From contig CAIOHN010000138.1 of NCBI GenBank assembly GCA_903858105.1, positions 1-33,825 on the forward strand: 33,825 bases of DNA, read 5' to 3'. Below are positions 1 to 33,825 of this stretch, one piece after another. The notes below the pieces were generated by a model. It was not told where the DNA came from, ran no database searches, and saw only the letters and a list, made by a program, of their open reading frames with translations. This DNA is from an uncultured Pseudomonadota bacterium. GTDB lineage: Bacteria; Pseudomonadota; Gammaproteobacteria; Methylococcales; Methylomonadaceae. Every line of letters starts with the position of its first letter. Position 1 is the stretch's first letter. The position numbers and the translations under genes are program-made.

Positions 1-275
1 CCCATGATGTCTTCTTCGCGCATGACGATGTATTGCTCGCCATCGACTTTAACTTCGGTGCCGGAATATTTGCCGAACAGAACTCTGTCGCCAACTTTAA
101 CTTCCAGGGCGCGAATTTGGCCGTTGTCCAATGGTTTGCCGGAACCGACTGCCATCACTTCGCCTTCGCTAGGTTTTTCAGCAGCAGAACCAGGCAGCAC
201 GATACCGCCAGCGGTTTTGGTTTCTTCTTCTACGCGTTTTACGACGATACGGTCATGTAGCGGACGAATTTTCAT
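1..275 (-). CDS. groES: GroES co-chaperonin (Hsp10), 3' end truncated by window edge
   Basis: Minus-strand translation from ATG at 275: [47 protein letters not shown]...[20 protein letters not shown]; preceded by GGAGAAATTG ribosome-binding region. Confidence 0.97.
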
Positions 276-383
276 CAATTTCTCCTAAATGTAGATAAAG
301 TAAAAGGTTAAAACGTAATAAGCTGTTTAAAAAACGACTACTTCCTTGCAGATGCAGCTAGCTTTTAAACGGCCTCTTGTTTA

Positions 384-410
384 TTAGCACTCTCTGGCAA
401 TGAGTGCTAA
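384..410. promoter_or_regulatory. CIRCE element (HrcA operator)
   Basis: Perfect TTAGCACTC-N9-GAGTGCTAA inverted repeat (384-392 / 402-410) upstream of groES. Confidence 0.96.
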
Positions 411-480
411 TAATATCCCGGTTTTGCACTCTGTCAAGCTCTTTGGCATCATCTGCGCCTATCAGAACCCCAAGCACACT

Positions 481-1233
481 ATGAACGACCAACAATTACT
501 CCGTTACAGCCGCCAGATCATGCTGCCGCAAATCGATATAGCCGGTCAGCAAAAATTGCTCGATGCCAAAGTGCTGATTATCGGCGCCGGTGGCCTGGGC
601 TCACCTGCCTCCATGTATCTGGCCGCAGCCGGTGTCGGTCAAATAACCCTGTATGACGATGACGAGGTCGATTTAACCAATTTGCAGCGGCAGATTGCTC
701 ACACGACGCTTGATATAGGGCTGGATAAAGTTATTTCAACCCAACAGACGCTGGAAAAAATCAACCCGGGCGTCAAGGTGATAGCCTGCAAGCAACGCTT
801 ATCTGGCGACCAACTGCTCAAAGAAGTAGGCGACGCCGATCTGGTGCTGGACTGCAGCGATAATTTCGCTACCCGGTTTGCTATCAATAAAGCCTGCGTC
901 GATTGTCAAACGCCGCTGGTGTCGGGCGCGGCGATCCGTTTTGAAGGCCAGGTCAGCGTGTTCACGCCCGGCTTGCACGATAGCCCCTGTTATAACTGCC
1001 TGTACCAAAGTGACGGCGAGGAATTGCAAAACTGTGCCCGCAATGGCGTGATCGCGCCTATCACCGGCATTGTTGGCAGTATTCAGGCCCTGGAAGCGAT
1101 TAAGTTACTGACAAATGCTGGTCAAACCTTAACCGGCCGTTTATTGCTTTTAGATGGACTAAGCATGGAATGGCAAACGATGCGTCTCAAGAAAAATCCA
1201 AGTTGCCCGACCTGCGGCGTTCAAAAAAACTGA
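481..1233 (+). CDS. moeB: HesA/MoeB/ThiF family adenylyltransferase (E1-like)
   Basis: MNDQQLLRYSRQIMLPQIDIAGQQKLLDAKVLIIGAGGLGSPASMYLAAAGVG...; C-terminal CPTCG zinc motif. The ORF call at 400 begins inside CIRCE, so ATG 481 is preferred. Confidence 0.9.
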   Translation: MNDQQLLRYSRQIMLPQIDIAGQQKLLDAKVLIIGAGGLGSPASMYLAAAGVGQITLYDDDEVDLTNLQRQIAHTTLDIGLDKVISTQQTLEKINPGVKVIACKQRLSGDQLLKEVGDADLVLDCSDNFATRFAINKACVDCQTPLVSGAAIRFEGQVSVFTPGLHDSPCYNCLYQSDGEELQNCARNGVIAPITGIVGSIQALEAIKLLTNAGQTLTGRLLLLDGLSMEWQTMRLKKNPSCPTCGVQKN

Positions 1234-1240
1234 CGCGCAC

Positions 1241-1269
1241 AAAAAAGCCGGGCTAACCCGGCTTTTTTT
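1241..1269 (+). terminator. Rho-independent terminator after moeB-like gene
   Basis: AAAAAAGCCGGGCTAACCCGGCTTTTTTT: GCCGGG/CCCGGC stem with flanking A and T tracts (may act bidirectionally). Confidence 0.88.
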
Positions 1270-1288
1270 CTGGTGCATAAAGCCAGTC

Positions 1289-1495
1289 TCAGCTTTTGCC
1301 GAGTTTGGCTTTAACGATACCAATGGCTTTGGCAACAGCCTTGAGCACTGGCGATTCGGAATCACCGTGCGGCTCGGTATCACCAAACGGCTCGCCGTTT
1401 TTCATGGTGTACATGTAAATAAAATACCCCAGCGGCGCAAAAGCGAAGATGGCAATAATTAACATAAAGACCATTAATTCGATAACTCCACCCAT
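1289..1495 (-). CDS. Small membrane protein of unknown function
   Basis: MGGVIELMVFMLIIAIFAFAPLGYFIYMYTMKNGEPFGDTEPHGDSESPVLKAVAKAIGIVKAKLGKS; GGAGG precedes ATG at 1495; one hydrophobic segment. Confidence 0.65.
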   Translation of the reverse strand: MGGVIELMVFMLIIAIFAFAPLGYFIYMYTMKNGEPFGDTEPHGDSESPVLKAVAKAIGIVKAKLGKS

Positions 1496-1580
1496 AAATA
1501 CCTCCAACTATTTGTTTTTATTTTAATTTAGATTAAGGCCCTGGCCTCGGTAGCGACTATAACCCTATCCCTTTTAGGGA

Positions 1581-1602
1581 ACAAGTATAAAATCATACTT
1601 GT
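1581..1602. promoter_or_regulatory. Inverted repeat in divergent intergenic region (candidate operator)
   Basis: ACAAGTAT-AAAATC-ATACTTGT between minus-strand gene starting 1495 and plus-strand ATPase starting 1683. Confidence 0.4.
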
Positions 1603-1682
1603 CAACCCGTAGCGTTCTCAATAAAACCGATTATCCTGCACCATAACCGTTCGAGTACTGTTCTCCAAATCAATCTGCGCAT

Positions 1683-4376
1683 ATGGACACTCATCAAAAA
1701 ACCAACTGGCACAGCCTGTCACCGGAAGCCTTGCTTACTCAATTTAAGCTGGAGCTCGGTCAGGGCTTGAGCTCTGCCGAAGCTCAGCGGCGACTGGCCT
1801 CGACCGGCCGCAATCGTTTGACGCCGCCCAAAGGCAAAGGCCCGCTGCTACTGTTGCTGGCGCAATTTAATCAGCCGCTGATATATATTTTACTGCTGTC
1901 CGCAGCCACCACCGCGTATTTAGAAGAATGGACCGACAGCAGCGTAATCTTTGGCGTAGTGATTGTTAACGCCGTGATCGGCTTTATTCAGGAAGCCAAC
2001 GCCCTTAAAGCGATTAGCGCCCTGGCACAAACCTTAAACATAAGCACTAATGTATTGCGCGATGGCCAGCGCCGCTGCCTTTCTGCGGAAGAACTGGTGC
2101 CGGGCGATTTGGTTTATCTGCAATCCGGCGATAAAGTGCCCGCCGATTTACGTTTGCTGCAATGCCGGGAACTGAAAATCGACGAATCCGCCCTAACCGG
2201 CGAATCTGTGCCCGCAGACAAACAGGCGCAAACCCTGCCTGCCAACACCTTACTGGCCGATCGCTGCAATATGGCCTATTCCTCCACTCTGGTTAGCTAC
2301 GGCAGCGCGCTGGCGCTGGTCGTCACCACCGGCGACAACACCGAGATAGGCCATATCAATCGGCTAATCGCCAGCACCGAACCGCTGGAAACCCCGCTAA
2401 CCCGTAAGATGAGCCAGTTCAGCCAGTTGTTGCTGTGGGTTATCGTCGGCTGTGCGGCGGTTACCTTTGGCGTGGGCGTCTGGCGCGGCGAAACCGTGCT
2501 GGATATGTTCATGGCCTCGGTAGCCCTGGCAGTCGGCGCGATACCGGAAGGCCTGCCGGCAGCACTGACCATTACCCTGGCGATTGGCGTGTCGCGGATG
2601 GCAAAACGCAATGCCATCATCCGTAAATTGCCAGCGGTAGAAACCCTGGGCAGCACCACGGTCATTTGTTCGGACAAAACTGGCACCCTGACCCAAAACC
2701 AAATGACCGTGCAATGGATATATGCTGGCGACGAGGCATTTGCCGTCGGCGGTAGCGGTTATACCCCGGATGGCGATTTTCAACTTAAGCAGCAACTGAT
2801 CGATCCAGCGCAAAAACCGGCGCTTTTGGAGTGTCTGAAAGCCGGTTTGCTATGCAATGATGCCCGACTCATCGCCGATGTGGATAGTTGGCGGATTGAA
2901 GGTGATCCGACCGAAGCCGCGCTATTGGTCGCCGCGCACAAAGCCGGTCTACATCACGCCAGCGTTAGCGATGAGCACCCACGGCTGGACGCTATTCCCT
3001 TTGAATCCGAACACCAGTTTATGGCTACGCTGCACCACGATCTGGCGGAAGACTCGCGGCATATTTATCTGAAAGGCTCTTTAGAAAGCTTGATCGACCG
3101 CTGCGACGGCGCTTTTTCCAGCATTCTGGAAGTAATAGCGCTGGATAAAAACGGCCTGCTGCAACAGGCCGAAGCCTTTGCCGCCCAAGGCCTGCGGGTA
3201 TTGGCTTTCGCCCGCGCCGAACATAACGACGATGCTGTGGAACACCATGAAGTGCGCAGCGGCCTGACTTTTCTGGGTTTGCAAGCCATGATAGACCCGC
3301 CACGCCCGGAAGCCGCCGCCGCTATCGCCGCCTGTTATAAGGCCGGCATCGCTGTGAAAATGATCACCGGCGACCATCCCGTCACAGCGCTAGCTATCGC
3401 CAAACAACTGCATATGCGCCATACCGAACGCGTAATCAGCGGCGCCCAATTGCAAAATTACACTGATGCAGATTACCGCCAGCAAGTGGATCATTGCGAC
3501 GTCTATGCCCGCATCGCCCCGGAACAAAAGCTGCAATTGGTGCAAGCCTTGCAAGCCAACGGTCATGTCGTGGCGATGACCGGCGACGGCGTCAACGACG
3601 CCCCGGCGTTGCGGCAAGCCAATATTGGCGTAGCGATGGGTTTAGGGGGCACCGAAGTATCCAAGGAAGCCGCGGCAATGGTGTTAACCGACGATCATTT
3701 CGCCACCATAGAAGCGGCGATTGAAGAAGGCCGCGGCGTATTCGACAATCTGATCAAATTCATCGTTTGGACTTTGCCCACCAATCTCGGCGAAGGTCTG
3801 CTGATTACCGCCGCAGTCTTTGCCAATGTTGCGCTGCCCATCACGCCTTTACAGATTCTGTGGATCAATATGACCACCGCCGTATTGTTGGGTTTGATGC
3901 TGTCGTTTGAGCCTAAAGAACCCGGCTTAATGTATCGTAAACCGCGCAATCCAGCGCAAGCCATTTTGACCGGTCGCCTGATGTTTCGCATCAGCCTGGT
4001 AGGTTTTCTCTTGCTGGCAGGGGCTTTTGGCTTGTTTGAGTGGGAGTTGGCGCATAACGAAAGCCTGGCTAAAGCCCGCACCGTGGCAGTGAACGTGTTT
4101 GTCTTTGGCGAGCTGTTTTATCTATTTAACTGCCGCTCGTTACATTATTCGATGTGGCACCTCGGGCTGTTTTCCAATTTGTGGCTGGTCTGCGGCGTGA
4201 TTTGCATGACGCTGCTGCAACTGCTATTTACCTATTGGCCGCCCATGCAAGCCTTGTTTGGCAGCGCGGCAATCGGCTACGACGAATGGCTGTTAATTCT
4301 GGCCGTCAGCATCGTAATTTATACGACAATCGGTTTGGAAAAATTACTGTTCAGGTATTTTGCGCGCCGCCGGTAA
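1683..4376 (+). CDS. P2-type cation-transporting ATPase (HAD-IC family)
   Basis: 897 aa with TGES, DKTGTLT, MTGDGVNDAPAL motifs and N-terminal cation-ATPase domain. Confidence 0.95.
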   Translation: MDTHQKTNWHSLSPEALLTQFKLELGQGLSSAEAQRRLASTGRNRLTPPKGKGPLLLLLAQFNQPLIYILLLSAATTAYLEEWTDSSVIFGVVIVNAVIGFIQEANALKAISALAQTLNISTNVLRDGQRRCLSAEELVPGDLVYLQSGDKVPADLRLLQCRELKIDESALTGESVPADKQAQTLPANTLLADRCNMAYSSTLVSYGSALALVVTTGDNTEIGHINRLIASTEPLETPLTRKMSQFSQLLLWVIVGCAAVTFGVGVWRGETVLDMFMASVALAVGAIPEGLPAALTITLAIGVSRMAKRNAIIRKLPAVETLGSTTVICSDKTGTLTQNQMTVQWIYAGDEAFAVGGSGYTPDGDFQLKQQLIDPAQKPALLECLKAGLLCNDARLIADVDSWRIEGDPTEAALLVAAHKAGLHHASVSDEHPRLDAIPFESEHQFMATLHHDLAEDSRHIYLKGSLESLIDRCDGAFSSILEVIALDKNGLLQQAEAFAAQGLRVLAFARAEHNDDAVEHHEVRSGLTFLGLQAMIDPPRPEAAAAIAACYKAGIAVKMITGDHPVTALAIAKQLHMRHTERVISGAQLQNYTDADYRQQVDHCDVYARIAPEQKLQLVQALQANGHVVAMTGDGVNDAPALRQANIGVAMGLGGTEVSKEAAAMVLTDDHFATIEAAIEEGRGVFDNLIKFIVWTLPTNLGEGLLITAAVFANVALPITPLQILWINMTTAVLLGLMLSFEPKEPGLMYRKPRNPAQAILTGRLMFRISLVGFLLLAGAFGLFEWELAHNESLAKARTVAVNVFVFGELFYLFNCRSLHYSMWHLGLFSNLWLVCGVICMTLLQLLFTYWPPMQALFGSAAIGYDEWLLILAVSIVIYTTIGLEKLLFRYFARRR

Positions 4377-4961
4377 CGCGTCCAGCGCCAGCAACAGCGT
4401 TTGCAAACTGAGTAAGGACTGTTTTTCTGGCGCAGCTTGCGATTCCAGTTGCGCCCTGACGATAGCACCGTCTATTGCGATTGCGGCCGCGTTGGCCAAT
4501 GCTTGTCGCGCCGGGCTATCCGGCAGCAATTCAGCGATTATCGCCACCATGTCCTGCTTATGGCTGCGGCAAATCTCCACCACATCCGGCAGCACACCAG
4601 CCAATTCGGCAACCGTGTTGATAAACGCGCAGCCACGATAAATCGGCTTGCGAAACCATTCTTCCATCGTCGCAACCAGCGGCAGTAAGCCACCGCCGGG
4701 TCTGCCACCAAACCGGTTTAAGGCATCGGTAAACCAGGCAATCCAAAGCTCGTGCCGGTAATCCAGAAAAGCCCGAATCAAATCATTTTTGCTGGGAAAA
4801 TAGCGATAGAAGGTGACTTTGGTAACGCCCGCTTCGGCGATCACCTTATCCACACCGGTGGCGCGGATGCCATCGCGATAAAACAGGTCGTGAGCCGTCA
4901 GTAAAATCCGCTCTCGCGGCGGTTTGCTGGCGATAAATTCTTTATCGGTGATCATAGACAA
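4344..4961 (-). CDS. TetR/AcrR family transcriptional regulator
   Basis: N-terminal HTH: ILLTAHDLFYRDGIRATGVDKVIAEAGVTKVTFYRYFPSKNDLIRAFL. Confidence 0.93.
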   Translation of the reverse strand: MSMITDKEFIASKPPRERILLTAHDLFYRDGIRATGVDKVIAEAGVTKVTFYRYFPSKNDLIRAFLDYRHELWIAWFTDALNRFGGRPGGGLLPLVATMEEWFRKPIYRGCAFINTVAELAGVLPDVVEICRSHKQDMVAIIAELLPDSPARQALANAAAIAIDGAIVRAQLESQAAPEKQSLLSLQTLLLALDALPAARKIPEQ

Positions 4962-5041
4962 TGGCTGCCAGGGCTTGAAAATGGGTTCGGCATTACCTCA
5001 CCCATTTTGCTCATGCCTTATCCAGGACTGGCTGTAGCGGT

Positions 5042-5521
5042 TTAATGTCCAGAATGTTCCGGCGGGGTATTAGAGACATCATTTCTACGCAAAGTATAGC
5101 GCTCTGCCCCTTTACCGGTATAACGGTTGCCATTGGCATCAAGTTGAATCAAAGCATTGTCGCCGACCAGATATTGCTGCGAGCTTGAACCATTTTTAGG
5201 TGTCAAGACTATGGTATTGGCTTTATCGCTCCAGGTAAATTTGCCTTTTTCGACATATTCTCTTTCCGACTTGCCCAGAAATTGGGTCATCATCATGTAA
5301 CTGCCATTTTTGTTTAACGCCAGCGTGGTTTTAACACCGATACAATCCGCGCACGGTGTAGAACCGTTATAAATGCCCGGCCAATCGACACTTTTTTCAG
5401 CGTGTTTATGCTCATCCTTGTGTTCTGCCGTTTCGGCAAAAACAGGGCTGCAAACCGAAAACAGCGCGCTGACCAGTGATACGGTCATAATCTGTTTAAA
5501 TCTTTGACTTAATATTTGCAT
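5042..5521 (-). CDS. NlpE-like (copper resistance/envelope stress) N-terminal domain protein
   Basis: Signal peptide then WPGIYNGSTPCADCIGVKTTLALNKNGSYMMMTQFLGK...; CxxC motif as in NlpE N-terminal domain. Confidence 0.8.
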   Translation of the reverse strand: MQILSQRFKQIMTVSLVSALFSVCSPVFAETAEHKDEHKHAEKSVDWPGIYNGSTPCADCIGVKTTLALNKNGSYMMMTQFLGKSEREYVEKGKFTWSDKANTIVLTPKNGSSSQQYLVGDNALIQLDANGNRYTGKGAERYTLRRNDVSNTPPEHSGH

Positions 5522-5767
5522 AGTTGCTCCTCAGCAAGACAATGGTTAGGTAGATGGCAAACAGGCCGCAAACCCGATCAAGCGGTTATTTTTAGTTATC
5601 AGTCGGCCCTGCCCCATTCTACCGATTTACGCGTTTAATTTGACTAGCCATTTGGCATTGCTAACGCATCCTGACAGTTTATCTGCCAATATGGGCAAAT
5701 AAGCAAACTCTATTTTCTCGATTCTAGTCCTTACTGAACTTACAGTGCATGAGAGCCAATAGATTTA

Positions 5768-5822
5768 GTAGACGTCTCTGTCTACCACTGCTAATATTAC
5801 CCAAGTAGACAACATTGTCTAC
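5768..5822. promoter_or_regulatory. Tandem operator-like inverted repeats GTAGAC-N6-GTCTAC (two sites)
   Basis: GTAGAC GTCTCT GTCTAC at 5768-5785 and GTAGAC AACATT GTCTAC at 5805-5822, directly upstream of CDS 5854-6321. Confidence 0.7.
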
Positions 5823-5853
5823 AAAATAACTCAAACCACTCAGGAGAACAATC

Positions 5854-6321
5854 ATGGACACTAAACCGCCATTACCGCCCTTCACCGCCGAAACAGCCGC
5901 CCAAAAAGTCCGGATGGCGGAAGACGCCTGGAATAGTCGTGATCCTGACCGGGTGGTGCAGGTTTATACAGAAGATAGCCAATGGCGCAATCGCGCCGAA
6001 TTCCCGGTGGGTCGCGGGCAAATTCACGACTTTTTGCAGCGTAAATGGGCCAAAGAACTGGATTATCGTTTGATCAAGGAATTATGGGCGTACACCGACA
6101 ACCGTATCGCAGTGCGCTTTGCTTACGAATGGCATGACGCCGCCGGCAACTGGTTTCGCAGTTACGGTAACGAGAATTGGGAGTTTAACGAAGCAGGCTT
6201 TATGCAACGCCGCTTTGCCAGCATCAATGATTTAGCCATTAAAGACGACGAGCGACTATTCCATTGGCCTTTGGGCCGCCGACCGGACGAGCATAAAAGT
6301 TTGAGCGAATTGGGGTTGTAG
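5854..6321 (+). CDS. Nuclear transport factor 2-like protein, DUF1348 family
   Basis: [78 protein letters not shown]...; AGGAGA upstream of ATG. Confidence 0.9.
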
Positions 6322-6324
6322 CCG

Positions 6325-6771
6325 CTAAGACTGACTGGTTTCGACTAGCTTTCTAACGATTTGCGGTTTGAAACACAGTTGCAGCAACAACACATGTTGG
6401 CTGCGATTGATTAACCAGAAGCTGAATAACAAGCTTAGCAAAGCAATTTCCGGTAGCCAGTCGCCAACGCCTACCGGCAAATAATGCTCGGCCAGGCCGA
6501 CGCCGGACAACATAAGCACCAAGGGTACCAAGTACAACAACACCGAAGTCAGCAGCAGATGCGTATCGTCTATGGCGACCGTTACCCGGTCGCCAGCCTG
6601 CAAAACCAAGTCGCTGTCCACCGCGAACTCGCGCTTGGGCAGGATTTTGGCCAGCGTGGCAGTGCCGCAGGACTGCTGTTGTCCGCAGCCGCTGCAAGCA
6701 CTGGTTTGCAGGCTTTTGATCCAGGTCTGGCCGTCACTGATCCGGGTAACGACCGCTGCTTCTTCGATCAT
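6325..6771 (-). CDS. rseC: RseC/MucC family protein (SoxR-reducing system type)
   Basis: MIEEAAVVTRISDGQTWIKSLQTSACSGCGQQQSCGTATLAKIL with the C-x2-C-x5-C pattern and two TM segments. Confidence 0.85.
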   Translation of the reverse strand: MIEEAAVVTRISDGQTWIKSLQTSACSGCGQQQSCGTATLAKILPKREFAVDSDLVLQAGDRVTVAIDDTHLLLTSVLLYLVPLVLMLSGVGLAEHYLPVGVGDWLPEIALLSLLFSFWLINRSQHVLLLQLCFKPQIVRKLVETSQS

Positions 6772-6781
6772 TGCTTGATGC

Positions 6782-7312
6782 TTATTGCCAGGCGGGGCTA
6801 ATCGCCGCCAGCCAATCTTTCAAACGGGCTTCGCTAAGATCTTTTTGATTGTCTTCGTCCAAAGCCAAACCAACAAATTGGTCGCCCAACAAACCTTTGG
6901 ATTTTTTAAAGGTGTAGCCTGCGCTGCTGGTCATGCCTACGATATTGGCACCACAATCAGCAAACGCATCGTACAAAAAGCCCAAAGCATCGACAAAATT
7001 ACCGGGATAACCTTCCTGATCACCCAAGCCATAAATTGCCACGGTTTTGCCTGCAAAATCTGCACCCACCAAGCCAGGCAAAAACTCTTCCCAACTTTCG
7101 TTATCGTGACCGGCACTCATGCCGGGCAATTCGCCTTCGCCGTATGTTGGCGAACCTAAAATCAACACATCGTAGGCCAATAAATCGTCGACTGAGGCTT
7201 TGTTGATATTGACCGGTTTAGCGGCCACATCACCCAACTGGGTAGCAATCGATTTGGCGACCTTACGCGTGTTGCCGGTATCGGTTCCGAAAAAAATGCC
7301 TACTTTTGCCAT
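6782..7312 (-). CDS. fldA: Flavodoxin (long-chain type)
   Basis: MAKVGIFFGTDTGNTRKVAKSIATQL FMN phosphate loop; DNQKDLSEARLKDWLAAI C-terminus. Confidence 0.95.
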   Translation of the reverse strand: MAKVGIFFGTDTGNTRKVAKSIATQLGDVAAKPVNINKASVDDLLAYDVLILGSPTYGEGELPGMSAGHDNESWEEFLPGLVGADFAGKTVAIYGLGDQEGYPGNFVDALGFLYDAFADCGANIVGMTSSAGYTFKKSKGLLGDQFVGLALDEDNQKDLSEARLKDWLAAISPAWQ

Positions 7313-7340
7313 GATGGTATCTCCTTGTTAAATAGCTAAA

Positions 7341-7958
7341 TCAAATTTGAATTTGCAGCAAGCCCGCGCTGGCCGGGGCTTGTAGTGCCTGCCATTCCGC
7401 GCTGGTATGCGTTTTCAGCGTAACCGCGTGCAAGCGGCCAGTGGCTAAAGGGGCGCTGAGAGTTTCCATAACGCCCTGATGTTTTTTAATCATCGGTAAA
7501 TCCGCAAATTGATCGCTAACCACGCTGATCGACAAATTGCAGCCCTCGCCTTCGATGTAAATTTTGGCATCCGGGTAACCGGATAAGATCATTTGCTCGA
7601 CTTCTGAATGCTTGATCACATCGCTTTGCGCTGCCTCGGCAGGCTTGAGAGTGGTTTGCAGCAAAGGCAGCAAGCTACCGTCGTTATTCATAGATTCGAC
7701 GATGTCGCAGCCGCCGACCAGTTCGCCGTTTACAAATAGCTGCGGAAAAGTCGGCCATTTGGAAATGCTGGGCAAGCGATCACGAATAAACGGCGCTTTC
7801 AGTACATCGACGTAGGCGTAAGGCACTTTGGTTTCATTCAAGATGCCCACGGTTTTTGCCGAGAAACCGCACTCTGGCGCGGACGGCACGCCTTTCATAT
7901 ACAAAATCACTGCGTTATCAGCGATTTGTTGCAGGATTTTTTCTTTGGTTGTGCTCAT
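7341..7958 (-). CDS. Monothiol CGFS glutaredoxin fused to BolA/IbaG-like domain
   Basis: N-term: ILYMKGVPSAPECGFSAKTVGIL...WPTFPQLFVNGELVGGCDIV (Grx4-type). C-term: VEQMILSGYPDAKIYIEGEGCNLSISVVSDQFADLPMIKKHQGVMETLSAPLATGRLHAVTLKTHTSAEW (BolA/IbaG-like). Confidence 0.9.
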   Translation of the reverse strand: MSTTKEKILQQIADNAVILYMKGVPSAPECGFSAKTVGILNETKVPYAYVDVLKAPFIRDRLPSISKWPTFPQLFVNGELVGGCDIVESMNNDGSLLPLLQTTLKPAEAAQSDVIKHSEVEQMILSGYPDAKIYIEGEGCNLSISVVSDQFADLPMIKKHQGVMETLSAPLATGRLHAVTLKTHTSAEWQALQAPASAGLLQIQI

Positions 7959-7998
7959 GTTAATTTTCTCAATCTAATAAAAAAATATTGGTTCGCCA

Positions 7999-8260
7999 GC
8001 GGGGTTTCTTCCCGTATGCCGCGCCGAGCACCGAAGCTTTCGCCGAGAATAGCCCGTCAGGGGCGTCGCATGGATGCGACGCGTTGCCGAAGGGCCAGGG
8101 ACGGCCCTTTCGGCAACCCTCGGCGAAAGCTTTGGCGCGCAGGATCAAAGCGGCATCCGGGTGGCCTTTCTTTGGGTTACTTTTCTTTGGCCAAACAAAG
8201 AAAAGTGACTCGGCTGTCGGTCCGAGCACCGACATTAAAACAACCGTCGCGATAGCGACA
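7999..8260. repeat. Dispersed multi-hairpin repeat, copy 1
   Basis: Shares CCCGTATGCCGCGCCGAGCACCG, GCATGGATGC, GTTGCCGAAGGG...CCCTTTCGGCAAC, AAGCGGCATCCGGG and CCGTCGCGA(T/C)AGCGACA with 15140-15468. Stems 8034-8047/8119-8132, 8063-8071/8074-8082, 8083-8096/8103-8117, 8216-8221/8228-8233. Confidence 0.9.
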
Positions 8261-8288
8261 CCGCACAACAAAATAATTTCAAAGCTAC

Positions 8289-9974
8289 TCATTGAGTCAC
8301 CCCCTGCACCACCAACCGCCCTTCCAATCTAGCCCCACCCCCCCCAACCCGCCCCGCATAACTCAATATCGGCAATCCCAAAAACAATTTATCCCCATCC
8401 GTCCGCATCGCCGCCTTGGCCGTTTCATAATCCTGCTGCCATTGTGGAGAAAACTCGTTAGCATCCTGCGCATTACCCGCGCCACCCGCCAAAAACAGCT
8501 CGCGCATGGCTGCGCCAGGATTAACAAACGCTGCCAGTTGCGCAGACTGCAAACGCGTTTTCTCGGCACCGCGCTGCCAGTCCAATGGACTTAAGGATTG
8601 TTTCTCGCAGGCGTCTTTCATACGGGTCAATAAGCTGGGCGAACTGGCCGCCAGGAATAAACTGCCACCGGCGCATTCGACACCGGACTCAGGATTTTTT
8701 AAATATTGCGCATAGGCGGCGCTGGCTTGCGGCTGATTAGGATTGCCGATAATGATACCGACTGCGCCGCTTGGACTATCGGCGGTAAAGTCCCAAACCA
8801 CGCCCACACCTGCGGGCTCAGGGCCGGGCGGATTTTCTGATGGGCCGTCGTTTGCCAGGGTGCGCCAATCATCGGCTGTCAGGTCAGGCGAGAACGCTAA
8901 ACTGGCGACAGCACCGGCAAAGGCATCGTGTGGGATGCTGGCTAATACGCCGTCAAATAACTGGCCGTGTAATTGCCGCTGCCAAACTGCCGCCGGTAAA
9001 TTCATCACACCTAGTTGGTCGTCTTTTAAAGCAAAATCCCATTGCACCGGGTACGTCGGCAAGCCGGTCAAAACCGGTAACAAGTTGTCAATAAACGCTT
9101 CCGTGCGCAAGGTCAGGCTTAGTGGCGCGTCGCCATGATTGGCTTGCGGGTTTACGCTGTCGATCACGTTTAATAAGGCTTCCAGACTTTGCGCCAGGTA
9201 AATGCGGGCGTGGTATTGAGTAAAAAACAAGCGTTGCAGACCTATGCGGGTTTCCAGAATCGGCTCCGGCAATTTGGTGATGCGATAGCCGCTGGTAGCC
9301 AAAATGCCCGCCAGCGCTGGCATGGCTTGATCGATAAATTGGCTATCGCTGCGTGAATAACTCATCACCCACCCCTGGCTGGCATGCGCCATGTCATAGT
9401 GCAGTTCGGCGTTGGCGGCTACGGCATCGCGCAATAATTGGCCCAGAAACTCGCCTTGCAAGCCCGCTAAATTAAGCTGCTCGGCTTTGACTTTAAGACT
9501 TTTTAACAACCCGGAAAACAAACCTTGCACAAAGCGGTTTTCAGTTAAGACCTTAACTTGCGGCTGCGTGTCCCACCACTTCAAAAACTCGGTTCCCTGA
9601 TTAAAATACAGGGTAAAAGCCACCGGATGCTTCTTGACATACCAGGCCGCCAGCTTTGGACAATCAGCCGGGCGCGTAACCGTCACATCCACAGCCGTGG
9701 CAGAGCCGACATCGCCGCCGCTTAAGGCAGGACAATGATCGTCACCGCTCGGCACTTCGTCATTACTGCCGACCCGTGAAGTCGCGGCATCCAGATCCTT
9801 ATTGGCGCTATCACGCAGTTTGACGGTTAAATCCAGCATCGGCAGACCAGCGCGCATGAGTCTGCTCAAAGGTTGCCTGGAATAATCCTGGTAGCCGACC
9901 ACACCGGCGGTAGCAGTCAGCACCACCGCCGAAGCAATGACGGTCAGGCGTTTTGCGGGCGTAAGCGGTTCCAT
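8289..9974 (-). CDS. DUF2138 (YfaA-like) family protein
   Basis: 561 aa with N-terminal TM/signal; family recognised from overall sequence style and its neighbour carrying DUF2135/DUF1175-like domains. Confidence 0.65.
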
Positions 9975-11476
9975 TCATACACTCCAAGGAAATAAGGGTT
10001 TTCCGGGCGGGGTATCCACACCGGATCAGGCGATTGCAATAACTCGGCGACACTCACCACACGCACCTGGGCATCTTCGCCCTGCGCGCCGTTGTGATAA
10101 ACCGCCAGATTTTCCGCACGACCAGCGGCGAACAGCATCAAGTGATAGGGCTCGTCATTGATCAAAGGTTTTTGATACACCAATAAGTCGCCGCTTTGTG
10201 CCGTGGTCAGGTCGCGGGATTTCAATCTGAAGTTATAGCCAATCAAGGTTTCCGCATCTGCAAAATTGCCGTAGCGCGGCTGATTGCCGTTCAAGCCGGT
10301 TTGCCAGATTTGCGGATACGCTGGCAATGTCTGGCGGGCTTGTTCCGACAAAGGCGGCAATTTTAATTTGGCCGGAATACCCAGCTTGTTGGTGCGCGTT
10401 GCATCGCGAGGCTCTAATGCGGTGCGGTAAGCAAAGCGCACTAAACCGGCGCAATCGCGTTGTTTGGGTTCCCATAACGGACTGAGTTTGCGGGCCTGTA
10501 ACAATGCCACATCACTGACCACTTGCCGCAAGGCATCTGCGTCTTGTGCAGGTAAATAACCCAGTTCTTCTGGCCCCGTATCTTCGCCTTCGCGCTTGGG
10601 TTCGTGTTTGATGTATTCCTTAACTTCTGCGGGCATGTCGCGCTCGGCGTCCTGGCCCGGCACATAGATTTTTGCCGGTTGCCGGTTGCCCTGGATCACG
10701 ATGTAGGCCAGGGTTTTGGTTTCGCCGGGTCTGGCTAAGGGTTTTTGCACCCGCCGCCTACTTTCGCTGGGCAGGCCTTCATCCAGAATAATGTCCAAAT
10801 TAGCCAAGGTATGCTGCACTGCGCCGCCCGGCCAATAATTGGTGTCGATACGGAAAACGCCAATAGGTGGCGCAGGATGCACATACAAATACGGGCCGTA
10901 GCCAGCTTGATCGAAATTGTCGCCGCTTTGATTTAAAAAGAAGATACCGCCCGTGGTCGAGTTGGTGTCGGCCCAGTACACATGGCTTTTATCCGGCTCG
11001 TAGATATGCAAATCGGTATAGACGCCATCACTGTCGCTGGTTAATACCACTTTAAGCGGAATTGACGAAATCACCGCATCAACCGTAGTCGATGCCTTGG
11101 CAACGCCAGCGCTGTTGGCACATTCGGCGATGATCGTATTCTTGCCCTTGGCAGCCGGAAACGCTCTGGCAAAACTGCCGTTGGCATTGCGCACGTAATA
11201 GCGCACACCATTGATATTGACCACTACCGGGTCTGCAGCCGGATCAGAGCAGGTGCCAGCGACCGTGATTTGCAGCGCGCTGGTCCAGCCACCAGCAGGT
11301 TTGCTCAGCGTTAGCGTCGGCGGCGTACTGGCAATTTGCGGAGGCTTTTGTTGGCCACGACGCGCCAAAATATCCGGGTCGTCGCTGGGAGCAGCAAAGC
11401 TTGGACCCGTTAAAATCAGGAGTAACACGCCATAGCCATTAAGGCAGATATGGAGCAATTTAGGTATCCGCATCAA
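9944..11476 (-). CDS. Secreted DUF2135 (YfaP-like) - DUF1175 (YfaT-like) fusion protein
   Basis: Signal peptide; [35 protein letters not shown]...YGPYLYVH (DUF2135-like); [18 protein letters not shown]...[23 protein letters not shown] (DUF1175, NlpC/P60-like). Confidence 0.75.
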
Positions 11477-11576
11477 AGCCTCCGAGGACTATGGGAATGT
11501 ATACGATGGCTGAAATGTAACAAGCAAATCGGCTAACGGCAAATGTAATGCACTGCTTGCTGTTTTACCCGGATTT

Positions 11577-11605
11577 CTCGTTCCCACGCACCGCGTGAGA
11601 ACAAG
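11577..11605. repeat. REP-like palindrome A
   Basis: CTCGTTCCCACGCACCGCGTGAGAACAAG; same family as 11973-12022, 14348-14393 and 14971-15020. Confidence 0.8.
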
Positions 11606-11609
11606 ATAA

Positions 11610-11708
11610 CCCCTTCTCCCTCCGGGAGAAGGTTGGGATGAGGGGATCAAAGTAAAGTTTTTTCCCTTATTTACCCCCTCACCCTAACCCTCTCCCGGAG
11701 GGAGAGGG
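11610..11708. repeat. Inverted pair of a second REP-like family (BIME-like)
   Basis: CCCCTTCTCCCTCCGGGAGAAGGTTGGGATGAGGGG (11610-11645) facing CCCCCTCACCCTAACCCTCTCCCGGAGGGAGAGGG (11674-11708). Confidence 0.85.
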
Positions 11709-11741
11709 AACCACCGGCTCTTAACTTAATGGCAGTGAAAC

Positions 11742-11779
11742 AGCGCGTGGGAATGCAGTATATCCAAGCTGGCGGTAAC
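11742..11779. repeat. Partial REP (right half) B
   Basis: AGCGCGTGGGAATGCAGTATATCCAAGCTGGCGGTAAC resembles the right half of REP D. Confidence 0.65.
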
Positions 11780-11921
11780 AACGAAGAGCCCACCAAAACC
11801 AGATCAACTGAATGAGTCGTAGCCGTTCCCATATATTCCAAACCCACATCCGCATTCTTCTAATCTGCGCCGCCCTGAATCTGAATTGGTTTATATTGTG
11901 GCCGCAGCGCGGCAGGTTTGT

Positions 11922-11945
11922 ATTCCCACGCGGCGCATGGGAACA
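11922..11945. repeat. REP-like palindrome C
   Basis: ATTCCCACGCGGCGCATGGGAACA. Confidence 0.75.
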
Positions 11946-11972
11946 AGATTCGTTCTGCGGGAAGGGATTTTT

Positions 11973-12022
11973 CTCATTCCCACGCGCCGCGTGGGAATGC
12001 AGCATAGCCGCGCTGGCGGTAA
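11973..12022. repeat. REP element D with second hairpin tail
   Basis: CTCATTCCCACGCGCCGCGTGGGAATGCAGCATAGCCGCGCTGGCGGTAA. Confidence 0.88.
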
Positions 12023-12055
12023 ATACCACAAAGCCTTGCGCGACTAACCCATGCT

Positions 12056-14221
12056 TTACTCAACAGTCCCCTGCAATCGGGTAACCCAGGCATGCTTGGC
12101 ATATGGATCGACATGAAATGCCAGCGCCACCGGCTTATGCAACAAGCCTTCCTCGCCAGAGGCGTTGGGGTTTAGCTGGCGTTTTTCCACAAAGTCCACC
12201 AAGCGGCGCAGGTGATAAATGGCTAACAAGCGGTTGCCCTCGCTACCTTTATAAATCAAATACGCCACATTATCTTCAGATAACGCCGGGTTTCTATCGA
12301 TTAAAGCCGCCAATTCGCCTTCGCCGTCCTGCGCCAGATTTTTTAAGACAGAATCCGGGCGCTCGCGCATCATCTGCCGTAAATGTTCGGCCAAGCCGCT
12401 GGTCAGTTGCTGGCGCTGTAACGCTTCAAGTTCGGCATCGCTTAACAGAAAACTTTCGGCAACCAGATAATGCCTATCCCGCTCGCCATCGTTGGCAAAC
12501 AGAGAAATTTTCGACACCGCCGCATCTTCCAAGGCATGCAAAAACTCCTGCGGCGAACGGATGTGTTTATCAATGGTGACCACCCACGGCAAGGCACGGC
12601 CAGTGGCTTGAAACCGCGATTTAACGCTGCCGATCACCCCCGAACGCGACAGTTCCTGTTCACGCCCGGCCGGCTTGACCAAAAACGCATCGACGGCGGT
12701 TATCTGGGTGCAAAAACCGGCGGCATTAAATTGTCTGACGATAGTGGAATAGCGCGGGTGATAAGGTATGCCAGTACCGTCGTACAAAATATTTATCCGC
12801 TGCTCGCGCGCCTGCTGTGCCACCAAATCACGCAAGCGATTGGCGAACGGCTCGACGTAAACATAATCATCGCTATGATGATCGGCGGCAGTCAGCAAGC
12901 GATACAAGTCGCTGAGTTTACGAAACTCGTCCAGCGAAGCGATCACAAAATTGTCGCCGCATAAGGCCTTGGCAATTTCCTCGACTGCCGTTTTACCCGC
13001 GCCTGCGCCGCCCATGCACATCAAAAACCTGGGTTCGGCGACCGAGGCTTTACCGGCAAAAATAGCATCACGAGCAGCCAGCAACATTCGATTGATTTTA
13101 GCCAAGCGCTCGTAAGCGATTTCCACGGTACGTCGCAAGCGGCCCTCGCCGCTGGCTGCCGCCAGCATTTTGGCCTTTAGCGCCTCGTTGTCCGCCAAGG
13201 CAAACAAATTGGCTTGCTCACCGGCACATTGCTTTAACAAATCCATTAGCTCGGCCTGGCTGGGCGAACGCAAACCGGTCAGCATGTTCACGTCCAGACA
13301 AAACAAGGGCGCGACGCCATCGGCACGGATCGGGATTGCATCAATCTCGGTTTTGCCGGGCGCGCGCAAATCCTCAGTACCCGGCAAATAGCCGATGATA
13401 TTTTCGGAAACACTTAAAGGATTGTCGGCAAAGTGCTGGCCGGCAATCAGTTGTTCGGCGACGATGCTGTTTAACGGAGCCAAGCCGCCGGTCACTGTCA
13501 CCAGACATTCGACGCCCTCGGCGGTGGTATGCGACAGAAACGGAATACCCAACACAAAGCGTTTGTTTTCCGGCCATTTGCCGTAACTGTTGGCTTGATT
13601 GTGCAGATTCTTGAAGCGCTTGGCATCCAGTGCATGAGCAAAAGCCCGGCTTAGCGCTCGGTGCTGGCTATTGTGATCGTGCAGCACTTGTGCATCTTCC
13701 GCGGTTAAGCGCCGAAAATCGATGCCTTGCTCATACACCGCTTTGAAAGCGGGCAAATTGCCCAAGGCCGTGATGAAAAAATCCAGGGTAATACGATTGC
13801 CGTAACTGTAGGGTCGCACAACCCGCAGCGCCTGATAAAAACTGGCCAGTCGCTCGGCAATGTCATCGCTGTAAATCACGAAGCCGTTGTTATCAAAAAT
13901 CGCGCTATCGCTATTGCTCTCGCCATCCAAAACCAGTCGTTCAATAGCGATTCGAAACTGTTTGCGCTTGTCGGCATCGGGCATGGTGCCAGGGCGATGG
14001 GTGACGGTAGGCTGTTCTTTCCAATCACTAAACATCTCGCGATGAATGCGCGAGTACAAGCTGGTCATATAGGTAACCCGCTTGGTCTGGTCGTGCGAGA
14101 CGGTGATTTCCAGCTCTTGCAGCAAGGTGGACAACAGGCTGGCGCCTTGGGCAATGGCCAGCGCAGTGCGCAGGCGCTTTAGCGGTTTGTATCCCGGAAT
14201 GTTCCGGCTGGGGTTTTGCAT
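12056..14221 (-). CDS. Large zeta-toxin-like P-loop kinase; N-terminal region possibly a degenerate Fic-like domain
   Basis: Walker A FLMCMGGAGAGKT; VIASLDEFRKL; VEPFANRLRDLVAQQAREQRINILYDGTG matches the zeta toxin pattern. N-term RPYSYGNRITLDFFITAL resembles a Fic motif without the catalytic His. Confidence 0.75.
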   Translation of the reverse strand: MQNPSRNIPGYKPLKRLRTALAIAQGASLLSTLLQELEITVSHDQTKRVTYMTSLYSRIHREMFSDWKEQPTVTHRPGTMPDADKRKQFRIAIERLVLDGESNSDSAIFDNNGFVIYSDDIAERLASFYQALRVVRPYSYGNRITLDFFITALGNLPAFKAVYEQGIDFRRLTAEDAQVLHDHNSQHRALSRAFAHALDAKRFKNLHNQANSYGKWPENKRFVLGIPFLSHTTAEGVECLVTVTGGLAPLNSIVAEQLIAGQHFADNPLSVSENIIGYLPGTEDLRAPGKTEIDAIPIRADGVAPLFCLDVNMLTGLRSPSQAELMDLLKQCAGEQANLFALADNEALKAKMLAAASGEGRLRRTVEIAYERLAKINRMLLAARDAIFAGKASVAEPRFLMCMGGAGAGKTAVEEIAKALCGDNFVIASLDEFRKLSDLYRLLTAADHHSDDYVYVEPFANRLRDLVAQQAREQRINILYDGTGIPYHPRYSTIVRQFNAAGFCTQITAVDAFLVKPAGREQELSRSGVIGSVKSRFQATGRALPWVVTIDKHIRSPQEFLHALEDAAVSKISLFANDGERDRHYLVAESFLLSDAELEALQRQQLTSGLAEHLRQMMRERPDSVLKNLAQDGEGELAALIDRNPALSEDNVAYLIYKGSEGNRLLAIYHLRRLVDFVEKRQLNPNASGEEGLLHKPVALAFHVDPYAKHAWVTRLQGTVE

Positions 14222-14318
14222 GATCTACCCTCTTTTTGTTTTTAGTTATTGTTTTTGGGAGGGGATATTAACTGGATATTGCGTGGGAGGGAATTGTTGG
14301 CTGTGTGTCTTTGCAATG

Positions 14319-14334
14319 TGTCGCTGTCGCGACG
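14319..14334 (+). repeat. 16-bp hairpin module, inverted copy of the one at 15453-15468
   Basis: TGTCGCTGTCGCGACG is the exact reverse complement of CGTCGCGACAGCGACA at 15453-15468. Confidence 0.75.
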
Positions 14335-14347
14335 AATTGTTTATTAT

Positions 14348-14393
14348 CTCGTTCCCACGCGCCGCGTGGGAATGCAGGCCTACCGCGCTGCGG
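14348..14393 (+). repeat. REP element flanking RAYT (3' side of RAYT)
   Basis: CTCGTTCCCACGCGCCGCGTGGGAATGCAGGCCTACCGCGCTGCGG. Confidence 0.88.
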
Positions 14394-14399
14394 TCGCCA

Positions 14400-14936
14400 C
14401 TAAAACCAATCCCGATAAACCGGCAACAACCCATCCTGCCCCGCATAATTCCGCGCACTCGAATAGCGCCAATGTTCCGGCAAATCCACATAACCGCGTT
14501 TGACCGGATTGAGGTGGATATAGTCCAACTTCTGTCGCAAGACATCGGGATTATCAATCAACTGTGGATGACTACCTTCTTCCCACAACTGATAGTCCCG
14601 GTCGGTTTTATGCGCTTTGCGGAACCAGCTTAATTGCTTCAATAAGCGCTCGGCGTTGATGATTTGCAAATAATCGATCAACTGCCGTGCGGTGTAAGAC
14701 TTGAAGTGGGCTAGTTGACTGGTTAAATCCTCCGCTTGCACCAGCAAGTGTAAATGGTTTTCCAGAATCACATAGCCGTAGATTTGCCAGTTGTGCTGCT
14801 GCTGGCGGTAGAGCAAAGCATCCAGCACAATTTGCACGGTCGCCGGTCGCGTGAATAACGGTATCCAATTTAAAACGGTGCAGGTTATGAAATGGGGATG
14901 CTGCGACTGGAGGATGTGGTAACGGCTGCGGCCCAT
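14400..14936 (-). CDS. REP-associated tyrosine transposase (RAYT, Y1/HUH family)
   Basis: MGRSRYHILQSQHPHFITCTVLNW...ENHLHLLVQAEDL (HxH motif)...SYTARQLIDYL (Tyr)...YIHLNPVKRGYVDLPEHWRYSSARNY. ATG 14936 preferred; the ORF call at 15002 starts inside the REP. Confidence 0.92.
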   Translation of the reverse strand: MGRSRYHILQSQHPHFITCTVLNWIPLFTRPATVQIVLDALLYRQQQHNWQIYGYVILENHLHLLVQAEDLTSQLAHFKSYTARQLIDYLQIINAERLLKQLSWFRKAHKTDRDYQLWEEGSHPQLIDNPDVLRQKLDYIHLNPVKRGYVDLPEHWRYSSARNYAGQDGLLPVYRDWF

Positions 14937-14970
14937 GGTCTTGACCTCGTTCTGATAGCGTTGTCCTATG

Positions 14971-15020
14971 TTACCGCTGGCGCGGCTATGCTGCATTCCC
15001 ACGCGGCGCGTGGGAACGAG
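14971..15020 (-). repeat. REP element flanking RAYT (5' side), inverted relative to 14348-14393
   Basis: TTACCGCTGGCGCGGCTATGCTGCATTCCCACGCGGCGCGTGGGAACGAG. Confidence 0.88.
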
Positions 15021-15139
15021 GAAAAGCCAAGAATTAGACCAATAAATGTTCCCGAATAAAAATTAAATAAATTTATCGTTTCACTCATATTACAAATTAT
15101 TCAAATTAATTTTGTTTTGGTACAAGCAATCCTTGGAAT

Positions 15140-15468
15140 AGGCGTCCTCCCGTATGCCGCGCCGAGCACCGGAGCTTTAGAACGAATCAGCCCGCGGGGG
15201 TGCGGCATGGATGCCGCACGTTGCCGAAGGGGCAGGACGCCCCTTTCGGCAACCCCGTTCAAAAGCGAGGAGCGCAGGGGAAAAGCGGCATCCGGGCCGC
15301 CTTTTCTTTGGATCCTTTCTTTTGGCGGAGCACAAATTCGCCTGGAGCGAATTTGAACAGCCGACAGGCTGGCCCGAAGGGTGAAAGCCACGGATGGTTT
15401 TCATAGCGAAAGTATCTCGCCTGTCGGTGCGACTACCGACTTCTAATCAAACCGTCGCGACAGCGACA
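15140..15468. repeat. Dispersed multi-hairpin repeat, copy 2
   Basis: Homologous to 7999-8260; stems 15174-15184/15256-15266, 15200-15208/15211-15219, 15220-15233/15239-15253, 15423-15428/15435-15440, plus a copy-specific internal segment around 15325-15410. Confidence 0.9.
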
Positions 15469-15496
15469 CATCATTAAAGAATTAAATCTACCAAAA

Positions 15497-16375
15497 CTAA
15501 ATCGCCCCCACATACTCCACAGCCTCAACCTCAGCCTTCCCCTCAAACCCATGCGCAATGCCCTGCATCACCAAAATCAACACCACACCCGCCATAATTA
15601 AACCAATCTGCTGCAAGGAGGTTTTGATGTCGGTTTTCTGATGCAAGGACGGGATCAAGTCTGCGACGGCAATGTAAATAAAACTTGATGCCGCCAAGGC
15701 CAGGAAATAAGGCAACAAGTCATGCAAATCGCCCAAGCTGAAATAAGCCAACACCCCGCCAACCACCGTTGCCAGACTGGAAAGCACGTTGTAAAACAAG
15801 GCTTCGCCGCGCTTGTAGCCGCTGTGCAGCAAAATCGCAAAGTCACCGACTTCCTGCGGAATTTCGTGCGCCGCCACGGCCAGACTGGTGACAATACCAA
15901 GTTGCACGTCGGTTAAAAACGCCGCACCTATCAATACGCCGTCAACAAAGTTATGGATGCTGTCGCCCAGGATGATAAACATGCCGGCGGGCCGATGATT
16001 GGTCTGCGCTGGCTGACTATGGCTGTGACCATGCTCGTGATGATGATCGTCGTGGGCGTCTTCGCCGTGCGCTTCGCAGGCGTGGGAATGGCAGTGTCGC
16101 CATACCAGCAGCTTTTCCAGGACAAAAAACAGCAAAATCCCGGCCAGGATAGTCGCCGACAAATTGGACATATCTTCGACAGGCACTTCTTCAAAGGCAT
16201 GCGGAATCAAGCCGCAAAAAGCGCCGGTCAGTAAGGCGCCTATCGCAAAACTAATTCCATGCGGCAACACATGCTTTTGTTTGTCGTCAGGCAGCAGCAA
16301 AAATACGCCGGCAGCCAATACGCTTAGTACGCCGCCCACCGCCGTAAACAAAATGATATACAGCAATACGCTCAA
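15497..16375 (-). CDS. ZIP family metal transporter
   Basis: Multi-TM protein with His-rich loop HCHSHACEAHGEDAHDDHHHEHGHSHSQ and HNFVDGVLIGAAF...AVAAHEIPQEVGDFAIL motifs. Confidence 0.95.
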   Translation of the reverse strand: MSVLLYIILFTAVGGVLSVLAAGVFLLLPDDKQKHVLPHGISFAIGALLTGAFCGLIPHAFEEVPVEDMSNLSATILAGILLFFVLEKLLVWRHCHSHACEAHGEDAHDDHHHEHGHSHSQPAQTNHRPAGMFIILGDSIHNFVDGVLIGAAFLTDVQLGIVTSLAVAAHEIPQEVGDFAILLHSGYKRGEALFYNVLSSLATVVGGVLAYFSLGDLHDLLPYFLALAASSFIYIAVADLIPSLHQKTDIKTSLQQIGLIMAGVVLILVMQGIAHGFEGKAEVEAVEYVGAI

Positions 16376-17100
16376 GAATCTCTCCAGATAAGACTAGCCA
16401 GTCGGCCAGTTGCAGCACCATCGCGGCGATACGAGTAAAAACGCTGCGGATCGGCGACGGTGCACAGGTCGCCGCCGTAGACTTGCTCCACACCCAGTTC
16501 GGCCAGTTTGATCCGCGCCAATCGGTAAATATCCGCCAGCCACTTGCCAGGTTGACTGGCGCGAAAGGCCACGGCGGCTATGGGATTGTCGCTGACAAAG
16601 GCATCGCGCACGTCGTCGCCGACTTCAAAATTTTCCGGGCCTATCGCCGGCCCCAGCCAGACGTGGACATCGCGGCAGCTCATGGCATACAGGGTTTCGC
16701 GGACAATTCCGGCCTGCAAACCTCGCCAACCGGCATGGGCGGCAGCGACCACTTCGCCATCGTCGCCGCAGAACAGCAGAGGCAAACAATCGGCGGTCAT
16801 AACCGCGCAGACGGTGCCAGGTTGATCGGAAAAACTGGCGTCAGCTTCTTCCAAACTGGTTGTCTCATCGGCATTGACCACCCGCACCCCATGCACCTGC
16901 TGTAGCCAGACCGGTTCGGACGGCAGTTGCAGCATGTCGCGGATAATGTAGCGGTTGGTTATAACGTGCTGCGGATCGTCGTTGACATGGCTAGCCGGAT
17001 TTAAACTGGCATAGCTGCCGATACTGACGCCGCCACTACGCAACGTTACGGCAGCATGCACATGAGCTGGCAGCGGCCAATCAGGCTTGATCCAATTCAT
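16372..17100 (-). CDS. pgeF: Peptidoglycan editing factor PgeF / YfiH-type multicopper-like purine nucleoside phosphorylase
   Basis: QQVHGVRVVNADE...AVMTADCLPLLFCGDDGEVVAAAHAGWRGLQAGIV...LGPAIGPENFEVGDDV. Confidence 0.95.
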   Translation of the reverse strand: MNWIKPDWPLPAHVHAAVTLRSGGVSIGSYASLNPASHVNDDPQHVITNRYIIRDMLQLPSEPVWLQQVHGVRVVNADETTSLEEADASFSDQPGTVCAVMTADCLPLLFCGDDGEVVAAAHAGWRGLQAGIVRETLYAMSCRDVHVWLGPAIGPENFEVGDDVRDAFVSDNPIAAVAFRASQPGKWLADIYRLARIKLAELGVEQVYGGDLCTVADPQRFYSYRRDGAATGRLASLIWRDS

Positions 17101-18034
17101 TTGCAGCCAGCAGTTTTAAAAGATTTTGCATATCGTCCGGCATGGGCTGTTCCCATTCCATATATTCGCCGGTTGCCGGATGATCCAGTCCCAGTTTGGC
17201 GGCATGCAGCGCCTGGCGCTTAAAGTTTCTAAACGCTTCCGCCAGTGCCTCATTACAATCGGCAGGCATCTGAAAGCGACCGCCATACACTTGGTCGCCG
17301 ACCAGCGGATAGTTGATGTGGGTCATGTGGACTCTGATTTGATGGGTGCGGCCGGTTTCCAGCTTGACCCGAATCAGCGTGTGGCGTTTGAAGCGTTGCT
17401 CAAGGCGATAATGGGTGATGGCTTCTTTGCCACCGCGACGCACCACAGCATTACGCTTGCGATCAACCGGATGCCGGCCAATCGGCTGATTTACCGTGCC
17501 GCCGGCAGTCATCCAGCCTTTTACCAGCGCCAGATATTCGCGATGAATGCTGCGCGCCTGCAATTGTTCGACCAGGCTGTTGTGGGCTTGCAAGGTCTTG
17601 GCAATCATCAGCAAGCCGCTGGTGTCTTTGTCGATGCGATGCACGATGCCGGCGCGCGGCAGTGTATCCAGGCTGGGAACGTGATTAAGCAGCGCATTAA
17701 CCAAGGTGCCATCCCAATTGCCGACCGCCGGATGCACCACCAAACCAGCCGGTTTGTTGACGATTAATATCGAATCGTCTTCGTAAATAATGTCCAGCGG
17801 TATGGCTTCCGGGGTGTACTCGATCACCCGTTCGGCCTCGGCATCCAGCTCGATTTCCTCGCCGCCATCCAGCTTCTCCCGGCCTTTCATTGGCTCGCCA
17901 TCCACCAGCACCCGCCCGGCTTTAACCCAGGTTTGCAGTTTGCTGCGCGAATAATCCGGGAACACTTCAGCCAGACACTGGTCCAGCCGCATTCCCGCTA
18001 GTTCCTCTGGAACCCTTGCCGTTAATATCGTCAT
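17081..18034 (-). CDS. rluD: 23S rRNA pseudouridine synthase RluD
   Basis: S4 domain followed by GIVHRIDKDTSGLLMIAKT and LETGRTHQIRVHMTHINYPLVGDQVYGG; divergent from bamD. Confidence 0.95.
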   Translation of the reverse strand: MTILTARVPEELAGMRLDQCLAEVFPDYSRSKLQTWVKAGRVLVDGEPMKGREKLDGGEEIELDAEAERVIEYTPEAIPLDIIYEDDSILIVNKPAGLVVHPAVGNWDGTLVNALLNHVPSLDTLPRAGIVHRIDKDTSGLLMIAKTLQAHNSLVEQLQARSIHREYLALVKGWMTAGGTVNQPIGRHPVDRKRNAVVRRGGKEAITHYRLEQRFKRHTLIRVKLETGRTHQIRVHMTHINYPLVGDQVYGGRFQMPADCNEALAEAFRNFKRQALHAAKLGLDHPATGEYMEWEQPMPDDMQNLLKLLAANELDQA

Positions 18035-18118
18035 AGTCGTTTTTAAGTTATACTCGCGGCCATAACGCCGCCAAAAAGCTGCAAAAAACCCGCAATATTA
18101 CAACGTGTTGATAAACGT

Positions 18119-18967
18119 ATGCGATTAGTTTTAGTAAAAACCGTTTTTATCCTCAGTCTAGCCTGGATGTTGCAAGGCTGCGAGACCCTTAACTCTTTAA
18201 TGGGCAAAGAATCCTCCTCGACCGGTAATGAGGAAGAATATGCCGGTTGGGACGATAAAACGTTTCACGAAAAAGCCAAAGAAGCGCTGGATAATAAGAA
18301 CTACCAAAAAGCCGTCACCTTATACGAGGCGCTGGAATCACGCTATCCGTTCGGCGACTACGCCGCTCAAGCGCAGTTAAACGTCGCCTTTGCTTATTAT
18401 AAAAACGACGACCCGGAAGCGGCTTTGGCGGCGGCAGATCGATTCATCAAAATCCATCCTCGCAATCCTAGCGTTGATTATGCCTATTATTTAAAAGGCT
18501 TGATCAATTACAACCGCGGCATCGGTTTTATCGACCGCTTTTTGCCGACCGACTCGTCGCAACGTGATCCTGGGCCGGCCAAAGACTCTTACGACAATTT
18601 TCAGGAATTGATCCGCCGTTATCCCAACAGCCAATATGTGGCCGATGCCAAACTGCGGATGATTGCGCTACGTAATAATATGGCGATGCACGAGATTCAC
18701 GTCGCCGATTTCTATATGCGCCGCAAAGCCTACGTCGCAGCCGTCAACCGCGCCAATTACGTGGTTAAAGAATACCAACGCTCCCCGGCCATACCGTTTG
18801 CCTTGCAGATCATGCAAGACGGCTATCGCCAATTGGGTATGGACGAGTTGGCCGCTGATGCCGAACGGATTTACACCTTGAATTATCCGGCTGGCGCACC
18901 ACAAGCCAACTATAAAGACGAAGGCGCCATCCAAAAAGTCTGGGACGCCATGGGTCTGGACAAGTAA
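18119..18967 (+). CDS. bamD: Outer membrane assembly lipoprotein BamD
   Basis: Lipobox LQGC; TPR-like YQKAVTLYEALESRYPFGDYAAQAQLNVAFAYYKNDDPEAALAAADRFIKIHPRNPSVDYAYYLKGL. Confidence 0.96.
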   Translation: MRLVLVKTVFILSLAWMLQGCETLNSLMGKESSSTGNEEEYAGWDDKTFHEKAKEALDNKNYQKAVTLYEALESRYPFGDYAAQAQLNVAFAYYKNDDPEAALAAADRFIKIHPRNPSVDYAYYLKGLINYNRGIGFIDRFLPTDSSQRDPGPAKDSYDNFQELIRRYPNSQYVADAKLRMIALRNNMAMHEIHVADFYMRRKAYVAAVNRANYVVKEYQRSPAIPFALQIMQDGYRQLGMDELAADAERIYTLNYPAGAPQANYKDEGAIQKVWDAMGLDK

Positions 18968-18971
18968 CCGC

Positions 18972-20195
18972 TTGCTGCGCTTCTTGCCTAATCTGCAACG
19001 CTGCGGCCTGGTTTGGCTGTTGCTGAGTGCTGGCATAGTCCGCGCAGCCGAACCGGCGCAGTTGTTTCAAAACCGTTTCTTCACCCTGTCGCAGAACACT
19101 GACCTGCTCTGCGCTACCAGCCAGCAACAATTTACCCCTAACGCCGTACTGGCTGACGTTATCCGCTTTTACGAAGCCGAGCATCCCGGCTTGCGCAAAC
19201 AGGCCGTCGCAGTGCTGACCGACCATAAAAACCAGGATCATCTCGACGACCTGGCCGACTACCGCGAAGACTGCGCCAACAATATCGCCGGTGAGTTATG
19301 TGTGCTGGAAAAATACTGGGGCGACCGCGAGGCGGCCTGGCGCGCCCTGGCTTTGTTCTACGACACCAAAACGGTGGTAAAACACAGCGACGATTATCGC
19401 TACGAAGTCCGCCGTTTCAACGCTGACCATCTGCGCATCTTTGAAAAAGCCATTCGTAAAATTCCGGCATTTTTGCGGCAAAGTATCAGTAAAGCCAAGC
19501 CGGTTAATAATCTGGCACAGGAAATCGCCGACAAGCCCACGGCCATGCAGGAACTGATTCTGGAGGCATTTCAGGAAGATTATAAAACCAGTATCTGGCA
19601 GGATCACACCCACCCTTTGACGCTGGTACCGGGCATAGGCTTTCGGTCGCAAACCGTGGCGCAGGTGTTCAGCGGCCAGAATTTGATCGTGTTTACGGTC
19701 AAGGCCTTTGATAAGGGTAAGGAAGGCGGCACTTATCGCGATATTGGCGTGCAATATCTGGTGGATTTTCGTTTACCCATCGTAGTGCACGAAATAGCCC
19801 ATACCATCGACAACTTCCATTTCTGGAATGGCGAAGACGATCTGTATTTTTTTTACAAATACCACAAGATTTCCAACGACGCGGAGATCATGAAAATCAT
19901 CGCCGACGCCAAATTGCCGCTGTGGCCTTCTAAATGGTTTGAGGCGTTTGAATATCTGGGCGAAGTCAACGAAGGCCGTTACGACGGCACTACTCAAGAA
20001 AAACTGGCAGAATTGGTCGCGCAATACATTCTAATTCCAGAGCGGCTGTTGCAAAGCGCGCCAGCCGCTTACAAATGGCTACATGACGATATTTTTCGCG
20101 GCATCGAGTATCAGGGCTATGATCGCTGCTCGGTGCCGCTGACCCGGCCTTTGAGTTGGTGGCAGCACGCTACCGGTAAAATGTTGGGCAATTAA
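18972..20195 (+). CDS. Secreted putative zinc metallopeptidase (HExxH) of unknown family
   Basis: Signal peptide LVWLLLSAGIVRA|AEP; VVHEIAHTIDNFHFW; downstream EKLAELVAQY may supply a further ligand. TTG start 4 bp after the bamD stop. Confidence 0.7.
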   Translation: MLRFLPNLQRCGLVWLLLSAGIVRAAEPAQLFQNRFFTLSQNTDLLCATSQQQFTPNAVLADVIRFYEAEHPGLRKQAVAVLTDHKNQDHLDDLADYREDCANNIAGELCVLEKYWGDREAAWRALALFYDTKTVVKHSDDYRYEVRRFNADHLRIFEKAIRKIPAFLRQSISKAKPVNNLAQEIADKPTAMQELILEAFQEDYKTSIWQDHTHPLTLVPGIGFRSQTVAQVFSGQNLIVFTVKAFDKGKEGGTYRDIGVQYLVDFRLPIVVHEIAHTIDNFHFWNGEDDLYFFYKYHKISNDAEIMKIIADAKLPLWPSKWFEAFEYLGEVNEGRYDGTTQEKLAELVAQYILIPERLLQSAPAAYKWLHDDIFRGIEYQGYDRCSVPLTRPLSWWQHATGKMLGN

Positions 20196-20249
20196 AACCG
20201 GCGACGCCTTGTGGTATGCTTGAAATGCTGACAAACAGTGGAGTTGAAC

Positions 20250-20849
20250 ATGGTATTGTCACTGAATATAGATCTGGATAAACATTACACCTACGCTGAT
20301 TACCTGACCTGGCCCGACGAGTTTCGTTGCGAACTCATCGACGGCAAAATTTATATGATGTCGCCCGCACCACTGCTGACGCATCAGGATGTGGCCGGCG
20401 AAATTTTCCGTCAGGCTGCCAACGCTTTACTCGGCAAATCCTGCAGAGCCTTCATCGCTCCCTTGGATGTACGCCTGCCCAATCCCAGTCAAGCCGACGA
20501 TGAAACCGCCGACACGGTGGTGCAACCCGACGTACTGGTAGTGTGCGACGCCAACAAACTGGACAGACGCGGCGTACGCGGCGCGCCGGATTGGGTGGTG
20601 GAAGTATTGTCGCCATCCACTGCGGGTCGCGATCAAATTCAAAAACGCGCGCTTTACGAACGTCACGGCATACGCGAATACTGGCTGGTTCATCCACTGG
20701 ATCATGTGCTGACTATTTATAAACTCAACGATAACAGTTACGGCAAGCCGGAGATCAGCGAATTAAAAGGCCAAACGCCGGTTACAGCCGTGCCTGGACT
20801 GACAATCGACTGGGATCAACTGGCCCCATATTTACCAAACGACGCTTAA
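20250..20849 (+). CDS. Uma2 family endonuclease-like protein (DUF820)
   Basis: YTYADYLTWPDEFRCELIDGKIYMMSPAP...VQPDVLVVCD...GAPDWVVEVLSPSTAGRDQIQKRALYERHGIREYWLVHP. Confidence 0.93.
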   Translation: MVLSLNIDLDKHYTYADYLTWPDEFRCELIDGKIYMMSPAPLLTHQDVAGEIFRQAANALLGKSCRAFIAPLDVRLPNPSQADDETADTVVQPDVLVVCDANKLDRRGVRGAPDWVVEVLSPSTAGRDQIQKRALYERHGIREYWLVHPLDHVLTIYKLNDNSYGKPEISELKGQTPVTAVPGLTIDWDQLAPYLPNDA

Positions 20850-20853
20850 GCTC

Positions 20854-21408
20854 ATGAAAAAACCGCAAACCCTGTCTCTGCAAGAACAATTACTCAAATC
20901 CGGCTTGAGCAATGATGCCAAACTCAAGCAAGTCAAAGCCGAGAAACGCAAGCAAACCAAGCTGGAGCGCAATAATGGCGTAGAAGTGGTTGACGAAATC
21001 AAGCTCAGCGCTGAACAACTGCGCCAACAGCAGACAGAACGTGATCGCGAGTTAAATCGGCAGCGCAAGCTGGCCGACGAGCAAAAAGCCTTGGCTGCGC
21101 AGATCAAACAAATCGTGGAGATGAATCGCATCGAGCAAGACCACAACGGCGCGGCTTACAATTTTAACGACGATAACAAAGTTAAAACCCTGTATGTCGC
21201 AGAAAAAGTCCGGCTGGCGTTAGTCAACGGTCGCGCCGGTATTGCCAAACTGGACGGCCATTATGAAATCGTGCCAGCGGAAATCGCCCGTAAAGTCCAG
21301 GATAGAGATGCCCACAGCATTGTGGTGTTAAATGCAGCCACCCAGGATATGCCCGCTGCTGACGATCCGTATGCCGAGTTTCAGATTCCTGATGATTTGA
21401 TGTGGTGA
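20854..21408 (+). CDS. DUF2058 (YaiL-like) family protein
   Basis: LSLQEQLLKSGLSNDAKLKQVKAEKRKQTKLERN...AYNFNDDNKVKTLYVAEKVRLALVNGRAGIAKLDGHYEIVPAEIARKVQDRD. Confidence 0.9.
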   Translation: MKKPQTLSLQEQLLKSGLSNDAKLKQVKAEKRKQTKLERNNGVEVVDEIKLSAEQLRQQQTERDRELNRQRKLADEQKALAAQIKQIVEMNRIEQDHNGAAYNFNDDNKVKTLYVAEKVRLALVNGRAGIAKLDGHYEIVPAEIARKVQDRDAHSIVVLNAATQDMPAADDPYAEFQIPDDLMW

Positions 21409-21410
21409 AA

Positions 21411-22100
21411 TTAGACCTTCCGAAAAATCAAATCCCAAACCCCGTGCCCCAAACCCAGACCACGGTTCTCGAACTTGGTTAATGGCCGATAATCAGGCCG
21501 CTCGCAAAAGTCGTTGCTGGGGCTGCTGTTTTTCAAACCAGTACCCGCCGATAAAATCCCCAGCATGTCCTTGGAATAGTGTTCCCAATCGGTGGCGGCA
21601 TGAAAATAGCCGCCGACCATCAGCTTTTTGTTCAGCAATTCGACAAAACTCGGCCGCACAATACGCCGCTTGTGATGCCGCCGTTTCTGCCACGGGTCAG
21701 GAAAAAACAGATGCACCCCAGCCAGACTGTGATCGGGGATTTTTTGCTCCAAAATCTCGATGGCATCGTGGTGATAAATCCGAACATTACTAATGCCGCG
21801 CTGATCCAGCAACATCATCAAATGCCCAACGCCAGGCCTGTGTACCTCTATGCCTAAATAATTCAAATCTGGATTAGCTTCTGCCATCGCCGCCAGACTG
21901 TCGCCGTTGCCAAAACCAATTTCCACGATTAACGGTGCCTGCCGACCAAAAACCAAAGCCGCGTCGAAATCCTGCTGCGGCGACAGGCAATATTTATCCC
22001 AATGACTTTCGAGCGCCAATTTCTGCCCGGCCGTAGCCCGGCCTTGGCGACGGATGAAGCTTTTGATTTTGGCAGGGTCGATTTTTTTGGCTTCGGTCAT
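21411..22100 (-). CDS. trmB: tRNA (guanine-N7-)-methyltransferase
   Basis: LIVEIGFGNGDSLAAMA...NYLGIEVHRPGVGHLM...VHLFFPDPWQKRRHHKRRIV. Confidence 0.96.
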   Translation of the reverse strand: MTEAKKIDPAKIKSFIRRQGRATAGQKLALESHWDKYCLSPQQDFDAALVFGRQAPLIVEIGFGNGDSLAAMAEANPDLNYLGIEVHRPGVGHLMMLLDQRGISNVRIYHHDAIEILEQKIPDHSLAGVHLFFPDPWQKRRHHKRRIVRPSFVELLNKKLMVGGYFHAATDWEHYSKDMLGILSAGTGLKNSSPSNDFCERPDYRPLTKFENRGLGLGHGVWDLIFRKV

Positions 22101-22139
22101 GGGAAATATCTAGTTGGCCGGGTAGAACATGAGTTAAAT

Positions 22140-22170
22140 GTAGCCCGGAAGTAGCGCAGCAAAATCCGGG
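22140..22170. repeat. Short dispersed REP-like palindrome
   Basis: GTAGCCCGGAAGTAGCGCAGCAAAATCCGGG, similar to a motif I recall as widespread in proteobacterial intergenic DNA. Confidence 0.5.
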
Positions 22171-22180
22171 AATTAAGCTA

Positions 22181-22501
22181 TCAATCCCGAATCTGCTCCA
22201 GCCTGACCTTCGCGGCCAAACCAAACATAGAATCTGGATCTTTACTGAAAATTTGCTGCAGCACCGATAAACTGGGCTTTTCCAACAAGGCGATGGCTCG
22301 CAGCCGCACCGAGGCATGATGGGCGTTTAAGGCTGCCAATTCGGTGAGATAGGCGTTGGCATCGTTTAGCAGTTTGAGGATCACCTTTTCCGGGTCATCA
22401 GTAAACAAATCGCGCACCAGCTCGCCATGTTGCTCCTGCAAACGGATCAAGTCGCGGCGATCGAGTTTTTTGGGTTCGGTGGGGTCGTCGCAGCAAGCCA
22501 T
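22181..22501 (-). CDS. Hypothetical protein, helical
   Basis: 106 aa MACCDDPTEPKKLDRRDLIRLQEQHGELVRDLF...; sits in a co-oriented cluster. Confidence 0.6.
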   Translation of the reverse strand: MACCDDPTEPKKLDRRDLIRLQEQHGELVRDLFTDDPEKVILKLLNDANAYLTELAALNAHHASVRLRAIALLEKPSLSVLQQIFSKDPDSMFGLAAKVRLEQIRD

Positions 22502-22524
22502 AGAATTTATACGCCTAAATTGTG

Positions 22525-22707
22525 TTAGCTCAGCAACTGGTTAAATTCAAACTCGCAGCCGCCACAACCAGAAGCAGCACCGGTGATGCGAGAAATACGC
22601 TCCGGATCGGTAATACCTTCGGCTAGCAGTTTTTTGATTTGCTGGGCGGTGGTGCCGCTGCAATAGCAAATCACATCGTTTTCGGTGTTTGGATTAACGG
22701 CATTCAT
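22525..22707 (-). CDS. Bacterioferritin-associated ferredoxin-like [2Fe-2S] protein
   Basis: MNAVNPNTENDVICYCSGTTAQQIKKLLAEGITDPERISRITGAASGCGGCEFEFNQLL: CxC...CxxC BFD-like pattern. Confidence 0.8.
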   Translation of the reverse strand: MNAVNPNTENDVICYCSGTTAQQIKKLLAEGITDPERISRITGAASGCGGCEFEFNQLLS

Positions 22708-22732
22708 GAAAAAAACAGAGATAATGCAATAT

Positions 22733-22972
22733 TTAGTTGATTGATTCCGGTTGCCAGCGCATTTGAATGGTATCGGCCGAAAGGTCAGCGCCACAGCCCC
22801 ACTCGACAAAGTACTGACCATTGTAAACCCGCTCAAACTCCGCCCGGTCTTTCAGCGGCGCAAAAACTTCGGAGTCCAAATAGGGTTTTACGTCAAACAA
22901 ACCGGCTTTTCCCTCATCAGTAATGATATAGAGCAAATAATCATCCTTGGGGACAATGTCGATGATTTTCAT
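22733..22972 (-). CDS. DUF2442 domain protein
   Basis: MKIIDIVPKDDYLLYIITDEGKAGLFDVKPYLDSEVFAPLKDRAEFERVYNGQYFVEWGCGADLSADTI. Confidence 0.88.
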   Translation of the reverse strand: MKIIDIVPKDDYLLYIITDEGKAGLFDVKPYLDSEVFAPLKDRAEFERVYNGQYFVEWGCGADLSADTIQMRWQPESIN

Positions 22973-23241
22973 TGATCCAGCCCCCGAATAGGGAATCGCT
23001 TGTTACCGTTAATAGCTAATTGCCAGTCGGCGATTAGATCGTCTTGGTGAATTTCAATCCAGGCGCCAACCAGTTTATGCTTCTTCATCGGTAGCGCTCC
23101 CGCCAATATCGTTCCGTCTTGAATCGCATAAACCGCCGTTTGCCCCTGATATTCAGCATGGATATGCAGCACATTTTTCTTATCCGTATCATAGAAAAAC
23201 ATACGGATAAGGATACCGTAGAACATCGAAATGGTTGGCAC
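22969..23241 (-). CDS. DUF4160 domain protein
   Basis: GTG start; MPTISMFYGILIRMFFYDTDKKNVLHIHAEYQGQTAVYAIQDGTILAGALPMKKHKLVGAWIEIHQDDL; 4-bp overlap with DUF2442 gene. Confidence 0.88.
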   Translation of the reverse strand: MPTISMFYGILIRMFFYDTDKKNVLHIHAEYQGQTAVYAIQDGTILAGALPMKKHKLVGAWIEIHQDDLIADWQLAINGNKRFPIRGLDQ

Positions 23242-23253
23242 AGCAACTCTCGA

Positions 23254-24231
23254 TTACAAAAACAACCCATCAATCGGCGAAGATGCCGAGGCAAAACGTT
23301 TGCGCGGCATACGACCGGCCAGAAAGGCTTCGCGGCCGGCTTCTATGCCTTTTTTCATGGCGGAGGCCATCAACACCGGGTTTTTAGCGGCAGCGATGGC
23401 GGTGTTCATCAATACGCCGGCGCAGCCCAATTCCATGGCAATCGCCGCATCCGAGGCAGTGCCGACACCGGCATCCACCAAAATAGGCACTTTGGCGTTT
23501 TCGACGATAGTCAAAATATTGTACGGGTTGCGGATACCCAAACCGGAACCAATCGGCGCGGCCAGTGGCATGACCGCAACGCAGCCTATCTCTTCCAGGC
23601 GTTTGGCGGCAATCGGGTCGTCGTTGGTGTAAACCATCACGTCAAAACCGTCTTTTACCAGCAATTCGGCGGCGACATAGGTTTCTGCGACATCCGGGAA
23701 TAAGGTCAGCTGATCGGCCAGCACTTCCAATTTGACCAGTTTGTGCCCACCTAACAGTTCGCGCGCCAAACGGCAGGTGCGTACCGCGTCGTCGGCGGTG
23801 TAGCAGCCGGCGGTATTGGGCAGGATGGTATATTTGTCCGGCGAAATCACATCCAGCAAACTCGGCTCGCCAGGGTTTTGACCGATGTTGGTGCGGCGAA
23901 TGGCAACGGTGATGATCTCTGCACCGCTGGCTTCGGTCGCCAGACGGGTTTCTTCCAGATCTTTATATTTACCGGAGCCGACCAATAGCCGCGAGTGGTA
24001 AATTTTACCGGCCAGCGTAAAAAAATCGTCTTGTCCGCCGCCGATGGCTTGCACGATTTCCAGACGGTCATCGGCTTGCAAGCGCTGACTAGCGTGTTGG
24101 GTGTAGGGCAGTATATCTTTGTTCAATTCCACGGCGATACGCTTGCCAGTCAAACCCAAATCGGCAATTACGTCAGCAACTGTGGCGTTTTCGCCGTATT
24201 CGCGATTGTCGCCATTGACCTGTATTTTCAT
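23254..24231 (-). CDS. thiSG: ThiS-ThiG fusion (sulfur carrier protein / thiazole synthase)
   Basis: N-term [27 protein letters not shown]...[10 protein letters not shown] (ThiS) continuous with [44 protein letters not shown] (ThiG). Confidence 0.95.
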
Positions 24232-25310
24232 GCTGTTAAACCTTGCTTTTTAGTGCGGCGGCGTTGTACTGCGCCTGCCAAATCATGGAGTAATTTAACG
24301 CTGTCATCCCACGCCAGACAGGCATCGGTAATACTTTGTCCAAAAACTAAAGGCTTGCCGTCTTCGACATCCTGGCGACCGCCCACCAAATGGCTTTCTA
24401 CCATGGCGCCGATGATGCGGCTATCGCCTTGTCTGATTTGCCCGGACACGTCTTGCGCCACCAGCATTTGCCGTTCGTATTTTTTCAGGCTGTTGGCGTG
24501 ACTGAAATCGATCATGATGTTGGGACGCAGACCGGCTTTTTGCAGGCCTTCGGCTACTTGGTCGACGCTGACTTCGTCATAATTAGGTCTGTCGTTGCCG
24601 CCACGCAGAATGATATGCGCGTCTTCGTTGCCGCGCGTCGAGAAAATCGCCGAACGGCCTTCTTTGGTTAAGGACAGAAAATGGTGTGGGCTCATCGCCG
24701 CATTGATCGCGTCGATAGCGATTTTGATGCCACCGTCTGTGGCATTTTTAAAACCGACCGGGCACGACAATCCAGAAGCCAGTTCGCGATGCACCTGACT
24801 TTCTGTAGTACGCGCACCTATCGCGCCCCAGGAAATCAAATCGGATACATATTGCGGGGTGATCAAATCCAGATATTCGGTAGCAGCCGGCACACCCAGA
24901 TTATTAACGTCCGACAATAACTGCCGGGCCATATGCAAACCCTTGTTAATGTTAAAACTGGAGTTTAAATCCGGGTCGTTGATCAGGCCTTTCCAGCCCA
25001 CAGTGGTGCGCGGCTTTTCAAAATACACCCGCATCACGATCACCAGATCGTTTTGCAACTCATCCATCACGTCTTTCAAACGGCGGGCATATTCGACAGC
25101 CGCAGCCGGATCGTGGATCGAGCAGGGGCCGATAATCACCAGCAATCTATCGTCGTCACCGGTAAGTATGTTGTGAATCGCTGCCCGTGTGTGCAGGATG
25201 GTCTCTGCAGCCCGCTCGGTCATTGGGATTTCTTCATGAACCTGAATCGGCGCTACCACGTCCTTGGTTTCACAAATTCTTAAATCATCGGTGTTATAGT
25301 TAATTGGCAT
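24228..25310 (-). CDS. aroG: 3-deoxy-7-phosphoheptulonate synthase (class I)
   Basis: [24 protein letters not shown]...[24 protein letters not shown]...[27 protein letters not shown] 25310 preferred over TTG 25322. Confidence 0.96.
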
Positions 25311-25417
25311 GACACTCAGCAATAAGCTTTCAGTAGATGGATTAAGCGACCATTTTAACCGTTTTGCCGCGTCGATGTTACAAAGTAATGCCGAAGCCCA
25401 CTTGAGAAAATCTGGAT

Positions 25418-26212
25418 ATGACTGACGACAGACCTATTAAACGCTGCTTGACCGTGTGCCTGGCGCAATCGTTTGAATTTGCCCGCTTGCGAGAAAAACT
25501 CCTCGATACCACCCGCGCGCAGTTGTTTAGAAACGCGCTGGTGATCGACTACAAAACCGGTTGCGCCATTGTATTTGCCTATGGGGTCATGGTTTGCTGG
25601 AATGTCAATCTCGACGACCGCCACGCCTTGCAGGACTTGCTACTGGATTACGCGATCAAGCCGGACGCCGAACCGCAAGAGGATAATTTTAGCTACGAAG
25701 TGGGTTGCGAAAATGACCGCTTTCAGCACGATCATATAGAACTGCAATCCGCCGATTTTAAAGTGCTGTTGGCGCTATCGCATGCCATGGCGCAATCGAT
25801 CAAACTGGCTGCGTTTGAAGGCCACGCCATAGATACCATTCGCGCCACCAGCCATTTGCCGCAATCCTTGGCACGAGAAGGCAAAATCAAGCTTAACCGC
25901 AAAACTATGGCGATGATTCGCGGGCAGTTATTTCTGACCAAAAGCGACATCATTTTAAATTACGACCTGCTGGATACGCCCGAGTTTTTCTGGGAGCACC
26001 CGGAATATCAACAGATTTATTCCATGGCCGCCAATTACCTGGAAATCCAGCAGCGCACCGATGTGCTATCCAAAAAACTGGAAACGATTCATGAGCTGTT
26101 AGAAATGCTGGCCGACGAGCAAAAGCACCAGCATTCATCGACTTTAGAATGGATCATCATCTGGTTGATTGCGGTAGAGATTGTGATGTCGATTTTGGAT
26201 AAAGTGTTTTGA
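25418..26212 (+). CDS. RMD1/RMND1-like DUF155 family protein with C-terminal TM
   Basis: CAIVFAYGVMVCWNV...LNRKTMAMIRGQLFLTKSDIILNYDLLDTPEFFWEHPEYQQIYSMAANYLEIQQRTDVLSKKLETIHELLEML. Confidence 0.88.
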   Translation: MTDDRPIKRCLTVCLAQSFEFARLREKLLDTTRAQLFRNALVIDYKTGCAIVFAYGVMVCWNVNLDDRHALQDLLLDYAIKPDAEPQEDNFSYEVGCENDRFQHDHIELQSADFKVLLALSHAMAQSIKLAAFEGHAIDTIRATSHLPQSLAREGKIKLNRKTMAMIRGQLFLTKSDIILNYDLLDTPEFFWEHPEYQQIYSMAANYLEIQQRTDVLSKKLETIHELLEMLADEQKHQHSSTLEWIIIWLIAVEIVMSILDKVF

Positions 26213-26348
26213 CAGTATTCACTGACATCGCGCACAATCTAGCTACCGATTAAGCTGATTCTTACGGCATCGGTAGATAATAGCAACGCTGTTTCCAAGC
26301 TCCAGAAAGGACTCAATCCAGCACTCACCATTTGAAAAGGAAAAAACA

Positions 26349-27023
26349 GTGAAAAGACTCGCCAAACTACTAGCCGTTTTATTACTCTCGTCGACCGCAA
26401 ATGCCGCGCAACAGCTGAGCTACAACGGTCATTTGCTTACTGATTCCGGTAATTTTCATGTCGGCGATACGTTTGCAGGCCAATTTAGCTTTAATCCGGA
26501 CTCACCGGATTTAAGTGCATACCAAACGCCGCCGAATGTATCGAGCCCGCGTATCGAATTAAGCTATTTGCATAAGCAATCGTCGTCCATAGCCATTAAC
26601 AAGGAACCGGCCTTGCTGGGCAACTACAAAATTGAAGTGCATTTTGAAAACGACTTTACGCTTACCCAAGCCATGATCAATGGCATCGGCCTTAATGGCA
26701 GAGTAGCGGCTGGCACTTATGACATGGCAGACATTAGCGATAGTAGCAACGACCCGGCGTCGATCAATACTACCTATACAATTATGGCCTTGTTTGCCCA
26801 AGACACTTTCACGGCTACCGATATTGAAACCCAGAACTATCAGGGCATTTTTGACACAGACTTACAGCCGGTGTTTTATGCATTTCAAATCCGCTCAGCC
26901 GGGAATGTCTCTATCGGCTCGATTGATCATTATGCCATAGCCGCAGTGCCGCTACCTGGCGCAGTTTGGCTGTTTGGCTCAGCATTTGCCGGCCTGGCTT
27001 GGCGGTCCCGTCGATCGGCTTAG
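26349..27023 (+). CDS. VPLPx-CTERM/PEP-CTERM-like sorted protein (paralog 1)
   Basis: Signal peptide; C-terminal VPLPGAVWLFGSAFAGLAWRSRRSA; N-terminal domain similar to CDS 28195-28917. Confidence 0.85.
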   Translation: MKRLAKLLAVLLLSSTANAAQQLSYNGHLLTDSGNFHVGDTFAGQFSFNPDSPDLSAYQTPPNVSSPRIELSYLHKQSSSIAINKEPALLGNYKIEVHFENDFTLTQAMINGIGLNGRVAAGTYDMADISDSSNDPASINTTYTIMALFAQDTFTATDIETQNYQGIFDTDLQPVFYAFQIRSAGNVSIGSIDHYAIAAVPLPGAVWLFGSAFAGLAWRSRRSA

Positions 27024-27228
27024 AGATTTAAATTGCCCTGGCGATTGTGGCTAGCGGCTTTTAACAAAAAATATCCTGCAGATTAGATACTCCAGCCTGA
27101 TAGTCAATTCGCTATAAAGTAAACAGGCTGGCAATCGTCAAACGTTGCGATAATCTTTGCCGCTGGAAAATCTTGCACAAAGTCCGCTCACTTTTCAAGT
27201 TAGAATGCTATAGTTTATTCTGCAAGCG

Positions 27229-27272
27229 AAACGACGCCGTTTCAGGGCACACCCAAGCGCCCTGCGTCGTTT
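27229..27272 (+). other. Strong 5'-leader hairpin upstream of CDS 27301
   Basis: AAACGACGC (27229-27237) pairs with GCGTCGTTT (27264-27272), inner AGGGC/GCCCT; no T tract, GATAAGGAG ribosome-binding site follows. Confidence 0.5.
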
Positions 27273-27300
27273 ATTACCTGCTCGATAAGGAGACCAACCG

Positions 27301-28017
27301 ATGAAAACAAACAAAATATTTTGTGCTTTAATGCTGTCATTATTACTAAACCAACAGGCAAACGCTGGCTTGGTGAATGGCAGCTTTGAAACGGGTGACT
27401 ATTTTGGCTGGACATTATTTGAAGATAGCGACCTTAAAGAAAACGGCACCTGGGGCATTGCTCGCAGCGGCGATACCATACACAAAAATGACAGCACCTT
27501 TGATTTCTACGACCGCGTTTACGTTACGCAAGAGGCAAACGACCTGCCGCTTACTTATGTGGCAACAGACGGAAACTTTTTGGCCTACCAATTGCAAAAT
27601 GGCGTCCAGGCCCATCGCATGTATCAAGACTTAACGCTGGATCGCGGTCCACAGACCTTATCCTGGGATATGCTCTACAACAATCGCAGTGCGAGTTTTG
27701 ATCTGGTTTCTCAGTTCATTACCATCCAGGTTTTAGATACTTCCGATAATTTGCTGGCCACTTTGTTTAGAACCTATGAGGGTGATGCCTTATCGACACC
27801 GATGACCAGTTATTCAGCAGATATTTCGGCGTTTGCCGGCCAGACTATCCGGCTGGACGTGACCATGATGGTCAAGGCCAATTACCTTGATGCTGCTTAC
27901 GATAACTTTAAAATCACAAACGTGGTGCCGTTGCCTGCCAGCGCCTGGCTATTTGGCGGAGCGTTAGCTGGCTTGTTTGGGTTCACACTCAAAAAATCAA
28001 GCACAATCGCCCTATAA
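27301..28017 (+). CDS. VPLPx-CTERM/PEP-CTERM-like sorted protein (NGSFETGDxxGW type)
   Basis: Signal peptide; GLVNGSFETGDYFGWTLF; C-term VPLPASAWLFGGALAGLFGFTLKK. Confidence 0.85.
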   Translation: MKTNKIFCALMLSLLLNQQANAGLVNGSFETGDYFGWTLFEDSDLKENGTWGIARSGDTIHKNDSTFDFYDRVYVTQEANDLPLTYVATDGNFLAYQLQNGVQAHRMYQDLTLDRGPQTLSWDMLYNNRSASFDLVSQFITIQVLDTSDNLLATLFRTYEGDALSTPMTSYSADISAFAGQTIRLDVTMMVKANYLDAAYDNFKITNVVPLPASAWLFGGALAGLFGFTLKKSSTIAL

Positions 28018-28194
28018 GACACCCCTCGCAGCGTAAGCAATAGGAGCTGTTAATTGTGGGCTCGTCCAATCTAACGGTTAGGGAAACAACCTGGCTCAGC
28101 TTGGCAGGATAGTCACTGTTTATTTGTTTGACTCCACACCCAATCCTGACCAAGGTTTGTTCAGGGTCACTATCACACTGAAACTTCAAAAATA

Positions 28195-28917
28195 ATGAAT
28201 AAAATAACCTGCCTATTTACATTGATATTGTTTTCAGCATCTGCCAATGCTGCGCAAAAACTCAGCTTTACCGGTCACTTGGTTCACGCCACTGGCGACC
28301 TTGGCGTAGGTGACAGTTTTTCTGGACAATTTACTTTTAACCCGGAAACACCTGACACCCAAGGTTACCTGCCTAATATTCCCGGCCTTGATTCGGCAAC
28401 CCGCCAATATTTTCAGACTTACGCGCAAAACCAATCATCATCAATCAGTTTTAACGACGGACAGCCAATAGCTGGCACTCAAGAAATCGGCTGGTCGTTG
28501 GTCGATAATCAGCAAATAACCCTGTCATCACCTGCGGTTGGTGCAATACTCTCCAGTGCTAATCCATTAACAAATTATGTCCGCCCAGGCACTTATGATG
28601 TGATGTTTCTTAAATCCAGCTACCCGTCGCCGCAACCCAGCCCAAATCCGTTTGGAGACTTTAATCCCGGTACAATTTTTGGGATTACCGCATTTTTTGC
28701 CCCGAATACGTTTACGCTAGATGGTATTAATTCGCCAGGCTACCAAAATATTTTTGCAAACCAGCCAATATTTTTAGGCTTTGAGGTTTACGGCTTGGCT
28801 AGTAACGCCCTAGGCGTCTTCGACTCCACCGTAACGTCGGTGCCTCTACCTGGGGCTGGCTGGCTATTTGGCTCGGCGCTGGCCGGTCTGGCGTTACGGC
28901 TAGGCAAACGCAGATAG
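28195..28917 (+). CDS. VPLPx-CTERM/PEP-CTERM-like sorted protein (paralog 2 of 26349-27023)
   Basis: AAQKLSFTGHLVHATGDLGVGDSFSGQFTFNPETPD...; C-term VPLPGAGWLFGSALAGLALRLGKRR. Confidence 0.85.
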   Translation: MNKITCLFTLILFSASANAAQKLSFTGHLVHATGDLGVGDSFSGQFTFNPETPDTQGYLPNIPGLDSATRQYFQTYAQNQSSSISFNDGQPIAGTQEIGWSLVDNQQITLSSPAVGAILSSANPLTNYVRPGTYDVMFLKSSYPSPQPSPNPFGDFNPGTIFGITAFFAPNTFTLDGINSPGYQNIFANQPIFLGFEVYGLASNALGVFDSTVTSVPLPGAGWLFGSALAGLALRLGKRR

Positions 28918-29922
28918 CGATTTAATCTCTGGTTGAGCCAAGGCCTGCGCCAATCTATGCCAGGCCGACTCATCCACAGGCAATCCAAAGCGCAAACTGG
29001 CGGGATCGTCAAACAAACGCGTCAAAATGCCTTGCTTGGCTAACTGCTGATGCAAAGCCGCCGCCTTATCGACTTTAAGCCATTGAAACAAATCACAACC
29101 GCCGCTTGGCGGCCAACCGTTATCACTTAGCAATTGTTTGAGCCTTTGCTGCTGTAGTTTTAACGATACTGCCGTGTCTTGTTGCCATTGCCGATCAGCC
29201 AAAGCCATTGCGGCCACATGCCGACCTGGATGACTAATCGGCCAAGGCCCCAAGTGCTCGGCCATGCGCTGCAATACAGTCGGCTCGGCGATCACAAAAC
29301 CGCAACGGATGCCTGCCAGACCGAAAAACTTACCGATTGAACGCAGAACGATTAACCCTGGCCTGACCGGAAGTGCCGCCAAGCTGTATTCCGGCGTGCT
29401 GTCGATAAAGGATTCATCGACCACCAAGCAGCCGCCGCGCCTGCTGAGTATTGCCTGCCATTGCAATAATTGCTCGACACGCCAGCGTTTGCCGGTGGGA
29501 TTATTTGGATTGATCAACACCAGCACATCCAGTTCGTCCAATTCAGCGTCAATAGCGGCGGCATCGATAACCCGTACCTGATGACCCGCTTTGCGCCAGG
29601 CGGCAGCATGCTCGGCATAAGCGGGATGCAAAACACCCACCCGTGAGACAGGCCGCAACAAAGGCAAGCTTTGAATCGCCGCTTGCGAGCCAGCTACTGC
29701 TAATAAGGAGTCGTTTTGATAGTAAGCACGAGCGGCTGGCAATAGTATATCGTCGTCTTCCGGTAGACGCTGCCAGCATGCGGCAGGTATTGCCGACACC
29801 GGCCAAGCCTGAGGATTGATGCCGGTGGATAAATCCAGCCAGTCGCTTAAGGGGATATTGTATTGGCTTGCAGCCCGGCGCAAGCGGCCGCCGTGTTCAA
29901 GCAAGCGCGTCTCCCGCAGCAA
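28900..29922 (-). CDS. cobC: Threonine-phosphate decarboxylase-like PLP aminotransferase (CobC/CobD, cobalamin biosynthesis)
   Basis: LEHGGRLRRAASQYNIPLSDWLDLSTGINPQAWP...LINPNNPTGKRW...LRSIGKFFGLAGIRCGFVIA. Confidence 0.93.
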   Translation of the reverse strand: MLRETRLLEHGGRLRRAASQYNIPLSDWLDLSTGINPQAWPVSAIPAACWQRLPEDDDILLPAARAYYQNDSLLAVAGSQAAIQSLPLLRPVSRVGVLHPAYAEHAAAWRKAGHQVRVIDAAAIDAELDELDVLVLINPNNPTGKRWRVEQLLQWQAILSRRGGCLVVDESFIDSTPEYSLAALPVRPGLIVLRSIGKFFGLAGIRCGFVIAEPTVLQRMAEHLGPWPISHPGRHVAAMALADRQWQQDTAVSLKLQQQRLKQLLSDNGWPPSGGCDLFQWLKVDKAAALHQQLAKQGILTRLFDDPASLRFGLPVDESAWHRLAQALAQPEIKSLSAFA

Positions 29923-30814
29923 TTAAAATCAGCCACAACACCAGGGTTTGATACATAAATCGCCACGAGCGAACCATATCTGCGTTTTCTGGATTGCGTT
30001 CGCCACCAAACCAGGGCTTTTGTTTGAATTGACCGTGATAGAAAGCCGGGCCTCCCAATCTTAGCCCTAAAGCGCCAGCCCCTGCCGTCATTACCGGCCC
30101 GGCGTTTGGGCTATCCAGCAAATGTGCTTGTTTGCGCCACGCCGCCAAAGCACAGCTGGTATTTCCCAGCAAGGCATAGCTGACAGCGGTCAATCTGGCC
30201 GGCAGCCAGTTCAATAAATCATCAAACCGCGCCGCCGCCCAGCCAAAATACAGATAACGGGGATTTTTATAGCCCCACATCGCATCCAGGGTATTGCTTA
30301 AGCGATACAGTACCGCACCTATCGGCCCTGCCAGCGCAAACCAAAACAAGGGCACAAATACCGCATCGGCACCGTTTTCTAAAACTGATTCTATAGCTGC
30401 CTGCCGCACTTGCAGCTCGGTCATAGTGTCGGTTTGGCGACTGACGATTTTGCCGACTTTCAGCCTGGCCGATTGTAAATCTTCGTTACATAAGGCTTGA
30501 TAAATGGCTTGGGCATGTTGCTGCAAACTGCGCGCGGCAATGCAGAAATACAACACAACTGCCTCTATGAACAGGTTTAGCACCGGCCAATCGGTTAGCT
30601 TTATCAGACACAGCAAAGCCGGTGTCAGGGCAATCAATACCGCCATAACACCACTCAATCGCTGCTGCACTGGCGATTGCCCAACGACCAATAGCTGCCG
30701 TTCGATAGTACTAACCCAACGACCAAACATAACCAGCGGGTGCCAGGCATTGCGCGGCTCGCCCAGCCAATAGTCCAGTGCGACGGCCAGCAGAATGGTA
30801 AGCGTAAGGGTCAT
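29897..30814 (-). CDS. cbiB: Adenosylcobinamide-phosphate synthase (CbiB/CobD)
   Basis: AVALDYWLGEPRNAWHPLVMFGRWVSTIER...NTLDAMWGYKNPRYLYFGWAAARFDDLLNWLPARLTA. Confidence 0.94.
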   Translation of the reverse strand: MTLTLTILLAVALDYWLGEPRNAWHPLVMFGRWVSTIERQLLVVGQSPVQQRLSGVMAVLIALTPALLCLIKLTDWPVLNLFIEAVVLYFCIAARSLQQHAQAIYQALCNEDLQSARLKVGKIVSRQTDTMTELQVRQAAIESVLENGADAVFVPLFWFALAGPIGAVLYRLSNTLDAMWGYKNPRYLYFGWAAARFDDLLNWLPARLTAVSYALLGNTSCALAAWRKQAHLLDSPNAGPVMTAGAGALGLRLGGPAFYHGQFKQKPWFGGERNPENADMVRSWRFMYQTLVLWLILIAAGDALA

Positions 30815-30874
30815 GCTGCTAGTGGTTTGTGGAGAATTGCGCGATGATTGCGCCGGAAGGTCTATTGGAGCGGC

Positions 30875-30898
30875 TAGGGCGGAACGAATTCCGCCCTA
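30875..30898. repeat. REP-like perfect palindrome
   Basis: TAGGGCGGAA-CGAA-TTCCGCCCTA between cbiB and the BtuM-like gene; no T tract. Confidence 0.55.
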
Positions 30899-30908
30899 CG
30901 TTTATACC

Positions 30909-31481
30909 TTAAACAGCTTCGCGGCTTGCTTTAGCTGTAAACAGTGCTTTTACGACGCTGACCAAGCCAAAAATCACAACACCGTACATCAGTGTTGCGC
31001 TCAAGTAAGGCGGGTAATAAGTGGCAACACCATCCAAATACTGCGCCCATGAAGCATCGGGAGCACGACCAGACAATAGATAAAAACTGCCGTTGGAAAT
31101 CAGAAAAGCGCTGGACGTTGCCACAGTCAACGCGACAAATTGCTGCAACGCGCTAGCCGCTGACAAGCTTGAGAATTTTCTGCACCATTTGCCGGCCAGC
31201 CACATCGCGCCGTAAGAGCCAATTAAAAATCCATAAGCCGCAGACACGCAAAAATCGCTGACTCCCAGTTTGGTGATAGCCAAATAATCGATCAAACCTG
31301 CTTCAAGTAGCAGCGCGGCAAACAAATAGCGCCCGCCCAGCCACAATCCCGCAAAAAAGAACACGACCAGCGACGCATCAGGCAACGCGAAAGAGCTACC
31401 AAAATGATGAAAACGGGTCGCGGCCATTAATGCCATCAAGGCGACTGCGCCGGGTTTGACGGCAAGGCTAGGTTTATTCAT
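30909..31481 (-). CDS. BtuM-like solitary ECF-type S-component (putative cobalamin transporter)
   Basis: 190-aa multi-TM protein between btuB and cbiB; Cys78 in KLGVSDFCVSAAYGFLIGSYGAMW. Confidence 0.6.
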   Translation of the reverse strand: MNKPSLAVKPGAVALMALMAATRFHHFGSSFALPDASLVVFFFAGLWLGGRYLFAALLLEAGLIDYLAITKLGVSDFCVSAAYGFLIGSYGAMWLAGKWCRKFSSLSAASALQQFVALTVATSSAFLISNGSFYLLSGRAPDASWAQYLDGVATYYPPYLSATLMYGVVIFGLVSVVKALFTAKASREAV

Positions 31482-31498
31482 AAAGGCTCTCCCAAGAA

Positions 31499-33361
31499 TC
31501 AGTTGTTGTAATGAATGGAAATAAAGAAATTTCTATCGGCCATATTGTAATTGCTAACGGTCTGATAGTTTTTATCTAAAACATTATTCAGCTTGCCGCT
31601 AATCATCCAGTTTTTGTCGATGTGGTACGCCGTGCGAAAATCAAGGGTCACAAAGCCATTGACTACTGTACCCGAATTACTCGCCAGTCGGTCGCTTTGT
31701 GCCAAAACTTTTCCGCCCACATCAAACGCGCCAAAGCTTCTGGATACATCGTAAGACAGGGTTTTGTCGGCGCGACCTATCAATTTAGAGCTATTCTCAC
31801 GGTCTCTCGGGCTTAATAAATTTCCGTTTAATTTATGCGTCCAACCCAAAAACTGGGTATCAATTTCTGCCTCAAGGCCGTCAATTTGGGCTTTGCTGAC
31901 ATTGGCAGGCGACCAGGCACCAAACACATCGTTTGGGTCTACTGGCTGCCAGGAAATTAAGTTATCAATATCCGTATGATAGGCTCTGAATTCCCAATTT
32001 AACTTGCCGTGTTCTCCGCGTAAACCTGCCTCAACCGATTTTGAGCTTTCCGGCTTTAAATTGGGATTTCCAAAGCTACCAAAACTATCGAGTGGATAAT
32101 ACAGGTCATTAAAACTGGGGGCTTTAAAGGCATTGCCAAAATTAGCAAACGCGCTCAGGCCGTAATTCCAGTTAAACCGCCAGCCGATATTACCTGTCAC
32201 ATAATCGCCAAAGGCCTGATTTTTATCCCAACGCAAGGACGCGTTCATAAAATTATTTTTAAATACTTCGCTGTGTAGCTCACCAAATACACCCACATCA
32301 TAACGTGAGGTTTTGGTAAATTTTTCCGAACTATCGACTTCATCCACCCGATAATCCGTACCCAGGGTTAATTTATGCTTATCAGCAAGCATGATGTCGT
32401 TTAGCCAGGTCGCATTCCAGCGCGTGGTATTAAAAAACGTATTATTGGCAGCAATCGTAGAGCCCAGATTGTGACTTTCGTCCTGCGACTGGCCAAAACG
32501 CAATACCGAGCGCCAATTACTCATTACATCCATCGTCAAAGACGTACCAAGCACTTGATTGATAAATTGCTTGTTGCCAATATCGTCGCCGTAAGATTTG
32601 GTGAATTGATTCGCGCCCTCTGAGCGCATAAAAAACGCTTCGACCTCAGCGCTATTATCAAACCGATGTCCAACACGGGCGTTCAATGCGGTGTTGTTAT
32701 AAGCGCCCTGGTTTATAACGCCTGCAGGCGCCTTTACTCTCGGTGCAAAACCATTGCTCTCCAGATTGGAAACCCCCAGGTTATACCAACTGTTTTGCCA
32801 GCGACCGCTGATGTTACCCGCTTCTCTATGGGTAGCGTAAGAACCGCCGCCAGCTTCCACCGCGACACTGGGTTTTTCCGAGTCTTTGCCTTTGCGGGTA
32901 AAAATTTGAATCACGCCGCCGATGGCTTCCGAGCCATACAAACTGGATTGCGGGCCGCGAGTGATTTCCACTCGCTCGATTTGCTCAATCGGTATCAGCT
33001 CAAACGCAGTGGTTCCCAGGGTAACCGAGCCAACCTTTATGCCGTCAATCAGCACCAAAACATGGCTGGCATTAGTCCCGCGCATAATTACGCTGGCTGG
33101 TTGCCCATACCCGCCGCTTTGGGCAACATCAATGCCTGTCGAGCCTTTTAACAAATCGGGCAGCGTTCTGGCTTGCGATTGCTCTATGTCCTCACGAGTA
33201 AACACCGTGGCAGCCGTCGCCAACTCGGTTCTAGCGGTGTCGCTACGGGTGGCCGTGACCACTGTATCGGGGAGATTAATAGCGTCCTCGTTTGCGGCTT
33301 GTACAGTTAAAGTTGAACTGACACCCGCCAGCATTAAGGAACTGATTAGAATTTTTTGCAT
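31499..33361 (-). CDS. btuB: TonB-dependent vitamin B12 receptor BtuB
   Basis: Signal peptide; TonB-box-like DTVVTATRS; plug LPDLLKGSTGIDVAQSGGYGQPASVIMRGTNASHVLVLIDGIKVG...; riboswitch upstream. Confidence 0.92.
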   Translation of the reverse strand: MQKILISSLMLAGVSSTLTVQAANEDAINLPDTVVTATRSDTARTELATAATVFTREDIEQSQARTLPDLLKGSTGIDVAQSGGYGQPASVIMRGTNASHVLVLIDGIKVGSVTLGTTAFELIPIEQIERVEITRGPQSSLYGSEAIGGVIQIFTRKGKDSEKPSVAVEAGGGSYATHREAGNISGRWQNSWYNLGVSNLESNGFAPRVKAPAGVINQGAYNNTALNARVGHRFDNSAEVEAFFMRSEGANQFTKSYGDDIGNKQFINQVLGTSLTMDVMSNWRSVLRFGQSQDESHNLGSTIAANNTFFNTTRWNATWLNDIMLADKHKLTLGTDYRVDEVDSSEKFTKTSRYDVGVFGELHSEVFKNNFMNASLRWDKNQAFGDYVTGNIGWRFNWNYGLSAFANFGNAFKAPSFNDLYYPLDSFGSFGNPNLKPESSKSVEAGLRGEHGKLNWEFRAYHTDIDNLISWQPVDPNDVFGAWSPANVSKAQIDGLEAEIDTQFLGWTHKLNGNLLSPRDRENSSKLIGRADKTLSYDVSRSFGAFDVGGKVLAQSDRLASNSGTVVNGFVTLDFRTAYHIDKNWMISGKLNNVLDKNYQTVSNYNMADRNFFISIHYNN

Positions 33362-33365
33362 GTTG

Positions 33366-33408
33366 TCCTCTGCGCCCGCCGCGCATCCGGGTTAAAAAGG
33401 ACAGAGGA
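33366..33408 (-). promoter_or_regulatory. Putative SD-sequestering hairpin (riboswitch expression platform)
   Basis: Minus strand TCCTCTG (33408-33402) complementary to CAGAGGA (33372-33366), which contains the btuB SD just before ATG 33361. Confidence 0.6.
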
Positions 33409-33464
33409 AAACGGGGTACGAAAAAGACGGAGACAGGCTAGGCATGGACTCTGACCATTCCGTA

Positions 33465-33655
33465 AACAGCCCTCCGCTGTCTCGAATGATCTTCCGGGCC
33501 AGTCTCCGGGCTTATAAGTGGCTTACGCCTGATTCGCGACCTTCCCATGCAAATCGCACAGTGGCAAAAACGCGGATCTTTACTTATCTACCGTTGCGGG
33601 GGCAGCGTCGGCATGGGCGATTAGTTGAATCGCCGCACCGACTTCCTGTTTAAGT
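33465..33655 (-). ncRNA. Cobalamin riboswitch
   Basis: Minus strand: GCTGCCCCCGCAACGGTAGATAAGTAAA ... GCATGGGAAGGTCGCGAATCAGGCGTAAGCC ... AGCCCGGAGACTGGCC (B12 box, about 33497-33512), upstream of btuB. Confidence 0.93.
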
Positions 33656-33825
33656 TGAGCCGAGAAATGACTCAAACACCTGAAAGAAGGAGGCAGATTG
33701 TATTCAGTCGGGCTTTATAAAGCAAGAAAACAAGCGTTTATGTCGATGCTGGGCATTGCAAATACCCCTTTGCATGCTATACATTGGTGCATAGATTAAT
33801 ACTGTTAACTACAACGAATACGGGC

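Follow-up and report, generated by a model that had tools for sequence, protein, structure and literature searches.

Repeats of the REP/RAYT kind are usually viewed as short hairpins that carry no genes. In integrons, each gene cassette is a lone and mostly unique foreign gene beside a folded site, and the cassettes are lined up in a tandem array with one attC each. For the REP-associated tyrosine transposases (RAYTs) as a class, flanking by inverted repeats is the rule (PMC2817692, PMC3733652); those described in one study always lie between inverted REPs and hold their position (PMC2817692). In the TIRtrons, RAYT-like genes lie between long inverted repeats, and some genomes have these repeats in dispersed form as well (Di Nocera et al. 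2013, PMC3733652); the motif GGGGWSAS has been reported for some of these TIRs (PMC3733652).

The repeat studied here lies in the window, that is, the whole stretch of 33,825 nucleotides that was analysed. It is probably one arm of a RAYT-linked, REPIN- or TIRtron-like element that has unusually long folded arms and carries cargo. I grouped it with the REPIN/TIRtron kind and not with the canonical REPs because it is too long and has no fixed GTAG foot. As in TIRtrons (TIRYTs), a RAYT-like gene was found between long inverted repeats which are unrelated to canonical REPs and are dispersed, also as dimers (PMC3733652). Unlike TIRtrons, the arms are 260 bases in length with a multi-stem fold common to several families, and most pairs hold genes other than transposase genes. 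REPIN and REP-RAYT systems likewise consist of inverted pairs of folded repeats that are long-lived, have many copies, and enclose between two of them a RAYT that holds its place in the chromosome (PMC3116915, PMC2817692); here, one clade of RAYTs in Methylomonas is flanked by the repeat in inverted orientation. In contrast, REPs have 20-40 bases with a conserved GTAG-type (or CGTC) tetranucleotide as the foot of the hairpin, while the arm of about 260 bases is ten times longer and bears cargo. The GGG of the GGA hairpin is preceded mostly by GCAG, GTAG, GAAG, TTAG, or ATAG, and AGGGG alone is kept. CGTC occurs at the terminal hairpin and is a candidate tag at most.

In the protein of this RAYT clade, DHLH, WE, and YIHYNP are present, which are the signatures given for RAYT subclass 2.2, but this subclass is listed with long GTAG REPs and not with such arms (PMC6006769). 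Mobile insertion cassettes and MITEs (PMC10969869, PMC5444012) also enclose passenger genes in inverted repeats and have no transposase of their own. The present arms differ in being long, covarying, and strand-specific, and neither a DDE transposase nor a target-site duplication was seen. Single foreign genes beside a folded site recall integron cassettes, whereas each unit here has two inverted arms and no tandem array, and no integron integrase was noticed between the arms.

Two solitary arms and their fold

Both copies in the window are solitary arms (Table 1). The earlier note had described them, from the letters alone, as a structured repeat with compensatory changes. All the stems that it named were located in both copies as inverted repeats in the sequence. 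Between copy 1 and copy 2, its hairpin 2 has three compensatory pairs and its hairpin 3 changes from GGGCC/GGCCC to GGGGC/GCCCC; both copies have the enclosing stem (with one mismatch in 11 in copy 2) as well as the GTCGGT-N6-ACCGAC and GTCGC-N4-GCGAC hairpins. Its limits of 7999-8260 and 15140-15468 were near and have been slightly refined. The conserved outer stem P1, the long hairpin P5, and about 70 bp inserted into the P5 loop of copy 2, found by profile search, had been overlooked, and so had the fact that each copy corresponds to one half of the outward inverted pairs that lie around foreign genes and around a seemingly dedicated RAYT. The two copies are real, but their number was too low, since BLAST found 33 places for the repeat in the same draft genome. 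Several contigs of this assembly (C46, C238, C371, and C75) end inside arms, and therefore even this copy number is probably an underestimate.

Table 1. Positions of the two arms, their parts, and a riboswitch in the window.
Feature	Position	Strand	Basis or remark
Arm copy 1, solitary	8002..8261	+	nhmmer profile match 8003-8261; covariance model E 4.1e-35 (copy in training set); alignment A1
Copy 1, 5' domain	8011..8161	+	inverted repeats; pairs counted over 87 copies
Copy 1, outer stem P1	8011-8022/8150-8161		CCCGTATGCCGC/GCGGCATCCGGG
Copy 1, enclosing stem	8034-8047/8119-8132
Copy 1, mini hairpin	8053-8055/8060-8062
Copy 1, GGA-loop hairpin 1 (hairpin 2 of the earlier note)	8063..8082	+	arms 8063-8071/8074-8082; loop GCATGGATGC matches CANGGANG
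Copy 1, GGA-loop hairpin 2 (hairpin 3 of the earlier note)	8083..8117	+
Copy 1, long hairpin P5	8176..8209	+	TTACTTTTCTTTGGCCAAACAAAGAAAAGTGA; arms GTTACTTTTCTTTG/CAAAGAAAAGTGAC, also written TTACTTTTCTTTG/CAAAGAAAAGT; inverted repeat
Copy 1, hairpin P6, GTCGGT-N6-ACCGAC	8216..8233	+
Copy 1, terminal hairpin P7, GTCGC-GATA-GCGAC	8246..8259	+	outer end of the arm, as in paired copies of relatives
Arm copy 2, solitary	15141..15469	+	profile matches 15145-15335 and 15408-15469; covariance model E 1.2e-32 (in training set)
Copy 2, 5' domain	15149..15296	+	P1 15149-15160/15285-15296; enclosing stem 15174-15184/15256-15266
Copy 2, GGA hairpins	15200-15219 and 15220-15253	+	arms of the first 15200-15208/15211-15219
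Copy 2, P6 and P7	15423..15467	+	sequence; profile match
Cobalamin riboswitch, Rfam RF00174	33480-33698	-	96.8 bits; sole Rfam match above threshold in the window

The fold z-scores against dinucleotide shuffles are -10.0 for copy 1 and -5.9 for copy 2, and no shuffle folds equally well. As the earlier note had proposed, genomic copies were collected and aligned. The alignment of 87 copies gave 72 consensus pairs, which were compared with 500 shuffles and with slid partners. In the alignment, 98.6% of the cells are paired, against 88.9% in the shuffles and at most 44.3% with slid partners. Changes on both sides were found in 33 of the 72 pairs, with 563 double-change cells against 154 in the shuffles, and none of the 500 shuffles reaches any of the five covariation measures. 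The slid partners weigh more than the shuffles because related copies can beat shuffles without any structure; both controls agree. Double changes occur in 5 of 8 pairs of GGA-loop hairpin 1 (whose loop is near-invariant), in 8 of 14 pairs of GGA-loop hairpin 2, and in 4 of 6 pairs of P6, where 100% of the cells are paired. A covariance model, also suggested at the time, recovered the full-length fold in other gammaproteobacterial families: the 5'-domain model of Methylomonas aligns end to end in P5 loci with E-values down to 3.5e-18 outside the family, values that are rough by the tool's own warning, though many lie far from the threshold. Selection on the fold rather than on protein coding, as had been argued before, is thus strongly supported by the compensatory changes and by this model.

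On the plus strand, the wobble cells are 127 G-U against 13 A-C. The large excess of G-U indicates selection on one strand, either as RNA or as single-stranded DNA (ssDNA) with G-T tolerated. This argues for a strand-specific fold, which RNA and ssDNA of one defined strand fit equally. Of the two forms offered originally, a folded RNA or a cruciform, the former accords with the strand bias, while a symmetric cruciform is disfavoured. Neither repeat matched an Rfam family above the gathering threshold in searches of the window and the region; a sub-threshold match of the GGA hairpin to RsmW (E 0.018) is weak. In many copies and genera, both central hairpins have GGA loops that fit the CsrA/RsmE consensus CANGGANG. 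The arms are a strongly covarying RNA or DNA family that is absent from Rfam.

Outward pairs in Methylomonas and beyond

When named genomes were scanned, the host genus proved to be Methylomonas, one of the methane-eating bacteria, and further matches came from Methylobacter and Methylomicrobium. Genus-wide, 34 of 37 genomes have matches, the window's own counted, and so does another family of the order. Where two copies are close neighbours, they point outward: in the loci read, 49 pairs are outward, 4 inward, and 17 on the same strand, a set which was partly picked for holding pairs. Two less biased counts are those of one complete genome, where the 40 best copies form 9 outward pairs, 1 inward pair, and no same-strand pair within 3 kb, and of the named-genome scan, where the two-hit loci are outward in 15 of 15. 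Outside the genus, two-copy loci are outward in 7 of 7. A full unit has two 260-base arms with their 5' ends facing inward and their GCGACAC ends outward. The spacing within outward pairs ranges from 35 to 2,900 bases, and 95 of the 112 distinct outward pairs collected have a spacer of more than 400 bases.

Some arms are arranged otherwise. The loci L035, L078, and L133 have tandem arrays of at least three same-strand arms. At L063:3192-3721, two tandem arms, which themselves differ, have a 25-base target repeat aaattaacaggttacaacaatggca between them. This direct repeat was considered as an insertion duplication and rejected; it fits tandem duplication followed by gene conversion.

Is the arm found in other Gammaproteobacteria? 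The most widespread module is P5: of 369 gammaproteobacterial genomes scanned, 26 from 24 genera have its pattern, and none has the reversed control. In several genera, paired GGA-loop hairpins adjoin P5 at near-constant spacing, and an Aeromonas record has the same arm plan as Methylomonas. In Pasteurella multocida (NZ_CP020346, L262:2600-3058), a very stable palindrome of 459 bases (fold z -15.2) lies between DUF484 and dapF and has two outward P5 hairpins, one at each end. Phages and viral contigs gave no match to the arms; among plasmids, the P5 hairpin region alone matches, in records of Aeromonas, Pasteurella, and Burkholderia.

Foreign genes at shared docks

The longer spacers hold one or two AT-rich, foreign-looking genes. 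The median GC of the 95 spacers longer than 400 bases is 0.43, against 0.54 for the loci overall, and the codon score is about 0 for cargo genes, while their neighbours have a median of 0.26. Two cargo genes match the NCBIfam model of the anti-phage dCTP deaminase, one above the cut-off and the other just below it; these deaminase genes are each enclosed by arms, and their hosts belong to two different families (L142:4508-6127 and L148:3935-5725). Further cargo comprises Mrr, KAP NTPase, HNH, DUF5677, ApeA, Shedu-type, and abortive-infection domain proteins, and a weak match to AbiU2. PADLOC gave 151 family matches over 70 cargo proteins and 16 over 70 neighbours, and the defence enrichment is read from this family count only, 98 of the matches belonging to one AAA ATPase. 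For Pfam, 42 families were obtained from 70 cargo proteins and 127 from 70 neighbouring genes. The deaminase and DUF5677 genes are sporadic, occurring in 3 of 37 and 2 of 37 genomes, and there are no arms at their homologues elsewhere.

In sister species, the same dock has related arms with inserts that differ in length and genes, and at one dock read in seven genomes there are six different main genes. Orthologous arms have an identity of 0.90 against 0.83 for other comparisons, while the two arms of one pair are no closer than random arms. Orthologous arms are mosaic, in that the P5 module swaps its sequence type and the remainder of the arm stays, which suggests gene conversion among arm copies. 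Of the 30 genomes in which the tusA-argJ intergenic region was read, 14 have it filled, and the other 16, including the window's own, have no arms there. Transfer of cargo between docks within the genus was mostly not seen, and no recent near-identical arm copies were found. Neither a target-site duplication nor a clean empty site was readable at tusA-argJ, at the G013 site, or at a third intergenic site; the flanking intergenic sequence has been replaced between species at every site examined. The G013 site, a candidate for an empty site, was rejected as a remnant is present there.

The inner ends of paired arms differ, with TCGCGACGG at one and TCGGGATGG at the other in 22 of the 28 pairs in which both ends could be typed. 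In 14 of 14 such pairs, the largest cargo gene runs from the TCGCGACGG end to the TCGGGATGG end. A rule of cargo orientation is only suggestive, as it cannot be seen from the typing of a single end, and several of these 14 pairs have a dock in common.

A RAYT clade between arms, and the rival explanations

Methylomonas genomes were scanned for Y1 transposases, followed by gene calling and arm detection, and a tree of 67 Y1 proteins was built. Where Y1 genes are adjacent to arms, the arms are outward with a single wrong-way match. Twelve arm-flanked proteins form one clade (support 100/100), whose members all have arms, always outward. Only 7 of the other 55 proteins are arm-adjacent, mostly on one side; when the IS200-like branch of 11 is left out, 37 of the 44 RAYT-type proteins outside the clade have no arms. 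The arm label changes 7 times on the tree against 16.8 times when shuffled, and is thus more clustered. Two arm-adjacent proteins, one inside and one outside the clade, were identified as RAYTs by a curated NCBIfam model. The RAYTs of the clade have intact HUH and Tyr motifs besides the signatures named above. A single orthologous dock accounts for 11 of the 12 RAYTs (10 loci), and therefore much of the RAYT-arm association is explained by one insertion that was inherited vertically. None of the 30 RAYT loci sampled in other families had such arms, so that a RAYT as the partner of the arms outside Methylomonas is unsupported; the known exception, the locus L153 in G046, was picked because of its arm. 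The link between enzyme and repeat is therefore good for Methylomonas and at most a possibility elsewhere.

From these sequence features, the arms resemble the termini of a mobile element that carries genes and is of a little-known type. I infer that an arm would fold as ssDNA of one strand and that the RAYT would recognise and cut the folded arm, mobilising arm pairs in trans. Between the arms lies the RAYT itself, a short spacer without genes, or foreign cargo of one or two unrelated genes, which is antiviral in some cases. Long-resident pairs may serve as docks where the cargo is replaced and the arms stay. It is conceivable, though doubtful, that this represents a gene-cassette system yet undescribed, in which long strand-specific folded arms across Gammaproteobacteria, served by a dedicated HUH transposase, bring foreign genes, often antiviral ones, singly into fixed chromosomal docks. 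The open-licence literature yielded no description of the arms or of their fold, nor of RAYT-type repeats that carry foreign cargo, which is weak evidence of absence. A REP/RAYT relative with such long structured arms, and with foreign genes, known anti-phage proteins among them, that differ at shared sites between sister species, would tie HUH transposases to the turnover of defence genes. Arm pairs also offer a sequence handle for finding uncharacterised single-gene cargo, in line with the smaller number of Pfam families for the cargo than for its neighbours.

Could the fold instead be selected as RNA? Transcribed arms might bind CsrA/RsmE or another RNA-binding protein via the two GGA-loop hairpins and thereby damp or time the neighbouring foreign genes, with the spread of the arms being secondary. 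The two adjacent hairpins fit the binding consensus, keeping their loops while their stems vary in many genera, and both the G-U excess and the weak RsmW match agree with this. However, since both flanking arms point outward, every pair has one arm that is antisense to the cargo, and ssDNA with G-T wobble would produce an identical strand bias; I regard the RNA explanation as unlikely. Passive homology is another candidate: the arms would be old repeats in intergenic hot spots, and gene content would be exchanged there by homologous recombination of the ordinary kind, acting either on the arms or on the core genes that flank them. Arms that are orthologous across species around differing cargo, and mosaic arms with swapped P5 modules, would be expected from it. 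It is quite improbable, as it leaves unexplained why the arms pair outward even in families that are unrelated, why the changes are compensatory, and why a RAYT clade is flanked by arms.

It is very improbable that the element is a composite MITE of the ordinary kind, with GTGTCGC...GCGACAC ends which a classical DDE transposase recognises and moves. The outer ends of a pair are indeed inverted repeats, and cargo-bearing mobile insertion cassettes without a transposase are known in general. Nevertheless, the RAYT is the only transposase found repeatedly within arms, no target-site duplication was found, and the insertion sequences between arms look by eye like IS110 and have core-like codon usage. 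These IS110-like transposase genes lie between arms in two species (L119:5427-6386, L120:11316-12275, and L169:1820-2797). The arms may be a target for IS110-like elements, as REPs are.
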